Source: Chromatiales bacterium
GTDB taxonomy: Bacteria > Pseudomonadota > Gammaproteobacteria > Thiohalomonadales > Thiohalomonadaceae
Reading direction: 5' to 3'
Assembly: GCA_029879245.1 (NCBI GenBank)
Contig: JAOUQQ010000014.1
Coordinates: forward strand, 1 to 34,996
DNA: 34,996 bases
In this document: piece by piece, positions 1 to 34,996 of the stretch
Position numbering within the stretch: the stretch's first letter is position 1
Layout: each line of letters starts with the position of its first letter
The notes under the pieces: generated by a model
Seen by the model: the letters and a program-made list of their open reading frames with translations, nothing else
The model's database searches: none
What the model was told of the DNA's origin: nothing
Translations under genes and position numbers: made by a program

Positions 1-806
1 ACACACTGATTTTCAAGGCCGAGCATTTCACTGGCCTGTGGGTTGATCTGTTCGATGTTACCTTTGGTGTCGGTGGTGATAACAGCATCGGCAATGGAGT
101 GCAGTGCGGTATGGGCAAGGGTCTTTTCGCGAATAAGTTGCGCACGATAGCGACGGTTTTGGGTGATTACGAAGAGTGCTATGAGACAGCCTAGCACCAC
201 GGCGATGCTACCAATGAGTACCATCAGGAGACGTGCATGGTGATAGGCGGATCCGGCCTCTTCAGTAGCGCGCAGCATCTCATGTTCCTGCACCTGGTAG
301 AGTTCATTGAGGATATTAAATACGGCGTCCTGTGCCGGTATCCCCTGATTGGAAAGTAGTTTGCGGGCGGCATCGTGCTCACCGTTAAGGGCGAGTTTCA
401 GAACCTGATCCTGAACTGTCGTCGCGCTGAGGGTGAGTCGTCCCTGTTGGGCCAGTAGTGCCGTTGCCACCGGGTCAAGGTGTTGCTTGAGTAACTGCTC
501 TCGACTCCGGACAAAACGACCTGCCAGTGCATTAAAACGCATATGGAGTTCATCGAGTACGAAGGGGTCATCAAGATAGATCATGCGTGAGAGGATCAGG
601 GTCCGTTCGCGTGCAGTAATGCGCATGGTATTAACATGATCGAGTACCACGTTGTGCCCATGGGTGTTGTATTGCAGGTGGCGGTTGATTGTTGCCAGAT
701 GGTGCAGGCCATAACCGATCATTCCGGCGAGCATCGCCAGAACCAGAATAAATGCCGTTGCTAGACTGAAGGAGAGTTTAAGCTGCAGTCGCTCCATTAG
801 GTACAT
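1..806 (-). CDS. Membrane sensor protein with periplasmic helical domain and PAS domain (partial, N-terminal part)
   Basis: The minus-strand frame is open from an ATG at 806 to the window edge, giving about 268 residues without a stop. A GAGAGGGATGAAG stretch precedes the ATG; a second ATG three codons in (797) is also possible. A hydrophobic segment (about residues 11-31) is followed by about 150 mostly helical residues rich in Arg and Leu, then a second strong membrane segment (about 187-207). A PAS-like start follows, with the motif ADAVITTDTKGNIEQIN and then GLENQ. This is the layout of a membrane-anchored signalling protein that senses in the periplasm and signals inside the cell. The output domain lies beyond the window, so it could be a diguanylate cyclase/phosphodiesterase or a histidine kinase. 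The helical domain resembles those of GGDEF/EAL proteins, but that is an impression from memory. Confidence 0.8.
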   Translation of the reverse strand, partial: MYLMERLQLKLSFSLATAFILVLAMLAGMIGYGLHHLATINRHLQYNTHGHNVVLDHVNTMRITARERTLILSRMIYLDDPFVLDELHMRFNALAGRFVRSREQLLKQHLDPVATALLAQQGRLTLSATTVQDQVLKLALNGEHDAARKLLSNQGIPAQDAVFNILNELYQVQEHEMLRATEEAGSAYHHARLLMVLIGSIAVVLGCLIALFVITQNRRYRAQLIREKTLAHTALHSIADAVITTDTKGNIEQINPQASEMLGLENQC

Positions 807-1078
807 ATCTTCATCCCTCTCAGTGCGTCCTTTCTCGCACGATTACAGTTTGTGCCCTTTCTTGAATAAATGACAACCACTTATTTAATATGGGATTTAT
901 AATAATTCTAAATATGCTATAGGAAAATGGTTGGGAATTCATCTCTTTTTCTCTGAATTCAGCTCATTCCTATGTGACATTAGAATGTTAACTGGCGCTG
1001 ATGTACGGCGCTATTTTTCATAGTATGAGGGCGGACGATGACTCTCTCCAATCTCATTTGAATCAGGGAACAATACGC
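807..1078. other. AT-rich intergenic region
   Basis: This 272-bp gap separates two minus-strand genes and is visibly richer in A and T than its surroundings. It must hold the promoter of the sensor gene to its left, but I cannot choose one among the several AT-rich hexamers. It contains a short inverted repeat at 935-960, listed separately. I see no small gene, tRNA or clear intrinsic terminator for the FAD oxidase gene that ends at 1079. Confidence 0.5.
935..960. repeat. Inverted repeat GAATTCA / TGAATTC
   Basis: Seven-base arms (935-941 and 954-960) are perfect reverse complements around a 12-base pyrimidine-rich loop. The site lies between the oxidase gene and the sensor gene. It could be a regulator-binding site or a weak hairpin; nothing in the sequence decides between these. 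Confidence 0.4.
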
Positions 1079-2473
1079 CTAAAGAGCGGGTAATTTTTTG
1101 AGCGGGTTCAGGATCCCGTGAGGATCGAACAGAAGTTTGATCCGTTGCATCAGTTCCAGAGTTACCGGGTCAATCTCCAGTGAGACATAGTCACGTTTGA
1201 CCATGCCGATGCCGTGTTCGCCTGAGAGGGTGCCCTCAAGCTTAAGTACCAGGGAAAAGAGTGCGGCAAGACAGGCGTCTGCCCTTGCCATCTCCTCGCT
1301 ATCATCGGGGTTCACCAGCAAATTGACATGAATATTACCGTTGCCGGCATGGCCGAAGTTGACGATGGTGACGTGGTGCGTCTCGCCCAGCTGTTGCAGG
1401 CCATTGACCAACTCAGGGATGCGCGAGACGGGAACCACCACATCTTCGTTGATCTTCTTCGGTGCCACAGTACGCAGGGTGGGGGAGAGGGCCTTGCGCA
1501 GAGACCAGAGGGCCTCAACCTTTGCCGGGGTGTCTGCCACCATCACCTCCAGGCAACCGCCATTCTGTGCGCGGGTAGCTACCTTACGTGCGTCCTGTTC
1601 AATTGAACTGACGGGGCCGTCTACCTCGATCATCAACAGCGCCTGGGCGTTGTCGGGCAGGTCGGTTTGCCGGGCGTTTCGAATCATCCGTAGTGCCTGG
1701 CCGTCCATAAACTCCAGAGTTGAGGGGGTGATGGGTTGCGCCATAATGGCGGAGACCGCCTCTGCCGCGCTGCTGATATCTGTATAGAGGGCGCGCAGGG
1801 TGACTCGCTCCTCCGGCAGTGGGGTCAGTTTTAGTGTCGCCTCGGTGATCACCGCCAGAGTCCCCTCCGAGCCAATGAGCAGGCGTGTCAGGTCATAGCC
1901 CACCACCCCCTTGGTGGTGTAACTGCCCGTTTTGAGTAGTTTGCCCTCGGCAGTAACCGCCTTTAGCCCCAGGACATTCTCCCGTGGGGTACCGTACTTG
2001 ACCGCGCGGGGGCCGGCGGCGTTACAGGCGAGGTTGCCGCCGATGGTGCAGACGGCGCTGCTGGTAGGGTCTGGTGGCCAGAAGAAACCGTGATCGGCGG
2101 CGGCCTGTTGTACCTCGGCATTGGTGACGCCGGGTTCAACTACCATCGCCCGATTGGCGGGGTCGATCTTGATGATCCTGTTAAGCCGCTCGGTGGATAG
2201 GACAATGGCACTCTCTAGCGGCACCGCCCCCCCTGCGGTGCCGGTGCCACTGCCCCGACTGACGAGGGGAAGTTGAAATTCGTGACACAGCTCGAGCAGT
2301 TGTTGTACCTGCTGCTGCGTGGCGGGGCGGACAACAAGTGCAGGGGTCGCCTGTTGGCGACTGTTGTCATAACCGTAGGCGTAGCGTTCGGCCTCTGAAA
2401 ACAGCAGTTGCTCATCGCTAAAGTGCCGTTTCAGGCGTGTCAGAAAGGCCTGGGGTAGCTGAGACAAGCTCAC
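1079..2473 (-). CDS. FAD-binding oxidase of the GlcD / D-lactate dehydrogenase family
   Basis: The 464-residue protein has the full two-domain plan of FAD-linked 2-hydroxyacid dehydrogenases. The PCMH-type FAD-binding domain covers about residues 40-220, with SRGSGTGTAGGAV, IGGNLACNAAGPRAVKYG and GSEGTLAVITEA motifs. The C-terminal substrate domain contains NFGHAGNGNIHVN and SGEHGIGMVKR, whose histidines bind metal and substrate in this family. It probably oxidises a D-2-hydroxyacid (glycolate, D-lactate or D-2-hydroxyglutarate) and passes electrons to quinone or cytochrome; the substrate cannot be told from sequence. The start is not certain. The GTG at 2473 overlaps the stop of the upstream BON gene (GTGA), but the AGGAG directly before it fits better with a TTG two codons later (2467). 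Either way the two genes are translationally linked. Confidence 0.9.
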   Translation of the reverse strand: MSLSQLPQAFLTRLKRHFSDEQLLFSEAERYAYGYDNSRQQATPALVVRPATQQQVQQLLELCHEFQLPLVSRGSGTGTAGGAVPLESAIVLSTERLNRIIKIDPANRAMVVEPGVTNAEVQQAAADHGFFWPPDPTSSAVCTIGGNLACNAAGPRAVKYGTPRENVLGLKAVTAEGKLLKTGSYTTKGVVGYDLTRLLIGSEGTLAVITEATLKLTPLPEERVTLRALYTDISSAAEAVSAIMAQPITPSTLEFMDGQALRMIRNARQTDLPDNAQALLMIEVDGPVSSIEQDARKVATRAQNGGCLEVMVADTPAKVEALWSLRKALSPTLRTVAPKKINEDVVVPVSRIPELVNGLQQLGETHHVTIVNFGHAGNGNIHVNLLVNPDDSEEMARADACLAALFSLVLKLEGTLSGEHGIGMVKRDYVSLEIDPVTLELMQRIKLLFDPHGILNPLKKLPAL

Positions 2474-3051
2474 TCCTGGTATTCGAAGACCTTGACGATG
2501 CGCTGTACCCCGTCCACGGTGCGGGCTATGGCGATCGCCTGTTCTGCCTCGGCCTTGGTGAGAAGCCCCATCAGGTAGACGCTGCGTCGCTCGGTCACCA
2601 CCTTGATATCCTGTCCCAGGCCACTCTCCAGTTGGGAGATCAGGCGGGACTTGATACGGGCGGTGATGGCGCTGTCCTGGGTGCGGGAGGCGGAGTCGCT
2701 GACCGGCCCGACCAGCATCTCGTTCTTGACTACGGTGACCCGCTCAATCTTTTTGACCCGAGCGACCAGTGCCTTGCTGCTGATCTCATCGGGGATTTCG
2801 CCAGTGAGCAGTAGTTGTCCATTGTAGCTAGTGGCGTTTATGTGTGAACTGTCACGCAGGATGGTGTCGGCAGCGATGATGTTCATCGTCTTCAGCTCGA
2901 TGCGCTCGTCATCCATCATCATACCGGCGGTACGCCGGTCACCGGCTACCATCGCCCCCCCGGCGGCGGCGCCCACCCCGAGTACCATCGGGGCGGCGGC
3001 GCAGCCGTAGAGCAGGGTAATTGAGACAATTAATAGAATTCCTCTGACCAT
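2470..3051 (-). CDS. dolP: BON-domain outer-membrane lipoprotein, DolP (YraP) family
   Basis: From the ATG at 3051 the protein has a lipoprotein signal (MVRGILLIVSITLLYGC) with the lipidated cysteine at residue 17. A Gly/Ala-rich segment follows, then two tandem BON domains, the first around TSYNGQLLLTGEIPDE and the second ending in VDGVQRIVKVFEY. A longer in-frame start exists at 3096 but would bury the lipoprotein signal inside the protein and overlap the upstream gene. A GAGGAG lies about 10 bases before 3051, supporting the shorter form. DolP proteins sit in the inner leaflet of the outer membrane, help keep it intact and are linked to septal amidase activation. Its place after yraN and diaA matches the E. 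coli lpoA-yraN-diaA-dolP block. Confidence 0.92.
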   Translation of the reverse strand: MVRGILLIVSITLLYGCAAAPMVLGVGAAAGGAMVAGDRRTAGMMMDDERIELKTMNIIAADTILRDSSHINATSYNGQLLLTGEIPDEISSKALVARVKKIERVTVVKNEMLVGPVSDSASRTQDSAITARIKSRLISQLESGLGQDIKVVTERRSVYLMGLLTKAEAEQAIAIARTVDGVQRIVKVFEYQE

Positions 3052-3055
3052 CGGT

Positions 3056-4016
<961 letters not shown>

Positions 4017-5961
4017 CCGTGAAGCTCTCCTGTTGCAACTGTGCGATACCACGCTCAAAACGGGCCCACTGCAGATTGCGGTTGACGCGCCGTCCCTCGG
4101 TGATGTGCAACTGGCCGGTTTCGCCGCGGTAGCGCTCATAGGGGTGCCCCTCCAGCATCGGTAGCAGCGGTACCAGCTGGTAGGCATCTATCCCCATCGC
4201 CAGCAGCCGTTGTAGCTGACCTGCGTGGGGTTTGAACTCATCACGATGCTGCTCCTTTAACGCCTGGCGACTACTGGCGGCGTTGAGGGTCCAGGGCATG
4301 TCACAGAAGAGGATCTCATCCATATCGCGATCCTGGGCACGATTGGGCTTGCCGTCGTAGAGGTGGGAGGTGGCGAGCAGCGGCAGGTCGGAGGCGTGGT
4401 GAAACTTCATCTGCGGGCGAATCAGTCGTGCCTGACGCGGGCTGGCGGCGAGGAAGACAAAGTCGATATCCTGACGACGGCGCGGGCTGAACTCTACCTT
4501 CTCACCCAATAGCTGACGTACGCGGCGCTCACGAAGCTCGCTATCATTGATATTGAGCAGCAGCTTGATCGGGGTGGAAAAGTCGTTTTGATCATTCAGA
4601 TAGCGACTCTCGGAGACGGTAACCCCGCCCAGCTCCTGCCAGCGCTGGTTGAAGGCGAGGCTGAGTCGCTCACCCAGTGAGTTGTCGGGTACCAGAACGG
4701 CGGCCTGCATATAACCACTATGCCATGCCCGTTCGGCCACCTCACGTGCCTCATCCTCCGGGGCAAGGCTGTACTGATAGAGCTGATCGTTGTCGCTCTC
4801 CTCGGCGTAGTTGAGGGCGAGGGTGGGTACCGGCAAGTCACTCTGCTGCGCAAGGGTAGCGACGGCGCTCTTCTCCAGGGGGCCAATGATGAACTCGGCC
4901 CCCTCATCTACGGCCTGCCGATAGGTGGCGAGGATCTGCTCCCCCTCGGTTTCGCCGATATCGTAACTGCGCAGCGTGATCTGGCCACGTTGCGTGTCAC
5001 TATAGTAGGCGGCAAGAATGCCGTCCTGCAGGGCGGTACCTGCTCGGGCATATCGGCCGGAGAGCGGAAGCAACAGGGCGATGTTGGCGGGCCGTGAGGC
5101 CAGCTCCTTACTCCGATCGAGCAGCATGATGAGTATTTGTTCACTTGCAGGATGGGCAATATAGCGCTGACGCCAGGCGGTAAGTTTCTGGCTGACTGTG
5201 GCTGGGCTGAGGGTGTAGTCCTTGGAGATGGCGATGAGCTCCATCCAGCCGCTCAGGGCGTCGGGTGGCGGGGCAACGCGCAACTGCTCCAGCGCCTGCG
5301 GGGTGAGCAGTGAGAGGGCCTGCCAGATAGAGAGTTGATTGGCCTCAATTGCCGGGGTCTCAGTCAGGTAGAACTCCCTTAGCAGGTACTCGCGTGCCGT
5401 CTCCAGGTGGTTGCCAAGACGGGCAAAGGCGCGAGCGCGCAGCAGGTGGTAGCGGGCGAAGAGGTCATCGCGCCCAGGTAGCTGGCCGGCGTCTACAGCG
5501 GGATTCAGTAATAGTGAGAGGGTCAGGTCAGGGTCCCGCTTCAGGACGATCTCGGCGCTCAACAACTGGTGCTTGAGCTGAAGCTCGGTGGGTAGGGCCG
5601 TGCTGGGGATGGCCTCCAGAATCTGCCCGGCATGCTGCGGAAAACCGGCACGAAACAGTGCTACCGCCTCAAGATAACGGTATTCATACTGCTGCGGCAG
5701 CTGACTATCATTCGCCAGCTCGTTATAGAGGCGGGCAGCATGAGTGAAATCGCCATCATGCATCGCCTCAGCAGCATCAGCGGCCTTCTCATCGGAGAAA
5801 CCACCACCATGTCGACTGGGTTGAGTGCCACATCCACCAGCAAGGAGCAGGAGTAACAGGGTAGTAATTGTCAGGATCTTTTGCATAGCGGGTGCGGTAA
5901 GATAGTTATCATTCGTCTGTAGGTAAATTCAAGTTGCACAGTATCTGGGTGAGGTGAGTGC

Positions 5962-6807
5962 GTGTCAATTGAAGCAGGTACACTTTATATAGTAGCCACA
6001 CCAATCGGCAACCTGGGGGATATCTCTGCTCGTGCCCTGGAGGTGCTGCAGCGGGTAGACCGCATTGCCGCCGAGGATACCCGCCACAGCGCCTCGCTGC
6101 TGCGCCACTTCCACATCGACACCCCGATGTTCGCCCTGCACGAGCACAACGAGCGGCAGAAGGCGGAGCAGGTGCTGGGCTACCTGCAACAGGGGGAGTC
6201 GGTGGCCCTGATCTCCGATGCAGGTACCCCCCTCATCAGCGACCCCGGTTACTTCCTGGTGCGCCAGGCCCATGCCTCTGGCATCAAGGTGGTGCCGCTA
6301 CCCGGCCCCAGCGCCCTCATCGCCGCCCTCTCGGCCTCTGGGTTGGCGACAGACCGCTTCTGCTTCGAGGGCTTCCTCCCCGCTAAGTCGGGGCCACGCC
6401 GCCGTGCGCTGGAGGCACTGTCCGCCGAACCCCGTACCCTCGCCTTTTACGAGACCCCCCACCGCATTGAAGAGAGCCTTAAGGATATGGCAGCGATTTT
6501 GGGTGAGGCTCGTCCCGCCACCCTCGCCCGCGAGCTGACCAAGACCTTCGAGACCATCCGCCACGCCACTCTGGGAGAGCTGGCCGAGTGGGTCGCAGAT
6601 GATGCCAACCAGCGCAAGGGGGAGTTCGTGGTGCTGGTCGAGGGTGCCCCGGCGAAGGAGAACGAGGGGCTGGATGGCGAGACCCAGCGCATTGCCAGGA
6701 TGCTGGCAGAAGAGCTGTCGATCAAACAGGCCGCGGCGCTGGCGGCGAAGATTAGTGGTGAGAAGAAGAACGCGATTTACAACTATCTGTTGAGCGTTTT
6801 ACGTTGA
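5962..6807 (+). CDS. rsmI: 16S rRNA (cytidine1402-2'-O)-methyltransferase
   Basis: The 281-residue protein is a tetrapyrrole-methylase-fold enzyme with the RsmI motifs [57 protein letters not shown] and FYETPHRI. RsmI methylates the 2'-OH of C1402 in the decoding centre of 16S rRNA, together with the N4 methyltransferase RsmH, which is also encoded in this window. The start is a GTG at 5962 preceded by GAGGTGAG; the conserved N-terminus begins nine codons later, so no longer form is needed. The divergent partner is lpoA, the usual arrangement in gammaproteobacteria. No intrinsic terminator is evident after the stop. Confidence 0.96.
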
Positions 6808-6862
6808 AGATCACTCTCACCCGTATTTTTCAATGAAGTTGATATAGAGGAGCCTCGAGCCA

Positions 6863-6889
6863 TTTACATTCCGTCGCCAATGATATAAT
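6863..6889 (+). promoter_or_regulatory. Probable sigma70 promoter of the secreted coiled-coil protein gene
   Basis: A perfect TATAAT at 6884-6889 is preceded by TGA, forming an extended -10 element (TGNTATAAT). TTTACA at 6863-6868 gives a -35 with a short 15-base spacer, which an extended -10 can tolerate. A second TATAAT at 6916-6921 has no good -35. The leader to the ATG at 6958 would be about 60 bases. Confidence 0.5.
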
Positions 6890-6957
6890 GTGTGCGCCGC
6901 ATCACAAATTCAAAATATAATTATTGACATATATTGAAAATATTTCAGGGAGAAAAC

Positions 6958-8103
6958 ATGAGTTCCATAAAATATGTTACTACAGTATGCCTTGCTCTAG
7001 GTGTTCTATCTGCCCCGGTCTTTGCAGCAAATGGTAAACCCTTCCAGGAGTTACAGGCGCAGATTGATGCCAATCTGGCCTTGATACAGGCTAACACAGG
7101 CGCGATTGCAGGATTGACGCTTAATATTGATGAGATTAATGCGAAGATTGATGCTACTGATGTCAGGATAACCGCACTTGAACTTGACGTTGCCAACAAT
7201 AGTGCCAGTATCGCCGCAGCGCTTGATCGCATCACCATGGCAGAGGGTGATATTCAGGCCCTCTATGCGGAACTGAGCGGGCTTGCTGCGCAGCATACAA
7301 GCGACATAGTCGCCGTCAACCTTGCGCTGGATGCAATCGCTATTGAGCTGGCAAACCTGCACAATCTGCGTCAAGCTCTGGCAGAGAGCCTGAATGCTCA
7401 AATCTCCGAGTTGTCAGTCGCGGTCAGCCAGAACAGCTCTGATATCAATGCCGCAACACTGCAACTGCTGATGGTGAACGCGCAACTTACCTCGATCAAC
7501 AGCAGTATCATCGACCTGCAGAACCGTCATGCCACCCTGGAAAAGACCCAGAGCACACAAGCCGAGGCGCTGGCGATGTTGGAGTCGCGTGTGACAGCTC
7601 TTGAAGGTGCCGTCGATACCCTGTTTGGTTTCCATCTCTATACCTTTTCGGGTATTCAAACAGATCTGGCCGTTGACAACTTGAACGGCTGGTCGGAGTG
7701 TTACAGCACCAGCTATGCAGATATGATTGCGCATCCTGAGGCGATGGAGGCGGCCTGTACCGGCAATAAAATTATGCTCGCATGTCGTCCCACTGGGAGT
7801 GATGTGTTGACGGTGGCGGCCCATGCTAATCGCGAGGATGTCTTCTTTGTCACCGGCGATGGTGGCAACGTGGTGCACAATGCTAACGGTGTTGACTGGT
7901 ATTTCTCCTACAACTATTCGATGGGCTTTGCGCCTGAGGGCGAAGGGGTGATGAGAACCTCTGCCGATACCCAGAACATGGGCAGCCCGTTACGTCTCAG
8001 CTGGCATACCCATGATCATTACACCGGTGGCTGGCGTTGTGGGAGCAGTGTAGGGCTGAATTATAACGGTGCATGGGAGAAGGTGATCTATCAGGCTGAT
8101 TAA
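6958..8103 (+). CDS. Secreted coiled-coil protein with unrecognised Cys-containing C-terminal domain
   Basis: The 381-residue protein starts at the ATG at 6958, eight codons inside the longest frame, with AGGGAGA six bases upstream. It opens with a Sec signal peptide (MSSIKYVTTVCLALGVLSAP, cleavage after VFA, about residue 23). Residues about 28-220 form a long heptad-patterned region rich in Ala, Leu, Ile, Asn and Ser with few charges (for example INAKIDATDVRITALELDV), like a fibrous stalk. From about residue 223 a compact domain begins with cysteines at 248, 267, 276 and 361 and many aromatic residues (NGWSECY, MLACRPTGSDVL, NGVDWYFSY, GGWRCGSS, EKVIYQAD). The cysteines could form two disulphides. 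I do not recognise a named family and infer only export and probable trimeric or fibrous assembly. The gene has its own promoter and terminator and lies in lower-GC DNA than its neighbours, consistent with acquisition. Confidence 0.85.
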   Translation: MSSIKYVTTVCLALGVLSAPVFAANGKPFQELQAQIDANLALIQANTGAIAGLTLNIDEINAKIDATDVRITALELDVANNSASIAAALDRITMAEGDIQALYAELSGLAAQHTSDIVAVNLALDAIAIELANLHNLRQALAESLNAQISELSVAVSQNSSDINAATLQLLMVNAQLTSINSSIIDLQNRHATLEKTQSTQAEALAMLESRVTALEGAVDTLFGFHLYTFSGIQTDLAVDNLNGWSECYSTSYADMIAHPEAMEAACTGNKIMLACRPTGSDVLTVAAHANREDVFFVTGDGGNVVHNANGVDWYFSYNYSMGFAPEGEGVMRTSADTQNMGSPLRLSWHTHDHYTGGWRCGSSVGLNYNGAWEKVIYQAD

Positions 8104-8126
8104 GCCGTGTAGCTCTTGATTGAGAG

Positions 8127-8157
8127 AAGGCCGGATAATCCCGGCCTTTTCTTTTTT
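8127..8157 (+). terminator. Intrinsic terminator of the coiled-coil protein gene
   Basis: An eight-base GC-rich stem AAGGCCGG / CCGGCCTT with a six-base loop (ATAATC) is followed by TTCTTTTTT, 24 bases after the stop codon. This is a textbook rho-independent terminator on the plus strand. Confidence 0.92.
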
Positions 8158-8447
8158 GCACTGGCATACGCCAAACCTGAGACCAACATCATCGGTACAT
8201 TGTTGGCGCGTTTGAACAGTTCGCACACCTCATTTTTCCCTTCTACAGATAGAGTTTTCAACACAATCTTTGAGCACCAGGTTCATCTGCGTATAGCCCT
8301 CTTCTATGGCGTCAAGCGAGGCGAAGGGGATAGCAAAGCCCGAAAAATGCTCCTTGTGAATCAACTTGGTTGAGCCCGTGCTCAGCCCGTAGGTACGACT
8401 AGCAGCAGCGTAATCGTACGCATGCAAACAACCACACAGCCACATTC

Positions 8448-8473
8448 GTCCGATTACGCTGCGCTAATCGGAC
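8448..8473. repeat. Palindromic intergenic repeat
   Basis: Nine-base arms GTCCGATTA / TAATCGGAC flank the loop CGCTGCGC. A diverged relative of one arm plus loop occurs 40 bases to the left in the opposite orientation (GCAGCGTAATCGTACG, 8406-8421). The sequence resembles a dispersed intergenic palindrome seen in several gammaproteobacterial genomes, which is a recollection and not verified. It lies just after the ABC ATPase stop codon and could fold in that mRNA, but no T-run follows on the minus strand. Confidence 0.55.
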
Positions 8474-8495
8474 CTGCGCCGCTGAGGCTACCCAA

Positions 8496-9542
8496 CTACC
8501 TCGCCGGAAACAGCGCAATATCCTCCACATCCAACCTGATCCCAATCCGCTCGCCAATTCTATGGTGGTGATGGCTCTGTACCAGACAAAGGATCGGCTG
8601 GCCGCTGGGCAGCGCCAGGGTGTAGAGATATTCGGCACCGCGAAAGGCCCTCTCCTTCACCTCCAGCTTTAGCTCACTCTCATCGTCGTGCAGCACATCG
8701 TCGGGGCGCAGCAGCAGTTCGATCTCACAACCGGGTTTGCACCCCAGTGGCAGTTTTCCCTCAATGGTCCCCAGCTCGGTATCGATGGCGAGTGCCTCGC
8801 TGACTTTTCCCGGTAGCATTACCCCCTGGCCGATAAAGTCGGCGACGAAGCGGCTCTGTGGTTTGTGGTAGATGTTGTAGCCGCTGTCCCACTGGTGCAG
8901 GCGCCCCTCGCCAACCACACCGATGACATCGGCCATGGCGAAGGCCTCCAACTGGTCGTGGGTGACGAGGATGGCGGTAATGCCGTCACGTTTGAGCAGC
9001 TCGCGCACCTCGCGCGCCAGCTGCTCGCGCAGCTCGGTGTCGAGGCTGGAGAAGGGCTCGTCCATTAACAGGATATCGGGGCGCGGAGCCATAGCGCGGA
9101 TCAGGGCGATGCGCTGTTGCTGACCGCCGGAGAGCTGGTGGGGGTGGGCCTCTTTGAGGTGTGCCAGGCCGACCAGTTGCAGCAGTTCATTGACGCGGGC
9201 ATCGCGTTGCCCGGCATCCATCTTTTTCAGGCCGAAGGCGACGTTTTTCGCCACGCTGAGGTGGGGGAACAGGGCGAAGTCCTGAAACACCATGCCGACG
9301 CGGCGTTGCTCGGTGGGTACACTGTTGCCCGGTTGTGATACCAGCTGTTCATTAAGGTGGATCTCGCCATGACTCACCGGCTCGAAACCGGCGATGGCAC
9401 GCAGCAGCGAGGTCTTGCCACAACCACTGGGGCCGAGCAGGCAGCCGATCTCGCCGGGCTGTAACGACAGGCTGACCTCCTTGATCACGGTGTTGCCATC
9501 ATAGGCGACGGCGACATCCTTGAGTTCCAGTTCGGTTTTCAT
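8496..9542 (-). CDS. fbpC: Ferric iron ABC transporter, ATP-binding protein
   Basis: The 348-residue protein has every element of an ABC ATPase: Walker A GPSGCGKT (37-44), Q-loop VFQDFALFPHL, signature LSGGQQQR (137-144), Walker B DILLMDE (156-162) and switch histidine 195 (LVTHDQLEAF). A C-terminal part of about 110 residues has the TOBE-type form of the Fbp/Pot/Cys importers (LLLRPDDVLHDDES). Partners are the permease and ferric-binding protein encoded just upstream on the same strand. The ATG overlaps the permease stop as ATGA, so translation is coupled. Substrate assignment as iron depends mainly on the binding protein and the upstream Fur-like site. Confidence 0.92.
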   Translation of the reverse strand: MKTELELKDVAVAYDGNTVIKEVSLSLQPGEIGCLLGPSGCGKTSLLRAIAGFEPVSHGEIHLNEQLVSQPGNSVPTEQRRVGMVFQDFALFPHLSVAKNVAFGLKKMDAGQRDARVNELLQLVGLAHLKEAHPHQLSGGQQQRIALIRAMAPRPDILLMDEPFSSLDTELREQLAREVRELLKRDGITAILVTHDQLEAFAMADVIGVVGEGRLHQWDSGYNIYHKPQSRFVADFIGQGVMLPGKVSEALAIDTELGTIEGKLPLGCKPGCEIELLLRPDDVLHDDESELKLEVKERAFRGAEYLYTLALPSGQPILCLVQSHHHHRIGERIGIRLDVEDIALFPAR

Positions 9543-11170
9543 TTTTTCTCCTCACGGCTTTGTGAGAGGGAGCGGCTTAACAGGATCACCGGGATCAGAC
9601 CGGCGATAACGATGGCCAGTGCGGCGCTGGCGGCATCGGCCAGGCGCTCGTCGGCAGCCAGCTCGTAGGCGCGCACCGCCAGGGTATTAAAATTAAATGG
9701 TCGCAGGATTAGCGTTGCCGGTAACTCTTTTAAGACATCGACGAACACCAACAGCAGTGCGGTAATCAGGCTGCCCTTGAGCATCGGGATGTGGATGCGA
9801 CCGAGGATCGCGGCGGGGCGCTCGCCCATGGCGCGGGCCGCCTCGTCCATCGAGGGGGTGATGCGCTCCAGTCCGCTCTCCACCGCGTGCAGCGAGACGG
9901 CGAGAAAGCGCACTAAATAGGCGAATAGCAGGGCGGCGAGTGTGCCGCTTAATAGCAGCCCGGTGGAGATGTCGAACTGCTCGCGCATCCAACTATCCAG
10001 CGTATTGTCGAACCAGCCGAAGGGGATCACCACACCGACGGCGATCACCGTGCCGGGGATGGCATAACCCATACCTGCGGCGCGCACAGCGAAGCGTACG
10101 GTACGATTCGGCTGCAGACGCCGTGCGTAGTTGAGCAGCAACGCGGTGATAAGCGCCAGCAGCGAGGCGAGCACGGCCAGCTCCAGGGTGTGGAACACCA
10201 GAGTGGCGAAACGCTGATCGATCATCTCCTCATAGGTGTCGATGGCCCAGAGGCCAAGCTGGCCTGCAGGCAGCAGAAACCCGAACAGCAGCGTGGCAAG
10301 ACAGAACAGGGTAGCACTTAGCCGTCCCCATCCGTGTAGCGGCAGGCGGGTGAGTGAGGACTTACCTCGCCCGCTGTCGTGGTAGCGTGCCTGGCGGCGT
10401 GAGTAGCGCTCCAGCGTCACCAGTACCACCACGAACAGCAGCAGGATCGCCGCCAGTTGCGCCGCCGCCGGGGCATTGTCCAGTCCGTACCAGGTGCGGA
10501 AGATGCCGGTGGTGAAGGTGTCGACACCGAAGTACTGCACCGTGCCGTAGTCGGCCAGGGTCTCCATCAATACCAGAGATAGCCCGGCGGCGATGGCGGG
10601 ACGGGCCAGCGGCAGGCCGACCGAGAAGAAGGTGCGCCAGGGGCCGTTGCCGAGTGAACGGCTCACCTCCAGCACGCAGAGTGACTGGCTGAGGAAGGCG
10701 GCGCGGGCCAGCAGGTAGATGTAGGGGTAGAGCACCAGGGCGAGCATGATCGCCGCCCCTTCAAGCGAGCGTACCTCCGGGAACCAGTAGTCGCCGTAGC
10801 CCCAGCCGGTCAGCTCGCGCAGGGTGGTCTGCACCGGCCCGGCGAAGTCGAGCATGCCGGTGTAGGTGTAGGCGATGATGTAGGCGGGGATCGCCATTGG
10901 CAGTAGCAGTGCCCACTCGAATACCCGACGCCCTGGGAATTCGGTCATCGACACCAGCCAGGCGGTGCCGACCCCGAGGGTGAGGCTGATGATGGCCACG
11001 CCCACCATCAGCAACAGCGAGTTGACCACATAGTCGCGCAGTACCGTCTCGGCCAGGTGCTGCCACACCTCACCGGCGGGGACGAAGATATTCGCCACTA
11101 CAACGAACAGCGGGATCGCCAGGATAAGGGCGATCCCGCTGCTGCTAATGGACCAGTAATTAACGCGCAT
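9539..11170 (-). CDS. fbpB: Ferric iron ABC transporter, fused inner-membrane permease
   Basis: The 543-residue protein is very hydrophobic, with about twelve membrane segments in two homologous halves, each a binding-protein-dependent permease domain. The ATPase-docking (EAA-type) loops are EVSRSLGNGPWRTFFSVGLP in the first half and DEAARAMGERPAAILGRIH in the second. A fused double permease of this length is typical of the FbpB/SfuB ferric importers. It starts at ATG 11170, nine bases after the binding-protein stop codon, with no strong ribosome-binding site in between, and overlaps the ATPase gene at its end. Confidence 0.93.
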   Translation of the reverse strand: MRVNYWSISSSGIALILAIPLFVVVANIFVPAGEVWQHLAETVLRDYVVNSLLLMVGVAIISLTLGVGTAWLVSMTEFPGRRVFEWALLLPMAIPAYIIAYTYTGMLDFAGPVQTTLRELTGWGYGDYWFPEVRSLEGAAIMLALVLYPYIYLLARAAFLSQSLCVLEVSRSLGNGPWRTFFSVGLPLARPAIAAGLSLVLMETLADYGTVQYFGVDTFTTGIFRTWYGLDNAPAAAQLAAILLLFVVVLVTLERYSRRQARYHDSGRGKSSLTRLPLHGWGRLSATLFCLATLLFGFLLPAGQLGLWAIDTYEEMIDQRFATLVFHTLELAVLASLLALITALLLNYARRLQPNRTVRFAVRAAGMGYAIPGTVIAVGVVIPFGWFDNTLDSWMREQFDISTGLLLSGTLAALLFAYLVRFLAVSLHAVESGLERITPSMDEAARAMGERPAAILGRIHIPMLKGSLITALLLVFVDVLKELPATLILRPFNFNTLAVRAYELAADERLADAASAALAIVIAGLIPVILLSRSLSQSREEKK

Positions 11171-11179
11171 CGGCTGGGG

Positions 11180-12199
11180 TTAGCGCCACCCGGCGCGGTC
11201 CATCAGCATCACCGCCTCGGCGTTGAGTTCACCCAGTTGACCGAGATTGAGGGTATCGGCCTTGAATTCGCCCCACCCCTTGAGGATGTCGCCCACGGCA
11301 ACCCCAGCGCGTACCGGGTATTCGCCGTTGACCTCGGCGTACCACTGTTGCGAGGCCTCGGAGACGAGGAACTCGAGCAGCTTCACCGCAGCGCCGGGAT
11401 TCTTGCTTGAGCGGGTGATCGCCGCCCCGGAGATGTTCACATGGGCGCCACGGCCATTTTGATTAGGCCAGAACACCGCCATCTTACTGGCGGCATCTAC
11501 CTGATCGCTCTCACTGGAGTTGAGCATCCCCGCTAGATAGTAGGTGTTGGCGATGGCGATATCGCACTGGCCGGAGGCGGCGGCCTTTATCTGGTCACGA
11601 TCCCCCCCCTTGGGCGGCAGCGCCAGGTTGGCGACCAGCCCTTTTGCCCATTTTTCTGTCTCGGCCTCGCCGTTGGCGGCGATCATCGAGGCGATCAGAG
11701 ACTGGTTATAGATATTGGAGGAGGAGCGGATGCAGATCCGCCCTTTCCACTTAGCATCGCTCAGCGCTTCGTAGCTGGAGAGCTCTGATGGTTCGACCTT
11801 ACCCTTTACATAGAGGATGGGGCGCGAGCGCACGGAGAGCCCCACCCAGTGGCCCTGCGGGTCGCGGTAATTGGCGGGGACCACCTTGTCGAGCAGCTCC
11901 GAGCTGAAGGGCTGGGTCACCCCGGCCTCCACGGCGCGGTGCAGGCGACCGGCATCGGTGGTGAGAAGGAGATCGGCGGGGGAGTTGCGCCCCTCGCTCT
12001 TCAGCCGCTTGAGCAGGGCATCGGCCTTGCCGGTGACCAGGTTGACCTTAATCCCCGTCTGCTCGGTAAAGCGCTCCAGCAGCGGCTGGATCAGCGCCTC
12101 GTTGCGGGCGGAGTAGAGGTTGAGCTCGGGGGCGGCAGCGGTCTGGGCCGACAGACCAAGACCCAGCAGCAGGAGGATGGAGCGGTGGATGAGTGACAT
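11180..12199 (-). CDS. fbpA: Periplasmic ferric-iron-binding protein of an ABC importer
   Basis: The 339-residue protein has a signal peptide (ILLLLGLGLSAQTAAA, cleavage near residue 23) and the two-lobed iron-binding fold of the FbpA/FutA group. The mature protein opens with ELNLYSARNE. Tyrosines 29, 164 (SNIYNQSL), 220 and 221 (ANTYYLAG) sit where members of this family bind Fe(III). A Thr/Asp-rich ADLLLTTDAGRLHRA segment and GQCDIAIANTYY are typical. A GAGGA lies about seven bases before the ATG at 12199. It is the first gene of the fbpA-fbpB-fbpC unit, and a Fur-box-like site lies 43 bases upstream, so iron-repressed expression is likely. Confidence 0.93.
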   Translation of the reverse strand: MSLIHRSILLLLGLGLSAQTAAAPELNLYSARNEALIQPLLERFTEQTGIKVNLVTGKADALLKRLKSEGRNSPADLLLTTDAGRLHRAVEAGVTQPFSSELLDKVVPANYRDPQGHWVGLSVRSRPILYVKGKVEPSELSSYEALSDAKWKGRICIRSSSNIYNQSLIASMIAANGEAETEKWAKGLVANLALPPKGGDRDQIKAAASGQCDIAIANTYYLAGMLNSSESDQVDAASKMAVFWPNQNGRGAHVNISGAAITRSSKNPGAAVKLLEFLVSEASQQWYAEVNGEYPVRAGVAVGDILKGWGEFKADTLNLGQLGELNAEAVMLMDRAGWR

Positions 12200-12241
12200 C
12201 GGGAATCCTCAAGAAGATAATGAATTGATAGAAGTGTAAAT

Positions 12242-12260
12242 GATAATGATTCGCAATAGC
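12242..12260 (-). promoter_or_regulatory. Fur-box-like operator upstream of fbpA
   Basis: The 19 bases GATAATGATTCGCAATAGC (plus strand) match the classical Fur consensus at 15 of 19 positions by hand alignment; the half GATAATGATT is nearly perfect. The site is 43-61 bases before the fbpA ATG, where the promoter should be. Iron-loaded Fur would therefore shut off the transporter. Confidence 0.72.
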
Positions 12261-12312
12261 AAGAAAAGATTCGGTGAGAGCCAGCCGTGAATCTCAGAAT
12301 ATGAATAAGTTG

Positions 12313-12340
12313 TTGAACTTTCTACAAAAGTCCGTATCTT
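12313..12340 (+). promoter_or_regulatory. Probable rnpB promoter
   Basis: TTGAAC (12313-12318) and TATCTT (12335-12340) are separated by 16 bases. The predicted start about seven bases later coincides with the expected 5' end of the RNase P RNA at about 12347. Confidence 0.6.
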
Positions 12341-12345
12341 ATGGG

Positions 12346-12698
12346 CCGGGAGTCGGCCAGGCAGTCGCTCTACCTTCGGGTGGGGAGGAAAGTCCGGGCT
12401 CCACAGGGCAGAGTGCCAGATAACGTCTGGGCGGCGTGAGCCGACGGAAAGTGCAGCAGAAAGGAAACCGCCGATGGTCCGCAAGGACACAGGTAAGGGT
12501 GAAAAGGTGCGGTAAGAGCGCACCGCGCGGGTGGCAACACTCCGTGGCGATGGTAAACCCCACTCGGAGCAAGACCAAATAGGGGAGCGTTGGTGTGGCC
12601 CGCACTGCTCCCGGGTAGGTTGCTACAGGTGTCCGGCGACGGGCATCGCAGATGAATGACTGTCCACGACAGAACCCGGCTTATCGGCCGACTCCCTC
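12346..12698 (+). ncRNA. rnpB: RNase P RNA (type A), the catalytic RNA of ribonuclease P
   Basis: The ends pair as expected: GGGAGTCGGCC at 12348-12358 is the perfect reverse complement of GGCCGACTCCC at 12686-12696, forming helix P1. Universally conserved blocks appear in order: GAGGAAAGTCCGGGCTCC from 12385, GGTAAGGGTGAAAAGGTGCG, GTAAACCCCACTCGGAGCA, and ACAGAACCCGGCTTATCGG near 12669. The length of about 350 nt is normal for type A. It processes the 5' ends of tRNA precursors together with RnpA. rnpB upstream of mraZ and downstream of rsmI is common in gammaproteobacteria; here 5.5 kb with four other genes separates it from rsmI. Exact ends are within a few bases. No strong T-run terminator follows. 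Confidence 0.97.
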
Positions 12699-12888
12699 TT
12701 TCTTATCCACATCTCTATTTCCAAACAATCCCCACAACTTAATGTTTTACATTAACTTCAAACCTCAACATTTTGATAAAAATGGTGCTATCTGGGGTTA
12801 GATTTGGATCCTCTCTCCCACCTTTCGCCACCATCGCTAAGTCATTGTGAAATAAGAAAGAATTATGTGATCGCTACCCCGTTTTTAC

Positions 12889-12918
12889 TTGACAAATGCG
12901 AGCTACTCTCCCTATAGT
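12889..12918 (+). promoter_or_regulatory. Promoter of the dcw cluster (mraZ promoter)
   Basis: A perfect -35 TTGACA (12889-12894) is followed after 18 bases by TATAGT (12913-12918). Transcription would start near 12925, placing the MraZ repeat array at and just after the start site. The leader to the mraZ TTG would be about 58 bases. Confidence 0.75.
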
Positions 12919-12951
12919 GTGAAAATGTGGATCAAAGTGGATCTAAGTGGG
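12917..12951 (+). promoter_or_regulatory. MraZ operator: GTGGN pentamers at 10-bp spacing
   Basis: GTGGA (12927), GTGGA (12937) and GTGGG (12947) are each separated by five bases, and a weaker GTGTG (12917) continues the same phase into the -10 box. MraZ is known to repress its own operon by binding TGGGN-type direct repeats separated by five bases. The first repeats overlap the -10 and start site, as expected for autorepression. Confidence 0.75.
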
Positions 12952-12982
12952 AATGGATTGCCAACTGGGGGAGAATAAAAAA

Positions 12983-13441
12983 TTGTTTCGCGGGGTAGCT
13001 GAACTCAATCTCGATGCCAAGGGTCGCATGACGATGCCCACGCGTTATCGCGAGCGTCTGATGGACTCCTGCGCCGGTCGTTTGGTGATCACCATCGACA
13101 TTGCCGAGAAGTGTCTGGCTATCTACCCCCTTAACGAATGGGAACCAATCCAGCAGAAGTTGGATAACCTCTCCAGCTTTAATACCAAGTCCGCCATGGT
13201 GAAGCGGATGCTGATGGGCAATGCCACCGATGTAGAGATGGATGGCAATGGCCGCATCCTTATACCCCCCAAACTTCGCAAGCACGCCAGCCTGGATAAG
13301 AAGGTCGTAATGACCGGACAGGGCAAGAAGTTCGAGCTGTGGGACGAGGAGAGCTGGGATGCCCGCAGTGAGGCGTGGCAGGCCGATGCGGTGATAGATG
13401 CGGGTGAAATGCCTGCTGAACTGGAAAATCTGTCGCTGTAG
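12983..13441 (+). CDS. mraZ: Transcriptional regulator MraZ
   Basis: From the TTG at 12983 the protein is 152 residues, the same length as E. coli MraZ, and begins MFRGVAELNLDAKGRMTMP like its relatives. It has two SpoVT/AbrB-like half-domains, marked by DAKGRMTMPTRYR and DGNGRILIPPKLR, which build a ring-shaped DNA-binding oligomer. A GGGGAG nine bases before the TTG supports this start. The longer GTG (12947) and ATG (12953) starts add twelve or ten non-conserved residues, and the GTG would lie inside the operator. MraZ represses the dcw promoter upstream; the co-transcribed RsmH is known to counter MraZ toxicity in E. coli. rsmH follows directly. Confidence 0.93.
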   Translation: MFRGVAELNLDAKGRMTMPTRYRERLMDSCAGRLVITIDIAEKCLAIYPLNEWEPIQQKLDNLSSFNTKSAMVKRMLMGNATDVEMDGNGRILIPPKLRKHASLDKKVVMTGQGKKFELWDEESWDARSEAWQADAVIDAGEMPAELENLSL

Positions 13442-14383
13442 GTGATGGCACAGGCGATGGAACACCGTCCGGTACTGTTCGATGAAGTGCTGGAGGCCCT
13501 GCAGATGCGTGCCGATGGTATCTACCTTGATGGCACCTTTGGCCGCGGTGGCCACAGTGCGGGGATCATGGCGCAGCTCGGTGAGAATGGCCGCCTGCTG
13601 GCGACCGACAAGGATCCACAGGCGATTGCTACCGCCGAGCAGCGGTTTGGTAGTGACAAGCGCTTTGAGATTGTAAGGGGGAGCTTCACCATGCTGGCGC
13701 AAGAGGCAGAGAAGAGGGGGTGGCACGGCAAGGTCGACGGTATTCTGCTCGACCTTGGGGTCTCCTCACCGCAGCTTGATGATGCCAGTCGGGGATTCAG
13801 TTTCATGAAGGAGGGGCCACTCGATATGCGTATGGATCCGCAGAGCGGGCAGAGCGCGGCCGAGTGGCTGGCCACGGCGAAGGAGGATGAGATCGCCGGG
13901 GTGCTCAAGGAGTATGGCGAGGAGCGCTTCGCCAAACGCATCGCCAGGGCGATTGTGAAGGTGTGCCAGGAGCGGGGGCGGATTGAGACCACTGCCGAAC
14001 TGGCGAAGGTGGTCTCCGAGGCCAACCCCAAGTGGGAACGTGACAAGCACCCGGCGACGCGCAGTTTCCAGGCGATCCGCATCTACATCAATCGTGAACT
14101 GGATGATCTGGACGATTTTCTACGGCAGTCGGTAGAGCTACTGGCGCCGGGTGGCAGGCTGGCGATCATCAGCTTCCACTCGCTGGAGGACCGTCGGGTC
14201 AAGCAGTTCATCCGCCAGCAGGTGAAGGGCGATGAGTTTCCCCCTGACCTGCCGGTGATGGAGAGCCAGCTCAAGCGTCGTCTCAAGTCTGTAGGCAAGG
14301 CGATAAGGGCCGGTAAGGCGGAGCTGGCCGAGAACCCGCGGGCGCGTAGTGCCGTGTTGCGGGTGGCGGAGAGGGTGGCCTGA
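13442..14383 (+). CDS. rsmH: 16S rRNA (cytosine1402-N4)-methyltransferase
   Basis: The 313-residue protein is RsmH (MraW): [16 protein letters not shown] binds S-adenosylmethionine, and [38 protein letters not shown] and [15 protein letters not shown] are the other family blocks. It methylates N4 of C1402 in 16S rRNA, the nucleotide that RsmI (also here) methylates on the ribose. The start could be GTG 13442, ATG 13445 or ATG 13457; homology begins at [11 protein letters not shown], so the choice barely matters. It abuts mraZ with no gap and its TGA overlaps the ftsL ATG. Confidence 0.96.
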
Positions 14384-14646
14384 TGGGCCGTATATTCACC
14401 GCTGCGATGGCACTGCTGCTCTTTGCCAGCTCACTGGGGGTGGTCTTTAGCACACACCAGGCGCGTCTGCTGTTTGTAGAGCTGCAGGGGTTGCAGAAGG
14501 TGAGAGACGAGATGAATACACAGTGGGGCAGGTTGCAGCTTGAGCAGAGCACCTGGGCCACTCATGGACGAATTGAAAAGATAGCGAACAACCAACTCGA
14601 TATGGTGATACCGCCCCCTGGGGCCGTGGTGATAGTACAGCCGTGA
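14383..14646 (+). CDS. ftsL: Cell division protein FtsL
   Basis: This 87-residue bitopic protein has a membrane segment at about residues 5-22 (FTAAMALLLFASSLGVVF) and a periplasmic coiled coil (VELQGLQKVRDEMNTQW), ending in a short Pro-rich tail. FtsL forms the FtsQLB complex that activates FtsWI at the septum. Its position between rsmH and ftsI is decisive, since FtsL sequences diverge quickly. The ATG at 14383 shares its A with the rsmH stop codon (TGATG). It is shorter than the E. coli protein (121 residues) at the cytoplasmic N-terminus. Confidence 0.93.
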   Translation: MGRIFTAAMALLLFASSLGVVFSTHQARLLFVELQGLQKVRDEMNTQWGRLQLEQSTWATHGRIEKIANNQLDMVIPPPGAVVIVQP

Positions 14647-16364
14647 ACAAGAGCAACAACAATTACGACTATCCGCAGCGTCGAGGCTTTGTCTTCGGCA
14701 TGCTGCTATTAGGCGTTGTCGCCCTGCTGTGGCGCATGGTTGACCTCAATATCAATCAACGGGAATTTCTGCAGGATCAGGGCGATGCCCGCTACCTGCG
14801 TGATATCACTATCCCCGCCGACCGTGGTGTGATCACCGACCGCCATGGCGAGCCGCTGGCTATAAGTACACCGGTCGCCTCGGTCTGGGCCAATCCCTCT
14901 GAACTGGCCGCCGCCCGTGAGCGCTGGCCCGAACTGGCGAAATTACTCGATATCTCGCAACGTCAGCTGGAGAACAGGCTGGGGGCAAGAATGGAGAAGG
15001 AGTTTGTCTACCTCAAGCGGCACATTACCCCGGAGCTGGCCGAAGAGGTGATGGCGCGCGGTATTCCGGGCGTCTCGTTGCAGCGCGAATACCGCCGCTA
15101 CTACCCGCTGGGTGAGGTAACTGCACACGTGGTCGGATTTACCGACATCGATGATGCGGGGCAGGAGGGGGTCGAACTGATGATGGAGGGGCAGCTGCGC
15201 GGTACCCCCGGCAGCAAGCGGGTGATCAAGGACCGACTTGGACGCATCGTCGAGAATGTGGAGAGCATCCACGAGCCCAGTCCGGGTACTGAACTGGCAC
15301 TGAGCCTTGATCAGCGCATTCAATATCTGGCCTATCGGGAGCTGCTCGGCGCGGTACAGCGTCACAAGGCACGGGGTGGTTCGGCGGTGGTGCTCGATGT
15401 ACAGAGCGGTGAGGTGCTGGCGATGGTCAATCAGCCCTCCTACAACCCCAATAACCGTCGTGACCTCAGCGCCGAGCGGTTGCGCAATCGTGCAGTGACC
15501 GACGTCTTTGAGCCGGGCTCCACCGTCAAGCCCTTTACCGTCGCTGCGGGGCTGGAGAGCGGCAAGTTCCGGGCAACGACACGCATTGATACCAACCCCG
15601 GCAGCCTAAAGCTCGCCAATTTCACCATTCGTGATGCGAAGAATTACGGTGAGATCGATGTGGCCACTGTGATCCAGAAATCGAGCAACGTCGGTGCCAG
15701 TCGTATTGCGCTGGCGCTGGAGCCACGGCAGCTGTGGGATGAGTTTGTGCGTGTCGGGTTTGGTTACGATACCGGCAGCGGCTTTCCCGGCGAGGCGGCG
15801 GGTTTGATGAACGCCTATCAGGACTGGGGCAAGGCGCAGAATGCCACCGTCGCTTACGGCTATGGTCTCTCGGTTACCACACTACAGCTCACTCGTGCCT
15901 ATGCCACGCTGGCGAGTGGCGGGGTATTGCGCCCGGTGAGTTTTACCAGATTGAGGCCCGATGAGCAGCCTGAGGGGGTGAGTGTGTTGCGCCCCGAGGT
16001 GGCCAGTGCCGTTACGACCATGCTGGAACGGGTGGTGGCCAGCGGCGGTACCGGTACCAGTGCGGCGATTAATGGCTATCGGGTCGCCGGGAAGACAGGG
16101 ACCTCACGTAAGGTGAGTAAAGAGGGCTATAGCGAGGATAACTACATCGCGGTCTTCGCCGGTTTTGCCCCCGCCAGTCGTCCGCGTCTGGCGATGGTGG
16201 TAATGGTGGATCGCCCCGAGAGCGGTGAATACTACGGCGGTGTCGTGGCCGCCCCGGTCTTCTCCCGCGTGATGGAGGGGGCGCTACGTTTACTCGATAT
16301 CGCCCCTGATGATGTCGAGTCACTCAAGGGGGTTAAGGTGGCTCTCATGGAGGAGGCGCAATGA
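14643..16364 (+). CDS. ftsI: Peptidoglycan D,D-transpeptidase FtsI (PBP3)
   Basis: The 573-residue class B penicillin-binding protein has an N-terminal membrane anchor (about residues 16-33), a PBP dimerisation/pedestal domain (about 50-215) and a transpeptidase domain. Catalytic motifs are SxxK at 293-296 (STVK), SxN at 347-349 (SSN) and KTGT at 484-487. It crosslinks septal peptidoglycan in complex with FtsW. The GTG start at 14643 overlaps the ftsL stop as GTGA. All active-site motifs are intact. Confidence 0.97.
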   Translation: MNKSNNNYDYPQRRGFVFGMLLLGVVALLWRMVDLNINQREFLQDQGDARYLRDITIPADRGVITDRHGEPLAISTPVASVWANPSELAAARERWPELAKLLDISQRQLENRLGARMEKEFVYLKRHITPELAEEVMARGIPGVSLQREYRRYYPLGEVTAHVVGFTDIDDAGQEGVELMMEGQLRGTPGSKRVIKDRLGRIVENVESIHEPSPGTELALSLDQRIQYLAYRELLGAVQRHKARGGSAVVLDVQSGEVLAMVNQPSYNPNNRRDLSAERLRNRAVTDVFEPGSTVKPFTVAAGLESGKFRATTRIDTNPGSLKLANFTIRDAKNYGEIDVATVIQKSSNVGASRIALALEPRQLWDEFVRVGFGYDTGSGFPGEAAGLMNAYQDWGKAQNATVAYGYGLSVTTLQLTRAYATLASGGVLRPVSFTRLRPDEQPEGVSVLRPEVASAVTTMLERVVASGGTGTSAAINGYRVAGKTGTSRKVSKEGYSEDNYIAVFAGFAPASRPRLAMVVMVDRPESGEYYGGVVAAPVFSRVMEGALRLLDIAPDDVESLKGVKVALMEEAQ

Positions 16365-17881
16365 GTGTGGCGGTAAACCACATCGACAGCGGCATGATGT
16401 TGCACGAACTGTTTGAAGGCCTGACCGACGAGGGGCTGTTGCCGCGGATCTCCGTTAGCGGCCTGAGCCTTGATAGTCGCACGGTAAAGCCGGGCGAGCT
16501 GTTCCTCGCCTGTGCCGGCACTGTGCGTCACGGGGTGAAGTTTATCGATCAGGCGGTCAGGAATGGTGCCGCGGCGGTCGCGCTGGAACCGGCCGTCGAG
16601 ACCGAGGGTTTTGATTACGATAACGCCGCTGTGCCGATCTTCCCGGTAGAGCGCCTCCACACACTGGTGAGCGAGTTGGCAGGAAGATTCTATGGTCACC
16701 CGTCGAGAAAGATGCAGGTGGTGGGTATTACCGGCACCAACGGCAAGACCTCGGTAAGTCAGTTCATCGCCCAGGCGATCGCCCAGAGCAATACCTGCGG
16801 CCTGATTGGGACCCTCGGCAGCGGCATTGTCGGCAAGCTCTATGACACCGGCCACACCACCCCTGATGCGGTGGTGATGCAGTCGGAGCTGGCAAAGATG
16901 AGTGAGTCAGGCGCCGGGCATGTTGTGATGGAGGCCTCATCCCATGCCCTGGATCAGGGGCGGGTCAACGCAGTCAGTTTTGATATCGCCATCTTTACCA
17001 ACCTGAGTCACGACCACCTCGACTACCACGGCGATATGTTGAGCTACGCCGGTGCCAAGCGTCGTCTGCTCGAGATGCCGGAACTGAAGAGTGCGCTGAT
17101 TAACAACGATGATGAGACGGGACGTGAGTGGCTCGCCAACCCTCCCGCGGGGGTAGAGATGGTGAGCTACGGACTTGCCCAGCGGGAGGGTGGCAGAACC
17201 CCCGACCTCTTCGCCGAGGAGATTCAACTGGGCAGCAGTGGCATGAGCTTTAAGGTCGATTCGCGCTGGGGCAGTGGTGTGGTCACCACCCCGCTGCTGG
17301 GGCGCTTTAATGTCGCCAACCTGCTCGCCTCGCTGGGGGCACTGTTGCTGCTCGGATTTGCCTTTGATGATGCGGTCTTCCGTCTCAATAAGCTGGAGAC
17401 GGTGCCGGGGCGTATGGAGCGTTTCGGCGGTGAGGGGCAGCCGATGGTGGTGGTCGATTTTGCCCACACCCCCGATGCCCTGGAACAGGTGCTCAAGGCG
17501 TTGCGTGAACACACCCGCGGTCGCCTCTGGTGCATCTTCGGCTGTGGCGGTGAGCGTGACCGGGAGAAGCGGCCGAAGATGGGGCATATTGCCGAAGAGT
17601 TCGCAGACAGCGTCATCGTCACCGATGACAATCCGCGCCGTGAAAATGCCATCAATATTATCGAAGATATCACCCGCACCATGGAGAATCCCGATGCGGT
17701 CTATATCAATCGTGACCGTACCGCGGCGATCGAGCGCACCATCGCCCTGGCCAGTGTGCAGGATGTGATCCTGGTGGCAGGCAAGGGACACGAGACTGAA
17801 CAGGTAGTCGAGCGCGAGCGTATTCCCTACAGCGACCGCGAGACGGTGGCCAGACTGCTGGGGGAGGTGGTGCGTGACTGA
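16361..17881 (+). CDS. murE: UDP-MurNAc-L-Ala-D-Glu:meso-diaminopimelate ligase
   Basis: The 506-residue Mur ligase has the ATP-binding loop GITGTNGKTS (122-131), the central domain motif VMEASSHALDQGR and the C-terminal ADDVIV-like part. DNPR at 423-426 is the signature of enzymes that add meso-diaminopimelate, as opposed to L-lysine. It adds the third residue of the stem peptide in the cytoplasm. The ATG overlaps the ftsI stop (ATGA), and the gene ends eight bases inside murF. Confidence 0.97.
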   Translation: MSVAVNHIDSGMMLHELFEGLTDEGLLPRISVSGLSLDSRTVKPGELFLACAGTVRHGVKFIDQAVRNGAAAVALEPAVETEGFDYDNAAVPIFPVERLHTLVSELAGRFYGHPSRKMQVVGITGTNGKTSVSQFIAQAIAQSNTCGLIGTLGSGIVGKLYDTGHTTPDAVVMQSELAKMSESGAGHVVMEASSHALDQGRVNAVSFDIAIFTNLSHDHLDYHGDMLSYAGAKRRLLEMPELKSALINNDDETGREWLANPPAGVEMVSYGLAQREGGRTPDLFAEEIQLGSSGMSFKVDSRWGSGVVTTPLLGRFNVANLLASLGALLLLGFAFDDAVFRLNKLETVPGRMERFGGEGQPMVVVDFAHTPDALEQVLKALREHTRGRLWCIFGCGGERDREKRPKMGHIAEEFADSVIVTDDNPRRENAINIIEDITRTMENPDAVYINRDRTAAIERTIALASVQDVILVAGKGHETEQVVERERIPYSDRETVARLLGEVVRD

Positions 17882-19232
17882 CGGCATTCAAACCCTGCTC
17901 TCGACCGCCGCCACCTGGCTGGGGGCGAAGGTGATCGGTCAGGACGTTGAGTTTTGCGGTGTCAGCAGCGATTCGCGCTCAATTGAGAGCGGCTCCCTCT
18001 TCATCGCCCTGCGCGGCCCCAACCACGACGGTCATCAGCACGTTGCGGCCGCTGCCCAGGCGGGCGCGGTGGCGGCACTGGTGGAGCATCCGGTCGACTG
18101 TGTGATCCCGCAGATAATCGTTGACGATAGTCGAATTGCCCTGGGGCGTCTGGCCAGTGCGTGGCGCCGTGAGCTGGGGCTGCCGCTGGTTGCGGTAACC
18201 GGCAGCAATGGCAAGACCACGGTCAAGGAGATGTGCGCGGCGATTCTGGCGCAGGCGGGTATGACTCTGGCTACCCGCGGTAATCTGAATAACGACATCG
18301 GTGCACCGCTTACGTTGCTAAGGCTGACACGCGAGCACCGCTACGGGGTGATCGAGATGGGGGCCAACCACCCCGAGGAGATCCGCTATCTAACCAACCT
18401 GACCCGTCCGCAGGTGGCGATCCTCAACAACGCAGGCTCCGCCCACCTGGAGGGGTTTGGTTCGCTGGAGGGGGTGGCCCGTGCCAAGGGGGAGATCTTC
18501 GAGGGGCTGGAGGAGCATGGCGTGGCGATCATCAATGCCGATGACCGTTATGCCTCGCTGTGGCGCGAGATGAACGCCGGCAGGCAGGTGCTCACCTTCG
18601 GCCTGGAGCAGTCCGCAGATATCAGCAGCCGCTGGCAGGGGGATGTCTATGGCTCGCGCCTTGAGGTGGTGACCCCGGTGTGTGAATTCCGGCTCGATAT
18701 TGCCCTGCCGGGACGCCACAACGTGATGAATGCCCTGGCGGCAATCGCCGCGGCCACCGCCCTGAATATCGATAGCCACCAGATCATCGCCGGGCTGGAG
18801 TCGCTGCAGCCGGTGGGTGGCCGTCTGCAGGCACAGCGGGGCGTTAATGGTGCCACCGTGATCGATGACAGCTATAACGCCAATCCGGATTCGATGGGGG
18901 CGGGGATTCGTGTCCTCGCCGAGTGCCATGGACAGCGCTATCTCGCCCTTGGTGATATGGGTGAGCTGGGTGTGAACACTGTAGAACTGCACCGCAGTGT
19001 CGGTAGCGAGGCACGTGAGGCGGGTATCGACCAGCTCTACGCCACCGGTGAGCTGAGCCGTGGGGCGGTCGAGGCCTTTGGCGAGAACGGACACTATTTT
19101 GAACAGCAACAGCAGCTGATCGAGGCGCTGATCCCACAACTGACGAGTGATGTCACAGTACTGGTGAAGGGGTCACGCAGCAGCCATATGGAGCGTGTGG
19201 TAGAGGCGCTGTGCGCAGGGGGGGGGAGATAA
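17874..19232 (+). CDS. murF: UDP-MurNAc-tripeptide D-alanyl-D-alanine ligase
   Basis: The 452-residue Mur ligase has the ATP loop GSNGKTT (110-116), [13 protein letters not shown] and the C-terminal [13 protein letters not shown] block typical of MurF. It attaches D-Ala-D-Ala made by Ddl (encoded downstream here) to complete the UDP-MurNAc-pentapeptide. The GTG start at 17874 has GGAGGTGG just upstream and overlaps murE by eight bases. The mraY ATG follows after one base. Confidence 0.96.
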
Positions 19233-19233
19233 G

Positions 19234-20316
19234 ATGTTGTACGAACTGGCCGACTATCTGAGTCAACACTACAGCGGATTCAATCTTTTCCAGTACCTGA
19301 CGATGCGGGCGATCCTTGGTGCACTCAGCGCATTGTTGATCTCCCTGTTACTCGGTCCGCTGATGATCAGCAAACTGAGCCACTATCAGGTGGGGCAGTT
19401 TGTTCGTGATGATGGCCCGGAGAGTCACCTTAGCAAGGCCGGAACTCCAACGATGGGTGGGGCTCTGATCCTGGCGGCGATTGTGATCGCCACCCTGCTG
19501 TGGGCCGACCTCTCTAACCGCTACGTCTGGATTGTTCTGGGTGTGACTATCGCCTTTGGTGCTATCGGCTGGGCCGATGATTACAAAAAACTGATTCAAA
19601 AACAGTCACAGGGTCTGACCGCGAAACAGAAGTATTTCTGGCAGACAGTTGCAGGGCTGGGTGCGGCCGCCATCCTCTACTATACCCATCAGGTGCCGGC
19701 GGAGTTAGAACTGATCGTCCCCTTCTTCAAGAGTGTGGCGATCCCGATGGGTCTCTTCTACATCGTTTTTACCTACTTTGTGATCGTCGGCACCAGTAAT
19801 GCTGTGAATCTGACCGATGGGCTCGATGGTCTGGCGATAATGCCGACGGTGATGGTGGGCGGTGCCTTGGGGCTCTTCGCCTATTTGACCGGTAATGTGA
19901 ATTTTTCCAGTTACCTGTCGATCCCCTATATACCCGGTGCCGGTGAGATCATTATCTTTTGTGGGGCGTTGGTTGGCGCAGGGCTCGGTTTTCTCTGGTT
20001 TAACACCTATCCGGCTCAGGTATTCATGGGGGATGTGGGGGCGCTGGGACTGGGCGCTGCACTCGGTGTGGTCGCCGTGATCACACGACAGGAGCTTGTG
20101 TTGGGAATCATGGGCGGTGTCTTTGTGATGGAGACGGTCTCAGTGATTCTGCAGGTCGCCTCCTACAAGCTGACCGGGCGACGCATCTTCCGCATGGCAC
20201 CGCTGCACCACCACTTTGAACTGAAGGGGTGGCCCGAACCTCGGGTCATCGTCCGCTTCTGGATCATCACCGTGATTCTGGTGTTGATCGGCCTATCCAC
20301 ACTAAAGATTCGTTAA
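19234..20316 (+). CDS. mraY: Phospho-MurNAc-pentapeptide translocase (lipid I synthase)
   Basis: The 360-residue integral membrane protein has about ten transmembrane segments and all MraY landmarks: GWADDYKK with Asp115 and Asp116, [24 protein letters not shown] with Asp267, and the [13 protein letters not shown] histidine motif. The three aspartates fall at the same positions as in E. coli. It transfers phospho-MurNAc-pentapeptide to undecaprenyl phosphate at the inner membrane. A GGGGGAGATAAG precedes the ATG. Confidence 0.98.
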
Positions 20317-20322
20317 GGGCGC

Positions 20323-21681
20323 ATGGGACTGGCTGTGACACAGGCAAGCAGTGACGAGATGAGGCTGGAGACCCTGGTCGTGGGACTGGGTGCGACCGGT
20401 CTTGCCTGCGCACGCTTTCTTGCCAGCCGCGGTGAGCAGTTCGCCATCGCCGACAGCCGTGAGAATCCGCCCGGTATCGATGTGCTGAAGCGGGAGTTTC
20501 CCGATATTGAGTACCACTGTGGTGAGTTTGATGCGGCGCTGTTTCAGCGTGCCAATCGACTGCTGCTAAGCCCCGGTGTAGCACCGCAGCACCCGGCAAT
20601 TGTCGCTGCAATCGATGCGGGTATCGAAGTGCTGGGCGATATCGAACTGTTCGCCCGCAATGCCGATGCACCGGTGGTGGCGATCACCGGCTCCAACGGT
20701 AAGAGTACCGTTACTACCCTGGTCGGTGAGATGGCAAAGGCGGCAGGGCGCGATGTGCGCGTCGGTGGCAATATCGGTACCCAGGCGCTTGAGCTTCTGC
20801 AGGATTCTACCCCTGATCTCTATGTGCTGGAGCTCTCCAGTTTTCAGCTCGAGGTGACCCGTTCACTCAATGCCGCCGCCGCAGTGGTGTTGAATATCAG
20901 TGAAGACCACCTGGATCGTCACGGTTCAGTTGAACACTACGCGGCGATCAAGCAGACCATCTACAGCGGTGATGGGGTGGTGGTGCTCAACCATGACGAT
21001 GTAGTGGTGATGGCGATGCGGCCGGATGGGCGTGATGTCATCACCTTCGGCCTTGATAACGCTGAAGGATTTGGCCTGCTGCTGTGCGAGGGGGAGACCT
21101 TCCTGGCGCGTGATGGCGAGGCGCTTCTCAACGTGCACGAGATGAAGATGCCGGGGCGCCACAACTGGTCCAATGCCCTGGCGGCACTGGCCCTGGGTGA
21201 TGCGGTTGGGCTTGAGATGGCGGCGATGCTCAAGGTGCTGCGTGAGTTCCCAGGTTTGCCGCATCGGTGCCAGTGGGTTGCCGAGCAGAATGGCGTGAAT
21301 TACTACGAAGATTCAAAGGGAACCAATGTAGGGGCTACCCTTGCGGCACTGGCGGGATTACCGGGTGAGAAGGTGGTGTTGATCGCCGGTGGTCAGGCCA
21401 AGGGTCAGGATTTTTCGCCACTCAAGACTGTTGTAGCAAAGCGTGCACGGGCTGTGGTGTTGATCGGTGAGGATGCCAGGGTGATCGAAAAGGCGTTGCT
21501 GCGCGCCGCACCGCTGGTGATGGCTGCTGATATGAGCGATGCGGTGACCAAGGCACGCAAACTGGCCAAAGCGGGAGACAGCGTGCTGCTCTCGCCGGCC
21601 TGTGCCAGTTTCGATATGTTTGCCAACTACATTGCACGGGGCGAGGCATTTATCAGTGCGGTTAAGGAGGGTGCGAAATGA
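20323..21681 (+). CDS. murD: UDP-MurNAc-L-alanine:D-glutamate ligase
   Basis: The 452-residue Mur ligase shows an N-terminal Rossmann motif (LVVGLGATGLACARFL), the ATP loop GSNGKSTV (123-130), LELSSFQLE, and a C-terminal YYEDSKGTNVGAT block typical of MurD. It adds D-glutamate as the second residue of the stem peptide. The ATG at 20323 follows AAGGGC; a second in-frame ATG at 20359 lies closer to the conserved core and could be the real start. The end overlaps ftsW by four bases (ATGA). Confidence 0.97.
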   Translation: MGLAVTQASSDEMRLETLVVGLGATGLACARFLASRGEQFAIADSRENPPGIDVLKREFPDIEYHCGEFDAALFQRANRLLLSPGVAPQHPAIVAAIDAGIEVLGDIELFARNADAPVVAITGSNGKSTVTTLVGEMAKAAGRDVRVGGNIGTQALELLQDSTPDLYVLELSSFQLEVTRSLNAAAAVVLNISEDHLDRHGSVEHYAAIKQTIYSGDGVVVLNHDDVVVMAMRPDGRDVITFGLDNAEGFGLLLCEGETFLARDGEALLNVHEMKMPGRHNWSNALAALALGDAVGLEMAAMLKVLREFPGLPHRCQWVAEQNGVNYYEDSKGTNVGATLAALAGLPGEKVVLIAGGQAKGQDFSPLKTVVAKRARAVVLIGEDARVIEKALLRAAPLVMAADMSDAVTKARKLAKAGDSVLLSPACASFDMFANYIARGEAFISAVKEGAK

Positions 21682-22871
21682 GTGCCTCCTGGACACAATT
21701 GATGCTGCGCCCGGTACTGCCCGAGGCGGCACGCCGCAATCCGCTGGAGCAGTGTGTCGACTGGACCGTGCTGACCAGCGCGCTACTGCTGCTGGGTATC
21801 GGTCTGGTGATGATCGCCTCGGCCTCGGTCGGTATCGCGGAGCGGCAGACCGGCGACGCCACTTACTACCTCACCCGTCAGCTGCTCTATGTAGGGATGG
21901 GGCTCTCATTTGCATGGGTGACCTGGCGTATTCCGCTCTCAGTTTGGGAGCGGCTGGGGCCTGTGATGATCATCGCCTCGTTGCTACTGCTCATCGTACT
22001 GTTTATTCCCGGGGTGGGACGCTCGGTCAATGGCGCGACCCGCTGGCTGCAGCTGGGGCCGTTCAATCTGCAGGTCTCTGAGCTGGTGAAGCTGTCGGTG
22101 ATTGTCTACCTTGCGGGATATCTGGTGCGCCGCGGTGATGAGGTACGCACTACCGTGGGCGGATTTCTCAAGCCGATGGCGCTGGTAATGATCCTTGCTG
22201 TACTGGTGCTGCGCCAGCCGGACTTTGGTGCCACCGTGGTGCTGGGGGGGATCGCACTGGGAATGATGTTCCTCGGTGGGGTGCGGATCTGGCTCTTTGG
22301 CGTGCTGGTGCTGATGACATTCGGTGCGATGGCGCTGCTGGCGATCTCATCACCCTACCGGATGGAACGCCTTACCGCCTTCCTAAACCCCTGGGCCGAC
22401 CCCTTTAATAGCGGTTTCCAGCTGACCCAGGCGCTGATCGCCTTTGGGCGAGGCGAGTGGTTTGGTGTTGGACTTGGGGCCAGTGTGCAGAAACTCTTCT
22501 ATCTGCCCGAGGCGCACACCGACTTTGTTTATGCGGTGCTCGCCGAGGAGTTGGGGACCTTTGGCGCCTCAATGGTGGTGCTGCTATTCGTCGTGCTGGT
22601 AGCACGCATCTTCACTATTGGCCGCAGTGCCGCCGAGGCGGGCTTCGGCTTTGGTGCACACCTCTGTTACGGCGTGGCACTCTGGTTTGCGATCCAGGCC
22701 TTTATCAATATGGGGGTCAACATGGGGTTGCTCCCTACGAAGGGATTAACGCTGCCACTGATGAGTTATGGCGGCAGCAGTATTGTGGTGATGTGTGCCG
22801 CGATAGCGATGGTGCTGCGGGTAGCGCTGGAGACTCCCAGACGCGGGGTGAGCCAGAGGAGAGCGACATGA
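21678..22871 (+). CDS. ftsW: Septal peptidoglycan glycosyltransferase FtsW (SEDS family)
   Basis: The 397-residue protein has about ten transmembrane segments and the SEDS signatures WLQLGPFNLQVSELVKL, NPWADPFNSGFQLTQALIAFG, LPEAHTDFVYAVLAEELG and GLTLPLMSYGGSSI. Asp282 in EAHTD corresponds to the catalytic aspartate known in E. coli FtsW (Asp297). It polymerises lipid II at the septum with FtsI. It overlaps murD at the start and murG at the end, each with ATGA. Confidence 0.97.
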   Translation: MSASWTQLMLRPVLPEAARRNPLEQCVDWTVLTSALLLLGIGLVMIASASVGIAERQTGDATYYLTRQLLYVGMGLSFAWVTWRIPLSVWERLGPVMIIASLLLLIVLFIPGVGRSVNGATRWLQLGPFNLQVSELVKLSVIVYLAGYLVRRGDEVRTTVGGFLKPMALVMILAVLVLRQPDFGATVVLGGIALGMMFLGGVRIWLFGVLVLMTFGAMALLAISSPYRMERLTAFLNPWADPFNSGFQLTQALIAFGRGEWFGVGLGASVQKLFYLPEAHTDFVYAVLAEELGTFGASMVVLLFVVLVARIFTIGRSAAEAGFGFGAHLCYGVALWFAIQAFINMGVNMGLLPTKGLTLPLMSYGGSSIVVMCAAIAMVLRVALETPRRGVSQRRAT

Positions 22872-23977
22872 ACAGTGCACGCATCCTGATTATGGCGGGC
22901 GGTACCGGCGGACATGTCTTCCCGGCACTGGCAGTGGCCCACTACCTGAACGAGCGAGGACATCAGGTGAGCTGGCTGGGGACGCGACGTGGGATGGAGT
23001 CGGAGCTGGTCCCTGCAAATGGCTTTGATATTGACTATATCTCCATTGCGGGGCTGCGCGGTAACGGCCTGCTCGGCTGGCTGGCGGCACCGCTACGTAT
23101 TACCCGTGCCATCCTTCAGGCACTGGCAGTGGTGCGCAGACGCAAGCCCGATGCGGTACTCGGAATGGGCGGCTTTGTGACAGGCCCTGGTGGTGTGGCA
23201 GCAAAGATTAGTGGCAGGCCACTCTTGATTCACGAGCAGAACGCCATCGCTGGTCTTACCAATAAACTCCTCTCTCGGATCGCCAAACGCGTGCTGGAAG
23301 CGTTCCCCGGTACCTTTAGCGGCGCGAAGGTTACCCATACCGGTAATCCGGTGCGCAATGATATCGCCTCACTGCCTGAACCAGCGATGCGTTTTAGCGG
23401 CCGTGAGGGTCGGTTGCGTCTGCTGGTAGTGGGAGGGAGCCTCGGTGCTTTGGCGCTGAATGAGGTGGTGCCTGAGGCAGTGAAAGCGCTGCCTGAGGCG
23501 ATACGCCCAGAGGTGTGCCACCAGAGCGGAAAACGACACCTTGAGATGGCACGTGATGCCTACGCAAGTGCCGGTGTAGAAGCCAGGGTAATTCCATTTA
23601 TCGACGATATGGCGGCGCAATATGAGTGGGCCGACCTGGTGATCTGTCGTGCCGGTGCGCTGACCGTGAGTGAACTGGCGCTGGCCGGTGTAGCCGCCAT
23701 CCTTGTCCCGTTTCCCTATGCGGTTGATGACCACCAGAGCGCCAATGGTCAATACCTGGTAAATCACGGTGCAGCAGAACTGATACAGCAGCGTGATATG
23801 AGCGCCACGGCCCTGGCGGAGATGTTGCGTGGCTATTGTGCTGAGCCGCTTGCAGGCAGAGAGCGTCTGAAAACGATGGCAGAAAATGCGCGCAAGATGG
23901 CAAGGGCCGAGGCGACAGCGATGGTGGCTGAAGCCTGTCTGAATCTGGCAGGAATTGAGAGTGAGGTGATGGCATGA
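22868..23977 (+). CDS. murG: UDP-GlcNAc:lipid I N-acetylglucosaminyltransferase
   Basis: The 369-residue GT-B glycosyltransferase has the MurG loop [16 protein letters not shown] (9-24), [29 protein letters not shown] and the C-terminal [15 protein letters not shown] nucleotide-sugar block. It converts lipid I to lipid II on the inner face of the membrane. The frame stays open upstream to 22457, but that part is antisense-like and lies within ftsW; the ATG at 22868 overlaps the ftsW stop and begins the conserved sequence. The end overlaps murC (ATGA). Confidence 0.97.
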
Positions 23978-25392
23978 GTGCGCGACAGAAAAATATGGGA
24001 CGCATCCGCCATATTCACATGATCGGAATTGGTGGTTCCGGTATGGGGGGGATCGCGGAGGTACTACTCAATCTCGGCTATGAGGTGAGTGGCTCTGACC
24101 TCAAGGCCAATGCGGTCACCCAGCGTCTGACGGGATTAGGGGCGACGGTTCATATCGGCCACGACGAGAAGAACGTTAGCGATTGTGATGTGGTGGTCAC
24201 TTCAACGGCGGTAAATGAGTCCAATCCCGAGGTGATCGAGGCCCGTGCACGGCGTCTCCCTATCGTGCCACGCGCAGAAATGCTGGCGGAGATTATGCGT
24301 TTTCATCACGGCATTGCCGTGGCCGGAACCCACGGCAAGACGACCACTACCAGTCTGGTAGCGAGCGTGATGGCGGAGGGGGGGATGGACCCGACGTTTG
24401 TTATTGGTGGCCGCCTGAACAGCGCAGGGACCAATGCACGACTTGGTAGTGGTCATTTTCTGGTGGCCGAGGCCGATGAGAGCGACGCCTCCTTCCTCTA
24501 TCTGCAACCGATGACTGCTATCGTGACCAATATTGATGCGGATCATATGTCGACCTACGGCGGTGACTTCAACAAACTGCGTCAGACCTTTATCAATTTT
24601 TTGCACCACCTCCCCTTCTACGGCATCGCAGTGCTCTGCGTCGATGATGCGGAGGTGCGCGGGATCCTCCCCGAGGTGACACGCCAGGTGATCACCTACG
24701 GCATCGATAGTGAGGATGCTGATATTCGTGCCACCAATCTGCGCCAGGATGGTCTCTACACCCACTTTAATGTGAGCCGTCCGGGTGAGTCGAAGTGGCT
24801 CGAGGTGACGCTACATATGCCGGGGCGGCACAACGTTCTCAATGCACTGGCGTCAATTGCGGTAGCCCATGAGGTCGGGGTGAGTGATGAGGCGATCTGC
24901 AGAGGGCTGGAGCAGTTCACCGGTGTTGGCCGGCGTTTCACTCTCACTGCAGAGGTGGAGTGTGCTGGTGGCAAGGTACAGCTGATCGATGACTATGGTC
25001 ACCACCCACGTGAAGTGTCGGCCACCATTCAGGCGGCGCGTGCCGCCTGGCCGGAGCGTCGCCTGGTGGTGGCATTTCAGCCACATCGCTATACACGAAC
25101 ACGCGATCTGTTTGAAGACTTTACCGAGGTGCTGACGGAAGTCGATGTGTTGCTGGTGCTCGATGTCTACGCCGCCGGTGAGGAGGCGATTGCCGGGGCC
25201 GATAGTCGTGACCTGTGTCGTGCCATTCGTGCGCGTGGTCTTGTTGATCCGATCTTTGTAGGCGAGACCTCCAACCTGGCACACACCTTGAGTGGGGTAC
25301 TGCATGGTGGCGACGTCGTGATTACCATGGGGGCCGGTGACATCGGAGCCGCGGCGCAGACCCTGGCCGGTGAACTGGAGGCGCTATTGTGA
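23974..25392 (+). CDS. murC: UDP-MurNAc:L-alanine ligase
   Basis: The 472-residue Mur ligase has the Rossmann motif [18 protein letters not shown], the ATP loop GTHGKTTT (118-125), [11 protein letters not shown], and the C-terminal [10 protein letters not shown] and FQPHRYTRT blocks specific to MurC. It adds L-alanine to UDP-MurNAc, starting the stem peptide. The ATG overlaps murG by four bases, and the end overlaps the start of murB. Confidence 0.98.
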
Positions 25393-26294
25393 TGGCGGCA
25401 CAGGCGATACAGCCACTGCGCGGCAGGTTGTTGCACAACGAGCCGATGGCACGCCACACCACATGGCGCGTTGGTGGCACGGCGGACAACTACTATCAGC
25501 CCGCCGATGTGACAGACCTGGCAGGATTCCTTGCACAACTGCCGCAGGATGAGCCGCTTTTCTGGCTGGGTCTTGGCAGCAACCTTCTGGTGCGTGACGG
25601 TGGTATACGCGGCACCGTCATCGCTACCAGTGGCATGTTGAATGAGATGGTAAGAACCGATGAGAACCACGTGCAGGTGGAGAGTGGTGTGAGTTGTGCC
25701 AAGGTGGCCCGTTTCTGTGCCCGTGAGGGGCTGGCGGGTGCCGAGTTTCTCTGCGGTATCCCCGGCACCATGGGTGGTGCACTGGCGATGAATGCCGGTT
25801 GCTTCGGTGGTGAGACCTGGCGGCTTGTGGAGTCGGTAGAGATGATGGACCGGGAGGGGCGTCGTAAAAGCCATAGCGCTGCGGAATTTGATTTTGGTTA
25901 TCGTCACGTGAGTGGTCCGTCAGGTGAGTGGTTTGTTAGCGTAACGTTGAGACTGCAAAAGGGTGATGCGCAGGGGTTGCTGGAGGCGAATAAAAAATTG
26001 CTGGAGAAGCGTGGTGCAACGCAACCGACGCAGCAGCCCAATGCCGGTTCGGTATTCCGTAACCCCGAGGGAGACTATGCGGCTCGTCTGATTGAGAGTG
26101 CAGGGCTTAAAGGTTTGCGCATCGGTAACGCCGAGGTATCGCATAAGCATGCCAATTTTATCGTCAATATTGGTGGTGCGAGTGCCAGCGATATTGAAGC
26201 GCTGATCGAAAAGGTCCGGTTCGAGGTGAAAAGGCAGCATGGTATTGAGCTGCAACGTGAAGTGCACATTGTGGGTGAGGTTGACCATGGTTAG
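25389..26294 (+). CDS. murB: UDP-N-acetylenolpyruvoylglucosamine reductase
   Basis: The 301-residue flavoenzyme has the FAD-binding PCMH-type pattern ([19 protein letters not shown] and [20 protein letters not shown]) and the MurB substrate/catalytic block [10 protein letters not shown]. The length of about 300 residues points to the short type II MurB, unlike the longer E. coli type I enzyme. It reduces UDP-GlcNAc-enolpyruvate to UDP-MurNAc, the substrate of MurC just upstream. The start is GTG 25389 or ATG 25392; GGAGG seven bases before the GTG slightly favours it. E. coli has murB elsewhere on its chromosome, whereas here it sits in the cluster. Confidence 0.97.
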
Positions 26295-27216
26295 CGCGTC
26301 ACAGTTTGGCAAGGTGGCGGTGCTGATGGGAGGCCTCTCTGCCGAGCGAGAGGTGTCACTAAAGAGTGGTACCGCCGTGCTCAATGCACTACTGGCACGT
26401 GGTGTCGATGCACACGGAATCGACGTGAGTGATGACCCATTGATGATATTGAAAGACGGCAGATTTGACCGTGTATTTAATATCCTGCATGGCGGTATTG
26501 GTGAGAATGGCACTCTACAGGGGGCGCTTGAGATTCTACACCTACCTTATACCGGTAGTGGTGTGAAGGCTTCAGCCATCGGAATGGACAAGTGGCGCAG
26601 CAAACTGTTGTGGCAGGCAGCGGGTCTACCAGTGCCGGAGTGTGTGCTGCTTGAAGAGGCTAGTGATTTTGCTGCGGTGGAGAGAGGGCTGGGGCTGCCG
26701 CTCTTTGTGAAGCCGGCGAATGAAGGGTCGAGTGTTGGTATCTCCATGGTTGGTCGGAACGGCGAATTGAAAACTGCATATGAAGAAGCCGCTAGATATG
26801 ACTCACTGGTGCTGGCAGAAAAGTATATGGGAGGAGGGGAGTTTACTGTTGCCATATTAAATGGTGAGCCACTTCCTCCGATAAAAATTGTTCCGGCCAA
26901 TGCCTTCTATGATTACTCCGCAAAATATCTGCAGGACGACACACGTTACATCTGTCCTTGCGGTTTGGCGGATGATCAGGTGGCACGGATGCAATCGCTA
27001 GCGTTGCAGGCCTTCAAAGTGCTCGATGCACATGGCTGGGGACGTATCGATGTGTTGCTGGATGATGCAGGAGAGCCCTATCTTTTGGAGGCGAATACCG
27101 TTCCGGGAATGACTGACCACAGTCTGGTGCCAATGGCGGCACAGGCGGCGGGTATTGAATTTGATGAGCTGGTGTGGCGCATCCTTGAGACAACTCTGGA
27201 GTGCGGTGATGGTTAA
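26287..27216 (+). CDS. ddl: D-alanine--D-alanine ligase
   Basis: From the ATG at 26287 the ATP-grasp protein is 309 residues, like DdlB. Motifs are [17 protein letters not shown] near the N-terminus, [30 protein letters not shown] and [14 protein letters not shown]. It makes the D-Ala-D-Ala dipeptide used by MurF. The frame is open to 26239, but the conserved sequence begins after 26287, where the ATG overlaps the murB stop in the eight-base sequence ATGGTTAG. The gene ends with a nearly identical overlap with ftsQ. Confidence 0.97.
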
Positions 27217-27976
27217 GCGGCGACGCGGCGCGACACGATTGCATAGTGAGAAGAGCGATTCCGGTAACGTGGGTGGTGTTATCGCCCGACTGTTGTTGCT
27301 GGCGCTATTGGTTGGTGGCGCGGTGTGGGGTACACAGCAGCTATTCGATCCGCAGACCTTCCCGGTAAGGACGGTGAGGATAGAGAGTCAGCTTGAACAT
27401 GTGGAGCAGGAGAGGATCCGTCAGGCGGTTGAGAATCATGTCGCCGCTGGTTTTATAGGGGTGGATGTGGATGCGGTGCGTGATGGGATTGAAGCGATAG
27501 CGTGGGTTGACCGTGCCACGGTGCGGCGCTCCTGGCCCGATCGTCTGGTGATCCGCATTGAGGAGCAGCGTGTGCTGGCGCGTTGGGGTAGTGATGCACT
27601 GTTGAACATCCGCGGCGAGGTGTTCGAGGCAGAGATAGATGAGGCAATGAATGGTTTGCCGCTGCTGCGTGGCCCTAAGGAGACCAACCGGATGGTGGCC
27701 GAGCAGTATGCAGCAATGCAGCAGATGTTAAGCCCGCTTGGGCTGGGTATTACCGATATGTCACTAAGCGAGCGACGTGCACTGACATTGAAGTTGAATA
27801 ATGACCTGCAGTTGGGGCTGGGGCGTGCCGATGCGGATTTGAGGTTGTTACGCTTTGTGCGCGTCTATCCTCAGGTAATTGCGTCACGTCTTGCTGCAAT
27901 AGAGATGATCGACCTGCGTTACACCAACGGTTTTGCCGTGCGCTGGCGTGATGGATATGGGCCAGAGTCGGTATAG
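27209..27976 (+). CDS. ftsQ: Cell division protein FtsQ
   Basis: From the ATG at 27209 the protein is 255 residues: a basic cytoplasmic start ([10 protein letters not shown]), a membrane segment at about 22-41, a POTRA domain ([22 protein letters not shown] is its first part) and the FtsQ beta domain ([31 protein letters not shown]). It recruits FtsL and FtsB to the divisome. The overlap with ddl is ATGGTTAA, the same arrangement as murB/ddl. Longer in-frame starts back to 27155 lie inside ddl and are not conserved. Confidence 0.95.
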
Positions 27977-27991
27977 GCGGGGGACGGGATA

Positions 27992-29227
27992 ATGTCAAAG
28001 AAGATGGAAAAAAATCTGATCGTTGCCCTGGATATCGGCACTTCCAAGGTAGTGGCGATTGTCGGTGAGGTGAATGCGGAAAATGAGATCGAGATCATAG
28101 GCATCGGCTCCCACCCATCACGCGGCCTGAAAAAAGGGGTGGTGGTCAATATTGAGTCAACGGTGCAGTCGATCCAGCGCGCTGTTGAGGAGGCTGAGCT
28201 GATGGCGGGCTGTCAGATCCACTCGGTCTGTGCAGGGATCGCCGGCAGCCACATCAAGTCACTCAATTCGCACGGTATCGTGGCGATTCGGGACAAAGAG
28301 GTGACCCACGGTGATGTGGAGCGGGTGATTGATGCGGCGCGTGCCGTTGCCATCCCAGCCGATCAGCGCATTCTGCACGTGTTGCCGCAGGAGTTTGTGA
28401 TCGATAACCAGGAGGGGATCCGCGAACCGGTGGGGATGTCGGGTGTGCGACTGGAGGCAAAGGTTCACCTGGTCACCGGTGCAGTGAGTGCGGCACAGAA
28501 CATCATCAAGTGTGTGCGTCGCTGCGGACTCGAGGTCGATGATGTGATTCTGGAGCAGTTGGCCTCTTCCTATGCGGTGCTCTCCGAGGACGAAAAAGAG
28601 CTGGGGGTATGTATCGTCGATATCGGCGGAGGCACTACCGATATAGCGGTATTCAGCGAAGGGGCGATTCGTCACACTGCGGTGATCCCGATCGCTGGGG
28701 ATCAGGTAACCAACGATATTGCGGTGGCGATGCGTACCCCTACCCAGTATGCCGAGGAGATCAAAATTAAATATGCCTGTGCGCTAACCCAGCTGGCCAA
28801 TGCCGATGAGAGCATTGAGGTTCCAAGTGTTGGTGACAGACCGCCGCGCAGGCTGGCACGGCAGACCCTGGCTGAGGTGGTGGAACCGCGCTACGAGGAG
28901 CTTTTTACTCTGGTACAGGCAGAGTTGCGTCGTAGTGGCTTTGAGGATATCTGTGCCGCGGGGATTGTGTTGACCGGAGGTACCTCGAAGATGGAGGGGG
29001 CAGTGGAACTGGCGGAAGAGATTTTTCATATGCCAGTGCGGTTGGGTGATCCCGAAGGGGTGTCTGGTTTGGTCGATGTGGTGCGTAATCCGATCTTTGC
29101 AACAGGGGTGGGGTTGTTGCTATTTGGGCAGCACAATCGCGATGCAGCCTTTATCGATAGCAGTAAACAGGGTGGATTTAACGCCGTTTTACAACGAATG
29201 AAAAGCTGGTTTCAAGGTAATTTTTAA
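27992..29227 (+). CDS. ftsA: Cell division protein FtsA
   Basis: The 411-residue actin-like ATPase has VALDIGTSKVVAIVGEV near the N-terminus, the SHS2/1C domain (about 85-165), the phosphate-2 motif GVCIVDIGGGTTDIAVF and the adenosine motif GIVLTGGTSKMEG. It ends in an amphipathic helix (AVLQRMKSWFQGNF) that anchors it to the membrane. FtsA tethers FtsZ filaments to the inner membrane. It follows ftsQ by 15 bases with GGGGGACGGGATA before the ATG. Confidence 0.98.
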   Translation: MSKKMEKNLIVALDIGTSKVVAIVGEVNAENEIEIIGIGSHPSRGLKKGVVVNIESTVQSIQRAVEEAELMAGCQIHSVCAGIAGSHIKSLNSHGIVAIRDKEVTHGDVERVIDAARAVAIPADQRILHVLPQEFVIDNQEGIREPVGMSGVRLEAKVHLVTGAVSAAQNIIKCVRRCGLEVDDVILEQLASSYAVLSEDEKELGVCIVDIGGGTTDIAVFSEGAIRHTAVIPIAGDQVTNDIAVAMRTPTQYAEEIKIKYACALTQLANADESIEVPSVGDRPPRRLARQTLAEVVEPRYEELFTLVQAELRRSGFEDICAAGIVLTGGTSKMEGAVELAEEIFHMPVRLGDPEGVSGLVDVVRNPIFATGVGLLLFGQHNRDAAFIDSSKQGGFNAVLQRMKSWFQGNF

Positions 29228-29275
29228 TTGTAGTTGTACCGAGTGTCGTGTGATGGGCTATGCCCGTATTAAATG

Positions 29276-29281
29276 AGGAGG
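29276..29281 (+). promoter_or_regulatory. Strong ribosome-binding site deciding the ftsZ start
   Basis: AGGAGG is followed by six bases and then ATG at 29288. An upstream in-frame ATG at 29273 overlaps this site and would add five residues (MRRCG) not present in FtsZ relatives. The site is the best Shine-Dalgarno match in the cluster, fitting the high expression of FtsZ. Confidence 0.85.
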
Positions 29282-29287
29282 TGTGGA

Positions 29288-30448
29288 ATGTTTGAGCTAA
29301 TGGATAACAACAACCAGAGCGCCGTTATCAAGGTTGTCGGTGTTGGCGGTGGGGGTGGTAACGCGGTAGAGCATATGGTTTGCCAGAGCATTGAGGGGGT
29401 GGACTTTGTCTGCGCCAACACCGATGCTCAGGCGCTGGAACGCTCTTCCAGTCGTACCGTGATCCAGATAGGAACTCATATCACAAAGGGGCTAGGGGCT
29501 GGCGCCAATCCGGAGATTGGTCGTCAGGCCGCGATGGAGGATCGTGATCGTATCGAGGAGGTACTTAGTGGTGCCGATATGATCTTTATCACCGCTGGCA
29601 TGGGTGGCGGTACCGGTACCGGTGGTGCTCCGATTGTTGCTCAGGTAGCAAAGGAGCTGGGGATCCTGACGGTTGCCGTGGTAACCACGCCCTTCCCCTT
29701 TGAGGGAAAGAAGCGTATGGCGATTGCCGATCAGGGGATGGAGGAGTTGAAAAAATATGTTGATTCCCTCATTACCATCCCTAACGAGAAGCTGCTCAGC
29801 GTACTGGGCAAGGAGATGACTCTGCTGGATGCCTTCAAGGCAGCTAATAATGTTCTGCTGGGTGCCGTACAGGGTATTGCTGAACTCATCACTCGCCCTG
29901 GTCTGATCAATGTCGACTTTGCCGATGTGCGTACTGTTATGTCTGAGATGGGCATGGCGATGATGGGCAGCGGCAGTGCCAAGGGTGAGGGACGTGCGCG
30001 TGAGGCTGCTGAGCGGGCGGTTTCCAGTCCACTGCTCGATAATGTCGACCTGTCGGGTGCCCGTGGCATTCTGGTTAATGTTACTGCAGGGCTCGATATG
30101 TCGATCGGTGAGTTTGAAGAGGTGGGTAATACCATTAAGGGGTTCGCCTCAGAGAACGCTACGGTGGTAGTCGGTACCGTAATAGACCCGGAACTAAGCG
30201 ATGAGTTACGAGTCACAGTTGTAGCGACCGGCCTGGGACGCGCTGCCGAGTCGATTGCTGATACCCCAGTATCTGTTGTGGTAAATAATGAGAGAGCGCT
30301 GAGTGATACCGTCGAAGTAGACTATGACCGTCCCACTGTTCTGCGCAAGAAGGCAAGGGCAGATGGAAAGGATGCCGTGGCGTCTGGAGGCGAGATGAAT
30401 ATGGAGTATCTGGATATTCCAGCATTCTTGCGCCGTCAGGCGGATTAA
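29288..30448 (+). CDS. ftsZ: Cell division GTPase FtsZ
   Basis: The 386-residue tubulin homologue has an N-terminal IKVVGVGGGGGNAVEHM, the GTP signature GGGTGTG (106-112), the T7-loop region NVDFADVRTVM, and the C-terminal peptide MEYLDIPAFLRRQAD that binds FtsA and ZipA. The linker between core and peptide is about 45-50 residues, as in E. coli. It forms the Z-ring. It lies 60 bases after ftsA, with its own strong ribosome-binding site. Confidence 0.99.
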   Translation: MFELMDNNNQSAVIKVVGVGGGGGNAVEHMVCQSIEGVDFVCANTDAQALERSSSRTVIQIGTHITKGLGAGANPEIGRQAAMEDRDRIEEVLSGADMIFITAGMGGGTGTGGAPIVAQVAKELGILTVAVVTTPFPFEGKKRMAIADQGMEELKKYVDSLITIPNEKLLSVLGKEMTLLDAFKAANNVLLGAVQGIAELITRPGLINVDFADVRTVMSEMGMAMMGSGSAKGEGRAREAAERAVSSPLLDNVDLSGARGILVNVTAGLDMSIGEFEEVGNTIKGFASENATVVVGTVIDPELSDELRVTVVATGLGRAAESIADTPVSVVVNNERALSDTVEVDYDRPTVLRKKARADGKDAVASGGEMNMEYLDIPAFLRRQAD

Positions 30449-30611
30449 AGGGAGGTAAGTGTCTCAACAGAGCGGAAATGTTGACATATGACATAAATCT
30501 GACAGTAAGAGTGTGCTTTTGTGACCACCTTCTCTAGGCACACTGGTTAGGGCTATGTTAATATTCACCCAAAGTGAGGCATAATGCCAAAAAAAACAAA
30601 GGGTTAGATAG
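30449..30611 (+). promoter_or_regulatory. ftsZ-lpxC intergenic region with possible lpxC promoter and hairpin
   Basis: This 163-bp gap is one of the largest within the cluster. It has an inverted repeat AGTGTGC / GCACACT (30510-30516 and 30538-30544) with a 21-base loop. Nearer lpxC, CATAAT (30580-30585) with TTAATA 16 bases upstream is a plausible but weak promoter. A TTGACA at 30481 lacks a suitable -10. lpxC probably has its own transcription start, but the exact promoter is uncertain. Confidence 0.4.
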
Positions 30612-31526
30612 ATGATACGGCAGAGAACACTGAAAAATGTAATCCGCGCTACGGGTGTAGGCTTACATACCGGTGAAAAGGTTTACCTTACGCTCCGCCC
30701 TGCGCCGGTCGATGCGGGGATCATCTTTCGCCGAGTCGACCTCGATCCACCTGTAGAAGTCAAAGCCAGTGCAGAGAATGTTAGCGATACGACACTCTCC
30801 TCTACACTCTCTACTGGCGATGTGCGTATCTCTACTGTGGAGCATCTGCTATCAGCCCTTGCTGGACTGGGGATCGATAATGCCTATATCGATCTGAGTG
30901 CTGCCGAGGTACCGATTATGGATGGTAGCGCGGGCCCTTTCGTATTTCTGGTACAGTCCGCAGGTATTGAAGAACAGAATGCCCCCAAACGCTTTATCCG
31001 TATTAAGCGCACGATCCGGGTAGAAGAGGGTGATAAATGGGTGCAGTTCGAGCCATTTGATGGTTTTAAGGTTAATTTGGGTATCGATTTTGACCACCCG
31101 GTTTTCCATGGACGCAAGCAGACCTGTGAAATCGATTTTTCCACTACCTCATTCGTTAAAGAGGTCAGTCGCGCTCGTACCTTCGGCTTTATGAGCCAGC
31201 TGGAGATGCTGCGTTCCCGCAATCTTGCCTTGGGAGGCAGTCTGGATAATGCCATTGTAGTGGACGACTATCGTGTCCTTAATGAGGATGGATTGCGCTA
31301 CGAAGATGAGTTTGTCAAACATAAGGTGCTTGATGCCATTGGTGATCTCTATCTTCTTGGACACAGTCTGATTGGCTCGTTTAGTGGTTACAAATCGGGT
31401 CATGCCCTCAATAACCAGCTCTTGCGTGCCCTAATCGCAGATCAGGAATCGTGGGAACTGGTCACCTTTGAGGATGAGAAAAAGGCGCCAATCTCCTATG
31501 CGCAACCTGTTGGGGCGGCAAGCTGA
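30612..31526 (+). CDS. lpxC: UDP-3-O-acyl-N-acetylglucosamine deacetylase
   Basis: The 304-residue zinc enzyme catalyses the committed step of lipid A synthesis. [10 protein letters not shown] holds the catalytic Glu77 and zinc ligand His78; [10 protein letters not shown] holds His237 and Asp241; KSGHALNN holds His264, the general acid. All are at, or within one residue of, the E. coli positions. The start ATG at 30612 is followed at once by the conserved RQRTLKN. LpxC is commonly placed after ftsZ in gammaproteobacteria. Its stop is one base from the stop of the convergent dciA gene. Confidence 0.98.
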
Positions 31527-31527
31527 T

Positions 31528-31968
31528 TTAATCGGGTTTGTGATGCCTCGCAAGATGGCGAAGGGCGTTTCTCAGGCCTTCATCACTGACCCCATCGGCA
31601 CAGGCAATGATGCAGGATGAAGCTGCACTGCTTAGGCTAACATGTTGTTTTTTTATAGATTTTATCTCCTGAGGCATTACGCGAACATCAATCCTGTCTA
31701 TCCCATCAAGCCCCTCCATTTTGCGTAATTGTGTGAGCAGCGCGGGGGCTTGGTAGCGCAGTCTGGAGGCCCAGGCGTTGGAGTCGGCGTAAAGGATGAG
31801 CGTATTGTCACGGTAATTGCCGAGGCGAAAGTGTAGACTTGAACCACTATCTAACAGCTCCTTGATCAGTTGCTCTAGCAGGTTCAGACGTTGTCCATGC
31901 TGTAATAGCCCGTCAGAGGCAATACCGCACTGTTGCAGGAGTACAGATAGTTGACTAAGCTTGTTCAT
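31528..31968 (-). CDS. dciA: DciA-like (DUF721) replicative helicase loader/operator
   Basis: The 146-residue protein has the DUF721 core: LLEQLIKELLDSG, then LRLGNYRDNTLILYADS-like strands, NAWASRLRYQAPALLTQLR, and IDRIDVRVMP. DciA is the ancestral partner of the replicative helicase DnaB in bacteria that lack DnaC or DnaI. Its site between lpxC and the M23 peptidase/secA region matches Pseudomonas. The N-terminal KH-like part is present and the tail of about 40 residues is less conserved. It is convergent with lpxC and divergent from the peptidase gene. Confidence 0.82.
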   Translation of the reverse strand: MNKLSQLSVLLQQCGIASDGLLQHGQRLNLLEQLIKELLDSGSSLHFRLGNYRDNTLILYADSNAWASRLRYQAPALLTQLRKMEGLDGIDRIDVRVMPQEIKSIKKQHVSLSSAASSCIIACADGVSDEGLRNALRHLARHHKPD

Positions 31969-32026
31969 AGTTTAATTATGTGGTACAACACCATGATAAA
32001 CAACGAAAAATATCCAGGCTAATACA

Positions 32027-32956
32027 ATGAATATACTACTGGTATCGAAACGCTTTGGTTCATCTGCATGCGTTAGTCTCACTCGTGGCAAGGTGATCGC
32101 GGTGTTGTCGTCTGTTTTTATCATGCTACCACTTTCTGGTCTGTATGTAGGCTATCAGATGGCTGGCGGCTCATCGCAGTATGGAAATGCTGATGTTGCC
32201 TCGGTGATCAATTATGAACTGGATCGTCAGCAACAGGAGATAGACGACGCACGCCGCGTCGCAGAAGAGAATTTAAATGCGCTGACCATGCGCCTGGGAC
32301 AGATGCAGGCCCATGTTATTCGTCTTGATGCGCTAGGACAACGGCTGACCCGAATGGGTGGCCTTGATAGTGGTGAGTTTGATTTCTCCAACCCGCCAGC
32401 ACAGGGCGGTCCCGAGGATGATAGCAGCAGCGCCCCAGCTTTGCAGATGCCTGATTTTATCACTCAACTGGATGAACTCTCCCGCCAGCTTGAGAATCGT
32501 GAGCAGCAACTCAACGTACTTGAGAATGTTCTGATGAGCCGTAATCTGCACAAGGAGGTATTTCCTGCAGGCCGACCCGTTACAAAGGGGTGGTTATCGT
32601 CAAATTATGGTACTCGTAGTGATCCCTTTACCGGTAAACCCGAGTTTCATAAGGGTGTAGATCTGGCTGGCAAGGAGGGAAGTGACATTATTTCAGTAGC
32701 CGCCGGTGTCGTGACCTGGGCAGGTAATCGTTATGGATATGGCAATCTGGTTGAGGTGACTCACGGCAATGGCTATGTGACCCGTTATGGCCATGCCAAA
32801 GAGGTTTTGGTAAAGGTGGGCGAAACGGTAAAGAAGGGGCAGATGATCGCGCTGATGGGAAATACCGGTCGTTCAACAGGCCCACATGTCCACTTTGAAG
32901 TGTGGGTAGATGGAAAGACTGTCGATCCAGCCAAATACATCCACGCCTCGAACTAA
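32027..32956 (+). CDS. M23 (LytM-type) murein peptidase, membrane-anchored
   Basis: The 309-residue protein has a membrane segment at about 22-45, a periplasmic coiled coil (about 60-110 and 145-172) and a C-terminal M23 domain. The zinc site looks complete: His208 and Asp212 (HKGVD), His256 (RYGHA), His287 and His289 (HVH). It is therefore expected to be an active endopeptidase that cuts peptidoglycan crosslinks, unlike the degenerate EnvC/NlpD activators. It lies at the M23 position upstream of secA known from Pseudomonas. A strong terminator follows. Confidence 0.93.
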   Translation: MNILLVSKRFGSSACVSLTRGKVIAVLSSVFIMLPLSGLYVGYQMAGGSSQYGNADVASVINYELDRQQQEIDDARRVAEENLNALTMRLGQMQAHVIRLDALGQRLTRMGGLDSGEFDFSNPPAQGGPEDDSSSAPALQMPDFITQLDELSRQLENREQQLNVLENVLMSRNLHKEVFPAGRPVTKGWLSSNYGTRSDPFTGKPEFHKGVDLAGKEGSDIISVAAGVVTWAGNRYGYGNLVEVTHGNGYVTRYGHAKEVLVKVGETVKKGQMIALMGNTGRSTGPHVHFEVWVDGKTVDPAKYIHASN

Positions 32957-32966
32957 TCCATAATAA

Positions 32967-32992
32967 GAGCCGCATTTTGATGCGGCTTTTTT
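32967..32992 (+). terminator. Intrinsic terminator after the M23 peptidase gene
   Basis: The eight-base stem AGCCGCAT / ATGCGGCT with loop TTTG is followed directly by a T-run, 11 bases after the stop codon. It separates the peptidase transcript from the CapA-like gene that begins 15 bases later. Confidence 0.93.
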
Positions 32993-33006
32993 GTGTTATT
33001 TAAGTA

Positions 33007-34191
33007 ATGATCAGCAACGCTTTTTCCTCTCCCCATTGTTTCGTGAAATCGCTCTCTTCCCATGCGTGGGGACGCGCTCTACTGCTCTGTGCAACACTAT
33101 TCCAGATCGCCTGTAGTGGTGTCACTACCCAACCAGAACGTAGTGAAGAGGGCGCAGGGCAGGGCTCTACCGATATCGTTGCTTCAGGATCGGCACAACG
33201 CTTCTCCATCGCCGCTGTTGGCGACATTATGCTCGGTACCGATTATCCAAGTGATCGGCTTGCCGAAGATAGTTATGCGCTGCTGGCATCCGTCGCTCCT
33301 GTGCTACAGCTGGCCGATGTCACTTTCGGCAATGTAGAGGGGGTATTGATGGATGGCGGTGAGGCGCGTAAGCGTTGCACCAACACATCACGCTGTTATG
33401 TCTTCCGCTCCCCTGCCTCCTATGCAGAGACGCTGTCACGGGCTGGCTTCGATGTGGTGAGTCTGGCAAACAATCATGCGCGTGATTTTGGCGAGGAGGG
33501 ACGTGATGCGACGATGCAGGCACTGGATGGTGTCGGCATATACCACAGCGGACGGACAGGGGATATTGCCTACTGGGAGCAGGATGGGCTGCGCCTTGCC
33601 ATGATTGCCTTTGCCCCCTTTGGTGGCTCCCATGACATGCTGGACATGGATGGTGGCCGTGAGTTGATCAATGGGGTCTCTTCTAAGAGCGACATTCTCA
33701 TCGTCTCTTTCCATGGAGGGGCCGAGGGGGCCGATGCCACCCGTGTTCCTTTTGCTATGGAGACCTTTCACGGAGAACAACGTGGAGATGTTGTCGCCTT
33801 CGCTCGCATGGCAGTGGAGGCAGGGGCCGATCTGGTGGTGGGACATGGCCCTCATGTACCGCGAGCCCTGGAGCTCTACCGGGGGAGGCTGATCGCCTAC
33901 AGCCTGGGAAATTTTGCTACCCACTGGGGGATCAATGTTCGAGAAAATAATGGTGTAGCGCCGATTCTGCTGGTAACCATGAACGGGGATGGAGACTTTA
34001 TTGAGGGACGTATTCACTCCAATCGTCAGCAGCGTCCTGTTGGACCACAACCGGATCCGCAGCACCAGGCGGCACGGTTGATACGTGAATTGACCCTACT
34101 CGATTTTCCTGCAACCCCCCTAACCATAGATGATGAGGGGTATATTAAGCCCTCCCCTGCCGCTTCGACCTCCCTTGGGGCCTCCCCATAG
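33007..34191 (+). CDS. CapA-family (PGA_cap) metallophosphatase-fold protein, exported
   Basis: The 394-residue protein has an N-terminal hydrophobic segment (ALLLCATLFQIAC) and then the PGA_cap domain with its motifs in order: AAVGDIMLGTDY, FGNVEGVL, VVSLANNHARDFGEEG, IVSFHGGAEG, VVGHGPHVPRALE and YSLGNFATHWG. The family includes the poly-gamma-glutamate synthesis protein CapA, but most proteobacterial members have no defined substrate. The sequence before Cys36 (FQIAC) is a poor lipobox because Gln replaces the usual Leu at -3, so it may be a lipoprotein or a soluble periplasmic protein. The ATG at 33007 has only a weak ribosome-binding site. No capB or capC gene is nearby, so polyglutamate synthesis is unlikely. 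It separates the M23 gene from secA. Confidence 0.88.
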   Translation: MISNAFSSPHCFVKSLSSHAWGRALLLCATLFQIACSGVTTQPERSEEGAGQGSTDIVASGSAQRFSIAAVGDIMLGTDYPSDRLAEDSYALLASVAPVLQLADVTFGNVEGVLMDGGEARKRCTNTSRCYVFRSPASYAETLSRAGFDVVSLANNHARDFGEEGRDATMQALDGVGIYHSGRTGDIAYWEQDGLRLAMIAFAPFGGSHDMLDMDGGRELINGVSSKSDILIVSFHGGAEGADATRVPFAMETFHGEQRGDVVAFARMAVEAGADLVVGHGPHVPRALELYRGRLIAYSLGNFATHWGINVRENNGVAPILLVTMNGDGDFIEGRIHSNRQQRPVGPQPDPQHQAARLIRELTLLDFPATPLTIDDEGYIKPSPAASTSLGASP

Positions 34192-34228
34192 CGGCAAAAC
34201 GCCTTCCTCTCAGGTAGAATAACGCCTC

Positions 34229-34264
34229 TGCCACCCAGGGTGGCAAGTCTCGGGTCCTTGCCCG
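34229..34264 (+). promoter_or_regulatory. Two adjacent hairpins in the secA leader
   Basis: TGCCACC / GGTGGCA (34229-34235 and 34239-34245, three-base loop) is followed five bases later by CGGG / CCCG (34251-34254 and 34261-34264). No T-run follows either, so they do not look like a terminator. The distance to the secA ATG at 34294 is 30 bases. They may regulate secA mRNA or stabilise its end; no SecM-like reading frame is visible here. Confidence 0.4.
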
Positions 34265-34293
34265 ATGAATGCAGACAGGATTGAAGACGATAA

Positions 34294-34996
34294 ATGATCA
34301 GCAAAGCTCTTAGTAAGATTTTTGGTAGCCGTAATGACCGCACCATCAAACGGATGCGTAAGATGGTGGCGCAGATTAATGCCCTTGAGCCAGAACTTGA
34401 GGGGCTTAGTGAAGATCAGTTGCGTGCGAAGGCGGCGGAGTTTCGCCAACGGCTAAGTGATGGCGTCGAACTTGAGGCTCTGCTTCCGGAAGCCTTTGCC
34501 ACAGTACGTGAGGGTGCCAAGCGGGTCTATGGGATGCGCCACTACGATGTGCAGCTGATTGGTGGCATGGTGTTACATCAGGGCAGGATTGCCGAGATGC
34601 GTACCGGCGAGGGTAAGACCCTGATGGCAACACTGGCTGCCTATTTGAATGGACTGGCCGGTGCAGTACATGTGGTTACGGTGAATGACTATCTGGCGCA
34701 ACGGGATGCGGAGATGATGGGGCGTCTCTACAGCTTTCTGGGGCTTACCACTGGAGTGATCATCGCTGGTCTTAGCCAGGAGCAGCGTCAGGCGGCCTAC
34801 GCCTGTGACATAGTCTATGGCACCAATAATGAGTTTGGTTTTGACTACCTGCGCGACAACATGGCCTTCAGTGCAGAGGATCGTGCCCAGCGTGAGCTCA
34901 ATTTTGCGGTGGTCGATGAGGTGGATTCGATTCTTATCGATGAGGCTCGTACGCCGCTGATTATTTCGGGTCCTGCTGAAGACAGTTCGGGACTCT
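34294..34996 (+). CDS. secA: Protein translocase ATPase SecA (partial, N-terminal part)
   Basis: The first 234 codons of secA lie before the window edge. The N-terminal helix ([20 protein letters not shown]), the Walker A motif MRTGEGKT (102-109), [31 protein letters not shown] and the Walker B region [20 protein letters not shown] are all present and intact. SecA drives secretory proteins through SecYEG. The start ATG at 34294 follows GGATTGAAGACGATAA. The remaining part (about 670 residues in relatives) lies to the right. Confidence 0.98.

Follow-up and report, generated by a model that had tools for sequence, protein, structure and literature searches.

A gene at positions 6958 to 8103 of the forward strand of the DNA analysed here (the window, 34,996 nucleotides) has an ATG start and encodes a protein of 381 amino acids, which we read with moderate confidence as an exported, probably homotrimeric stalk-and-head binding protein. 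As judged from alignments, its head is a member of an unnamed but widespread family of bacterial secreted domains that usually carry six cysteines. In the mechanism that we propose, the protein would cross the inner membrane by the Sec route, the stalk would trimerise with Asn at core positions d and Ile, Val or Leu at a, and the head would fold and form its disulfides in the periplasm. The trimer would then be released or displayed outside via the type II secretion system, and three heads on a rod of about 29 nm (195 residues at 0.15 nm) would bind one ligand with avidity. Our best guess for the putative ligand is a glycan or other surface polymer, because of the secreted multi-module context of the head family and the lectin-like second structural neighbour of the head.

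The gene, its signals and export

Upstream of the gene is a promoter-like site (6863-6889, forward strand), where TTTACA (6863-6868) is followed at a spacing of 15 by an extended -10 element, TGATATAAT (6881-6889), which reads TG-A-TATAAT. An earlier note on this DNA had claimed an extended -10 promoter for the gene, and the sequence bears this out; our consensus promoter scanner missed the site because it permits spacings of 16-18 only. A ribosome-binding site, AGGGAG (6947-6952, forward strand), lies 5 nt 5′ of the ATG. The strong terminator that had also been proposed is seen by folding, as a terminator-like hairpin followed by a T run (8122-8153, forward strand) in a stretch, 8108-8165, that folds at -24.9 kcal/mol (z -4.25); the scanner listed no terminator. 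A further claim, that the GC content is below that of the neighbours, holds locally: blocks of 600 bases give 0.47-0.54 across the gene, 0.665 immediately upstream and 0.59 immediately downstream. GC is, however, equally low at 30-33 kb of the window.

The signal peptide that was expected from the sequence probably comprises residues 1-23 (6958-7026, forward strand). Read by eye from the translation, it has Lys5, a hydrophobic stretch and a VFA|AN cleavage motif, and Sec-type leaders are also present in both orthologues, from 005FR1 (L009) and Enterovibrio (L021). A lipobox cysteine after the leader is absent, the sole leader cysteine being residue 11 and the mature N terminus having none. Scans with Pfam and NCBIfam found no C-terminal membrane anchor barrel profile in the protein, whose chain ends with the head, and it showed no sign of an anchor, a partner or a type II signal. 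The type II secretin GspD scores above its curated cut-off in the genomes of the window and of the two orthologues. It is also present in a same-genus genome (G001) that is without the stalk-and-head gene, and therefore GspD is only permissive for type II release. The protein may be located at the cell surface.

The coiled-coil stalk

The stalk, residues 25-219 (7030-7614, forward strand), is a coiled coil of about 195 residues, recognized from its periodicity, its heptads, the structural model and the orthologues; it starts with NG[KQ]PF in all three proteins. The suggestion of about 190 residues of low-charge heptads fits these data well. Hydrophobic periodicity peaks at 3.52 residues and its score at 3.45-3.6 exceeds that of 2000 out of 2000 shuffles, the heptad score reaches 85, whereas 100 shuffles do not go beyond 56, and 196 residues contain just 8 K/R and 24 D/E. 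Position a of the core is mostly I/L/V and position d mostly L, with five Asn, and there are register breaks near residues 110 and 142.

Five Asn at core d are found in each of the three orthologues, a generic count that in L021 is weakly above chance (346/5000 shuffles reach it). The more specific motif [IV]xxN[TS]xx[IV] occurs three times in the window stalk, which none of 5000 shuffles achieved, and once each in L009 and L021, where 167 and 240 of 5000 shuffles reached the count. Compared with the window protein, the L021 protein has exactly one extra heptad (7 residues), placed just before the head. Asn triads at position d are reported to recur in trimeric coiled coils and to coordinate chloride there (PMC12933892), and an N@d layer is described in work on trimeric autotransporters (PMC4786415). 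The Asn at core d of the stalk thus suggest a trimer and, because these come together with the [IV]xxN[TS]xx[IV] heptads and the one-heptad insertion in L021, a trimer is likely.

The family libraries (Pfam, NCBIfam and PHROGs) match the stalk only, and non-specifically, e.g. with SMC and crescentin. No match to the stalk was found in phages, and its N terminus was found in the window only among 185 class genomes. One match to a Macrococcoides plasmid (E 2e-5) was taken as generic coiled coil.

The head domain and its family

The head, residues 221-381 (7618-8100, forward strand), was delimited from homologues, alignment and model. Its 161 residues include four cysteines (248, 267, 276 and 361) and 21 F/W/Y, in keeping with the aromatic, Cys-containing C-terminal domain of about 155 residues in the earlier note. 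That note knew of no named family for this domain; this stands for Pfam, NCBIfam and PDB-sequence searches, but the head is no orphan, as it belongs to the unnamed family described here. No description of the family was found in the open-access literature that was searched.

Scanning 84,980 species with a degenerate pattern in three parts yielded 32 loci. Of these, 25 code for a clear homologue of the head, which is 32-72 per cent identical to that of the window; the other seven (L008, L010, L012, L020, L023, L031 and L037) encode no homologue and were set aside. The resulting head alignment (A1) has 38 heads, a 38-residue fragment in L038 being omitted, and 13 further heads from a profile search of ten genomes, not chosen by the pattern, bring the total to 51. 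Conservation at W-Y, G-F-A and W-R-C-G is partly forced since the pattern required these residues. This bias is evident at position 359, W in the pattern, which is Y in 11 of the 13 pattern-independent heads. The same 13 heads all have six cysteines, N310, S321, D337, R346 and R360, with H350 in 12 of them. The invariant residues that the window head shares with the family are C248, C267, C276, C361, G300, N310, Y315, S321, G323, F324, D337, G358 and G362. Its match to the full-length A1 profile (E 3.0e-62) includes the window head itself as one of the 38 rows, and single-sequence tblastn finds L009 at E 4e-77 and L021 at E 2e-58.

Closer to home, searches by single sequence and by profile, which ran from the genus to the phylum, detected the head in the window genome alone; they covered 56 relatives, 398 genomes from the phylum, 321 from the class and 20 from the family, sets that overlap and that each include the window genome. 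Four same-class matches (L003-L006, E 0.001-0.009) are short chance alignments, some of them across stop codons.

Most family members carry the head without a coiled coil. The survey of head carriers that had been proposed earlier found one to four heads per protein, joined to TSP_3, DUF4215, MopE or DUF11 repeats either before or behind, which is the make-up of extracellular modules. Such named extracellular repeats are present in seven of the ten relatives scanned (out of 27 open frames), and three of the ten have none. The head occurs up to 15 times in Myxococcota genomes, with 15 copies in one Myxococcales genome, and this suggests that a fair number of unannotated myxobacterial secreted proteins could now be grouped. 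The family, which now has an alignment of 51 members, six cysteines that are diagnostic, a confidently modelled head and a fold hypothesis open to testing, is new to the copies of Pfam and NCBIfam used here. Conservation is 72.5 and 54.7 per cent in the head versus 45.6 and 20.6 per cent in the stalk, as expected if the head binds and the rod is a spacer.

Several family members have features of their own. A 1864-aa Myxococcota protein (L027:1394-6985) has one head, 11 matches to MopE-type repeats and, at its N terminus, a Fibrinogen_C fragment. Two adjoining Myxococcota open frames (L018:1181-6942) encode two heads each, with an extra cysteine pair at head positions 79/85, and the L018 frame that was scanned has TSP_3 repeats as well. 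The head in a metagenome-assembled genome labelled Rhizobium (B101_concoct.bin.4) is almost identical to that of Arenimonas malthae (L022/L030), possibly through binning contamination.

A lost cysteine pair

Residues 336 to 348 (7963-8001, forward strand) distinguish the window head from most of the 51 aligned heads. In 48 of them Cys occupies positions 336 and 348; the remaining three, i.e. the window, 005FR1 and Enterovibrio proteins, have A and S there. These are also the three stalk-bearing heads. In the tree they are a single clade (100/99) that lies within the six-cysteine heads, and the loss was therefore probably a single event in this subfamily. Since both cysteines were lost together, the simplest reading is that 336 and 348 form a disulfide in the six-cysteine heads; the paired loss predicts one disulfide ahead of any solved structure. 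In or beside the same segment are the invariant D337 (51/51 heads) and the near-invariant R346 and H350 (50/51 each), whose conservation extends to the clade that is without the neighbouring cysteine pair.

Predicted structure and likeness to TLDc domains

A prediction of the head alone, as had been suggested earlier, gave a confident AlphaFold model (pLDDT 91.1, pTM 0.88). The full-length model, built from 3 rows, is weak, with a pLDDT of 59 and a pTM of 0.35; it consists of a near-continuous helix over residues 29-232 (helices 29-158 and 161-232) and then a beta-rich head. Together with the strong heptads and the one-heptad insertion, this agrees with the stalk-plus-head plan that was first put forward from the sequence.

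Neither the PDB (best E 0.26, with no TLDc domain in the top 50) nor a set of viral models (prob 0.20 at the best E, 0.032) gave a significant Foldseek match to the head model. When the structures were realigned, however, the top 8 entries were all TLDc domains (PF07534; a domain of OXR1, NCOA7, Skywalker/TBC1D24 and mEAK-7), which occur in proteins of animals and yeast, with Z 5.3-6.1 over 111-127 of the 161 residues at an rmsd of 3.4-4.6 A, though a structural Z below 8 may reflect a common arrangement and values of about 6 are often reached by unrelated models. The next entries were intelectin-type lectins (Z 3.3-3.5, 120-128 residues). This realignment covers Foldseek's top chains, and PDB families that are absent from that list are thereby not excluded. 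The gap in Z and the uniform top rows favour a real likeness of the modelled head to TLDc, the first structural hypothesis for an unnamed family, while a comparison of sequence profiles gives it no support.

It is possible, though on balance doubtful, that the head truly shares ancestry with the eukaryotic TLDc domain, as a divergent homologue, and is not a look-alike fold, a reading that is compatible with each of the functional readings weighed below. Besides the uniform realignment, the separate, low-confidence full-length model has a TLDc chain as its top Foldseek match (6r82, E 0.17, prob 0.35), which is not significant. Against homology, there is no detectable sequence similarity: PF07534 matches neither the window protein nor any of the 38 heads at E <= 1, and a profile comparison of head and TLDc gave a probability of 0.2 per cent, with only three TLDc rows. 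Furthermore, the Z of the realignment is within reach of unrelated models, the head model had no TLDc domain among its top 50 Foldseek matches, and the list from realignment of the full-length model was filled by helical matches to the stalk. The two groups also differ in setting. The TLDc proteins in the literature consulted are eukaryotic and several bind the V-ATPase (PMC8608904); the window head is presumably exported and probably disulfide-bonded. A search for PF07534 in 203 class genomes gave no match, and was uninformative because control profiles also matched nowhere; no TLDc relatives were confirmed in viral contigs. The PDB profile matches of A1 (9l08 at E 0.00058, CwlV and LytH) are partial, involve unrelated proteins and were rejected as spurious, and no single stretch of the 9l08 match passes alone.

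In a broader and rather unlikely scenario, the head family would represent a branch of the TLDc fold that is bacterial, extracellular and stabilised by disulfides. It would have multiplied in Myxococcota and then been passed on to the gammaproteobacteria, one lineage of which placed it on a trimeric rod and dropped the third disulfide. If this were true, the V-ATPase-binding eukaryotic domain would gain a prokaryotic extracellular relative, and a sizeable class of secreted binding modules, so far without a name, would come into view.

Alternative explanations

The nearest published precedent for the plan of the protein is SadB, and for this reason a periplasmic role in assembly is our first rival, though an unlikely one. 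The protein would be a trimeric chaperone or assembly factor that stays in the envelope and helps an exported client to fold or trimerise. According to the SadB report (PMC3953254), the SadB/YajI periplasmic lipoproteins have a coiled coil followed by a beta-sandwich head, and SadB crystallised as a trimer with a head that resembles eukaryotic MATH domains at a DALI Z of 5.8-6.2 without sequence similarity, a parallel to the TLDc likeness seen here. From the same text, SadB is a lipoprotein with a MATH-like head and a far shorter stalk, of 18 core residues per chain, and is encoded with its autotransporter client. The window protein, on the other hand, has no cysteine at the leader cleavage site, its gene has promoter-like and terminator-like elements of its own, no obvious client gene lies alongside in the three genomes, and most of the scanned relatives bear extracellular repeats instead. 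The alternative that the head is an extracellular enzyme on a spacer rod, e.g. a polysaccharide hydrolase, strikes us as improbable. D337, R346 and H350 could have a catalytic role given their conservation pattern, but no enzyme family rises above chance in Pfam or NCBIfam, no confident PDB match was found by sequence or by fold, and up to four head copies per protein are more typical of binding modules.

The exported, probably trimeric binding protein that we prefer also invites comparison with other known systems. Trimeric autotransporter adhesins share Asn at core d (the N@d layer; PMC4786415) and the stalk-plus-head logic; the window protein, however, reverses their order, has no C-terminal membrane anchor and ends with the head. 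Intelectins and fibrinogen-related lectins match the predicted head weakly, less well than TLDc does, and the Fibrinogen_C profile has no Pfam match in the 38 heads. A phage tail fibre was also considered and rejected. The PHROGs tail-needle match to the coiled coil (E 5.4e-6) is non-specific, since coiled coils cross-match, as the SMC and crescentin matches illustrate. The head itself has no match in phages (tblastn), in viral contigs (a single protein and two patterns) or in plasmids searched with the L014 head, so there is no sign of a tail fibre; a 40-residue plasmid match to the head (E 1) lies inside an MFS gene and was discarded.

The locus

The earlier placement of the gene between rsmI and an iron transporter is correct, both neighbours being confirmed by Pfam. 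The gene and the iron-type ABC transporter (ATPase, permease and binding protein; 8496-12199, reverse strand) make up an insert of about 5.5 kb (6798-12302) between rsmI and rnpB, as seen by genome comparison. In the same-genus genome G001 the stalk-and-head gene is absent and rsmI is directly followed by rnpB, about 50 bp away; the distance is 75-174 bp in four other same-family genomes. Two of the seven regions fetched, G009 (= L083) and G763 (= L084, the 005FR1 genome), contain neither rnpB nor mraZ over about 9 kb downstream of rsmI. Both orthologues have neighbours different from those in the window. Given the absence of the insert in G001 and these differing neighbours, the gene is accessory and was probably transferred. 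No integrase gene was seen in the insert, whose junctions show no clear direct repeat.

Between the gene and the transporter there is a REP-like perfect palindrome (8448-8473) with a half-copy at 8405-8424, present once in the window; as single-stranded DNA, positions 8395-8475 fold with a z of -6.5. An integron attC site was weighed for the hairpin at 8404-8466 and dismissed, since the hairpin is a REP-like palindrome without the core ends typical of attC. The same interval holds a 71-aa open frame (8230-8445, reverse strand) without a Pfam match, which is possibly a remnant. The Enterovibrio orthologue has, roughly 1 kb upstream, a gene for a 749-aa protein (L021:2444-4693) with a sub-threshold CHAT-protease match.
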